DNA of 64,000 nucleotides from Diprion similis (taxonomy: Eukaryota; Arthropoda; Insecta; Hymenoptera; Diprionidae): NCBI RefSeq assembly GCF_021155765.1, contig NC_060106.1, positions 8,129,501 to 8,193,500 on the forward strand, read 5' to 3'. The notes below the pieces were generated by a model. That model worked only from the letters and a program-made list of their open reading frames with translations. It made no database searches and had not been told where the DNA came from. Below, in pieces: positions 1 to 64,000 of the stretch. Made by a program: the position numbers and the translations under genes. The first letter of the stretch is position 1, and each line of letters begins with the position of its first letter.

Positions 1-632
1 TTCCTAGATTAATCATTTATGAGATTTTCGAACAAGCTCACAGTAATAAGTCATATGAAATGCCGAAGTAAACGAGGAACGTAATTAAAATCGAATTTCA
101 TGAAATTCTTCGAAATTACTCGGTTACTAAATGAGCATTCAGCTCGAATACTTTTCGGTAATCAGATACGTATTTATCGTCAAAAAGACTGTCAGAATCA
201 AGAAAAATTTTCTAACTAAATTTCAATAATCTATTTCATCATCGGATTGATCTCGTTCTACCCGTGCTGGAAATCCTGAAGGATCTCGCGCCCGACTAAA
301 GACAAGGAGAAAAAAGATCGGAGCGGTAATAATAGAGACAAAAAAGAGAAAAACCAGATGAAGCGGTAAAAAAAGCAGAAAAGTAGGAATAAAAATGAAA
401 AAACAAACGCGATTTGGGTGGGAGCCAAAGGTATATTCACCCACACGCCGGTAGACTACACGTTCTGGATCGCGCAACGAACCCGTGAACGACTCGTCGA
501 GTCCTCTGTCTCTTCGAGCTGGGAATTTCTGTAATAAAAGTATCAAGTTTTCGACTAAGTAGTTGGCGTAGGCCCGCGGTGAAGCTCCTCGGAACAATTG
601 GGCGTCTAGAGGACCTGAGTTCTCCGTGGATC

Positions 633-735
633 TCCACCACCTCCGCCTCCTCCTTCTCCTCATCGCGTTCGCCTCCTCCTTGCCTCCTCCGTCACTTCTC
701 TTCCTCCTCTTCGCCGCCTCCTCCTCCGCCGTCCT
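633..735 (+). repeat. Imperfect CCT/CTC pyrimidine repeat
   Basis: A run of imperfect CCTCCT units fills this stretch. It generates long spurious frames on both strands, with Arg/Lys-rich products on minus and Ser/Pro/Leu-rich products on plus. Confidence 0.8.
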
Positions 736-3700
736 TTTTTTCGGCGCTTGTCTTTTTTCTCGGCTGAGAGGTGGTTCGGGGTTCGTTAACCTCCGAGAGC
801 CTAGCCTGATCCTAGGATCGGGAGAGGTGCTATCCTGTCCTGGAGCGAGCTGGATGCGGACCAAGCTGGACCACACCGGCTGGACAGACCAGAATTTAAT
901 TTAACATTCCTAAAATTTTTCATCGGCATCTATCCTTCTTCAACATCTCCTACGGGGTAATTGATCCCCAGTTTCCACCACCGCTTACGGCTGTACGTTT
1001 ATCCTTGTCTGCCGCAAATTCCCGCGCATAAAAAGCCGCGTTTCCTGTAATGTGCGTCCTCAGCGCGCCTATAAATATTTTCGTTATGTACGCTCACGCA
1101 TTTGTACAACACGAGCAAACGCGCTACATGTTCGTGTCTCATATACCCACTTCGAATCGTAAAAGGAGAGTCTCTAAAAATTCTGTACGCGCGGGATAGA
1201 AGGAAGCGTCGAACCGCCGAAATTTTTATTTCATCAGGTGTAGCACTGGCCAGGTTGTCTGTCCGGGCTGCGCCCACCTGCAGAAACTCGCCCATCGCTC
1301 TCACGTTCTATCAATCATAATATTCACTTGTGTGCTTCGCATGTAGGTGGACTCAAAGTATATGCAGAGAGACAGACTCCGGCTCCCCAGCATCCTCGCT
1401 ATTTTATACCTATACACCACTAATATCTTGAACCCAAACTACGCTCTCGTCTTTTTCCACGATTACGTAACACTCGCACCCACCAGAATTCGTCAGATAA
1501 TTGTGTATACGCTCAGATCGCGGGGCACGTACACCACGGTGACTTGTTTGATAGCACTCATCGGCTCGGGGAAAGCCCAAAATTTTCGGGAATATCATTG
1601 GTCGGCTGAGATATACTTTTCCCTTGAATATCAACCACTCCCAGATCTCATATTATGATGGCAAGTCTTGGTGGTGACGGAAGTATTGTCGTTTCTGATC
1701 ACATTCATTTGTTTGTTGACTCTGGTCAGGGAAAACCGGATTTTATTGCAGTCAGGCATGTCGGGGAATTTTCACCTAGATCACCTATACACTACTTGTT
1801 TTTCGTTCATCAGCAGTTGTGCTGCGACCCGTTTCACGGACAGCTGTTATTACTTCGATCACGTGATATCACGAATTTTCTGTTCCCACGATCAGAAGTA
1901 GAGAAAATAAATCAAATTGAGTATGAATTAAAATACTTTCATGCCTGATCATTAAAAAATTATCGATCGTATCAGTTTTATCAATTCCAACACGGCTTTT
2001 GCACTGTAGAATCACGTGTGTCTCTTGATGATTATCTTTCTTAATCAAGAATTGCTGATGTATAAAAATCTCGAATTCAAGGAACTATAATTGATGACAG
2101 GAGTAGTGAAAACATCAATATGCAAAAAATTAAATCACTATATAATCGCGACAAGATACCCTCTATGTCGCCATTAGGTCGATCGCGGCTGTTGCGAGAC
2201 ACTCCGTCGGCGGTTAACGAGTAAGATGTACTCGACTTGCCACCGAAGGTCTCCAGCCGCGCTAATGCCAACAAGTGGCATTTACCGCGGGACAAGCCAT
2301 TTGCCTTTTCTTCAGAATCTGATGGAAATCAGCTCAGCATCTTCCTAGATCAGTTTTAGCACAATGCCTCCATTGACTATTGGATATCCAATCTACGCTC
2401 CGTTGGTTCTTAATCTGGGTAGCGGTTGGCGGGATCGAGGAGATAATTAGAAACGGATTAAGTATTTAGTAGTTAGTATGTAGTAAGAGTACTTGTGTTA
2501 GAATGAAATTTTTTTTCGGTAAACGACGGCTGCTTGAACGAAAACAATTTGAAATCTATCGAAATTTTTTTTTGTCTAAAACGGACGTCTGTGCTTAATT
2601 CATTACTCATGTATTTGCTAATCCGAATCTTTGATTTTCATGTAATATTTCTAAATTTACGAACATGTTTTAGATGTAAAAAATAGATAAACAGAAGTTA
2701 GCACGATGCGACGTCGTCTAATTAATTTAGCTTTGAAATCTCTTTTGGTTGGTGGACGTGTCGGTTCGATAACCGGTTTTCAATTTGGAATATAAATACA
2801 TGAATGTTGCATCTGAGAAGCATCAAGAGCTGAAATACTCGATGGGAGAATTATTTTCACATACAACTGAAAACATCTCAACAATATATAAAGTATCAAA
2901 TCTGCGTCGTAGAATTTGCAATACTCGATCAACATCTTTAACATTACAATGTAGAAGCTTTTGATAACAAGTTTTCAGACAACGATAAGAAAGAAAAAAC
3001 CACTTGGTAGGTGACTTAATCAATTCTCACACATGTCGATAATTTTCGTATTGAAATCCGATGGTACTCTTGATTAGTCGGGTGAAATTTGCATCAAAAT
3101 CAAAAGTGGCTAACACAACTCGTATGAATAGTTACTTCTAGTATCGATTCCGAGTACAAGCCGTGCTCTCATCGCTAGGATAAATAAGTATACGGTAAAA
3201 CGGTCCTTTACCATATTTTATTCCAAATATTTTCGAAAAGACGTAATAATTTTGCCAGTAAAAATAGTGGAAAAAGAGCATAATGACTTGAATGACTGAT
3301 CTTGAGTGACTTGTTACGTAGTAACAACAGTGTAAAAACGAAGGAATTGTACATCCGCAGCGAAGTTTCAAAGTTGGTTATCCTTTGACGGAGAAACTTT
3401 CAAACCCAGATGCCTAGGACACTCCATCCGAGGTGCACCATAGATATATGCGTTCTACAACGAGTGACTGGCTTGCCTTGGTTCCAGGATCACGTGGTAG
3501 CGGGAAATGACTCGTTATATAAACTAATAATTATCTAGTCGGTGTCCCGAGCGCTATGCGCGTTCTTCGTATCCATAACGACGATCGGATCGGCGCTGCG
3601 CTCCATTGTGCATTATCGCAAACGCTCGGCCATGGATCCTCGACTCGGGGTTTCCAAGCGAAGGCAGAATGTACGACGATAAGTACAATCTATAGACGTC

Positions 3701-3785
3701 TAAGCCGCCCCGGTATTTCCGAAGGAATTTTCAATATGCTCCTCTTCTCACGTGACTAACAAGTGCGTGACTAAGCCGGAAGGAT

Positions 3786-3812
3786 TCCTCCTCCTCCTCC
3801 CCCTCCTCCTCC
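3786..3812 (+). repeat. (CTC)n microsatellite
   Basis: Short CTC/CCT triplet repeat in a GC-richer region. Confidence 0.85.
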
Positions 3813-4275
3813 ACTTGTTTGATAAAGAAAAATTCAACTGGTCCGGCTGAAAAGCTCTGGCGCGCTTCCTCGAGGCCGCCCTGCTCGCCAAGTAGGTCAA
3901 CGGCAACGGGGCAACAAGACTCCGAGAGTCAAGACTTCAAGTTCAGAGGCACGACTGGCCTAACGGTCTCAGGCTGTCTATTTTTATTATACCACACCGG
4001 GGGCCCTCCTCGCTCACCGACTCGCACGCAGACGCACTAACCGTGGGCGATCTCGGATCTTGGCCTAGGCGCGGACTCGCCGCCGTCTGCTTTCGACCGG
4101 AAGAAAGTTCTTGCGTGTACCGTTTTCGGTTGAACTTGGCCCAGAAACCCGCGAGAAAAACGGGGAAAGAAAGTACAAGTGCCTCTCTCGATCGCGCTAG
4201 ACTGGTCGGTTGCCCCTGGGTAACACTTTCGCGGTCGGTAACGATCGGTCAATCGATCGCTGACAGAGCCGTTGC

Positions 4276-4314
4276 CCTCCCTCCCCTCCTCTCCTCTCCT
4301 CTCCTCCCCCTCCT
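4276..4314 (+). repeat. CTCCT pentamer-like repeat
   Basis: Repeated CTCCT units form a pure pyrimidine strand, followed by more pyrimidine-rich sequence to about 4,340. Confidence 0.8.
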
Positions 4315-6457
4315 GACCACTCCCTCCTTCCCCCTCTCGCGATATCCCTTGCGTGTTATTTACGTTGCGTCACCGGAACTAATTGTAAGCTCAATCGGCT
4401 TGAGCATGTAATGAGAATATATAAATCAATCTGTCGCGACGTCCCACCCTTGACGAAATTGCACCAAGGCTGTAGACCAGTTTTGCTATTCACTGTATTG
4501 TGATAGTTTCAAATATCGATTTATATTTTCTTTGTTCAAGTATGTCGGTAAATTCTTAAGACAATGGGATATTGAAATGGAATTCTTTGATATTTGGACT
4601 CGGTATGATAAGGGCTTTTGAATCGTGTTTACTACGTCGCAATTCCTTATTCACGGTGGATAATTTGGCGCTCATCGTATAATGTGAAACAGCGATGAAG
4701 AGCTGTTGGGTGCTGAACGAATTTAGTTGCGATTAGTTGTATGGCAGTATCGGGATTTGTATCAAATTTATATGTATACCTAAGCAACGGTCCCTTTGAT
4801 ATCATTCCCTGAGTGTCAAATTTCACATTAACTTTCATTTTTCATATTGTAACAGTGATTCCCGAGTGAACCGAATGCTTTGGACTCTGTAACGTTATGT
4901 AACATGGCACAGAGATCATGTTAACGATTCCTGACCTAACGCAGCACAGACCGACTTAAGAATTCGAATTCATTTCAGTCAATTATTCTGTACACCGCCA
5001 TTGCAGCCACGATTGAAGCGTTGTTCAAAATGCGCATGCGTTACCTGTTTACCGATTATGCGAAATTGATCGATTACCCGAAACGATAGTCAGAGATAGA
5101 AAAGAATGATCTCTTCGCGTATGACACAATCCTTTGAAAAATTTAACTATCATGTTCCGGATTTTCAACACATTGTTCAATCGGACGTAATCGAGCGATT
5201 GGAGGAAATGGCACCGCAAGGTACCTTAATGAGTTACAAACCGTCGTCGAGCAGCAATGATCGCTGGTATGGCCAAGCGGCGAGGTTGTGTCCCTGAAGC
5301 AGTATCGGCAGTACTTAACAACAACAGTAGCAGCAACAACGTCGGTAGTTGCGTTGAGCAGGCAGGGCGTGGCTTCCTAGTGCGGTTTTTTGCCCGCCTA
5401 GAATGCACCTTGGCGACCTTCGCCGAGATCAGGATACCCTACGAGGCTGATCGTCTCACCGATCAATCCAAATTCGTGAACAAATATCACCCATAATATC
5501 GGCCATCTGTTATTAGAAGATCGAGATAATAGATCCTGGATAAAATATGGATACTCGGGTTATTGTCTTAAAATAAAATATATATGTAACATGTATTTCT
5601 ATGACCATTTTAAAATTATAAATATAAATAAATTCACTTGAATAGGATTTATCAAAAGTCAGTTTGTCCAACACTAAATACCATTTAACATCTCAAGAGT
5701 ATCCAGTTTCGACAGATAATATCGGAATCGTTAAGTTGTTGTAAAATAATGTAGGATTAAAAAAAAATTGAGAATTCACCGTGCATTTCAGAATTTGTCG
5801 AAACTTTAGCCTCGACTCATCAAAATTCGGCACACAGTGACGTCTAACTTGTCTGAAAGTTATTCCATCTTGCGAGACAAAACAAATTACATTCTTTTTC
5901 TTTGCATTCCTCATGAATGCGACTTTTTCTGAATTCGGAATTGATGTGCGAAGGTCATAAATTTTGTCTGGATAACCTCGCATTACCATGAAATTTGTCT
6001 CATACATTCGAAACTGGATATGTCGATCATGTGCGGCTGATCTGGAGATGGGATATTAAGAAATGAGTCGGTCGGCAGTATAAGATAGTCTAACGTTTCC
6101 TTTTTATTCTTTTTTTTCCAGAACCCAATCGCCCATTCGAAGCTGCGGGCGGAATGGGAGACGTTGTCAGTCTTCGTCACCTCCGAGGATAAAGACTAAA
6201 AATTCACTGCCGAAACCTAGCCTGTACTTAAAAAGGCTGGGGACGACTCTCGGATGACGAACAACTCGAAGTCTGCGAGGAACTGATAATTAACAAACTG
6301 CCACCGATATGGGTTCACTCTACGCTGATTCGGCTCCGTCCCGGAAGCCAAAATGTTACTATTAATTTTTACTACCATACATACACCTACGACAGCTATT
6401 ATTCTATCATCAAACTCGTCTCTTTGCTCTTGCTATCATATTATTTCTCATTACTTT

Positions 6458-6510
6458 TACTATTATTATTACTATTATTATTATTAATATTATTATTATC
6501 ATCATCATCG
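6458..6510 (+). repeat. (ATT)n/(ATC)n microsatellite
   Basis: Imperfect ATT repeat grading into ATC/TCA units. Confidence 0.85.
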
Positions 6511-7524
6511 TGATTTTGATCCTGGCTACCTTTACGGTAGTATCGCAACAAAAATTCGGATATTTTAATATTATCTATAACATATCTGCATGTAGCTAGT
6601 TCTTAAGGCAATAGTTTGAGAAACTGATTTGCCCTAACCATCGCTCATATACGTCTATATACTTGCATATTGGGATCCGATAGTATGTATTAAAAACTGC
6701 CAAGAGAGAGATATCCAATTGCTGAATTTGCATAATTTAAAATAGAAAGTTGAGGCTGCAGTACAGTTCGTAAGAACTCTTTTCTGTGCCTTGATATTCG
6801 TAATTGTTCGCCATATTCCTGGGCAATGTCGGATCCCAATATTTCCGATTTGAAATTCCGATCATGTTACACACCCACCGCTTATGTAGTGATCCCCGTA
6901 TGTACTTTGTTACTCTATCCGTTTCCGCAAACATGTACCGATACCTTTATTTTATGTACGATGTACGTTTATGTGTATAGACGAGTTACCAACGTTGAAT
7001 TATTACCCTATATGTGTACAGGTATAACGTTCACTTGATGTATAAGTTATTAATCGATAATATTAGAGTAATTAACTTCGTTGCATATTATAATCATTAT
7101 TTTCATTACCATCATGCCTAGAAGCTCCATTTTCAAAAGCATATATATGATCGGATTTTCACGATTCGCTCTGATCTCGACATTTGACTATGTATAGAGA
7201 GATATATATTTTTTTACTTATATTTGAAATCAAAGTGAATCGCTTGGAATTCAGTAAGCAGGTTTGTTAACAACGAATGAATGAAAGAAGAAAAAAAAAA
7301 CGGAAGAAAGTATAGAAGTTGACAATCGTCAACTTATCAGCAGAACTGACTTCTATGCTGTAGATATAATATTTTTTAAACATAATTCTCATCGATACAT
7401 TACATTAGTTACATATGATTGGGCGAATCATTTTGACGTTACTTGAGGTCACGTTCGGAAAATTTGTGGAAGGAATATTTATTTATTTTCACTTTTTTGT
7501 AAAATTCTTGAACAAAAAAGCACT

Positions 7525-7557
7525 CACACATACACACAGACACACACGCATATATAC
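7525..7557 (+). repeat. Imperfect (CA)n microsatellite
   Basis: Dinucleotide CA repeat interrupted by T and G bases. Confidence 0.8.
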
Positions 7558-7627
7558 AAAAATGTGCATAAGTCTGAATGTCACCCCGACTAAAGCAAAG
7601 AGATTCTCAACATTGTTTGTTTGTTTT

Positions 7628-7712
7628 ATTACTATTATGTTTATTATCATTATTACTATAACTATTATTATTAATATTATAATTATAATTACTATAACTG
7701 TTATTATTAATA
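7628..7712 (+). repeat. Imperfect (ATT)n / (ATA) low-complexity tract
   Basis: AT-only triplet repeat with interruptions. It gives a spurious Ile-rich frame. Confidence 0.75.
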
Positions 7713-7807
7713 ATCTTACTTTTTACTCTCTATTTGCACAATTAAATTATTCGTGAAGCCTAGGGTACATATACATAAATATAAATGAATATACGCAATA
7801 AGTATAT

Positions 7808-7848
7808 TTGTTTGTTTTTTTTTTTTTTTTGTTTGTTTTTTTTCTTTT
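7808..7848 (+). repeat. Poly-T tract
   Basis: Almost uninterrupted T run broken by a few G and C. On the minus strand it reads as a poly-A tract. No retroposon body or target-site duplication was recognised next to it. Confidence 0.8.
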
Positions 7849-7899
7849 AATAATAGTGATTATTATCATTAAACAATAAACACAACAAGTTAAATACTG

Positions 7900-8340
7900 A
7901 CACCGTATGTCTTTGACGCTTTCTTATATCGTCCCAACGGAGTGCGATGCCTCCTCGAGATTCCGAATCGTATGAGTTCTTCTCAGGCTGTAATGGCCCT
8001 GCAGAATGAGGGGTCGCGATACGTGGAGGTACGCTGGAGACTGCTACTGTGGTTAAGTTACGTTTATTTCCTCCGTCGCGTCGGCGCCGCTGCAGGACCC
8101 TCGCAAACCGGCGTCGTAATTCGTGCGAAAAACAAATAAGAACAATCGACGATCGGCACGTGGCACGCGCGGCTCTTTTGTTTTTGCAGATCCCCGAGCG
8201 CCTGTTATGTCCAGAGACTGGGTCACTGGGTCCCAACTCCCACTCTTTTGCCCCACCCCCTCGGACGCCGACACTCGACTTGCCTGCAGGTGTTGGGAAC
8301 CACCTTTACACATAGGCCTGAGAGGCCGTCCGCCGCCCTG
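7900..8340. other. GC-richer island, possible exon(s), strand unresolved
   Basis: This island stands out from its AT-rich surroundings. On the plus strand a good acceptor (T-rich tract ending TTTTTGCAG at about 8,189) is followed by an open Pro/Leu-rich frame, and a donor-like GAG/GTACGC lies upstream at about 8,030. On the minus strand an equally good acceptor (CTCATTCTGCAG) precedes an open frame running to a stop at 7,847. No domain is recognised in either. It could be an exon of a long-intron gene or a conserved regulatory island. It contains GGGTCACTGGGTC at 8,220-8,232. Confidence 0.3.
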
Positions 8341-8349
8341 AAGACGACA

Positions 8350-11300
8350 CGCATTCTACGTTACCGTTCTACGCCTGTGAATCACACTTAACTGCAACGC
8401 TGGCGACATGGTGGAGGAGAACGAAAAGAAAATTAAAAGATATTAGAGTAGGGTAGAAAATAGTTTATTCCCTTGGGACAAGTTCCTCGGGGTGAAGGAT
8501 ATGAATGAAGTTTTTTTTTTATTTCGAATGTATTCCGTGCTGTCTGATTTGCGAGCTGTGCGGATTGTTAACTTTTTTTTTTCCCGACACCTGCTCGGAT
8601 AGTTTGATTTTCGAAGCCTGTTGAGCGTGCGCGAAATGCAACATTTCTGAACTACGCGGTGGACAGACGTTGGAGTGCTCGGTTTTACACACTGGAGACT
8701 TCTTTGGCGCATGCGCACTTCCGGATACCGTAGTTTTGCGCACTCTGTCATGGAGAGTAAATTACTTAACCCCAATTTCACGCGTTGTTTGAACTCAGGA
8801 TTGCAACGCTCACCTTGGCTCATGTCGCGTTGATACTAGTACTCGAGCGATTGCAGTACTCGTATTCGCGTTAACGCAACACTTGCCTTCGGCTCACGCT
8901 ACAAGTTTCTCATTCGTCGGATATTGCCCAGTCTACACTTGTAATGCGATATATCTACTATTCCACGGCTTACTCTACAACCTGATAACGTGTTAATCAT
9001 GAGGTTGGTTGAATAGAAATCGATACTTTAATGATTCTCATTACGAGATATTCATGCATCGACTACTTGTAAAATTATCATATTGAGCGGGTAGTCATAT
9101 ATACACAAAATAAAATTCGAACATATGAAATACTGTAATATTAAACAGAAGCCCAGATGTTGATACTTCGTCTCAAAACGTTTCAAAATGGGTGGAAGTT
9201 TAATGAATATATTTATTCGATTTCAATTCACCATCGCTTATTTTATCTACCTACAAGCACATAATTGGTTTCTACGAAATGATTCTGTTTTTTCCAGTAG
9301 ACAATTCAATACTTTCGTTTCTTGATCATGATCAATGTCAGCGCAATGTTGCAAAGCTACATATTCAACGATATCAACGTGACAAAAAATGTATCTCAGT
9401 TAATACGTAAAAAATATAGTCTGCTCAATGAAATGTGCCACCGTAAAGTCGAATGAATCTACAAAGATTTTTAAATATTTTGAAGCAATTTAAAAAAAAT
9501 TATAGTTATTAAAGCTTTTATTTATAATGCCGGGATTCTCCATTCGTACATTTTGGAGATTTTTGTAGCTTACCAAAATGATAATTAAATAAATCTCGTA
9601 AAACGTACGCGTGCCTGCATACATATATATATATATTAATAAATCGTATGAATTTTTGACCAACCAACCTCTCTAAATATTTTTCAACTCGATTGCAACA
9701 TCGTGGTGGCGCCATAATGCATGTAGCTTCTAATCGTGCGTATATCTCTCTACCGATGACAAATTCGTCCTTCAGATTTTTTTTTCGTCTGCTGCAGGTA
9801 TATATTATATGGGCTACCGGTCACTCTTTATTTTTTGATCGTGTTTTGTTTCCCTCTTTTCTTTATTTTTTCGATCGTTTCGTGTTTTTTCTTTTGTGTG
9901 TGTGTTTTTTAACATTTTTCTAAAGCTTCTTTTTTGCTCGTATTTTCTTTTTTCATTTTTTATTTTTTTTCGACACTGCCAAGGCTTCGGTCTATCTTAT
10001 TGCATATCCTGATCGTTATCGACGATTACATCTTCGCTGGTGGCCGGTAGGTCAGAGGTACGCTTTTCACAGACCCTGCATGGCTACACGGTTTCCGGGT
10101 CCTTCTCTGCCGCTCTCCTTTTTTATTCATCTATTGTATTGTATTTCATAAGTTGGGCTGATTTTCTTTCTGCTAAACTTCTCGGCAGATGACACGATCA
10201 GGGATGACAATTGTTTTTCAAAGCTTCGTTTTGGGCAGGTTACAATATTGACGAGACCTCCATAAATCTGAGTGTGAATATTTTCTTTCGGTGAATCATC
10301 CAGGGAAAATCATTTTTTTGAGATCACTTTCTGTACATAATTCATGAAACGCTTCATTAATATGCAGCTTCCTTGTTTTAAACAATTCGAAAGGAGGAAA
10401 CGACTCTGCTCAAAGTTCCGTGACATAAGATTTCTCTCCGGAAAAAAAGAACATATTCGGATATGAACTTAGTACAGAAGTTATGTGCTCGGAAATAAAA
10501 TTTCATCAGTATAGTTTGATTTTTTTCAATTTTGAATCGTTTGGTTACTACGAAAATAAAACACAATGAAATAAATCATCTGCAGATAGTTCTGTAATCT
10601 AATGAAATCATTCGACCAATGAAGTTCAATCAAATTGTGAACTTATTGTGCTAATAATAATGAAATGTATCGTTCGATGTATAATTATATATCTTCTGAA
10701 ATATCATATCAATATATAAAAATGTAAAAGCCATCGAGTCCGTTGAAAAAATTAATCAAAACGAAAAAATCTTAAGCCATTGAGTAAACTGATTAACAAA
10801 GCGAATCAATCTCATCAATTAATGCAATTATACTTGTACTGCAAACGTAATTTCTGAATGCTCCTGAAAGTAATTATAGACAAATTTTCATTTACATGAC
10901 GCATCTATATTCTCTAATGCATTTCAGCATTAAATTATACTTGCAATACTGGAGAGCTGAAAGTTCACCTCGACAGAATCATAGTTTCCTTCTCGCCGAT
11001 TGCCTTGACATTATCAATAACTGATGGTAGATTATAAATCAAACTCTGAGGTGTAGGAATAGCAACGAATATTATTACAATAATGTTATTACTCGTCGTC
11101 ACGTCGTTCATTTTGGAACACATTTCTGATTGTCATCCTTTCATTTTTTTTCTGCCATGTAAAATGACTGCCTCTAATTTTTACCACCGGCTTTTTGTCT
11201 ACTTGTACAAGAACATAAAGCATACCAGTAAGCGTGGCAAAAACATTTTTATAGTGAATGGAAATAGTCTACAGAAAAAGGACGTAAAAAAAAAAAACTC

Positions 11301-14300
11301 TACAAAAATTTTTCGCATTTTCGTCCTTGAGTAATTGACGGTATGTCGTCTTTTTACTACATTTTTTAAGCAATACTTCCGATGTTGCTCAAAGACGAAT
11401 AATCTATTCTTTGATCGCTGGCATAACGCAGAAAACATTTTAAACTAATTATATCTAGTTTGAAAAAAATTTAAGTACCTGAAAACTAATAGATCAAGCT
11501 AGACAAAACTCAGCCTTACACTTGGTTTGATTTTATGTTCAATTCGAACGTGTGTGAATGCAACCGATATTCAACTAAAATCAGATCTCTTGATAAATAT
11601 TACATATCGCATTGCTGCTGGAAATTCTTATTCAAAGTTTCTGGCAGTCAGTATCGAATAAGAGCTAATCCATGCCAAGGTAATTAGCGGCGGTAAAATT
11701 CTAATTATAGTGTTTAGATCTACATTCACATGCAGTCTCAAGTCAGTGCAGCTTCAGTATAAAAATGAAAGGAACGAGCAGTGCCAACAGTCTACAGGTA
11801 TGATGTACCTTATACTTGTCGAGAAAAAAAGTTTGCTAAAGAAAACTGTTGACTACGAGGCCTACAAGAAACGTTCCAATTTTCTGCTCCGTGATACGAT
11901 GTGTAAAAAAAAACTAAAATTTATGACATTTGTCGGGTGCTCGAGGTGATCCATTACCAAGACGGTCGATCCCAATGCATTTTGCACTACGCGTGGGGCA
12001 CCATTGTCGATCTTATATCTCCGCCACATTTCTCTAGGATGTTCATTCCCGTTTCTGTGTTCTTCAGCAGCATCACGGTACGTCGGGTCGGTCCATTTCG
12101 TCACGGCAATCCAAGCCGATCGAAGTGGACTCGGAGACGGCGGAACACATTACACGACACGACGATGTGAACGTGTGGCTGTGTGCTAGTAGATGGAACC
12201 GTGACATCGCGCCAAAAGAATGAAGAAAGAAGAGGAAGGGAAGAGAGAAAAAAAGTATCGCCAGGAGGTCGATGGACCGATTTTTGTACAGGGGGTAAAC
12301 CCAACAAGAGATTGGGTTTGAAAAAGACAATGTTAGTATTTCGTGGATAAAAAAATTTGCCACTGTGTTTGAAGTGGAAAGTTCAATTGCAAGTGTGAAA
12401 TGCAATTAAAAAAATTTTCTCTTGAATTTATTTATATGTATTCAGATGCACACGTGTTAAGATCTGATTCCAATAATTTGTGACACTGAACCAAGTGATA
12501 TACTTACAATTATCAAGTCTATGTCAAAGTACGCCTGTCTAAAAATATTTGTTTATTAATTTAAACGCCTTTTTTTTATTTATTATTATCATTTTAATAC
12601 GTCTGTATTAAAAATATTTTTATATACACATTGCTTGGGAAAATTAACGTGCCATTAGTTCTTCTCGAAAAATCGTGTTTTCTTTTTTTGCGTTTCAAAG
12701 TTCTGTTGCCGAAGAAAATAGTGGTAAGACGTAGGTTTATATTCGCTTCTCAAAGCGCGTTTTCAAAATTAGTACTACGATTTTTACTCGCCGGGATATT
12801 CAGTTTCAAAACCAACGATCGTCTGTCAAATCATCTCCTGCAGCAGCATTATCGAAGGGGCACCTAATATTGCATCAGGTTTCTTTGCGGGTTGGTATGA
12901 CTGTTAAAATGAAACATAATCTGCGTGCCTCATATTTTTTAGCGTCCTAAAATCACTTTTGACCGAATTAATTCGTTTTCTTCACAAATTCGAATATTCC
13001 TACACAGGAAAACGTGAAATAAAAACTTGTAACATCATTGAAACAAATATAAGAGATAATTCTATTTTTTCGCAATGTACAATCTAATCTCAGACCTTGA
13101 AGTAAGGCGGTTTCAAGGACTTGTATGTCCGAAATGATTTTTTTTTCACTGCCTAAACTCATTATGGTAGTTTACTGTTCCTTTGAAGCATAATCAGATA
13201 AAACGTCAGGTTCATCAGTGAGACATCGCCTCTCACAGCAGGGGCTGTACTCGAGGTTAAAGTGGGTGTAGAAAAATACGGACCACCTCGTTTGTCGAAG
13301 ATCTTACAGATTTGGTGGAAATATTCTCATAATAGTTATGCAATTCGGATCCAAGTGCCAACAATATTTAGACTTTGGTTACTCTTTTACCACACAAATC
13401 GAGAGTACGTTTGACTCGTGAAATTTTTTTTATCTCTAATATGAGTTTTGTTTAGGAGTGCGAAAATTTTTTTCATACATTTATTCCTTAACTTGGCAGG
13501 GAAAAAGATCACTTGTCAATATCAGTTACAGAATTTCAAAGGCTCTCAACGAACATGTACTATATGCACGTTACAACAGTTGCTCTTACCTTGAATGTAC
13601 CTACGTTATTCATGAGTAGCGATGTCTCATGAATCTGGTCTTTTCATTGATTGCACTTAAGAAAAAAAACATGTATACTGTGGGCGTTTAATGGCGTTGG
13701 TAACGTATTGATTGGAGGCAAAACAGACCTTCGGGGGTACTCCATTTTAGGAAATCAGTGTACTATGAAAGCCCTTGGATTCACTTTAAGAAGAATAAAA
13801 ACTTGAACACAAAGTGCCAGAGGCTCACTAGTAGTGAAAGTGAGAAACGCACAGTTGAAATCTAAACGTTTAAGCGGCGAGTTACTCGTGTACCAACATA
13901 ATGAGTGTAAGGGATGATAATGAAGCAGCGCGACGGCAAAGCATCCCAACCTCTGGTCCATACTTCAGGTATTTGTGATTAATGCCACAACATCCCTGGA
14001 CGTTATTTTATTAAGACAATTATTTAGCAATGGACCTCGTAGAATCAGTTCGAACTCAAAAATACGAAGCAATTCGGTTACCTCAAGTGCGATTCTGCAC
14101 AGCTAACTCGACCATACAATAACCCTAGTGCGTAGCGCTATTAGAAGAGAAGCTGACTGATCTTTGTGCGAAGCAATCATCACTGTGTAACGAATTGTAT
14201 CGGTAGATTCGTAGTTCATTACTTGTGTGACTTGACAAGCAGGTATTTGATCGTTGTTATGAGAGTCAGTCGTGACCATCTCTTTGGCAATTACAACCAA

Positions 14301-14950
14301 TCTTTCACTCTTCAAACGTAAACCTCGCGAAAAGAGTAACGTGATTGAAAGACAGGAAGAATAGAGAAATCGGTGCGCGTGCAGAAATGCAGGAATGCAA
14401 ATGCCTTCCGTTTCAACGTATCCTCTGATGCAGGTTTAGAGCAGGTAACACGAGGGAATCTACGGTGATGTACCGTTAGAGAGGAAGATTCGTAACAATT
14501 CGATGACCTCGAAAAGTTTTCCGGAACGGGAAGATATACAGTGTGTACCTCTATAAAGTCATAAATATATCCTACGCTTTGCGAAAAAAGGTCGCTAAAA
14601 ATTGGCAAACTGTTATTACGGTTCACGACCTTGGTGGATATTTTTTGAGACCAAGCATATCAGCAAGTGCTGTGAATAAATTGGATCTACTTTTCCTGGA
14701 ACTCCATGGCTCCCCGCTGATGCCTCCTCTAGCTTCTCGAGGTGACTCGTCGTGACCGTCTCTCTGTTCTCGGCATTTTACTGACGGCTCATTCCTGTCG
14801 CATCTGCTTTGTTCAACGTACGGAGATAGAGAAAAAGAACTAAGAAGGATCGCGCCGATACCATCTAGCCATGTAAATCGATGGTGCAGTTTTCCCAGTC
14901 AGTAGAATTGCCGAACGAACGGTAAAAAATTTTGAAATAAAATATGTCTG
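8350..14950. other. Gene-free AT-rich stretch
   Basis: No gene can be supported. Frames are short and without family features. Visible content is simple AT-rich sequence, a TA microsatellite near 9,620 and T-rich blocks at 9.8-9.97 kb. Confidence 0.5.
9620..9637 (+). repeat. (AT)n microsatellite
   Basis: Short AT dinucleotide run. Confidence 0.8.
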
Positions 14951-14954
14951 CAAT

Positions 14955-15116
14955 TTGATCGATATTTCGATGTTGCCTGTGCATATTCAGATGATTAAGC
15001 AACGGAGTAGAAAACTTTTGAAAAGCGTAAGTAAATTGATCGATATTTCGATGTTGCCTGTGCATATTGAGATGATTAAGCAACGGAGTAGAAAATTTTT
15101 GAAAAGCGTAAGTAAT
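14955..15116 (+). repeat. 81-bp direct tandem duplication (2 copies)
   Basis: Two adjacent 81-bp copies (14,955-15,035 and 15,036-15,116) differ at about two positions: CAG/GAG in the middle and ACTTTT/ATTTTT near the end. Each copy begins TTGATCGATATTTCG and ends AAAAGCGTAAGTAA, which contains a donor-like GTAAGT. The period is a multiple of three, so both strands show repeated peptide frames, but no gene context supports coding. The near-identity suggests a recent duplication. Confidence 0.9.
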
Positions 15117-15119
15117 TCT

Positions 15120-18100
15120 AGTAGAGGAATGTATGTGATGCTTTGATACCTGGAAGCGTATAGTGTGCGAAATTTGACAGTGAGTTATTAAGAACGTACT
15201 GGTATTCAATCAACAAGTATTTACTGTAAAAAATAAACTATTCGCGGGTAAAAATAAGAGATTAAATTTTCTTGACATCAAGTGCAGGTACATTTGTGAG
15301 AACGATAGAGTGTGAATTGTAAAAATTTGTCTGCATCATTCATGAAAGTGGATAAGTGGAAAGTAATTTAAATGAATTGATTCATTTGACAGGCAGGCGG
15401 AGAATTTATTCATTTGACATTTTCTTGTCCGTTACGATGGTTATAATTTGGCAATCGCAAAACCGTGACAAAAACCGACATTGCGTAATATGGATACATC
15501 AGAGTAAATCCTGTGAAATTCAAGCCACATTCCTACTTATAGCATCACTTATCAAACGGTTCGCGGTGATCATGAGAGACAAATGACACTGAGAGTTGTG
15601 AATGATTCAATAAACTATGCTGATTCTATAGCGTTACATCGAATAACATAAAATTACTGGGTATGTATTATTCATGAGTAAAGAACCAGTATTCCCTTGT
15701 ATCACTGCCTACCAAGGTTTAAAAATCGGAAATCATTGACGCCGTGTTTAGCATTTCCCAAGTAGTAGTTATAGCGATATAGTACGTAGAACAGAAATTG
15801 TCTAAGTACGTAAGGAATCACTTCGATGTACTTTAGATGATGTACTAAGATTCACTCACCAGAGTAATTCCGATACACGAAACTTAGTGTAGTATAATTA
15901 GGTGTTATAGAAGGTAATTGTGTCAGAATGACCATTTGGTAGAAATGCAATACTAGCAGAAATACGTTCTTCGTGTTTACTAAAGAGCTCAATTTCGTCG
16001 ATTATAAATTCAGAAGTAGTGCCTGCAAGAACATTTTCACAAAAATTTTGCTATCAAAATCTGCAGACGTAGATCCCAGGTGAGAAACTCGACCGATGAG
16101 GTAAAGCTTGCCACCTTTTTGAAGATTACTCGCTACCCGGGTGTACGCAGGTAATAAAGTTAACAATGAGCGAAAACGTCCGCGACATAATTACTTTACG
16201 ACAGGCGCACATAGGGTCGAGGTCTGAGGTTCCGACGGCGTCCCTTGCACGAGTATAACTCACTAATTGTTGCCAATATTTGGGCTCACAAAGGACTCTC
16301 AATAGTCACAAGGAAAAAACCTAATTCGATTTGGCTAATATGGACGAGGATAGTCGCCCGCGTTTCTCATTATTGGCGGGCAATCGAGACGCACAACCTC
16401 AATAAAACAGAATTCGGGTTTACGATGTGCATTTTTTCAATTTTCTGAACCGTACTCCAATTCTTTGAAAATAACTATTTCCTTTTCCACCTCTCGGCTG
16501 GACTTCATCGTAAATTCACGCTCCTGGTCGACCCTTGATTGCAGATGACTTGTTGAGTCGATGCCAAAGAGCGCGCTCGATTTTCGAAACCGCACCTGCC
16601 GACTGTTCGACGGAAGCTTTCAGCAGTGAAAAGTAATTCAGGATCTTCCAAATCATAATTACTGCGACCAACAATTTTGCAGATTCAAAAATAGAATATA
16701 ACCATGAGAAGAAAAATTATGGCTTATTTGAATTACATTGTTTAAAAAAAAATTCTACAGGTTATCAATTTCAACAACCAGAATTTTATTTATATTTACA
16801 TCACAGCTTTAGTTTCAAAAGACAAATTCTTGAGCCAATTTTAAAATTGATCTTTCGAGGTGAAGAAAAATTTAAAAATTAAATGATTATGAATGATCAT
16901 CAGACCAAGTAGAGTATACATTATACAGGAGTATTTACACAAGTTTTGCGCTGTTAGTAATAACTGAAAATAACTAATTCATCTTTCCACGAACTTGTTA
17001 AATCTAGAACACAGAAAAAAAAGAAAAATTCAAATGACGTGAATTAAACTATCGCTGAAAATTTCAACTCGTTGACAAGTGGTCAAAATAAAAAAATTAA
17101 GATGCGAATTAATAAAAGAAACTAAGGTCTTTGATTAAAAGTAGAAGACAGACATATTGATTTTACTGAAGAATAGAACTTGATAACGCGTAATCATTTA
17201 ATAATGATAACCGCATGCATTTCTATTCAGTTTTCCCCTTTTCTTCTCGGATTTGATCACCGACAGCCAAGTATAATTCAAAACCGCAGGTTGCCCAGGG
17301 AACCTCGCTAATGGGTTTTCCCTTTCGGGTTACGAGGTGAGGCTAATGAAAATAAAAATTGAGTATCTTAGATCGGGCCGATCTCAAACGCGGAAGTTGT
17401 TGGCTCAGCTATATGGGGGCCACAGTTAGAAAGGGGGCTGAAAAAATTCGTGTACACAAGAAAAAAAACGTCGGAAAAAAGGAAGATGAAGAAGAAGAAG
17501 ACAAAAGAAAAGCAGCTTGCCGATGCGCGCGGAGCCGGTCCTAACGGGACCTTAAAAACCACCACCACCAGTGCCCCTGCATCAGCAGGGTATAAAAAAT
17601 GGGATGAAAAAAACTATACCGAAAAAAGAAAAGCGCCAAGAATACCTTCAACCCTTCCGCATGCCAGCGATGGCCATTTGGAGAAAGGCCACCTCTAATT
17701 CAACCCGTCTGTTGCCACTCCCGCTAGAGATCCTTGGACCCGAGGATCCAGGTTCCCAGGCCTTCCCGGGAGACTGAAAATCAGAATTCGCCTTCCCACC
17801 CGACTACTCGCTTCCTGTATCCCCCTCTGAACCCGCTCTCCCTCTCATTTCTCGCCACGTCACACGCCTCGTCCCGCCCGTCGATCCTTGAAAAATGTTA
17901 AAAATTTCCTGCACACAAGCAGAGAGGGGAGACGAGATAAGAGCGAGTTCCAGCCTCGTTATCGGGGCGGTGGATTCGTGTTTGGAAAACCCGCGTCTAC
18001 ACTGGTTTGTAACGTCTTTTGAATACTGGAAGGTTGCACCGTGCCGTTGGAATGACTCCTGGAAGCGTAACGACCCATCAATCTTTCCACAGGACATCAT

Positions 18101-21100
18101 TTCCTGCTTTCAAAAGAGCCAGGACACAACTTTGCGGGGCTAATTCTTATACGATTTAATATTATCAAATTATAACATTATCATACTTCATTCATAACAT
18201 CAGTTTGGCAAGATCTTTACCTACGACCAATCACAAAAACTGATACAGTCACGCTAATATTCCATTTGTACATGGATTTGTTGTACCTGACACAATCGAA
18301 TTTCTCACATCATTTTAGTCTCTGGTATAACAATTCCTTAGTAATACTAACGATGTTAGTCTACCTGTCAAAACAGTCACCAGTAATCATAGTAGACGAT
18401 AATACCATTAGAATTTCTTTGACCAGAATAATTTTGTCTCTGTAGACCATTATTATGTACGATCCGTCACGTTATCTATTCACGGAATCCATGGACCATG
18501 TTTATAGCCCTATTTTTCCTCTCTTTATCTGCATAGAAATTGTCCCATCGCGTCACGGCCCGTCGATGACTCTGGTTACTCAGAGAAACTGTTGAAAGCC
18601 GCTCGTTTGACCATCCGACGATCGGTTCTTGAAACAATGTATCTACGGTTTACACGCGACAAAGGAAACCAAGGGTCAGAAATGACCGGGGGGAATGCGG
18701 GACGGAAACCTTGCGAGGCAAAGTGCTTTTCCCAAACCATCAATCAATGTCATTTGAGCGGTTGAACCTGTCACAGGCAGCGCTAACACGTCCTGACCGA
18801 TCGACGGATATCACCGCGCTATTGGTGGTCCAAGAGCTTCATTTCACTAATACGCAACCCATTAATTATTAACGTTCCTGCTAATCGTGCGTATGGCATA
18901 AAGTGCTGTGTCTAGACGTCCCCAATGGATACACTCGAAGACCTTGTCGGATTCGTTCATCATTCGTCCCCGCAGATCCACACACCTCCACTGCAAACAA
19001 ATGGTTGCAACTTTCAAAATAAAGATCTGATGAAAAAACTACAAGGATGTGCACCTTGTGATCGACCGTAGTAACGTATCCTGGAAAAAGCTGGAACTGG
19101 AATTGTCGCATTTCAATTGCGGCTATTAACTATTTCAACAGGCTGTTATCGCGACTCGATTTATTTTCACGCAGTTATTATGATAAGAGACGGAACGATA
19201 TTCTTGAGCACGTGAAGGTGCGTTTTGCACGGGGCTTTAGGTTTGCCAATAAATCGAATGGCCTGCGGCGCAGTGGCTGGGAAGCCGGGCGACAGAGTCG
19301 GCGATGATAATCGCGAGAGAAAGGTCGAGGCGGTCCCAGAACAATACGCTACTTGTTAAATGCTACAACAAATTCCTTCGGAGATGCTGTAGATACACGA
19401 CGTGATAACATTCAGAGAAATGGTCTCCATTTCTCTTTCATCCCTGCTTCGGGCGGCGTGGCGGCCTGGACATCTCAATAATTCCTTTTCGCTTGCGCTA
19501 GTTTATTGTCGGTCTTGATTTTTCGTAACGCGAAACGTGGTGCTTTACGAGGAACCCTTCGACGAAGGGCCGCGTGTAGCTTTCTTCGGACCTTTCTCAG
19601 TTTCTCCCCATTCAATGTGCCACTCATGCTTTACGTCTTGGTGTGAAAGAATTTCCTTTACCGTAAAGTTTATACTGAATATACAACTTTTTTAATATCT
19701 CTAAACAGTCCTTTCCAACAATGCTTACAAATTCAAAGACTTAGAGATTCGAATTATTCTTCAAGTCATCATGATATTGTTTTTTTTTTTTAATTAGGAT
19801 ATCATTCTCTTTCACATCTAGACTATCGGCTATTCTGTTTCCTACTTTGTATGACCTGTTCACCTCACCCCAAAACACCGAGCCTTAGATCGTGGCGCAC
19901 CAAATTCCTTACGCACGATTTATCCCCTGACTCGGGATATTATACGATAAATATATGAGGAAAAGGTGGCAGGTCCTGGACAGTGGTATGCTACCAAACA
20001 TTAGGATTAAAAATACATAAAGTTCAATGGTCCGTGTACGATTGCTGCATAGTAGGTGAATGCCTCGATCACAAATATACCGACAATGCTTTCTTCAGAT
20101 TTTATGCGTTCCTAATCTCTACTGTTTGTTACATACCGCTGTTCAGTATTTAAAATGCCAGTTATTTCTGATTCCTCAGATTTTTCGTAGCTGCGGCACT
20201 TGCTAAAAACAAAAAGATAAGAGCGTCGTGTACATAAAAAGTATAGTCAAGGATTGTCGACGATAAGAATAAAATTTTTTCTTTCAAATCATGTCTAACA
20301 AGTTAACATTTCGAAATAAAGTCCCGCATTGCAGACGTACGTTTTATTCATTTGCATGATATCCTTCGGCTGAACTGTTGCGCGTATAATATACTTCACG
20401 TTCTCGGTCATGCTAGTTTTTACGGATCCGAAATTCCTACCTGCGAAGCTTTCTTCTATGCGGGACAGTGCACCAGGCGATTATATAAAAGATCGAGACA
20501 ATGTGAACCGCGGACTGCTCCGATTCTTCCTGGCTTCTCTGTGTGTATACACGAGCGTTTTTATACGTATATACGCTTTTTTCACTATGGGACTTTTCTT
20601 TTCCTCGTACACGTATAATATATAATATCCTCCTAGTTCCATGCAGCTTTCAATCCACCTCCTCCTTCTCCTCCTCCTCGTCCTCTCTTTCCCTATCCTT
20701 GCACTCTGCAGCAGCAGCACCATTTCAACGTTTCTTCGCTATATACATTTTTTCACGCACGAAACCGGATCATATGTTAGAATTAAATTGCATTCAGTCG
20801 AGCAGAGCTTAGAGCTTGGGGTGCAAGAAGAGGAGAGAAGGAGATAGAAGAGCGCTGAAAAAATATTTACTTGGGACCATCTGCAGCACTATTCGCCGTC
20901 CGAATTTCTCCCGGATCTCTTCACCGCCTTCCATCTCGTCACCCGCGTTTTCATACATACAAGCCCGGCTATATCTCTGAGACTCGAGTCGGCGATCTTC
21001 GACCAAATCTTGATTCGATCATCGGATCGAAGGTCCGTCAAAAACGCAGAGGAAAACCTCGGACCTTGAGAGTATATATTTTTAAATCAAATTTTTCGAT

Positions 21101-24100
21101 TCATCACGCAAACGGTGATTGATCAAACATGAAACGGCACACAAAACGCAGGCGATACGTTGCTGAAAAACTGATCCTGCGGTTTTTTTCCTCTTATTCT
21201 GTTTTTATTTTCTTTTTTTTCCTACGATCCTTTTCTCCGCGTTGTCATACTTCTCTCTCCTTCTTTTTTTACGCGAGCAAAGATCTGCACTATACACGGA
21301 AGGGATGAAAAGACGAAAGGGAGGCAGTGAATCCGGCCTTATGTAAGTGCGATCCACCCTCTTCGAGATACCTTCGAAGATGCTGCACGTAACTGCGGAG
21401 GAAAAAAAAAAACGTAAGCCAAAAAACAGCATAAATATGTATTAGAAATAGGATCCTGGCGCACCGAGTGCGGCAGTCTATTCTTTGATATCGAAAGCAT
21501 CCGTGCGACGAGGGGGGCCAAAGTGCACGGTGGAAAGAGAAGAAAGAGAAAGAAGGAAGGAAAAAAAATTCCCCATCGCAGGATCGCTTCCGGACATGTG
21601 ACGGGGCAGCTCGAGCGTGCGCTTCCGGGTTTCCCTCTTTTTTTGCACCGGTTATAATTTTTTCCACCATTTTTCCCTGCACCGTATCCTTCTTTTTTGA
21701 CTTATTATTAACGGGATTTCTACTTTTCCGTAAAACGCGTTTAATAGCTTTGTGCGGTCGGTAAAATAAGGATCGGGGAAAAAGAAAAAAAAAGGGAAAA
21801 GGAAAAGGAAGAAAACAAAATACGTAAAGATACTCAGCTTGTGGCTAAACAAATATCGGGATTGTTTTTGTGCAATATAAATAGACGAAGGCCAATTGCA
21901 GATGATGGGGAGTCGTGCGTGCGGCATGCTCTTAATGTTGCTGCAGTTCCACGAACATCTGAGTAAAGCGTTCGTATGCTGTTTAAAATTTCTGTACGGA
22001 ATTTCCTACGCTGTGTTGGAAGTTTTTTTCGAATATGGAACAGTGGATTCATCACACAATTAGCGTTCGTTCAATTTACGAGTAAAATAAATTTATTACA
22101 CAATTTAGAAAATTAACATTTTTTTTGGGCCTTTTTCCTATAATCTTTAATCGAGTCAGACATTTTCATTCGACATTCAAGACAAATACGTAGTAATTTA
22201 CGTTGCTGTATCGAATTTTGTAATTTTGCAACTTCAATTCGTAAATTGACAATTCTTTTGTACGCTATATGTGTACGAAATTCAAAATCATTTTTAACAG
22301 TGATTTTTGATTTATTTATCGATCAAAAAATATCCAATTCATAAGCTGAAAGTGCTGGATCTCACACAAAGAAAAAAGTACCATACATCTATAGAATTTC
22401 GTATTAAGGAAAATTTTTTGACAAAGGAAAACAATGAAAAAAAATTTGTGTTATCAAGATGATGATTCATTGTTGACCTTTCCTTTCAAACCAAATCTTG
22501 TGTTCGTATGCTGAAGTTTATTATTGCCTGCGCGACATTTAATCTACTGAAACTACTAATTTGCTTATTGACATTCTCGATAAACGACCATAACATAACT
22601 TGCGAATTTTCAAAATTTAATTCCTCAATTAAATATCAAAGAAAACCCATAGAAGCGGGGTTGCGCACTCGGGGATGGTCTGATGCAATTAATCGTATCT
22701 TAAAAACTATTTGACGGTCCTCTCTGAAATTTTTATGAGATATTCTACGGACTATGATGAAAATTTCAATCCTTGAATTCTTAAAACGATTTTAGAGCCG
22801 TCCCTCTTTTGTGAATACTAATTGTTTCAAATAATTGCATATTTGTTGTATAAATGAATTGCCTTTCTCTGACAATTTCTTTTTTTTCTATGAAATTGTT
22901 TACGAACTAAAAGCTTTTAAAAAATTTTGATTTTTCTTTACGATTAGACAATCTGTGGAGAATTCATTGACAAATAAAATTAGCTATTGCTCAGATGAAT
23001 AAAAAAAACAAAATGAATTTTTTAATAAAGAAAAGTAGTATGACGAGATTTCTATGACGTAGGTAAAATAATCAGGTGTTCACAGTTGAATTTCAGTATC
23101 TTAACGTTTTCTCCTCCATCGGAAGAACTTTTACAGTCGAATGTAACTACCTAGATTAGCTTGAGTGACACTATTCGAATCTCTGTTTCATCACGTTCTT
23201 GCTTCAACAATTTTTCAACCTGACCGTAAACTTTATGCATCCTTAAAATGCAATAATATTTTCGAAATTCGATTTCACCTTCCTGATCTGACAGCTAGGC
23301 TTGAATGCATGCGTGCGAACTGTTATGTGGTATAAGTTAATGACGGATACTCGTGGAAGGTGGGCGACTAATCTGTTCTTCTTGGTCGAAACTCGTTGGG
23401 ATCGTAATAAGGTGATTTTTTGTGTCTGATTTTTCACGTAAGATCGGCAGGACCGAAGTCCGCGCCGTGAGAACGTGGTGATTATGTAAGAATAGGGGAG
23501 GAGAGGCTGCGGTGGGAGAAGATCAGGAATAAGCGGTTCCCGGGGGATGATGGGTGCCGGAGCTGGAAGGGTTGCGGAATATATTCGGGACCGCAGGTAA
23601 CGTAGTTATAGAAGATCCCGACGAGAAGATATTAGGCAATAGCAGTTCCCTCGCACGAATCTGCCATGACGTCACCTCCCCTTCCGCTTCCTCCTCGCTC
23701 GGGTCCGAATCGGCTACGATCTTTCCAAACTAGACGGACGAGTCTCGATCCTCATTTTTTAGCCACGGCCACACAGTGAATTGTGGATCGTGGATTTTCA
23801 CTTGTTGCGTGAAAGGGTTCCGAGAGGAGGAAGAAAGATATTCTCATTTCTGCTTTATAGAGTTGGGGATGAATATTTTCTGTAAATATGCATTATGTTA
23901 GCAACTTTTTATGCGGATAGATTCCACACGATGTTTTATGCATGCGACTCAGGCACTGCAATTTGTTTCGTTTAGTGAAGAATTGTTTCACTAGTGCCAA
24001 TAAAAATAGTACTCACTTGGGCTCTTGAAAAATTGATACGTTTCTGAGAAAAATAAGGTTAGATGTATGTGTAATGAATAAACCGTCAAGGTTGTATGCA

Positions 24101-27100
24101 AATTTAATGAATAATTTATTGACAGTATATTATAAAGTGCAGTTTGTTCTCACCTTGACGAAAATTCGATTGTGGAGAATGGTTGTATGATGATACTTTG
24201 ATGAGATTATATCTTGACTTGACTTGATAGATCATTTAAATGGCCAAGTGAATTAATTAGTTCTTCGGATATGCTATTCTAATCAAACGAGAGTATAAAA
24301 TAATGAGAGAAGTTAACCTGATCTGCTTTTGATTGAATTGTTTCAACTGAGTCTTTAAATTTTTTCGACATTTGGACAGATGTTTAAACCTTGGGCGAAA
24401 CAAAAGCTTCCATTTCGTATAAGAGAATATCGTATTTTTATTGATCTTACTCAATTACTGGCAATTTTTATTAAAATTTGCATTGTAATTTTTATTATTT
24501 GTAAATGGTATTTTTTTCAAATTTTCACAAATTGTATTGACTCACTCACAATTTTCCACTTGTATTTATTTATAATTTAAGAACTGTAGGAATCAAACTA
24601 CAAACATATCGAAGTAGTTATTCTATGTGATTAGAAAAGTATCACGAAATTTCGGAACCGAATATTTCCCCACTTTTCAAATTTTTTCAGCGTTCTCAAT
24701 ATTCAAAACCCTAGAATTGGAGAGTGAAGATCTCAAAATACCTGAATGTGTAACATTTTGAGCTGGCCAAATTCCAACTAAAAATCAGGTATCCAAAATT
24801 TCTAAATTCAAAGGTTGACTAAATATATTCTACCGAAGTATATCATACTAATTTTCTCTTTATACATATCAATTAAACAATAAAATTTGAATAATTATTC
24901 ACCGAAAATCGAGATTCAACTGACACGATTGAATCGTTATAGAAACATGATTGAAAAGACATCGATTACTCGTATACTTGGGTGTGTGAAAGTTGGAAAA
25001 CTCGTTGCAGGATTTCATGCTTGAAAACCTTTAAAATTTAAGGTAAACAACTTCTCTGCATTCCCGCAACGTGAACAAAGCGATGTATTTTTGTTCTCCT
25101 CGCTAATTACAATTGCAGAGGCACGTACATTACAACAGTAATTAGGTGCATCGACTTAGCTTGGCGCCAGTAATTACCATATTAATTATCGACGTGATTA
25201 TCAATAATTGTGGAATTCACTGCAGTGGAACTGTCCAACTATTCCTCGTTGCCTGCGTCGCAGGTTAACGGAAATTTTTTGGCTCCTGTATGATCACTGC
25301 AAACCTAAAAGACCATAAGCGCATTCCTCGGATAATTTATAAGCGTAGTATTTCTGCATTCGTCGATGACCTCGGCTTTTCTCTCCCTTCCATCTCCCCT
25401 CTCTCTCTCTCTCTCTCTTTTCCTTTCTCTCTTGTTCCTCATTCCCTCTCAATATCAAGGCGAGACAACAGTAATCGACACACGTCCTCACGCAATATTT
25501 TGGCAAAACATCAACCGCGTCACATGTTCGCTCCTGCATTGTAGCTAGTTGTCCGAGAAATTCGTAATTTTTTTTTTCTCCAATCTTCTTTGAAATCGTC
25601 GAATATCCGGTTGCGTGGAAAATTTTCCCCTCGAGACTATCAAGTTTGTTGCAAATGTGGCAAAGCGTCGCAAGACAGACAGCAGATGATCTAGTCGGCA
25701 ATCGAATTCGTGCGAGCTGCAATAAACAGCATTGCAAGTCTTTACGCCCTAGGGGCGTAAAACAACTATCTGCGAAAGGTGCGGAGAGTCGACGACAAAG
25801 CAATAGGCTTTATCCTAAGCGGCTTACGTCAGGTCGCCGGGTCTTACGTGGCGTTGACCATAGACCAACCGACAGCTTAACCCTTTCCGCGCGATCTGCC
25901 TGTGCGGCAGTATAACGCAGTGTATACATCCGAATATTATGCACAATTTCCCAATTGTCTACGGGTCGTAAAGTTTTACTTACCGCTTTCTACGCTGCGG
26001 TTTTTTGCCGCCTTTCAAACGAAGAAAGGTGAAATTGCGAGCAGTAAATAGAAAGGGTTAAAGTTTTCTCAAATATAGCTGGGTCGTAGCCATATAACAT
26101 TTCCGGCTCTCCATTGGGAATGGTGGATTTTGTATGGGGGAGGGGATTACTTTGGGTTGGAAAATGCGCGTACCGCGATGGTTCACTGACCAAAAAACGG
26201 ACTGGCACCTCGCCAAGGCTGCGGAGTTGCGGGGGCCGAGTTAAGGACGTTTATTTTAGAAAATACCATAAAGCGTACTCACCTTATATAAACGCCGGTC
26301 ACCGACGTAAATAACACGACTTATTTTGTTATAAAGTCTCGAGCAACGCGTAAGCTTGCAATCCCGATGCAGTTACATCCGCTGCAGGTGCAGTTGCCCA
26401 AAACTCCATACGACGCTGAATACAAGTTGCCGGTTAATAAGACCTGATTAAACTTTTACTGCCGCCTTATCTGCGCCTGTTCCAATCACGTTTTTTGTAG
26501 GGAGAATATCTCGCGTGTGCAATTTTTTTTTATCGGAAACAAGTTTTACTTTTTTGCCTAATTCAGGCGGTGGAATCGAGCGGCAGGAATCCTGGCGAGC
26601 ATTAACGATTTTCAACGTGAGTCGCTATCGTGCCTTGATCCCCGAACGTTGATCCCTGACATCGTTTATTTGGAACAAAGTTTCATCTCGATATCGGCCA
26701 ATAGCGCTGACCGTGACGTTGTGATAGTAGCGTAGGTAAGTGTACTTATCGCGTGATGACAGCGCTTTTACTTTGGGGCCCAGCGGAGCGTCGTGAGCGC
26801 CCTATACTAAGCCAGGAGTGGTTAGCCTAGGAATTTCATAGTGAAGTATAAAAATGGAATAAGACTTCTCGAACCCGTACTCTGATTGGTCCCCTTTTTC
26901 AAACGCGTGGGTCGTTACCCTCAGCTACGAGAGTACCTTGGATAACTTCTATTTGCTTAACAGTCTGTAAGGTGGATATATGTAATTAAGGATCACACAG
27001 AGCTATTATACCCATCCACGCGGGCCGCACAGTCTCGTCACATAAGGCCCACATACTTCTAGTCAAACTTAGTGCAAGCAGCCGAAAGAACGGTGAGACC

Positions 27101-27300
27101 CAGACATAATAAGCTTTGGAAGGAATAATTCATCCGTTTTGATCAACGATCCTTTAAACAATCAAATAAATATATATTTTTTTAAAAAAGAATAAATACA
27201 CGTATATAACTTACACACAAGATCAGAGGGAGAACAGTGATAGATCGCTGAATATTTACAATTTGTTGCTAGTTTTCCTATGTTTTTTACTTTCTTATTC
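15120..27300. other. Gene-free stretch between the tandem repeat and Osi20
   Basis: No coding gene can be supported. GC-richer pockets occur at about 17.3-17.9, 18.5-19.6, 23.4-23.75 and 25.6-26.9 kb and may be regulatory. The longest open frame (25,294-25,803, minus) crosses a CT microsatellite and has no family features. Purine-rich GAA sequence lies at 17,478-17,512, with CTCCT-rich sequence at 20,657-20,690. Confidence 0.5.
25399..25417 (+). repeat. (CT)n microsatellite
   Basis: Uninterrupted CT dinucleotide run. Confidence 0.85.
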
Positions 27301-27303
27301 TTC

Positions 27304-27309
27304 TTTATT
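27304..27309 (-). terminator. Possible distal poly(A) signal for Osi20
   Basis: The minus strand reads AATAAA about 640 bp past the Osi20 stop. This is the first canonical hexamer I find downstream, so the 3'UTR would be unusually long compared with the neighbours (about 120-210 bp). A variant signal closer to the stop is equally possible. Confidence 0.25.
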
Positions 27310-27950
27310 TCTCTTTTTTTGGTGCGACTCTTCATTACGAACCAGTTATTTCAATGACCGCAGGATACCGACGCCGATTGTGTCCCACTGATCCTCATCG
27401 GTACCCTAACTCATTGGATAATAAATCTCTGCAAGGTCTACCGCCGCTCTGTGTTCTTTCTTATCGATGGTCAAGGTCCTCGCTAGGCCCCTTTCTACAG
27501 GTCACCGGCAGCCGTCGGTACAACAGTGAGCGATCTGATACCGATCTACCTGCAGAACGAATAGGCCCCTCAATGCCTTGGTCGGTAAGGGAATCGGCAT
27601 CTCTACTTGTCGCGGTTGATAGAAATATTTCGTACGAAAAGTCCGACCTTTCGAATAGTTTTGACTTGATATTTTTTGGTTCGAATGAAAATCGGGATCG
27701 TGCCTAGCGTGTCTCTAAGAGTAAATATTTTTGGTAACTTTTTATGTGAGAAAATCAATTGACCTGAACCCTCTGCAATGTGTGACCGGTATCTTTGGTG
27801 ATATCCGCGTTTCTCAGCGGCTATCCTATTCTTTTGAAGGATTTCGTTTGAGCAATAATTGTATAATCGGAGGAATCGTTTGTCGATAATAATCAATTTT
27901 CAAGACACCGTTTACCGGTTCGAAACAAACGCCGATTTGCTGACAGTTCC

Positions 27951-29025
27951 TTAATAGTTAGTCGAGCTTGACGACGAGCTGGAGGAGCTTGACGGTGATC
28001 CGTAGGACGATTGTGCACTTGACGAACCACTTCCGGAGTAGTAGTTGTACGCCAGATTCTGTGCTTCTACTCCACTGGTTGGGGTCCACACTCGGGAATA
28101 GGGCCCGTTTCCGTCCCACGTGTTCGCGGGGTCGTAACTTGAGGTCGTTGATGGGGTAGCGGGTGCTCCATACAAGACTGAAGCTGGATCCATTGACATA
28201 CCTGCAAAAGTCAATAGTAAGTTTTTTGTACAACTAACTCAGTGACGCGTCAAGTTTTAACATGCATTTAGTGATCGAATGTTTCACATGTTATGGATAC
28301 CTCTTTGCTAATCTCAATTAAGTTTTTAATCTTGTAGTTTCATCGTTGGTATCAAACAGTGTACGACGTACATCGGTCAGTTAATTGTAGGTATAATAAT
28401 TGTGCTTTAGATGAGGCGGGTTTAAATAAAGACTTTGTGGCTTCTTAGTTAGGAAATTGAGACTCATTTTTTGACACTTACCCATCGGCATAGCCATGCC
28501 TCCCTTTTTGAAGAATTGTACGGCGATGAATCCAACGACCAACAAGATGGCCAATTTCGATAGTACCAGAGCCTTGAGAGCCTTGAGACCGATGATGGCG
28601 ACGAAGATTGGCATCAAAGCCTTCAGTTTCAATTTAAGAAGCAGGAGGAATGGGAAAAGAAGTTTCTTCTTGAGGAGACCACGAGCTTGGCTTGTAGCTA
28701 CAGCATTGTCCTTGAATTCGATGTCAAGGTCAGCGAGGCTCCTGCTGGGTCGGTACTTGAGACTGGCATCGGCAAAGGGAATGTCGATTCCGTAGTCGAA
28801 GCTCTTAAGGTACTTGAAGGTCCTCGCCACCACAGCTTCGTCAACGGTGTCCAAGGATCTGGCCTCAGTCGTGGTGCCCAATTTTTCGTCCATGTATCCA
28901 AGGACCTCGCTTTTGAAACAAGAACTCCATGATTCCGCGTTGATGCAGTGGTTCAAGGAGGTCGATAGGAAGTCCTGCGACGCCGCGGCACTTGCCACTA
29001 AGGCTACGAATGTGAGTAAACGCAT
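27951..29025 (-). CDS. Osi20: Osiris family protein, Osi20 candidate
   Basis: Two exons: 29,025-28,482 and 28,201-27,951, giving 264 residues. The intron has GTAAGT and TTTTGCAG ends and is phase 1, splitting a glycine. The start at 29,025 was preferred over the upstream ATG at 29,085 because it opens directly into a signal peptide (MRLLTFVALVASAAA). Two cysteines follow (C27, C36), then the DUF1676 hydrophobic block at about 120-172 (LLKKKLLFPFLLLLKLKLKA...). The tail has AQNLAY at 228-233 and ends in a ten-serine run. Osiris proteins are insect-specific secretory-pathway proteins of cuticle-forming epithelia; molecular activity is unknown. It is the last gene of the cluster on this side, which fits Osi20. 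Family membership is very likely; the paralogue number is inferred from order. Confidence 0.8.
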
Positions 29026-29153
29026 TTTTCCTGCTGTTGAAAAGTGACTTGTCGTAATCCTGAGGAGTGTATTCTTGCGGGTCACCGTGTCTTTAGCCAG
29101 AGAACTTCACAGTACGAATTATTACAAACGGTATGGTTAAGGGACGGGTGATT

Positions 29154-29173
29154 ACGGTCGATCGATCGACCGT
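29154..29173. repeat. Perfect 20-bp palindrome in the Osi20 leader
   Basis: ACGGTCGATCGATCGACCGT is its own reverse complement. It lies between the predicted transcription start and the start codon, so it could form a hairpin in the 5'UTR or be a dimeric protein site. Confidence 0.7.
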
Positions 29174-29198
29174 TGAGCACAATCGACGATTGAACTGC

Positions 29199-29232
29199 GA
29201 CTGACGGAGGAGTGGCCCGCCCCTTTTATTTA
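29199..29232 (-). promoter_or_regulatory. Core promoter of Osi20: TATA-like + TCAGT initiator
   Basis: On the minus strand TAAATAAAAGG (29,232-29,222) lies 30 bp upstream of the A in TCAGTC (29,204-29,199), the arthropod initiator consensus. This predicts a start at 29,202 and a 5'UTR of about 177 nt. Confidence 0.55.
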
Positions 29233-29239
29233 ATTTGCT

Positions 29240-32200
29240 CCCACAAATCTATGTTATTCGGTCGCGCATGCCGCGAATCAGTGATTGAATGAAAATTATT
29301 CAAATTTCGCCTCGCATAGAGCCGCGTCCCTCATGGCATGCACCATGGCGTACGACGGGAAGCGGAACCTCGCTCCATGTTGGTATGTCGGTGACAACCA
29401 ACGCTGCGCGTTTTCCATTTGTAAAGCACGTGTCGGACCTTGCGGGCCTTCTGGGCCTCACGAACCTCTCGGCAGGCGTGGGGCTGACTCCTGCACGACT
29501 GCATTTGTAACTACTTGCAGGTATGCTTTGTCGCTCACCCTCATCTCAGCTCTTCATCGCGTAGATGGAGCGCTGTGTCTTCGCGAAAAACTGTTGGAAT
29601 ACCGTTTCGGTTATTGATTATTCGGAAAGGGAAATTGCTATACCTGTGTATGAATACCGGATATCGTATTTACGAGGTGTCGACTCACGCGGTGCCGGTG
29701 AAAACTTCACGCTGTTTTAATTACGAGAAGCGAATGACAATGGATTCGGACTTGAAATTGAAATTTTACTTGAGTCTCGATTATGGTAAGCAGGTACGTC
29801 TAGAGAAAACATCCCGGAGCTGGTGGTTGCGCGTTTGTCATACTTAAATCATGGGATTCTATAATTAAATGCAGGGAAGTATGTTCGATTAACGACCATT
29901 GAAGAGCTATATTGATTGCTATCCCCGAAGAAAGTTAAGACGCTGATCAAGATTTAAGAATCCTTAATAAACACTATTGCACTTTCTGTAAAAGTAATGG
30001 ACCATGTACAAAATTGTTTGCTTTCATTGCTTCATACCTCGCATAGAAATGTTTGCAGTATACAAAGTTCAGAACGCAGTTCCTTAGCGATAATGACTAC
30101 ACGTGATGTGACTATTTAATGACTTCAACAGACATGAAAGTAAATCTATTATACCACTGAATTGTGCTTCCGCAAAGATTATATTTCAAATAATTAAACC
30201 CACCTCTAAGTCCGCGATGGCTTGAATTTCTACGAAATTTAAACGAATATTGTACGTACCAATTTTCCTGAATTGCCGATAATACAGATCCAAAACTGTA
30301 ATCGTAAATGAAGATGATCTACCTACCGCCAATAATATTCCTATTTTTTGAATTAACATTTTTCTGATTGGATGACAGTCTTGAGTATCGAGTGATGCTT
30401 AATTTATTGCAATGAATTATCAGACCCGTTATTGTTTTACGACGGACTGAAATGTTTTGAATTTCATTTCAAGCCAAATCACATTCTACCTTCATTATGA
30501 CATTCGGTAAGACAGTGCTACACGGAAGTATTTAGGCTAGTGGGTGAGTTTGTCATGCAAAATTCTAACAACGGTTTTGGCTCATGCTTGATTCTTTTAT
30601 GCAAAGGTATGTGTATCATGAATCGTTAAGTTGATCGGTTACGGTATTATGGAATAATATCTTGATTGTCGCAAAGATTTTTAAAGTTACTATATTTTAT
30701 ACAACTTCGGAGGATTGTAACGCTAATAAAACTCAAAGTATGCATGACTTAGATAAGTTCACTTTTTTCAGAGATAAAATAAAATATACCCAATTTGATG
30801 AATACCTTTCCAGTTATCATTCACTCCATTTTTTAAACTTGAAAGTGAATCGAAACAAAAAAGATCACTTTGTCGTAGAGTAAAATTAAGGGATGACACA
30901 ATGTCTCGATTTTTGCAATTAGGGCGCGTTCACTTCACAGAGGCTTAATTAAAAACGTATTTCAAGGAGTACATTTCTATTTTGAAAGTAATAGCATTGA
31001 ATTTGCCCGAAATCGATGCGCCGTTTATTGATCAAAATCTGAGTGGTTTTAGATTTTTTCTCCACCATATTGGATTCGCAATTTTAAATTTCGCAAATCT
31101 ATCCTCAGATCAGTAACTCAAAAAACCCCCCGCCAATAATTTTCATTTTAATCCGCTTATCCATTCTCAAGATATGATCAATTTCTGTTTTATTTTAAAA
31201 AATTTTGTTATTTCAGTAATTCAAAAAGTGTTGAACCGATCTAAGCTAAAATCAAATCTGTTCTAAGTTTGACAAAGCAGCGTCGATTGAGACCAATATC
31301 ACTGATATCTGAAAACCAGTTTTCAAGATATCGCGGGACAAAAATACTGATCTGATACGTTGTTGATTCTGCTGAAGAAAAGATACTTTTTGTGTATGTC
31401 AAGAGGGTCCCAAGAACGTACAATAACGTACAATGAAAAATGCAATCAAGGTGTATTTGTTGATAAGTTATCTGTACATCTTAACTGAATTTAAGGGTGC
31501 TTATCTAACCCTCAACATTGGCGATTTCATTTATTTTTATGGCGTATGCCGTAGAGTATACAACAAAATAATCTTTCACGGAGATTTAAATTTTCTCAAT
31601 CACGGGTTTGATTTTTACTGCTTCCAAACCCTAATTTTCGAGTGAACAGCCCTAATCGATTGGCTTTGAATTTCGCTCGTCAATCCTTCCTAAAAAAAAC
31701 GAAAATTTTGAGACCAAGATCAAAGTGGGCAAACTTTTAGTTTTCAAGCGACAGGCGGAACAAGCAATTAAGAGGTTAAAAAAATGAGATTAAAATTTAT
31801 GTCGTATACGTTTTATCTCACTTTGCATTACTTTTTTCGCCTGTAGCTTCTTAACCAAAGGCGCAAAAAAATTTTTACACGTAATTAGTACAAGGTAATG
31901 ATGTAAAGAATATTCGCATTCGCATTCGAAGTCACATTCGCATCAAATGTGATTGTCATAATTAGTTTATATTTTGCTTATAAACAATGTGAAAGTAATA
32001 TTAATTAAGACAAAGAAACATTAATTTGATAACGAACTTTCATTATAAAAGTTTGTCTTCATGTTTGAATCACACTCTAATCTCAAAATTAATTTGTTTC
32101 TGTTATCAATTTGCAGCTAAATAATCAAACAAACAACGGGCTTAGTTTGGATCAGCTGGGCAAGTTCCGGAATATGATACAACTGGCGTGCGTGCGACTT

Positions 32201-32820
32201 ACGTGGTCAGTCAATGAATTGTCAACTTTTAGCAGTTGAAAAATTGCGCAATATTCAAAAATGTATATTTGCATTCGCATTCGCATTAGTATTACAAACC
32301 CTTATGTCACTGCCCTAATATGTAAATTATTGCAGACTAGAAGTATAATTAAAGCATTTCCTTTCGAAATACTGCAAATTTTCATTTTTAAACGGAGAAT
32401 CTATGTCATTTTCTATAAAATGTGTAAACATGACTATAAACTATTCATCAATACTAGAATTTTTCAATTCTTTGGCATCTCGAATACTTGTTAATCGCGT
32501 ATAGTCACCAATTTATGTATCAGGGCTTCAAATAGATCAAAAAATATTGAAAATACTAAATTGGTAATAGCTATGAGCGAAGCTAGATATGAAATAAAAA
32601 TACAGAAGTCTCGAAGGAAAAAGTTTCAAAGCAAAAAACGTGGTTACGCTGGATTATACATATATCTTGATATTCAGAAAGTTTGTCACGAGCTTCATCA
32701 ATTTCGCATTGTAGTAACAGCCGCTTGTGTCGGAAACAAATGAACAATATACTCCAAATCATATAAAATGGGATACGAAGGTATTGTATGATATAACAGT
32801 GAAGGGTGAATACAATGATA
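29240..32820. other. Osi20-Osi19 intergenic region
   Basis: No gene is supported. The first 400 bp are GC-richer and lie immediately upstream of the Osi20 promoter, so they are the likely proximal regulatory region. Two short CATTCG-type hexamer repeats occur at 31,912-31,945 and 32,270-32,290. The rest is AT-rich without recognisable features. Confidence 0.5.
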
Positions 32821-32833
32821 TTTGCAAGAATAA

Positions 32834-32839
32834 TTTATT
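32834..32839 (-). terminator. Poly(A) signal of Osi19
   Basis: The minus strand reads AATAAA about 120 bp downstream of the Osi19 stop codon. Confidence 0.6.
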
Positions 32840-32958
32840 AAATAAAAGTATCATAAATAGAAAGATATTTTACAAAAGCTTTTTGGTCTTTGGGTACTAG
32901 TACGTTTGTTTGGTACAAAATGGAGAGCATTGTGGTGATTTTGTTCGATGAGATCGAT

Positions 32959-33787
32959 TTAATTCTGGACGTATCCAGCATAAGCGAGGTCCTGAGCGGT
33001 CTCCTGGGGGACGGCCTGGGTCTCGTCGAAGGCACGGTACTGGGCAGCCTGGTACTCCCAGGGTCCATGAGCAGCGAGAGGAGCGGCGTGACTGTCAGCA
33101 GCGATCTTTTTGCACAGCTGGAAGATAGCCAAGCCAACAGAAACGACGAAGCTGAAGAACGAGAGCTGAAGTGCGTTCCAGGCTTTCAGTCCGAGGACAC
33201 CGATGGCCAAAGGAATGAGGGTCATCGCCTTCAACAGGACGAATACGAGAATGGGGATAATGACTTTCTTCAGTTTCGATTTACGGGCTTCCTGGACGGC
33301 GCGACCTTCGCCGAACTTGACGTTGAATGAAAGCTCGTCATCGTCAATGTTGCGGGGGCTGACTTTAACTGAAGACTCGAAGGGAAGCTTGAAAGTAACG
33401 TCGTGGGAAGCCAAGTAGGACTGGATGGTCTCGAGGAATGAGCCTTCACTGCGGGCAGACACTTCCTCGACGGGGTAGGAGTTGCGTGTCACCTCGACGG
33501 TCTCTGATACCTGGAAGATCATAAATTCTAGAGTTATCAACAGTGATATGTGACGAGGCTCGAATGCCGGAGAAATATTTCACCTTAAAGCTGTCCTTGC
33601 GAAAGATCTGATCCAAAAGATTGAGGACCTTGAACTTCATGCAAGAAATCTCGTCGTTTTTCTGGGCACAGTCACTTTTCATCTGGTCCACCATCGTATC
33701 CATGCTGGTGCCTTTCCAAAAGTCGGTTTTGGCTGGCTGGGCTGAGGCGAAGGCCACAAGGGCGCACAGAACGTAGAACTTCATCAT
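32959..33787 (-). CDS. Osi19: Osiris family protein, Osi19 candidate
   Basis: Two exons: 33,787-33,584 and 33,510-32,959, giving 251 residues. The phase-0 intron (GTGAAA...TTCCAG) falls inside the N-terminal domain. The start at 33,787 ([16 protein letters not shown]) gives a signal peptide; the ATG at 33,814 would add nine residues in front of it. The two-cysteine region is C40 and C49. A beta-like segment with [10 protein letters not shown] (about 102-111) precedes the hydrophobic DUF1676 block at about 146-200, rich in Leu, Ile and Val after a KSKLKK start. The tail carries AQDLAY at 240-245. Likely a vesicular or apical membrane protein of cuticle-forming cells, by family knowledge. The closest neighbours in style are the flanking Osi18 and Osi20 candidates; the number rests on order. 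Confidence 0.82.
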
Positions 33788-33892
33788 GATGAAGTTGGTA
33801 AAGAGACACCTCAAAGGTTGAGACTAAACGAAGGAAGATTCGAGGATTTAATCAAGCGCCGACGACTGCACTTGACCAGAGACGGTTGTATC

Positions 33893-33928
33893 ACTGATGC
33901 TTTTGGGCTGGGCCAGTGCCTCTTTATA
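33893..33928 (-). promoter_or_regulatory. Core promoter of Osi19: TATAAAG + TCAGT
   Basis: TATAAAG on the minus strand (33,928-33,922) precedes TCAGT (33,897-33,893), with the initiator A at 33,895, a spacing of about 33 bp. The predicted leader is about 108 nt. Confidence 0.65.
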
Positions 33929-33929
33929 C

Positions 33930-36365
33930 GTTGCCACCAACCCCTGTCCCCACTGTTGAAATTTTCTTTTCGTTCAGTATGGTATTCGATTATCGGGGTC
34001 TCGGACATGGTACGACTGACTAATGAACCCTGCGACTCCATCCTAGCTTAAACTCCACGCCGTGGCCAACTTCAGTTATACTCGAAGGTGCGATTGGCCG
34101 CGGAATATTATGTGGAGTACATCAATGGTCAGTTAGACCGTTCTGATTAGGATACGCGAATACGTGTCGGAAATACGGTGAGCTTACCGAAAAAACTGGT
34201 CCAATTAAAGCCCGACGTGATTTGTACCAAAGATATTAGATATACTTTGTCGCCATATGATTATCCCCTATTTCAGAATAATTTATCCAATTGTAAAACA
34301 TGTTTAATTACAAAAAATTACGCTCTGCTGTCTGATGTGTTTCATTGGAAGTTTTATTATTGAAAGAACTTGTGGGAGCCAACGAATTCCGTTTCTGACC
34401 TTTCACGACAAAGTCCAGCTTTGCCAATAGTATGCAGATTCCACGTATTGAGGCTACATTCCTGGTGCTCTCATTCATGAAATTTCTTCAAGATAAACAT
34501 TCCTGCAGAATTGCCACGTTCTGCACGTGCAGCGCAGTGCATCACGTGCTCTGCGAACACGTCTACGTGAATCTCATTCACCTTCTAACTGATATCCGTG
34601 GCGAAAAGCACAACGAAAATCAGATGAACTGTGGAAATTGAGTCTACACGAAATAACTAATTGACTGAGAAGTCTAGGTGAGTTTTAAATATCTTCGTCA
34701 CCAACGGACCGTTAGTCATTGCTCATGGAACCATCGTTCACACTGCACGTGGCTCCATGGACGAATCATTCAACCAAGTAGGTACACTTAGCGTCAATGG
34801 TCATCGATCTCTCACTTAGGTATGAACAAACAAATTATTTTCTGGGGAGATGCTAGTTCGACTAAACCCCGATCATGACTAAATCTGTGGATTGAAAATC
34901 TATGTTTCAAGCGAGCAGCTACTCGCATGTACAGAAATCAGTTTCCTGGAAAGTTCTAAATGGTCGTATTCGTTATAAAAATCTCTGCATCATGGTGGTT
35001 ATAAGCTTTATACCCTCCTCGTGCCTATCAATTCGATTTTGCCACATTTCACTTTCCACGTATTCAGTCTTGCCTGATTAAAATTTCTGATCACGTTCCT
35101 CCAGAGACTGAGTAAATCAAACTTGTCTGGGGATCGGTTTGATCGTGTGGTGAAGAACTCGCGTTACCCTTAGCGAAGAGAATATGGTGTAGAATCTAAT
35201 CGTTCATTCACAACACGCTTGTTTTGCACACTTTCCATGCGGATAGATGGCTGTGACCCACAAGACCTTCTTCTGGGTTAATTTCTCCCCTGGTCAATAA
35301 TAATTAGCGCCGTTGATAGCGACGCCTCTCTATTTGAGACGCATGTCACCCGGATCTTTCTTGTAGTTTGGCTCAGTCGTTTAGTCGTTTAGTATGCGCT
35401 TCTTGTATTACATGTGAGAATATGTAGGGTGACACCTTTCAACGTGGTGCACATGACTTTTCGAGACAATAGCTGCTGGTAATTGGGCTTTTAGGTCAAT
35501 ATTTTCATAAATATTTGGGCCAATAAAAAATAACGAGTGCATGAATTATCAACCACCTCCTCCGTCTTGTCGGCAGTTCTTATCCGGGAACCGAAGTGAT
35601 ATTTCTTTCGAGCACTGCAGCCGGTTGTTTCATCGTGAGGTTGAGTACATGCTCGGTCAATAGCAAATAAGCCAAAGCGAATTAGCATTTTCGACTAAAA
35701 TAATTTTAAGATATTGGTCTCTACCCAATCATTCGAAGACTTTTTTCGTAACAATCGTAGCATGAAATTATATTGATTACGGCAAACAGAATCTAGAATC
35801 GTGTTTATTGACTCTTATGAGTATACACTGCGCTGTTTATTCATTCACTTGGTAAAAAAGTACTTTCACGGGCGCTTTTTCTCATTCCGATTTCGTCGTG
35901 GTGTTGATGAAAGAAGTGAGTGATCTTATCTCACGTTGCTGTAATTTATCCAACACCAGTTCGTTGATATTCTGAATGAATAGAAATAACTTGACGGCTT
36001 TCAAGATCAAATTGAACACCTTGCCATTGGCTTGTGTATCTGGATATGATGCACAGAGGTAATAGCCAGTTATTTTTTACAGTTACGCAGCCACGTACAG
36101 CAGACGTTTTCTTCGAACCAAATACTCTCCATGCATGTAGAGGTATGAGTGTCGGGGCCCAAATTATTGCGATCATTTCAAATTTATTGGCGATTTTTAT
36201 TCCAAAGTTGCGTTCTACATCTCATTGATGTGGATCTATGAAGCACGATAAAACTTCATCTTGAGATAAAAATTCTTGAGCTCTTAAATCTTAAGCACGG
36301 GATTCTGGGAAAATGCGGTAATTGGAACTTAAGAGGCATTGTCAGGTTTATAGTAAAAATAGAAG
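33930..36365. other. Osi19-Osi18 intergenic region
   Basis: No gene is supported. Frames are short and unlike any family I know. The segment just above 33,930 is upstream of the Osi19 promoter and is presumably regulatory. Confidence 0.5.
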
Positions 36366-36367
36366 TT

Positions 36368-36373
36368 TTTATT
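36368..36373 (-). terminator. Poly(A) signal of Osi18
   Basis: The minus strand reads AATAAA about 126 bp past the Osi18 stop codon. Confidence 0.6.
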
Positions 36374-36498
36374 TTACATAAATAGTGAAAGTACATATAT
36401 ATGTATGAGAGAGCGTCTCAAAAAGGCGCTAATAAATATCTTAAATAAAGTATCTATAGTCGTTGGTTCTAGGCATGTTGGACTGACGGGCTCCGGAT

Positions 36499-37470
36499 TT
36501 ACTTCCGGTAAGCACGGTAGGGTCCGTGCGCTCCAGCGTCCCAATGAGGAGCGTGTTCCACGGGTGGGTGTCCGTAGTGGACAACCTCGTAGGCGACCTT
36601 GGGCTTTGTGAGCTTGAAGATAAGCATGGCGCCGCTGAGCACAAGAGAAAGGAGTCCTAAGGTGAGGGCTTTCCAGGTCTTCAGCGCAATCAGAGCAAGT
36701 GCCAGAGGCACCAAAGCGGTAGCCTTGAACTTCAGTCCCAAAAGAAAGGGAATCATCACCTTCTTCACGAACCCACGACCTGTGAAAATGGAACAATAAC
36801 AGTTTTAAACAAATTTCAGCCACCACCATTTCGCTATTCCACAATATTATTAACACTTTGAACGGTATGAATTCAGCGCTCTTCGAATAAAAGTTAGATT
36901 CTCACCCTGTCCTGCCTCAGTGTCAGCTAGGGGCACAGACAGGCTCGACGGCACAGATTCAACCAAAGCTCTGGGGACGATGTTGGATCCGGAAATGGCC
37001 TCAGGCAGCTTAGCCTCTAGCTGATGACTGGATAAGTAGGCATCCAGTTTCTCGAGCATCATGGAACGCAGGAGTTCCCTCCTGGCTGGGTCAGCGGCAT
37101 CGTATTGCTGGTAGTATTCTTCGGCGTTATCCTCAGGCGCGTCGCGTGACTTAACTATGACCAGATCTTCCGTGATCCTTATCTTGTCTTGTTTAACAGC
37201 CTCGCTCACGTAAGCCAGCAGCTTCGGCTTAACGCAAGATAGCAGAGATTCACTATCCATGCACCTGAAACGTAAGTAGTTATGGGCGATGAAAAGTAAA
37301 TATCTGATCTGAAGAGTTTAAGTTATTCTTCGCTCGAATGAATGCCTTAAATTAACAACTAACCTGTAGTAAATGTTTCTTAGAGCCTCCGTCGTCGTGG
37401 AGGCATCCGGGACTTGGGCTGTGGCCAGAGAGCCCAGAAGGGACAACGAAATGATAAGGAAAACCTGCAT
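36499..37470 (-). CDS. Osi18: Osiris family protein, Osi18 candidate
   Basis: Three exons: 37,470-37,364, 37,264-36,906 and 36,779-36,499, giving 248 residues. Intron phases are 2 and 1, with clean GTTAGT/TTTCAG and GTGAGA/TTCACAG ends. The signal peptide is [18 protein letters not shown]. The cysteines are C37 and C46 ([10 protein letters not shown]). An SSHQLEAKL segment (about 114-122) leads to the hydrophobic block at about 160-211 ([17 protein letters not shown]...). The intron-2 junction splits a Gly just before Arg, as in the Osi12, Osi14 and Osi16 candidates. The tail is short, ends HGPYRAYRK and lacks AQxLAY. The ATG at 37,509 was rejected because it precedes the signal peptide by 13 residues and lies almost at the predicted cap site. 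Confidence 0.82.
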
Positions 37471-37510
37471 GGCGTTTCCAGACGACGGTCGATTCCTGAG
37501 GCTTAACACC

Positions 37511-37545
37511 GAATGACTTCCTGAACGTCGCCACGCGGTTTTATA
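37511..37545 (-). promoter_or_regulatory. Core promoter of Osi18: TATAAAA + TCATTC
   Basis: TATAAAA on the minus strand (37,545-37,539) lies 31 bp before the A of TCATTC (37,516-37,511), predicting a start at 37,514 and a leader of about 44 nt. Confidence 0.65.
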
Positions 37546-37549
37546 CTCG

Positions 37550-40500
37550 CTGGACGCGCTGGACGACTGCTGAATTTTTATGAGAACGTGCTGTCAAACG
37601 CAAGAAGAAAGCCATGGTGTAGGGTGCTGTGATTGGTTTTGGTGCTTCGGCCACTTGCTCTACTGTGGCAAATTCAAGCTGGCTCTAGGTCAAAAAGTGA
37701 GAATTGAATCAGCTGAAGACGATGATTAGTGCACTATCCGTGCCTAGTAAAGGCATAGCTTCGTACATTGAACCAATTATTTTTTGTTGAAAACGAGAAT
37801 CAAGATTTTTCCTCGAATGCATTTTTAATATACACAAAATGTCACTTCAGTGTCGAGCCTGAGATTTGTTACTCCTAAAATCGATTCAGTTTTTTCTCAC
37901 CCTTTGGAACAGTGTTTTAAGTTTCACGCTATTGCATTTCATACGTGAATAAAATATGTCTTAACGTGGATTCGTCAAACGTTTGATAAATTAAAACAGG
38001 ACAGTGAATATGATAAACTGTTTCGAATTAGAGCGGCGTTTTTTCTGCAGTCATAAAGTCCAAACATTAGTTTCTGGAGAAATAAAAATGATCTTGAAGG
38101 TAAAGGATTTTATGCCATAGTCTGTAAGAGACGCCGTAGACTTTTTAACTTCTTGCCATTTGAATGATCTATGAATACTGCAATATGATCAATAAATGTA
38201 TATAAGAATATAAGTTTATTCAGAGCAGTTTCTTCGCGGCATTTTCCTAATAAGTAAACGTATAATATGGTTTGACCGTTAAACATCATTTTAATGAAAA
38301 TAATAACATATTTGATTTTTCAGATATTGAAATCTTTGCTTTTAGTGAGCCATTTTGATCAAAGTATATAGAAAGTTTTTATTCTGCTAATATTTGGTTT
38401 CTGGTCGCTCCAAAGTGAAAAAAGCGAGTATCAGTATCAAAGATAATTGAATTATCTCCACTATTTTGTTGATTTAAGATCATTTTCACGATCATTTCAG
38501 AAAAGTCGCCGAAGAAATAGGAATAGGTATATTTTTTAGACCTTATTCAAACGTGAAAGGTCACATGCTGTAAGGTTTTTTTGAGACTTGAGCTGAAAAT
38601 CTTATTCAATTCATTAGAATTTTCTGGACAAAAATACTAATGTTTGAAAACTGTTTTCCCAATTTAAAATTCAAGTGCAATTAACATCGGACCATATTCA
38701 GCTGTGTTTCGTGTGATGTACTCTAATGTTTGTCGAATCAATTTTGAAATGCCTCATTATCTGACACTAATGATGAACAGGATTGCATTAGATTGAATCC
38801 GAAAGGAATCACAGTTGACACTGCATTCTCAATAGTCAAAATACCTAGACATGTCCCACACATATTAGCATGCTCTGTAATGTCGATAATCAATAATCAA
38901 TCGTATATATAATGCGAGTTGCTACGGTGAAAATTACTATATAGCCCCGTTAAACTCCTAGCTGTCGTGAGTATGAATTGAGGTAGTACATAGCTACTGA
39001 ACCTTTCATGGAAGGCAAATCGATGTAGACTTTCGAACACTTCTTTTCATTCTGGACTTTGATACTCTTTGAAATCTTATATTTTCCTGCTAAAAGCTTT
39101 TTCGTATTATAAAAAATTCCCTCCTTATTTGCAATAAAATATGTTCAAAAATCGTACCTATTTCTGCCATCACAAAAATCGGCATTTTCCCGAATAATTT
39201 CTAACGAGATTTCAGAAACTTGACCAACATAAACAATATTCACTGCGGAGTCATAATAAAAACTTTGTGCCTGATTGACACGCTGGTCTTCTATTAACAG
39301 AAAAATAAGTTGCATTTTATACTTAATATATATATAATATTTCCCAGACCTTCCCTTTCCGGCCTCCCAGAGGGGAACATGTTTTGAAAAAAATGCTTAT
39401 ACATAAAAAAATTAATACGCAAATAGTCTTTATTATTTTAAGACATCCGAAACGACATATGGTCATCATTATTAACAGAAAAAGAATTCTTCTCAGGTTT
39501 TTCGTAATAATCAAGCTGAATCTCAAGTTTACGTATAACAAAAGCACGTCATTGAAACTCGTAACTGCAAAAGAGTAATATTGCGCGCTGAAAAATGAAT
39601 TAGAAAGCATCAATCATAAAATAACGTACCACAGATAGAGGACCCCCCCTCGATACAGCCGAGCATACCAAACTCCCCCCCCCCCCCCCCTCTCATGACC
39701 TCTAACCATATACGCGGCTTATGTACAGCCCTTAATGGAATGATATTTAACATAATTTGACAGATATATCAATTTTAAGTAGGTTTACTACTAGGAATAT
39801 CCAGCTACAAGTCCTCATATTTTGTTAAAAATTTAATCACTGGAAGGAAATTTGAATATCATTTCGCCACGATAATAAATACCACTTTAGTAAAACGTTG
39901 CAATTATTGTTTTTCAAAGTTCAAATACGCTAACCTTACGCTCATTACAACGAATGGTCAACGAGACAATACAATCCGAAGTTCACGAAATCCCCGCGAG
40001 AGCAGGCCAGTCGGAAATTTGGAGAAGAATCCAAAACCGAGGGGTAGTACCAATCGAAACTCGGTGGGAACAACACGTGGATCCTGTCGAAAGTAGTTCG
40101 TTATGTGTGCGAGAGTGATACAGTGAACTATGTAAGCATGAGGCTATCAACTCGACGAATCGAGGCTCATAACGATTGATTTGATTATTAAATGATGCTC
40201 GGGTCGTGTTTCAAATGTACTTGACATAACGCGAGAGCAGAACTGATGCAGATTCTCGTGCTGAGACCTGTAGCTAATTCTCAAGGCAATTTGACTACTT
40301 GGTCACGAGGTTTGTCACTAACAGGTCTGTAAATGATAACAATAATAATCACTGTATATTGATTGACAGTTATATTCCTATTTAATCTTGTAAAACGATA
40401 TTATTAATATAATATCTTAATGACAATGAGTGCGAACCATTTGTCCACGTAGAAAAAAACAAGAGCCATTTTGCCTCTCCTAGAAATCTGATGATAAAAT

Positions 40501-41835
40501 TTCCAATCATGTTGAGCAGATTAATACGACTCGTTAAACACTGCAATCGTAGTAGTTTACTTATGAGGCTAATGTGTAATGACGGCATACCTTGATGTTG
40601 GATTTATATAGCTTGGTAGTAAACCCTGTTAATTCAGGAGCTGTGGGTTATGTTAGAAATACGACATACTTACGTGCATCGTTGCGTATCGGATCTCAAC
40701 CTGCTATTAAACATATACCAAACCCGTAATCCAACAATGGAAAGTGCTGAATGATCGTTATATCTAACGAATTAAAAACGAGAAACGCTTTTGCTGATTG
40801 ACAGATGACTTGTAGAGTATTTATGTAAATAACCTGTACAGGAGGATGAATTACACAACCTACTGACCGTGCTTATGACATGACTAATTCTAACTAACGA
40901 GTGAATCTTGATTGAATGCTCTTACGTTATTTTTCTTAGATATTATTAGAACGAGACGAGCTCATCGAACTCACTGCTTATGGAACTGGCTCTTCAGGTA
41001 GGATGATAAAATCAGCTTTATCTAATTTCACGATTATATATTACCACGATAATTTGATTATGGTAATCTTGATTCGAAATTCCGTCATTTTTGGGTTGCA
41101 TAACGTAAGATATTAAGGATTCTCATAAACGAGTATCGTAGAAGCTGATACGCGAGATTTCTAGCACAGTTAAGACTGCAAAAAGATTTAATATTTGGGA
41201 TAGTGAGTTAATTGCATCAAAGTAAGAATTCTTCTTTTGAAATTGATTTATTATACATAATTTACAAATTATATTCTATTGAGCACACACAATATAGACA
41301 ATTTCACAAATAAATACAAACATTACACGAATGATTGTTAACGGTTCTCTACAATCTAAGTGGCATGAAATGAATCCATACCAGTGGATGGCAATGGCAC
41401 CCTGTTTAATGAGAATGAATTTGACTATGACTACGAACTATATAATTCAAGATAATAGTTCTTAGATGAAATAAATAAAACACAACGCCAGTGTTAAAGC
41501 AGTCCAGATATGCGAATTATATCTCAGGAACAAACGGAGAGTCGGGCTTAAATTTTCACTTCTGAGGTTTCTGGTTAGCAATGCAATTAGACTAAATTTA
41601 CCATACGTCCGGAATTAAAATCCATGCACTAATGACGCCGTGAGTTATGGCCCGTAAATCTCAGTGCAATCTGAACGCACGTTGTTCAGTAATTCTAATT
41701 TCGTATTTTTCGTATTTCTACATGAAAATAAATATAAATATACTTATAGGATAAGACTATACAAAGATTGCAACTACATTTTGAGTCTACGATGCAACAG
41801 ACTCTCGAAGTTCTACCTCGGAACTTCTGGTACTT
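37550..41835. other. Osi18-Osi17 intergenic region
   Basis: No gene is supported. The region is AT-rich with a poly-C run at 39,675-39,690 and no convincing frames. Confidence 0.5.
39675..39690 (+). repeat. Poly-C run (16 bases)
   Basis: Sixteen consecutive C bases, with a second C run of about seven some 30 bp upstream, in otherwise AT-rich sequence. Length may be unreliable in the assembly. Confidence 0.85.
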
Positions 41836-41837
41836 TT

Positions 41838-44800
41838 TTATTCCGTGCTTATGTGACAGGAATACAACCGGTGGCAATCACCGCGGTCTTGTCCAGCCCT
41901 TGCAGCATTCATGTAACGTTGAAATCGTCGCCCTGATGCACTTTCGCGGTTACCTTGTCGAAGTTCATCAGCTTCCCTGGAATGAGATAAAACAAAGTTA
42001 AATACATCGCGATCTAGTTCTCAGCTTTTGTTTTGAACGTACTTTCACCATGCAATTATATTAAGGGTACAGATGTAATTAAATTCGCAAGGCAATGATC
42101 TTAGATATCGAATGATGATATTCAATATATTCAATGTCATTCCAACAAATCTGCCATAGTTAGTGAAATGAAAATAACCGTACTTATCAAGTACAAATAA
42201 AAAAATTACATGTCACATAAAAAATGGGACGTAAGGATTAGATTCAGATCAATTTTTGCTCAAATTTCGCTGTTCAAAAAAAAAAAAAAAACTACTTAGG
42301 AAATGAAGTGTAAGAAGGCTTGCTTCCGAAAGTTGAAAAAATCGGTCATTCACGTGGCGCCTGCTTCACGGCCTTGCCGATTTCAGCTCACCAGTGTACT
42401 TCCGGCTTCCATTGAATAGTATAATTATTCGTACCACGTGTTTCTGAGTAAACTTCATCGACCACCGCCTTTAGTTATTTCCGCAGCGTGGCAGACCGTG
42501 GCTACTATGTAGGCGTGACCGTAATTCGACAAGGATCCTCGGTTCTTTCACCGGTTTGATCTACAACGACCTAGTTGTGCTGGTTGCTATCTGTCTAAAC
42601 GCGAACGCGGGGAAAGGCGTGGAAATGCGGCGAAATATTACAAATATTTTATCCCGCCCATGTTTACCAAAGGTGCGTGTTATCACGTGGCGCATCATCG
42701 ATATGCATGCTCAGGTGTACCGTCAACATTTCACAATCGTGACCCAAAAACCTTAAAAAATATAACCCAGTGGACGGTGCCCGGTAAAAGGCCACTGTCA
42801 GTGACCCGATTGGCTCAATTTGACTCGTCTTATTAGCGCGCCTTTCGCCCGACGTTAATTGATTCAAAGTTCTTCGTTGACAATTCCGGACCATAATGCA
42901 TAAACTCTACACCAATGAGCACAGTCAGTGTGTGTGTTTCCGCTGACAATGACTTCACATACCTCGACAACTCGTTCGATACAAGATTGCTGTGGGGTGT
43001 ATACACCGTGGGATTTTTATACATGCTGCAAATCAACCGCTCGCGACAATCCTCTTCCAGAAACCTGAGCTGTTTGAAGATTTCGTCTAATCTCCCAACA
43101 ATGGGACCGTAAAATTCGTCGTCATATGTTCTGAGTTGATTCCTGGATGCATCGGATTGAGTATTCTTTGCATTGTCTTGCTGAGCAATTCTCTGCTGGG
43201 ACGACTGCAGATTATAGGTTGACTTTTGTGCCGTTGTCACAGGATTCAAGGCGAGGGCATGTTGAAAATTCTGCGGGACTTGCGAGAGCTGCTGGTAAGG
43301 CTTGGCCACGTTTTGGGCTGGTTGATTTCCCAGCTGACTACTTTGCGTGTAAATTGGAGACTTTACCGTCGGCTGCACGGAGTGAGGAATACGCTTAACG
43401 ATGTCAACAGCCGGCGAACTGTTCAACCAGGCATCAGCGCCATCCGACTTTGAGGTGAATCCAGAATTCTTCGAAAATGTTGTTCCGGGTCTTATCTGCG
43501 AGCTGAACAAGTGGTTTTGCTGCTGGTGTTGCTGCTGCGGATGGTAAGGGACCTTTCCCATACTCGGTTCAGTCACGGGTGCGGCTGCCCGAGTAAATCT
43601 GACGTCATCAAAGTACCCGTTGTAGGCCAAACCTTGAGCGTGATTCCCGATTGGGCCTAAGTTTGAAACGGGCCCCTTTGGTCCAACATTTTTGTTGAAC
43701 TGGGTCATGCCTAGGTTGCTCAAAGTGTGACGTATGTTTGGATGGGGATTCTCATAGGGCCCAACCGGCTTGTCGTACTTGATCTGAGGCGTGTACTTCT
43801 CGTATAAACCTGGCTGATTGGGAACCACCGTAACCGGTCTGGCGTTAGCCGCATATTGAGGCACCCCGTATGGGCCGAGTGCCGGCTGTACGCCGACGTA
43901 AGGTTCTGGAGTCAAGACACCTGGATCCTCGTAAGAAGCGATTCCCCATTCCCTCAATTCTTCCATGTCTTTTCTGTACTGAATGTGTGGCTGCGTGTAG
44001 TCGTAGCCATCAAACTCCTCCTCTTCGTGATGGTGTGGATGGTGCTCGTGGTGGAAGGTCGGAACTGGTACCGGAACCGGCACGTGATGATGGTGGTGGG
44101 CAATCTAGAAAATATTGAGAACGAGGTGTTTAATTGGCCGGGAAATTTTTTGGCTAGTTTACAAAACAGGCGTAATATGCCAAAACGAATGCGCAATTTT
44201 ATGCGTACGATTTGAAGAAATTAACAACACGTCTGCTGTGATATCCAAATACCATTTCGGGTTGTAATCGACACTAAATTCTACCTGATGGTGATGATGA
44301 TGATATTTGGTTCCGCCACTGTAATAGCTCGAACATAATTTGAAGACGTGGGCAAACGCCGGTACCAGGAAGAGCAGGACTTTAAGGAACAATTTCTTTG
44401 CAGTTCCCACACCAAATAAGAATGGAATAATGAAGAAGAACTTGATTTTGATGAGCTTGATGATCAGAAGTAGGGCCAGGAAGCTTGTGAGCAATTTGTT
44501 CTTGATGAATTTCTCTGAAAAATTAATAATATCGTAAGACCAAGTAAGAACACATTATAAGAAGGACTCTAATAAAATCCTTTTGATAAACATGAGATAA
44601 GATAAGAAAAGGTATCTATGCTCACTTATTTTATGAAAGAGTCGTCCTTGCTCAGATATTGCTCTTTGGTTGAAGTCTACTCTTATTAGAGCTCCATCCT
44701 CATCGACCTCTTTAGGGCTGATCTTTATTGATGTACCCTCGAAAAAGAAGTTCGGAAGTTGAAGCTCATAATCCTTCGTTGCTAAGAACTTGATTGTTTT

Positions 44801-45274
44801 GTCGTGGAGGGCGTTGGTGACTTCTTCGAGTGGAGACACAGGTTCAGTGTAATAATTTTCACTTGACTTTCTGGAACTCTGTTTGTCAGTGAATGACTTC
44901 CCATCAGCCTCGTCAACATTATTGTGTTCTTCGTCAGGGTTTTTTTCGTTGTATTCGGCTGAATATTTATGATAATCCAAGTTATTTTTTGTCAAAGTAA
45001 AACCATCGAACACCGTGATATTGTCCTGGTCTGCAAATGTATTGTCCAGATAGGTATAGACATTTTTTTGAATGCAAGAAAATGACGCTTTTTTAGAGCA
45101 GTCTTTGAGGAGCCCTTGCCACAGGATATTTCCTGTTTCATTGGGGTATAACCCCTTGATGTTGAATATATTCACGTACGATTTCAATTTGGTGAAGTTG
45201 AATAACTGGCAGTAAGTCGAAGACACGAGAAGTAGTAACAAGATCGTTCTTTGGCACATTTTAAACCCGTACAT
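41838..45274 (-). CDS. Osi17: Large Osiris family protein with four-cysteine C-terminal domain, Osi17 candidate
   Basis: Four exons: 45,274-44,626, 44,514-44,285, 44,104-42,963 and 41,976-41,838, giving 719 residues. Intron phases are 1, 0 and 2. The first ATG has a good insect context (CCAAAATG); an in-frame ATG at 45,259 is also possible. A signal peptide (ILLLLLVSSTYC) leads to C59 and C67, then the hydrophobic block at about 217-270 (KFFFIIPFLFGVGTAKK...). His-rich runs (HHHHH) flank the exon 2/3 junction, AQGLAY is at 449-454, and a Gln-rich linker follows. The tail has CRERLIC (646-652), an SNLVSNELSR stretch, and in exon 4 AARAGQDRGDC and YSC. Exon 4 is my reconstruction; without it the frame runs on to a stop at 42,833. 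Its size, far larger than its neighbours, matches Osi17, which I recall as the largest paralogue. Confidence 0.78.
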
Positions 45275-45299
45275 TTTGGCAACGTTTTATAGTTTTCTT

Positions 45300-48200
45300 T
45301 TATTCAGTCTCGAAGTGTACAATGCTGCAAACAAGTTTCAATAACCGCGGCAACAATCCTACATTTTAAATATCTAAAGCCGAAAAGTTACCAATTATAG
45401 TGTTTAAACGATCGCACTTACAGTTTAATTCATACTTTGTAACTCAAGTATATTTTACGCTTTAAACATTCACATAGCCTCAATCGAAGAAGGAGAAAGT
45501 TGAAGAACGGTATTATTGACTAATAAACACCAGTAAATAGATCCTAAGCGGTAACGTGGTTTGAGATTACTGTCATCACTAGTTTGCACACTCGAGTCGT
45601 GCATTAATGGTGTCAGAAATGAAAACGAACGAAAATCGTAAGCACACACGTTTCTAACCAACACTCCTTTTCAATCGAGATGCACGTGGGCTCGCGTGAT
45701 CGGTGTACCGATTGCAGCTCCCGTCTCTCACCGGTGGAGAGATGTGCATCGAGCAATCTCTCGTATCGAACTAAGCTCGGACTTCTGCCGTCTGTGGTTA
45801 CTATTCACCTCTTCGTCAAGTGTGTCAGAAGCCCTCCTACTCCTCCAGACACCGGGGAAGGTCATTATCTTCGTCAGCGTTGTGTATGCTCGGCCGATGT
45901 CGAGATTCCGTCTTCATTGGAATAGTGTAATCGAGACTTTGTTTCTCGCTTTGACCTACGTGGGCCTTGAAGGTGGCTACTCCACTTTTCGATTACGTTT
46001 GCGCAGCACAGCATCAGTTCAAATCGATTCGTGATAATTGGTCCAGCTTGGGGCTATTGAAATATGCTCCAAATACTTTTTTAAATATAGCCAGCAATCC
46101 AATTAGGCTGCAAACAGTTCCTTGGGTTGAGTCGAGAAGTTTGGTGTTGAAGTTTTAATCCGTCATACCAGATGCTGCTTGGAGGCCATTTCTTTTCGAA
46201 TACATCGGTGAAAAAAATATACCACGCGTCACCTGGCTATGAACACATTCTCGGCGATTCAGATGCGTGGCACGTGATGTTAAGAGGATTTATATCTTCA
46301 CGCTCTTTCATTTATCCTCGTTGTTTCACGAACGATGAGAACAGTAATAAGCATATAATTCCGGTGAGAATTGTACAAGCTTGTGTTTAGACGTGCATTG
46401 TTTAACGTAGCTACAATTTTTATGAAACATATTTAAGATGCTAACCGATTACTTCTTTTGAAACACTTATTACTGCATTCAGTTTCCAAATGCAGTTGAA
46501 GAACTGACTGTTCACAAATGCAACCGTCGCTCCGGTATTCACAATGTGGTGCGAGGAATTGCACGGCACTCGAGAACTTGACTATAGAACATTTACACGC
46601 GTGACACAGCAGGTGCAAACGGTATTAGCAGTTGACACTGTATCACGAAACGTCTGACCATACCGGATGCGTAGCCATGGTCAAGAAATGAGTAATCGTT
46701 CCTCGAGGAAATAGCTGTAGAGATGAAATGGGATTGGAGTAAATGGAATTTGGAGAAATTAAATGCAAAAAAAAATTGCAATATTGACCATGAAGTGCAT
46801 TTCCAGCAGTCCATTAGACTCGTGAAAACGAAGCTCAAAGCACAAAGCACAAAGCTAATCGATTCGGACTCAGAGTCGCTTTACAGCGTGACCGCGATTG
46901 TCGAAAACCGTGGCCAATATTTCCGTTTCATATGTAAATTTTGAACCGGTTTTGCTCACATGTACATCACATACAGGTAGGTAAGTATCCGCAGCCTTAC
47001 GTGGCATAGATCCCGTCCGACGCAACTGTTGCAAACGCAAACATATTGTTCCCCTCCTGCAGAAAATGTCTACTCGCTAAACGGTGCGTGAATTATTCAT
47101 GCGTTAATTCAATTTCTATTTGACCTACCCTCAATCAGCGAGGACTTATACAAATTTATCATGTCATATTACTTATCTTTATACATAAACCGCGCAATTT
47201 ATCAAACGCGACACTTAAATTAGGGATTCCTAATGTCAATATACATTCGTGACGGATCAACGTGACACGACTGAGCGAATGTCATTGGCCCACAATCCAC
47301 TGCATGTGACCCCAGAGCAGAGATCCTCACTCGTTAATTCCGGAGATACCATCAGCGAAAGAGTCACACGAAAACTTCCGGTGGGATCGCGGTTCGCCCG
47401 GACCACTTAAGAACCCAGCTCACATTGCCCGGCCGAAAGTAATATGCTGACAAGCTAATTACGTTAATTTTCAAGAATATCCATGTACCGACTAATCCAG
47501 TCTAACTAGTCCTAGAACTAGACTCGACGACGATGCGCACGTATCTTCGTGTCTATTCCCTGAGCGACGTGATGCATGCAATGATTATTCGTCCAACTGC
47601 CGAAGAAAGTGATCCAATTAAACTTCGCGTTTCTGGACCACCGTGGTTCTCAACCTCGAGTCGGGTGTGGTGCAAAACCGTTTTCTGATTTTGACTGGAC
47701 AACGCGACGACCTGAGAAACGAGTAACTTTCTCCAATTTTCCGTGAGGAGTTGTTCTTACCAGGGAATCTGCACCTCGCGCCTCTCGATCACTGGGTTAG
47801 CTAACGGTGGAATCACAAGGCAAGACTGTCTCCGACTGTGATCGCACGTAAAAACGTAATCGCGATCTGCGGCTGAGTAGACATAGGCGCTATATTGTGG
47901 TATAGATATAGCTGTACCATCCGCTGCTCGTCTAACGAGTGCTCATAGAAAATTGTTACAATTATTCGAATTTTATGTCAGTTACGAATCGCGGGCATCC
48001 GGGTCAAGGAGTGCGACTGGTTTAAGGACCAGCTAGTGTGCTTCCTTGTGACGCGGTCAAGGTTGCGGGCGGCTGCGTATTAAGTAATTTTCTTCCACAG
48101 ATTTTGACTACCGGTATAAACGGATCACGGAAGGGCCACGTATGTATTCTTTGGTCACAGTGGAAGTGTCTCTTGTATTATTCGAGGATAATCTTAAAAT

Positions 48201-51200
48201 CAGAACGACGTTTCCGTTTTCATTATGCGAGAAATCTTCTTTTCGGCTACTTAATGTAAAGACTAACGGGATGCGACAAGAGTGACGCGATTAATATGAA
48301 TATGCACTTAGTTTGAGAGCTTTCTATCTTGCACAATCGCTTGTGTTTAGATATCTCGTCAAATTTCATGATTTTAAACCAAAAAAGAACGCTCGACCGT
48401 TCTAAATGCGTATTGGCCTGAGTGAAAAGTGACGGCAAATAACTGGAGTTATACCAATTTAAAAAAGAGTAAAGACGTTTAAAAAATTTGTAACAGAAAG
48501 CGTGCGTTAATGAAAATTTCAGAAAAAATGTTCATTCGCCCCGTAGTTTAAATTAAAATTGTAGTTCTCCAGTTTAAACCGTCGTATTTACATTTATTGT
48601 GAGAGATAAGGTGCAGGTATTATGATATGAACTTCTTATAACTATAATTTATTCCTGACGAACAAATTTTATTCATGAAAATTAAACGCTCTCTTGACGT
48701 GACGGTGAATGGTCGATTCAATTCTACTGAAAGCTATGTTCACGGTCAGTTTTTTTCATTGCGTAAAATGTATCTTATCATTTGCGATACATGAAAATTG
48801 ATGAAATTTGTCGGAAAATTGATGCAATCAGAATCCGAATAGATTCGTTGTTTCGGTGAAATTGGACTTGTATTTTTGGGTCAAAATCACCACACGTGAA
48901 ACAGTGCGGACGTCCGTACCAAGATGTTTGGGTAAACTTTATTTTATATGAACGTTTTGCTGTGCGTACGCATTTGCGCACGTTAATTCGTTGGTCATTT
49001 TCCAGGTTAACGACCGTCACCATCATGAACAAACTACCTCCGGTCACGTGTACTCGTAAAGGTTGTAAACAGAAAATTTGGTGCACAAGCCGTGTACTCT
49101 GCAATGCCTTTTGCATTTCCCGCGGTGAGTGAACCGGTTTTCAGTTAAAAATTCAAACCAGCCTAGTCGAGGATCGGACTCGATAATACCAATAATCTTT
49201 TCGTAGTTGCTCCGTTCAATTTAAACTTCAGCCGCCCGATACTCCTTTCTATTCTGTGAATAGTAATGGTGGTCTTCGCATGTTGAACGATTCTTAACAT
49301 GTGTGTGGGGAACCGGAATATCTTTTCTTTTCTCTTGCTTTACATCACGTAGCTATCAGTTTTTGCGCACCTTTTGGTGAAGCAAAAGGTTTCACTTCGA
49401 TATTGGGGATTTCCTAACACGAATTAAGCGTCCCGTGGATCAGCTATCTCGCGATCGAATTGAATTCTCATAATAAGTTCCAGGTCCTTCTGAAACAGGG
49501 TCATACCGACATACTCACATGGTCAAATCTTATAGCCCTTATTCATCGCATTATTCGTACTCTGGTATTTGACATGGATTCCTGTTTTCTTTTTTTCTTT
49601 CATCAGAATCATCTTTGAACTGTTTATCGAAAAGTCTTCGCCCCACTTTTCAGATAGAAGTTTCTGACTCCCTAGCATTTTCAAACTTCATTCATACAAT
49701 TTGTTTGTGTTGAAAGAACGAGAAGTTTTGTTAAGTTGATTGAGTTGAGTAATATAAGGATGCAGAAAATGTTTCCAAAAATACAATCGGCAATGTTTGT
49801 CGAATGCAAATACAACTAAATAATAAACAACTTTTCCATTACACGGAATAATTGTAGTTTAAATTTTTTTTAAATTAAGCGAATTGAACATACGAATATA
49901 TTTCATCGGGATATTTTCTCGGTCTCTTCATTTTCGATTGTTCGGTAACGTACCGTCACTTCTTGTTCATTTCCACTCGGGTTCAGTCCATCGCCACCAA
50001 CGTCTCTGCCTTACGTTCGATATACCAAGAGCTCTCACCGTGTTTCAGAAGGTTCAGCCAAAGACCGAGAGATCGCGTCGTAAATGTTCCAATTTTACAC
50101 GCGGGACTGATGAATAACAACTGCTTTCAATTAAACAGGCTTGCGATCAAAAATTTTTCTAATACTTGCACACGATGCAATAGGTTTTGGTCCGCTGATT
50201 AAGAATATTAAATCCGTTTTTACCCATCATATAATGATTTTTTTATTTTCAGATAAATTATTAAGAACTGAACAGATGAAGTCTTTTCATATACTTAATC
50301 CATATCCACCCATCCATCTACCCGTAAGTCCATTCATCTATAATTAAAAAGTAGATTAAGATTCACCGTTTTTCAAGAAGCGTTGCTAATCATCTACCGA
50401 CTTTGTGCTTGACATTTTAATCTGATCTTGATTGGACCGCAGACGGGAAGACGTGAAAAAAAAGGCGTATGAAAAATTCTCCCACTAATTCTTAGGTTAT
50501 AGTGTTAGGAGTATTGAAAAACTGTTTTGGCATCCTGCGATGAAAATGTGTGTACAAGAAACCTTTCGGAAGAGATTTTGTCCACTGCTGCGAAAAATTC
50601 CTTATGCACACACCTTCATCGCAGAAGGTTGAAACAAAGTTTCAATGCATATAATATCATAATCTTGAAATTGGTGAAAGGATTTTCTTGTATAACTTCT
50701 AGTACGTAACAATTTAAACAGCGCGTCTACTGCGTAAATCAAAATAAGAAACGTAGCCAAATACAAGTAGTGTGCGTGGACGAATGAGTTTCACCCGTTT
50801 GGTCTGGTCCCATTTTGTCTAAGGTCATTAATAAGAACATAACGGTTTTAATAAGTATTTAAAATTATCAAATTTATATAACAAAAACGTGGTATGACGA
50901 GCTGACGTAAATATTACCGGAAAGTCAGCTTATTTTGTCACTAACGAACTCCGGAACCTCTTTGGACAATAACAACGAAAAATATGAGTCTTTTAATCAT
51001 GTGAACGATGCTCTTAAAAATAATTAATATTCACAATATTTTCTTTACAAATATAAAGAAATTACGAGACACTTAGAAATAGAATTTTTGTCTTTTTTAA
51101 TTAATACGTTTGTTACGTTCGAATATTTTGAAAAAAGAGAATGACGTTCACATAGATTATAAAATTAATAAAAAAATAAATTTAAACATTCTTTTTGCTT

Positions 51201-51288
51201 GCAGCGTACTTGAAAAAAAAAACAGAATTTCGGAAACAAAGTAGGCTATAATATATAGGCTTATAATGCGTGTATTAGATACTAAGAC
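45300..51288. other. Osi17-Osi16 intergenic region
   Basis: No gene is supported. GC-richer pockets at about 45.7-46.0 and 47.25-47.85 kb are candidate regulatory DNA. AACCGGTT palindromes occur at 46,944-46,951 and 49,132-49,139 (Grainy head-like). Short CACAAAG repeats lie near 46,840. I found no convincing core promoter for Osi17. Confidence 0.5.
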
Positions 51289-51290
51289 GA

Positions 51291-51296
51291 TTTATT
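51291..51296 (-). terminator. Poly(A) signal of Osi16
   Basis: The minus strand reads AATAAA about 140 bp past the Osi16 stop codon. Confidence 0.55.
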
Positions 51297-51321
51297 CCAC
51301 AAAGTTGAATAATATGCGCAC

Positions 51322-51384
51322 ATAAATAAGTAAATAAATAAACAAATAAATAAATAAATGAATGAATAATCAAGTAAATAAATA
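51322..51384 (+). repeat. (AAAT/AATG)n tetranucleotide microsatellite
   Basis: Imperfect AAAT/AATA repeat with AATG variants, within the predicted Osi16 3'UTR. Confidence 0.8.
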
Positions 51385-51433
51385 GGTGACACATGAACAC
51401 ATAATGAATTACAGCCATCAAAAACTGGGAATC

Positions 51434-53757
51434 TCATAAACCATAGGGTACAATATTTCCATTCTTCATGAGCCTTCTGTAAGGCTGGTGATTCTGTGGA
51501 TACTCGTAGTTGATGTCGAACGAATCTTGACCAGGGCGTTCCGCTTGACCCCTTCCGACAGAATATTGCTGACTAGCCGTCCATCGTTTAGCAAGTTCAA
51601 AGTTCTTCCAATCATCAGCGTTCACAGGATTCGAAACGCTGTCATCGACCAAGGCATTGCGGGTGTCCTTGATGGGAGCAACGCGATAGCTGGACCGCAT
51701 CGTGATAAATTTGCTCTGCTGCAATGGTTCCGTCATGGTTTTGTTCTTCTCTATTGCGCGAGGCGTCGACTGACTTTCCACTGACATCTCTGCTGAACCG
51801 TTAACAATGTTGGGCCTGTAAATGGGACTGACGATTTGATATACAGGAACTTGCACGTCGGTTCGTCGCGTCTCCTGGTGACTCGTGTTATCAGAATCCG
51901 GCTTATCGACGGTCGCTGCAGGTACGTCCCTCGCTTTGGTGAGTCCTGGAAGCTCTATTCGCGAATTGGAATTTGAGATAGATTCATAGGCGTTAAGACT
52001 GCGACCCCACCCCCCTGCTCCACCGCTGCCTCCACTATCCCAGCCTCCAGCTGGTGCTCCATAACCACTCGACGGAGGAGGGGCACCATAACTGTCCATC
52101 GGAGCTGCGGTGCCGCCGCCGCCGCCGCCCGTGGATTTTGTTAACAGAACGATCTCCTTCAACGGGGCGCCTCCTAGGGGAAAGTAAACAATAAATTAGA
52201 GAGAACTGTTTGAACGAATGTCGGTAAGGTGGTTGTTCTTGGTGCCGTGAAAGGTGATTCAAGGATGGTATCTATGCACAGACATCACGGAGGAAGGGGG
52301 GAATGCGGTGAGAATTGATAATGTCGAGGGACAGCGGACAGTTGCACCGATAAAAAACTATAATTATATAGCTCGGTAACTGAATATCGAGGGACAGTAG
52401 GTCACTGGGTTAACAAAGATTTAATTATGCGACATTGCTGAAGGAGTCAAATCGCTTAACAGTTATTCATATTTTATTTATGCGCATAATGGGCGTTAGG
52501 ATTATCTTGAATTTCGTTGCAGGTAATACGTTTGATGAAGATGACAAACCGGGTTTTCTAGGGCAGTGAATTATTGCCTGGTCACGTGACATGACGTTTG
52601 CAGGAAGTGAAAACCACTTGACATTAAATTTTTGTTCTTATACTAATCTTACCGCCTCCACCTCCTCCTCCTCCTCCTCCTTGCCATGGACCACCACCGC
52701 TTCCCCCACCACCACCGCCTTTCTTCAAGTCCATCAACTTCTGAATCAGCATCCATTTTGAAATCATCAATGACATTCCAGCCATCATCATACTTTTCAT
52801 TGCCGTCATACCCATCATCCCTGTACGATACGAATCGTTATAGTTTGGTTCAAATTGAAGATTGATAATATTATTTAAGAGCAAAATTCATACCCATCAT
52901 TTTCATTTTCATCATCATCAGCATCATCATCATCATCTTCTTGCATTTACCACCACCACCCTTACCCCCCTTGCCGGCTTTTCCTCGACCTGATCGCATG
53001 CAAAAAATAATACTTTTGATTATTAGAAATGCGTAGACAACACCCAGCACGTGACAGTATACATTTAAAAAAAGTGATCGTACAATAAGTTATACACGTC
53101 TCTGATCATTCGTATGCAGTTTTTCAGTTAGTAAAACCTAATTAATTTCCTTTATGAATAGTATGTACTGTATGTGTTACCTAAAGTTTACGTACCTTCG
53201 ACCAACCCAGTCTCATCGAACATCACATCTATTTGGTTTTTCTTTTTATTTCCCTGTATGCTTGGTAGATTGATCCGTAAGGCAAAGACGTCAAAAAAAG
53301 AATCGATATCCCGGCTGATAACGTCATTCATCTCGTGCTTGAAATCCAACGATCTGCTCTCTCCAATTTCCTTTGCTGGCTCCTTAGTTCGAACAAGTTT
53401 TACCCAATTCCCGAACAACGTGATCTCCTTCAGACGTCGAATTTGGTCCAAGAAGTTGTGAAATCTTTGCTGAACACAAGTCAAAGATAGGTCCAAAACG
53501 CAGATACCGATATCCTTGGCAGGAAAGCTGGGAAAATCGTCCTCTCCATCGGTATCATTGCGAAATGGGACGATTTTCAGGTCCAGCTTGATGCCGTTCT
53601 TCTGGTATTTAAATATCGGTCTTTCCGTGGGTACCGGTGAATCATAGGGCTCAATATCTGGCTCATAATCCAACGATTGTATTTCATTCCCCGTATTTCG
53701 TCCGAACACAACACCGTCAACGAAGAAAAGATACGCGATAAAAAAGAGAATTTTCAT
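51434..53757 (-). CDS. Osi16: Osiris family protein with Met-rich hydrophobic block, Osi16 candidate
   Basis: Four exons: 53,757-53,196, 52,989-52,894, 52,820-52,653 and 52,173-51,434, giving 521 residues. All three introns are phase 1, each splitting a glycine. The signal peptide is MKILFFIAYLFFVDGVVFG. The cysteine pair is C86 and C94. The usual hydrophobic DUF1676 block is replaced by a methionine-rich one at 206-250 (22 Met in 45 residues), preceded by a Gly/Lys stretch with C203 and followed by long Gly runs (254-275) and a SYGAPPPSSGYGAP region. The last 240 residues are polar and look disordered. Poly-Gly coding makes exons 3 and 4 prone to assembly length errors. The neighbour on the 5' side (Osi14 candidate) is only 632 bp away. 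Paralogue number is inferred from order; the diverged core makes it less certain. Confidence 0.72.
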
Positions 53758-53840
53758 GTTATTTTCCGGTGACTTGCGGGCGATTCGAGCTGCTTCAATG
53801 TCACGGTGTCACTAGCGATCTTTGCGTATTTCATGACCAT

Positions 53841-53847
53841 TTATATA
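53841..53847 (-). promoter_or_regulatory. TATA box of Osi16
   Basis: TATATAA on the minus strand lies about 90 bp before the start codon. No strict TCAGT follows at the expected distance, so the start near 53,815 is approximate. Confidence 0.5.
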
Positions 53848-53849
53848 CA

Positions 53850-54180
53850 ATGGGATTTATGTCATTCGGGCATCCTCCCTGATTTTTTCCCTCGTTATTG
53901 TCACGATTGTCATTTGTTTCCTCTAAGTGAGCCGTTCTTCGTCCAAACGGGCAAAGGTTTCGTGCGCAGTTAGCGTTGGCGGTTACTAAATTATACGACC
54001 TTGCAAAAACATTGCGTACAACGGCGCCGCTATGGTTAATATATTATTAAACGTCATTCGCCGAGAACGATTCGCGCACAATAGCAGGCTAGCATGTCAT
54101 CAGTCCATGATACCGCATTGTACTTGTAATTCCGTGAGAGTATTCTCGTAAGTTCGCCAAGTAGGAAATAATAAATGAGA
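53850..54180. other. Short Osi14-Osi16 intergenic region
   Basis: About 330 bp between the Osi14 poly(A) signal and the Osi16 TATA box. It is the only space for Osi16-specific proximal promoter elements. No gene is seen. Confidence 0.55.
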
Positions 54181-54182
54181 AT

Positions 54183-54188
54183 TTTATT
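54183..54188 (-). terminator. Poly(A) signal of Osi14
   Basis: The minus strand reads AATAAA about 200 bp past the Osi14 stop codon. Confidence 0.5.
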
Positions 54189-54389
54189 AGTAAAATGTTG
54201 TACAAAAATGAATTAACGTAACAAAATTATTCATATATATTTATAACATGGTGATAACGCGATCACACATCTATACAACAATTATTATTACCGTAGGCAG
54301 AGAATCCTCTGTAATAAATAATACTACAATTACACATAAATAACGGAGTATCTTATACTATTTTTGGTCATTGAGCATTCCTTTCGCAA

Positions 54390-55328
54390 TTAGTTCTGAA
54401 TCGATCGACGATCCCTGACATTTCCGTACTTCAACACGGCGTCCTGCAGGGAGTCATGAACGGTATCCAGGGAGCGTCCGTATCCAGAGTGGCCATAACC
54501 ATGGCCATGGTGTTCCTCAGAGCTGTGAGTATGTGCCGACGAATATACGGGCTTGCTAACGATTTCGTATGTCGTCTTCTTCTCTCCACCGCCGGCAAGC
54601 GATTTGAGACCAACGATTGCTGACAGCATAAGTGCCATGAGACCCGTCATCAGGGCCTTACCAGCGAGCAGAGCCAAAGCGCCGAATCCAACCGCACCAA
54701 GGGTTCCCTTCATCATCATGAGACCGGCCATCAGACCTCCCATACCACCCTTGTCCTTTTTACGACCTACGATAAAATAATGTCAAGGTTAACATCAGTT
54801 GTCAACAGTGGAAAGCGATCCATGACCATGGTTATATTTGAAACTCATACCTGTTTCAACGTTCTGATTTCCGCCGAAGCCCAGCTGATTAAGGGTCTCT
54901 TCGTTAAAGCTGCGTGCAGCTTCGAAGGTCCTGGGGTCGAATAATTTGATCGAGATCGCATGACTGTTGAGATAACTTCCGACCTTGTGAAGCAAAAACG
55001 CGTCAAGTCTCTTGTCGACGTCATTGGGGAAGTCTCTTGCAAGATTTGCGACTACTTCTGAGGCCGGAACATCCTTGGAGTCGGTCTCCTTGACCAGAGA
55101 GACCCCTGGAAGTATTCCAAGGTCCTTGGTCTCCGATAACTTGTCCACGAAAGATACCACGTCCAGTTTCAAGCACGTTGCACTGTAAGATTTGTTGCAG
55201 TCCTTGTTCAGTGAGGACGATGGGGTTTCCGGAGATTCCTCGACCGATTGTCTGGCCGTACGCTGCTCGATTTCCGCGTACGAAGCACCAAGCAGTGCCA
55301 GAAGCGAAAACACAATTAACCACTTCAT
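54390..55328 (-). CDS. Osi14: Osiris family protein, Osi14 candidate
   Basis: Two exons: 55,328-54,851 and 54,766-54,390, giving 284 residues. The phase-1 intron (GTATGA...TCGTAG) splits the Gly of a Gly-Arg pair. The signal peptide is MKWLIVFSLLALLGASYA. Cysteines C44 and C52 are followed by GVSLVKE (75-81), a SYLNSHAISIKL segment (118-129), then a GRKKDKGGMGG lead into the hydrophobic block at about 171-216, rich in Gly, Ala, Leu and Met. The tail is His/Ser/Gly-rich (HHGHGYGHSGYGRSLD) and contains no AQxLAY. The GRKKDK lead, Gly/Met-rich block and YEIV-KP-Y stretch before the His-rich tail match what I remember of insect Osi14. Role by family: secretory-pathway protein in cuticle-forming epithelium. 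Confidence 0.83.
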
Positions 55329-55424
55329 CGTGAAAACTCGTTATATTTACTATTAATGATATCACCGGACTCGGATCGGTATTGAATGATGAATGGTTAT
55401 GATCGGATGAGATGCGTAGAGTGC

Positions 55425-55460
55425 ACTGAATATACAGCCGAGTACTTGCCAGTATATATA
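55425..55460 (-). promoter_or_regulatory. Core promoter of Osi14: TATATATA + TCAGT
   Basis: TATATATA on the minus strand (55,460-55,453) precedes TCAGT (55,429-55,425), with the initiator A at 55,427 at 31-33 bp spacing. The predicted leader is about 99 nt. Confidence 0.65.
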
Positions 55461-55464
55461 GCAA

Positions 55465-58400
55465 GACTGTCTGTCTTTTTTCTCGCTTTTGTCCGTTCAT
55501 ACATTCTCTAGAGCAGAGCACCACTCTTGCAACTCTCTTCTTAGCCACGCCGTACCGAGGCGTAGAACGCGATAGTGGGGCGTCAAATAGAGCGGAGAAT
55601 TCAAATCTGAGTCAAAATTACAAAAAACGTGACGCGTAAAAAGAAAATGAAAACAAACGAAACAAAGAGAACTCTTTCAAGTGCTCGGACAAGAATTGTC
55701 TGATTCAAAGCCGGCACTTCAGCCTTCTACAAGCGGGATCCCTTCAATTGAGCCTTTGACAATACCAGGTAAGCCAAGTCCGCGATGCCAAGTGAAAGAT
55801 GAAACCATGGCCCGTTGACCATGTACCTCGAGACGCGTTGACGATGTAACGCATTCCATAGATAATTACTGCGAACGCAATGTCAGCATTTCTGCGAGGC
55901 AAAAGCATCATTTTATTGCTTTCTTGCTTTTTCCTTCCTGTGAATCTTAACTGGATATCAGGCCGAGAATTTTCTTTTGGACTTTCTTGAATTATGACTG
56001 ACGAAACGGGGCAGTTAAAATAATAGCTTGGCTTCGGAAAGTGTCGAATAAAAAAGTAGGAATAGCGACAAAACTTTTGACGGGTGACTTGCTGTACGAA
56101 TAACATAGCGTGCTGCTAACTAACAGCAAACTGTAGTGATACTCTCATTGTCAAGGTTTAGTGAAATCGGTAACAATAAGGTGACTGTTCCCATTCTCTC
56201 TCAATTCCTCATTTTTCCGCTGACCGAAATACTGTTTCATCTGCGTCCAATCCTTTGGCCCACAATTCACTTTCTTACAACTTCGGAAAAGGATAACAAT
56301 GATCCGGTCCACGCATGTCTGCACGGTTGTAACCAGTGATACTACCGTACGGACAAATCTATCGTACAATGAGAAGAGTACAGTAGAAGAAGGAATAAGA
56401 TCACGAGGAGAAAGACATTCCTAAATTATCTTACTTTCTGTCACGGCTTCACATGTGTTTAACGGTGATCGAGTTTTTGCGCGAATTACTGCACAAGACA
56501 AGCGTCAATTTATTTCTCAATCATAGTTTATTTGCTATCGCGAAACGTGCTGGAATCTGTGAAGCACGGTAATAGCGGGAAAGTGTGATAAATTGCAAAA
56601 TATATTGTCTAGGTTGGAAAAGTGTTCATGGGAGACAGATGAGGGGAGTATATGACCCTAATGATACTTGAAATTAACCCAGTTTCTGTGGAAGTCCTCT
56701 CTTGTGTATTTCGGCTGATCATCGAACCGTTGCGGGCGAGAAAGTGTACGATTTCCACGCAAACAGAGAAGTGCAAAAGTTGTGCAGCTTGGCAGTCTTC
56801 CGCCTCCCTCGGTCGTGTTTCCCTGACCACCTATTTCCGCTCTCTGTGTTCTTTTTGCGATCATTCTTATTTCGTCAATAAACGCAACGGGGTACTTACA
56901 CCACTTACAATCGATCTAGTTGCACATAGATATGTATATCAAGGCTTGGCCTTCACCGTCTCGCATGGTCAGTGACAGTAGCTGCAAAGGCAGCCAGCCA
57001 CTGGCTCGCCGGCCCCTTCAAGTGAAGGGTAACGCAACCGACTCATCGGACTCTCTTTGCGCTCATATTTCCAGCAGCAACTGGGCCGATCTGTCTTTCG
57101 ATTCACGAGATTCAGTCCTTCTCATGGCCCTGTTGTTCGCCGTAAACCTAACTTTCAGATAAAACCTAATTGAGAACTGCTACGACTCCGATCACTTTAG
57201 TTTCTCTGTTCACTCGGAACGCTTTGGGGCGTCTCTGTAGTCAGTCAATTTTACAGATCCACTATTGTCTCGATACGCGACCAGTGAGAAGGTATATTCA
57301 CAAATTTGGACTTGAGTTCATCAACGGGATTAGCATGAGCAAACTCCAATCAATTTGGAACAAACATATGGATACTTTGGTCCAGAAAAACGATGACGGT
57401 AAAACAGATGGATATTTAAGTATTCCGAAACATGCTTTTATTCATTGATCAATACCGACTGAAGATTGTTATTCAGTACAAAAACTCATGGACAGCGAAA
57501 CGTTGCAACTATTATTTCTTTGACACCTACCCTCTGGCGGTTAATTACATTTCATTACTTTTGGACAGTACAGCCACTAGCTGACTATAGTGATGTCAGT
57601 GCGGCATCCTTGCACCTATTTGATAGACTCACACTATTTAGGGACGACATGACGCAACGCGTGCAGTGTCAAGATCAATTATAAGCGCCTAATGAACACC
57701 TGCATGTCGGTGAGAGCAGCTCTCCATCATCAACGGAAGTCCGGCCTACCCTTTCCAAGTGAATTAAACGCGCAGAAGCGTGAAGTTATAGTTTTCGAAC
57801 GAAGCACACGCGAGCCATGCAATAACCGCTCTATTTAGCGGTAATTCTGCTTTTCCTACTAATTAATCAGCGATTCGAATTGTTGGCACGAGTCCGCGTG
57901 CTAAATTTCCAACGCTGACAATCTGATTCTATCGTCAGAGGGACTGTTTCTCCGGCAGAGATTCGTTCTAGAGATTCGGTGGTGCAGAAACTAGTGTCGT
58001 TTCTTCGGCGATCAGTAATCTCATTTTTCAACCGCTAATTCCGCCGAACCGAGACGCGCGAGCATAGAAGATCGGAAGCACGCGAGCCCACATTTCTAGG
58101 ATACTTATCGAGTGCATCTCAATTCCAAGGTCAATCTGAGAGATGAGACCGACACCACAACGGGTCGTGTAATCAACCGCATACAATAAAATTGTAGTCC
58201 TGTAATACGAAATTGAGACTGGACAAGTTATTTCAAATTCCAACCCTGTTAGAAACAGTGTCACGTAAGATTGCGAACAATATTGACTTCTACTTGTTTT
58301 AGAAAGTAAATTGCTATTTGAATCCGTGATGATAGATAATAATTTGAAGAGAGAATGTAACCGCCGGTGCACCTTGCTTATTTAAAGATGGACATTTATG

Positions 58401-61400
58401 GCTAAGACGCCATTAATAGATGAAGAGTGACCAATCATTAAAACTCGAATGAATTGACTATATTAGTTAGATAATTTATACGTTTCAGTCCGTCAATACC
58501 GGAATGACATGGAGGCTTTTAATCAGTCTCAAGAAAAATCTTGCAATGTGCAACGGTACACACATGGTGATGCATCGCAAATGGTCGCTGGTTGATTACG
58601 CTAATTCTTGGTAGTTACGGAAATATGTAATATGATGAATTTAGGTTCAGGCTTTCTAAAAATTGCCGAGTTTATCGATCATCTTTAATGACACTTCAAA
58701 GGCGTGTTTCGATAAAAAGTATTTTCGCATAACCGAAGTGAATTCAAGTTCACAAACTTACGATTATTTGGCTTCGAATAAGTGCAGGACACAATGGGAA
58801 TTGGAACAGTTACAAAACTGAAGTATAAAATGACACTGAGTTTTTTGGGAGTTAAGTCTCTTCGCAAGACATTAATTCGAAATAATACCCAATAAGTCGT
58901 AATTTACGGACCATATACATATATACAATGAGAATGAGTTCGAGTGTCTGGTGAAAAATTATAAAGAAGAATAGAAACTCATTAGAAATTGTTTTCTACG
59001 AATGAACTTTAATTCAAATCCCTGAAAAATTAGCTACAGTAACCAAAACGGTCGTTAGAATTCTTCAAAAGTCTCTTTTTATAGTATGATACTGACAAGT
59101 AGGTAGGCGTACTTAGTCGACCGTGAGACAAGCAGATATCTCGTGCTCACATTGAGAAAGCTGAAGTTACTGGATATAAAATGCAGGATTTTTGATGAAA
59201 AAAATATGGAAATGTTCCTAATTTTTTTTATGAATTCAAATAAATGCGTTCGAAAAATATCTTTTCAGAGAGGTTGGTAAGGTCCAAAAACAATATTTAG
59301 AGTACCTGCTCAAGTATTTCAATCCACCTTTCGAATCAAATTTTTGTTTTTTATTTCTTCGACTGTATGATGCATATAACCAGACATATGGAATTGGTAT
59401 GTCATAGAATTCATCAGATAGCAGGTAAAATTCATATCGCACTCTCAGAAGCTAGAATAAGTTGGACATAAATACATAATTTGTGCGGAGGCTGGCGGAT
59501 TAAAAACTGACAGTATATTGGGAATAAGCAAAAACCGTTTAAGACTCACGAGCTCTACGTTTTGATAAATCGTTACAAAGAACTATTAGAAAGTTTATAA
59601 ATTTGCTAAATATCTTACGAATAAAAGCAGTCAGGCACATGTTCAGTGAATCAAAAAATGGAAAAATGTAGGCAAAGTATTACAAAAACTGTATGTTAGA
59701 TTAATGAATTCTCAACCCCTTGACATATCGTTTTGAAAAGAATTATTGATTATGAAAGACCGCACGTCATTCCCCTGAGTACCTCATGAATCATTGGAAC
59801 TATAGTAATAACTGGTATAGTCATGGATCTTCTCTGAGAAATTCGCATTTGTCCGCTACCTTCAGATCGTAAAAGAGAAACGCTTGCTGCATCGGCAAGA
59901 TCTGCAGAGGATCGAGACGTTCGGTAAGTTACCGACGTCTGGTTAAAAAACGTATCACGAAAAGAATTCACCTCACCTCAGTTAGTTCTTTTCGTTCTTT
60001 CAAATTCGTTTTCAGTGACCTACGGCTTGGAGGTAAAAAAAAATGCAGTTTCAAAGTGATATGATTGCATCTACAGCCAATCTCTCGATCTAGTTCAAAA
60101 TACCTATGACCGTACCGGAAAATGATCCAATCACAACGGTTATTTTTAAACCTCCATGAATACCTTGCATATTCTCATCCCACAACATAAGGCTCCGATC
60201 ATAATTTCATATGTAGGTCATCGGATTATACGGCTCTTTCCAATTTATGGATGATACGGTTGAAGTGAACTTGGATTCTCACGTGTTGCAGTATGGCATT
60301 CCTAGCGTTAAAGTAACTCAAGAGTACGTAATTTGCGATGTAGACCAAGCACAAGGCCACTGAACACGAACATTTTCTCAATTCATTAAATTTTTTTCTT
60401 CCAGTAGCTCCACAGTTGAACTATTTAGGCCAGAGACTCCTCAGGTATTGAAATCGCCCTTCTCTCCAAGTTCTTAACACATTCCTTTGTATTGACGATA
60501 TTTCCGTACCTGCTGATACCTACCAGGGATAGTAACCGTGATTTTGGATGTCTTACAATCATTAATGCGACATGACGATGACTGCTGGTCATACATTTAC
60601 CAAAGCTGAATCTAATTGTAATACCAATAACGAAGAGGTGCAAATTTATTTGTGAATATCTTCTTTCGTTCTCTACCAAGCTAACGGCTAATAGTACCGC
60701 AATTTTACGCTACGAGTTGTAAGCATATTTTCTTACTTTCAACGACTCAATTAACACTTAGATTCACTTTCTGTAAGTGTTCCAAATTTCAAAGTTAGTG
60801 TAACATGTAACTAGCTGTGTATCTTTCTTTGCTAGCTGACAAGTTTCTTTTTCATTATAGTGACAGCGTCAAATCCGACAAGTGTATTTTTTAAACCCTA
60901 ATTTGCATATTATCACATCGTCACGTACACGTGTTTTTAAAGTTAGTATTTTCACTTTTGTATAATCTAACTTGTCATAACCTAAGTTTCACGGGTTGGG
61001 TACATACATTGGTGAAAGGTGTGAAAACATATAGACAACTTACAGCAAGTAGTTATTTCTGATATTCAGGCTGCAAGCATGAATGAGAATCGAGCCTTAC
61101 CGCTCGAAAAGTGATTCTGGAATCGGTACTTTGATGTGTTGCTACATTGTTATCGGCATTCATCTCAATTTGAAGTTACGCTCAGTATCTTACCAGTGAT
61201 ACAAGATTACATTCAGCTTAATGCCTGATGGGAATCGAACGTGCTTCAGATATGTTATTCTTTTAATCACACACGAGTATCGAATTTTACATTCAGTTTC
61301 CGTATCTGTGTTTCGTCATGATGACAGCTTTCTACAAAATATGAAGACCTATCCGAATAGAAAAATTTGAAAATATAATGTGACCATGACTACTTATTCA

Positions 61401-62680
61401 AGTTGTATTAAGAAAAGCTAAAATGTAGAGCCTGATAGTAATGACACCCCGAATGTCATGGTAAGGTAATATTTTAAAAATGAAGTGAAAGACATAAATG
61501 CAGCGTAGGTGCTTTTGTGAACTATAGAACTATCTAAATAGTTTTGGACAGTGCTTCTCATTTGGGCATCTTAGAGTGAATAAAATGACTCACAGCTTGA
61601 TAAATTGAAGATAAAACTTCAATTTTACAGAAAAATCAACAACTCGACTTTGCTTCAATTGAACCATAACAATTCGTTATTTAACAACCGTTGGCCATAG
61701 CAGAGAACAATTTGAGGCCAAAAGTTGACATTCAATACGCTGGCAGAGTAGGTATAATAAAATGGTGTGAATATCTGATGTTTGACCCTGAATCGTTGGT
61801 ATAGCTAGCTGGTGCATTGATCTCGAGCGCGCGAAGTGGTGCTGGCACCTGTCGCCTCCATGGGTATTATATACCTGCGGATCTCCCACAACTACAACCA
61901 ATTCCGTTAGGCGGTTGTGTGACGCAGCAGTTGCCCCACCACAGCCTGCAACCTGTTCAGAGAACAAGGTGGAGGAGTAGATGGAGTAGGAGAAGGTGAG
62001 GATGTAAAAAGAAAAGGTAGAAGCTGCTGCTCCGAGGCAACGACCCAGTGACCCTGATCAGCGAGCTGACCAAGACTAAGGAACGTGGAGGACCAATGAA
62101 AACCGAGGAAGTCGGTCGTGACTTCACTGAAATCCACTCCCACCCTGGGTTCTAGACTTATGGCGTTCCCCACCTTGGGACCAATGACCCAGTGACCCGT
62201 TTTCCGATACCTACTCCAGGACGTCGTCCGGGGCGCCAATGAGAACCAACGACCACTCATACTATCGCAATAACCCCAGCCTATTATGAATTTGTGGGTC
62301 TCAGACCCGCCTCCAGATACTGGGGGGATGTGAGTTACCCTTACTTTCACGGTGATAAACGGACACAGGACTGAGAGAAGTGGTAGTGGCGAGAAAACCA
62401 GGCTCGCGTCGATTCGCTAAAAAATTGGGACACCGATCCTTCCGGTACTTTCCAACCAATCGCGGGTGTGCTGAGATAACCTAATTAGTTGACCAACCAC
62501 AAGGCGTGAGTACAAGTTCTTGACTTTTCCGACAGAGGGTGAAGTCGTCAGTACCATCTTGCTTACTTCTGAAGAATCACCGTTTCTCTGGGGAGCTGGC
62601 CACATACAAGGTCCAGGACCATAAAATCTCTGGACAGAAGCAAATATGAAAGGAAAAGAATAAAAGGAACTTTTATACAA
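55465..62680. other. Osi12-Osi14 intergenic region
   Basis: About 7 kb without a supportable gene. GC-richer pockets occur at 56.65-57.15 and 61.65-62.65 kb. The second holds the longest non-Osiris frame near the cluster (61,907-62,350, minus, 147 residues), which lacks recognisable domains, and two copies of GACCCAGTGACCC (62,042-62,054 and 62,186-62,198). It may be a regulatory module or an old repeat. Confidence 0.45.
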
Positions 62681-62685
62681 ATCTC

Positions 62686-62691
62686 TTTATT
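62686..62691 (-). terminator. Poly(A) signal of Osi12
   Basis: The minus strand reads AATAAA about 155 bp past the Osi12 stop codon. Confidence 0.6.
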
Positions 62692-62845
62692 CTCATATTC
62701 AATAAATATATCATAACTTAGAAAATAAATAATATAAATGTAAAAGATGATCAATAGTAATAGAATGTTTTACATCGAATTGTGGCATTGAATTTTTTAA
62801 CTACAGTGATGGAAGCTACAATCAAGTAACGCAAAAACGTTAGGT

Positions 62846-63189
62846 TCAAGGCACACCTTGGTAACCCTGATAGCCCTGGAACTGATCGACGTATTCGGGT
62901 ACCCAGCCTCTGTAGGGCTCGTTTACTTCTTCCTGGGACCTGTGCCAGTGATCGTGATGTATATCATGTGGCTTTATGATACCATAGCTCACCCGCGGGG
63001 GTAGTGGCGGAGGCGTAAGGAGAGCTTTGAGGGCTAGAGCACCAGAAATGAGAAGAGCTGCGAGTCCAGTACCCAAGCCCTTAATGCCGACAAGACCGAT
63101 CAGGGTGATGACGATCGGTAGAACAATCATAGCCTTTAATTTCAAAGCCAGTAGAACGGGGATCAGGATTTTCTTGAGTTTCGAACGTC
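62846..63189 (-). CDS. Osi12: Osiris family protein, C-terminal exon, Osi12 candidate (5' part unresolved)
   Basis: The last exon is clear: a CTTTCTTCAG acceptor at 63,190, then a phase-1 Gly-Arg junction and GRSKLKKILIPVLLALKLKA, a hydrophobic block of about 50 residues, TPPPLPPRVSYGIIKP, a HIS-rich HDIHHDHWHRSQEE segment and PYRGW before a QGYQGYQG end. This proline-rich and HHDHWHRSQEE tail is characteristic of what I recall for Osi12. Signal peptide and two-cysteine domain were not found with confidence. A possible preceding exon ends at 63,462 (CAG/GTAGGT donor, right phase) and encodes GEACFTHVLQVEG...VPG, whose THVLQV resembles the SH-x-hydrophobic segment of the paralogues, but it is open only back to about 63,560. 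The first exons may lie beyond the window. Confidence 0.78.
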
Positions 63190-63461
63190 CTGAAGAAAGT
63201 AGGGAAAACAGATATTGTCATAAAATGAAAAAGCGAATAATGATAATTTCGAATCACTATGCATACGGGGTACAATGTATCTGGTGTATCTCGACTAGAA
63301 AACCCATAATCTCATCCCCACCATCGCTCTCGGATATCCTGAAACCTACTTTCTTCGAAGCATGCACCAGACCTCCACTCTCTACGGCCAAGGTCAAGTC
63401 GCCAGTATTTTCTCTCTGCGTCTCTATCCTCGAGGCAGAGGTAATCGACCTAAAAACCTAC

Positions 63462-63539
63462 CTGGAACGCGCACCTCGCGTCCCTCTACCTGGAGAACGT
63501 GGGTAAAGCATGCTTCGCCAAGAGTTTCACCCTCCTTAA
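63462..63539 (-). CDS. Tentative upstream exon of Osi12
   Basis: The donor CCAG/GTAGGT at 63,462 has the phase needed to join the exon at 63,189. The frame is open to an acceptor-like TATAG at about 63,540. It encodes about 25 residues with THVLQV followed by REVRVPG, placed like [18 protein letters not shown] and SSHQLEAKL in the other Osiris genes. The plus strand is also open here with GC-rich third positions, and a +1 shifted minus frame continues to about 63,300, so strand and extent are uncertain. Confidence 0.3.
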
Positions 63540-63599
63540 CTATACCGACGACGATGGTGGGAGCGCATGTGGGTCAACGTGCCGTTACCACGTGTCCGG

Positions 63600-64000
63600 G
63601 AGCGTCGGGGCTTACTTCGGTTTATCTTTCTCCTTTTTCTTCTTTTATGCTCTTTGCCATTTCTATCTAGTATCGATCCCTGATCACATACGCGTATGTC
63701 TCTGAGGCGTATGTCTTGGCGTCACGCTGTTTTGGCTACTTCGAACATACTTTGTCGATAAAATAAGAAAATGTGAGTTTGGATATACAGCGTTTACAGA
63801 GCAGTAGCCTGAGCCACGTGTTAGAAATCGATCGCAACCCGGTCCTAAGATTTATAGAACATATTTCATGGGACCCGATGTCCCATGATGATGATGAAGA
63901 GTAAAAAGAGAAAAGATGTTCTATATCAGCTCGCGACAAATATTAAAAAATTAATATCCTCAATCTTAGCCAACCAGAAAGGAGGATGCGGAAGGACACA
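63600..64000. other. Right edge, no gene assigned
   Basis: No coding exon is supported on the minus strand; ATG codons there lead to short frames without a signal peptide. A TATAAAT on the minus strand at 63,856-63,850 is not followed by a usable start. The region is probably an intron or upstream DNA of the Osi12 candidate. Confidence 0.4.

Follow-up and report, generated by a model that had tools for sequence, protein, structure and literature searches.

Osiris proteins are recognised by a two-Cys region, a DUF1676 domain, a hydrophobic stretch and an AQXLAY motif, according to the available sections of PMC3284338. Among the 20 Osiris genes of Nilaparvata lugens, the available text of PMC12825958 reports a DM4_12 domain only on Osiris17 (680 aa) and Osiris24 (478 aa), which are mutually close kin and have four conserved cysteines near the C-terminus. 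The same text describes similar hatching-failure phenotypes after RNAi of Osiris17 or Osiris24, and soft, transparent ovipositors after Osiris17 knockdown. In Drosophila, Osi17 mutants are lethal, and wing expansion depends on Osi17 in the wing epithelium, likely via the cuticle (excerpts of PMC11151929). In the honey bee, DM4/12 and DUF1676 are listed as distinct enriched protein classes (excerpt of PMC9764631). Among the DM4_12 papers listed, PMC12825958 is, judged by titles, the only one that concerns Osiris.

We analysed a window of 64,000 nucleotides of Diprion similis DNA (NC_060106.1, positions 8,129,501 to 8,193,500); positions below are those of the window unless they carry a contig prefix. 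The window contains a probable Osi17 gene that can be likened to N. lugens Osiris17 through the published description (available text of PMC12825958): although the species differ, both proteins have DUF1676 and DM4_12, four C-terminal cysteines and a similar length (680 versus 719 aa). Since DM4_12 on Osiris17 and Osiris24 is published for N. lugens, the architecture of the gene here is already known. We consider it highly probable that the gene encodes the insect Osiris-17, a membrane protein of the secretory pathway with a long low-complexity linker and a DM4/DM12 C-terminus split over exons 3 and 4.

The probable Osi17 gene and its relatives in the Osiris cluster

The Osi17 gene model has four exons on the minus strand, separated by GT-AG introns in phases 1, 0 and 2, and its product is 719 aa long. 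Exon 1 (44626..45274, minus strand) holds the ATG, a hydrophobic N-terminus that may be a signal peptide (residues 10-28, from Kyte-Doolittle hydropathy only), the two-Cys region and the start of DUF1676, and ends in phase 1. Exon 2 (44285..44514, minus strand) carries, by gene model, Pfam and hydropathy, the hydrophobic, putatively membrane-spanning stretch and the end of DUF1676, and ends in phase 0. Exon 3 (42963..44104, minus strand) encodes a His/Pro/Gln-rich linker, the AQXLAY motif as AQGLAY at residue 449, and the first half of DM4_12 including CRERLIC, and ends in phase 2. Exon 4 (41838..41976, minus strand; 139 bp including the stop) encodes the second half of DM4_12 (RYMNAARAGQDRGDCHRLYSCHISTE), and its DNA matches nothing else in the genome but itself. 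The DUF1676 domain (PF07898) spans residues 58-275 at 107.7 bits (8.7e-31) and covers the profile from 1 to 170 of 170, with C59 and C67 of the two-Cys region at its start. A candidate poly-A signal, AATAAA, lies 3' of the stop (41247..41252, minus strand); AATAAA also overlaps the stop codon (41,842), and ATTAAA occurs at 41,410 and 41,192.

We found 43 DUF1676 matches in the genome at E<=1, and 38 of them lie in one cluster (C2:8158040-8292930). Neighbouring Osiris DUF1676 matches, all Pfam matches on the minus strand, occur in the window at 28540-28866, 33124-33471, 36613-37263, 53236-53502, 54603-55202 and 63026-63193. Between the Osi17 gene and the closer boundary of the cluster there are three DUF1676 loci, as would be expected of Osi18-20 if gene order tracks numbering. 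In our assignment, the putative Osi17 label fits the length of the protein, the DM4_12 domain (in N. lugens on Osiris17 and Osiris24 only) and this assumed gene order.

Using the Osi17 tail as a genome query, we recovered just one of the listed DM4_12 loci at E<=10, a second tail copy at C2:8286896-8287171 (E 2.9e-22, 46% identity over residues 3-94 of 100) that is an open frame with no stop. This copy also exceeds the DM4_12 cut-off, with 25.8 bits. A further match, at C13:2399638, had an E of 0.445, which is chance level. The second tail belongs to a locus (C2:8286890-8292930; L046, L047) with a DUF1676 exon and two open frames, one hydrophobic and one encoding DM4_12; the tail lies downstream of the DUF1676 exon, and the locus occupies the end of the Osiris cluster opposite the Osi17 gene. 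The locus is likely Osi24, as its position fits that of Drosophila Osi24, which sits between Osiris 1 and 2 (available sections of PMC3284338). Osi17 and the Osi24 candidate share the cluster, an upstream DUF1676 exon and the DM4_12 tail, whereas the Osi24 tail is one open frame without an intron and has a second cysteine pair of the form C-x6-C. The available sections of PMC3284338 also report that Osiris 17 and 24 weakly match ESTs of springtails and crustaceans; these might be matches to DM4_12 and not to true Osiris genes.

The hidden last exon

The original prediction placed a donor, AG/GTATGT, at 42,963, followed by a 986-bp intron and a 139-bp exon at 41,976-41,838, and all of these values proved exact. 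The last base of exon 3 is 42,963, intron 3 (41977..42962, minus strand) runs from GTATGT to TTCCAG, and the acceptor reads CATTCCAG/GG. As claimed, the additional exon keeps the frame and leads to the 719-residue product; the junction is in phase 2, within the Arg codon of NELSR (residue 674). Without splicing, 42 more codons would be read before a stop at 42,833. The prediction had warned that a plain frame call to that stop would give a wrong tail, and indeed those 42 residues differ and the read-through tail matched no Pfam family at E<=10.

The Osi24 copy has no intron where the Osi17 junction falls and its frame runs straight across, which makes it a template for the correct splice. We scored 3980 GT/AG pairs (16 donors; acceptors to base 38,000) against this intron-less copy and found that the pair 42,962/41,976 ranks first, with a score of 145. 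Read-through scored 71, which comes from the shared exon-3 portion. The best pair with an acceptor outside exon 4 scored 106, and its frame also runs into exon 4. When the donor was kept fixed, the top score among 25 control blocks of 4.5 kb, drawn from both window strands and including some plus-strand blocks opposite the Osi17 gene, was 95. The predicted exon 4 junction, at the top of 3980 pairs against the Osi24 copy, is more than chance. The homology to the copy, at 46% identity, extends across the junction.

The frame that stays open for 42 further codons would also allow the gene to end in exon 3 at 42,833, with exon 4 a chance frame. However, exon 4 is the second half of DM4_12 and is kept in the Osi24 copy, the read-through tail is without a Pfam match and scores 71 against 145 for the spliced form, and neither AATAAA nor ATTAAA occurs from 42,833 to exon 4. 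We regard this ending as extremely improbable. The same open frame could instead mean that both forms exist, with intron 3 sometimes retained to give an Osi17 isoform that lacks the second cysteine pair; the tail without a Pfam match and the stretch free of AATAAA and ATTAAA before exon 4 argue against such an isoform, which is unlikely. The hidden last exon of Osi17 looks real, and splicing in vivo would join it to exon 3.

The DM4_12 domain and its intron

We found that the spliced Osi17 tail (102 aa) matches Pfam DM4_12 (PF07841) with 25.4 bits (E 2.4e-5) against a curated cut-off of 22, and that the full 719-aa protein scores 21.7 bits, slightly below that cut-off. Hence, naive annotation can miss the domain, since an intron divides it and the full-length protein scores too low. 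Its four cysteines are C646 and C652 (CRERLIC) and C708 and C714 (CHRLYSC). When the tail was searched against solved structures, nothing appeared beyond two matches to NLRP1 at chance level (E 0.82 and 1), and a scan of genome contigs for relatives matched 77 stretches, of which 0 were confirmed.

At E<=1 we found 21 DM4_12 matches in this genome; 18 exceed the cut-off, and a tandem cluster at C12:11.018-11.066 Mb accounts for 17 of all 21. The array itself (C12:11018584-11065466; L052-L057) contains about 14 stand-alone DM4/DM12 genes, and in 13 of these a candidate phase-2 donor occupies the same site within the domain.

We scanned 16 of the 21 matches for donors, leaving aside the Osi24 copy and C7:9683567, whose frames are open across the whole domain, and three second-exon matches. 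We measured intron position in residues from the second cysteine (Cys2), since aligning the three unsplit copies left too many gaps between the cysteine pairs for a comparison by column; the scan covered 10-43 residues past Cys2 and halted at the first in-frame stop. In 14 of the 16 other DM4_12 matches, the top-scoring candidate donor is in phase 2 and 21-26 residues past Cys2 (six at exactly 21), on rough donor scores and with a bias toward sites just before a stop that follows from halting there. The intron 3 donor of Osi17 is in phase 2 as well, 21 residues past Cys2. The two exceptions are C12:11033698, with its domain in one open frame, and C2:11013012; the latter is not supported as another split DM4_12 gene, as it is under the cut-off and its best candidate donor is poor.

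With the donors fixed, joining the 14 split matches gave seven scores of at least 120, four weaker four-cysteine joins (70-100), one of which was picked by a C-x5-7-C filter over a join of equal score, and three cases with no convincing join. A four-cysteine join at C2:14353313 (score 92) was left uncounted, since its acceptor sits in a poor context and an alternative join that lacks the second pair reaches 98. The stand-alone DM4/DM12 genes of the C12 cluster (PF07841) resemble Osi17 in their four-cysteine domain and in a putative phase-2 intron at the corresponding site, but their sequences are distant, and the Osi17 tail query retrieves none of them at E<=10.

The original prediction had pointed to a four-cysteine module outside DUF1676, like that of other arthropod proteins. 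We identify this module with DM4/DM12, because the spliced tail is over the Pfam cut-off, the Osi24 copy exists and the intron site is common to the other genes. The tail could in principle be a convergent module unrelated to DM4_12, as its Pfam score is modest, its second pair is C-x5-C where the other copies have C-x6-C, and its query retrieved no listed DM4_12 locus but the Osi24 copy. Yet the tail alone is above the Pfam cut-off, as is the Osi24 copy, its intron matches the probable position and phase in other DM4_12 genes, and an independent study places DM4_12 on Osiris17 and Osiris24 (available text of PMC12825958); convergence is very unlikely. Overall, the original prediction read the sequence correctly and with care. 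As to cysteine spacing, C-x5-C followed by C-x5-C holds for Osi17 and not for the other recovered copies, which have C-x5-C followed by C-x6-C.

The C-x6-C form of the second pair occurs in the 11 accepted joined copies and in the three unsplit ones (C12:11033698, C7:9683567 and Osi24). In Osi17, CHRLYSC (41856-41876, minus strand) is C-x5-C, one residue shorter than in the other recovered copies. Hence, the double C-x5-C is a feature of the Osi17 protein. This contrast between the last pair of Osi17 and the copies recovered here is possibly unreported.

Retention of the DM4_12 intron in Osi17 is possibly unreported too. The words 'intron' and 'exon' are absent from the main text of PMC12825958; in PMC3284338 'intron' is absent and 'exon' appears once, concerning gene prediction; and the literature searched lies mostly outside subscription journals.

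Proposed topology and origin of the tail

The putative transmembrane region of Osi17, from hydropathy only, is a hydrophobic stretch at residues 219-280; over 19 residues its profile peaks at 228-246 (2.49) and again at 258-276 (1.98). These peaks are compatible with a two-pass hairpin that leaves the tail in the lumen, and because the region is nearly continuous, one and two membrane passes are indistinguishable. The protein would travel the secretory or endosomal route of cuticle-forming epithelia, and its four DM4_12 cysteines would form two disulphides on the lumenal side. If DM4_12 is a disulphide-bonded secreted domain, then the Osiris C-terminus would lie on the lumenal or extracellular side; if that is true, the membrane region would be a two-pass hairpin, and this would argue against cytosolic sorting signals in the C-terminal part. 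However, Osi proteins are described with a YXXO sorting motif (available text of PMC9870157), and such a motif would ordinarily need a cytosolic stretch, which speaks against a lumenal tail. DM4_12 would fold into a small cap, carried on a flexible tether, that may help to build the apical extracellular matrix or cuticle, with Osi17 presumably acting in the secretion or assembly of the apical matrix.

The tail was probably gained when, ahead of the split between Osi17 and Osi24, an Osiris gene fused with an intron-containing DM4_12 unit, and Osi24 probably lost the intron later. We tentatively suggest, at somewhat less than even confidence, that Osi17 and Osi24 stem from a fusion in which the DM4_12 gene joined to an Osiris gene was split beforehand, that Osi17 keeps the intron of the latter (same site, phase 2) and that the Osiris C-terminus is lumenal or extracellular if DM4_12 is a disulphide-bonded secreted domain. 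The work adds another insect genome in which a gene of the Osiris cluster, known to be dosage-sensitive, has a correct model. The shared intron offers a simple way to test the origin of the Osi17/Osi24 architecture, and the cysteine module leads to a testable prediction on the membrane topology of Osiris proteins.
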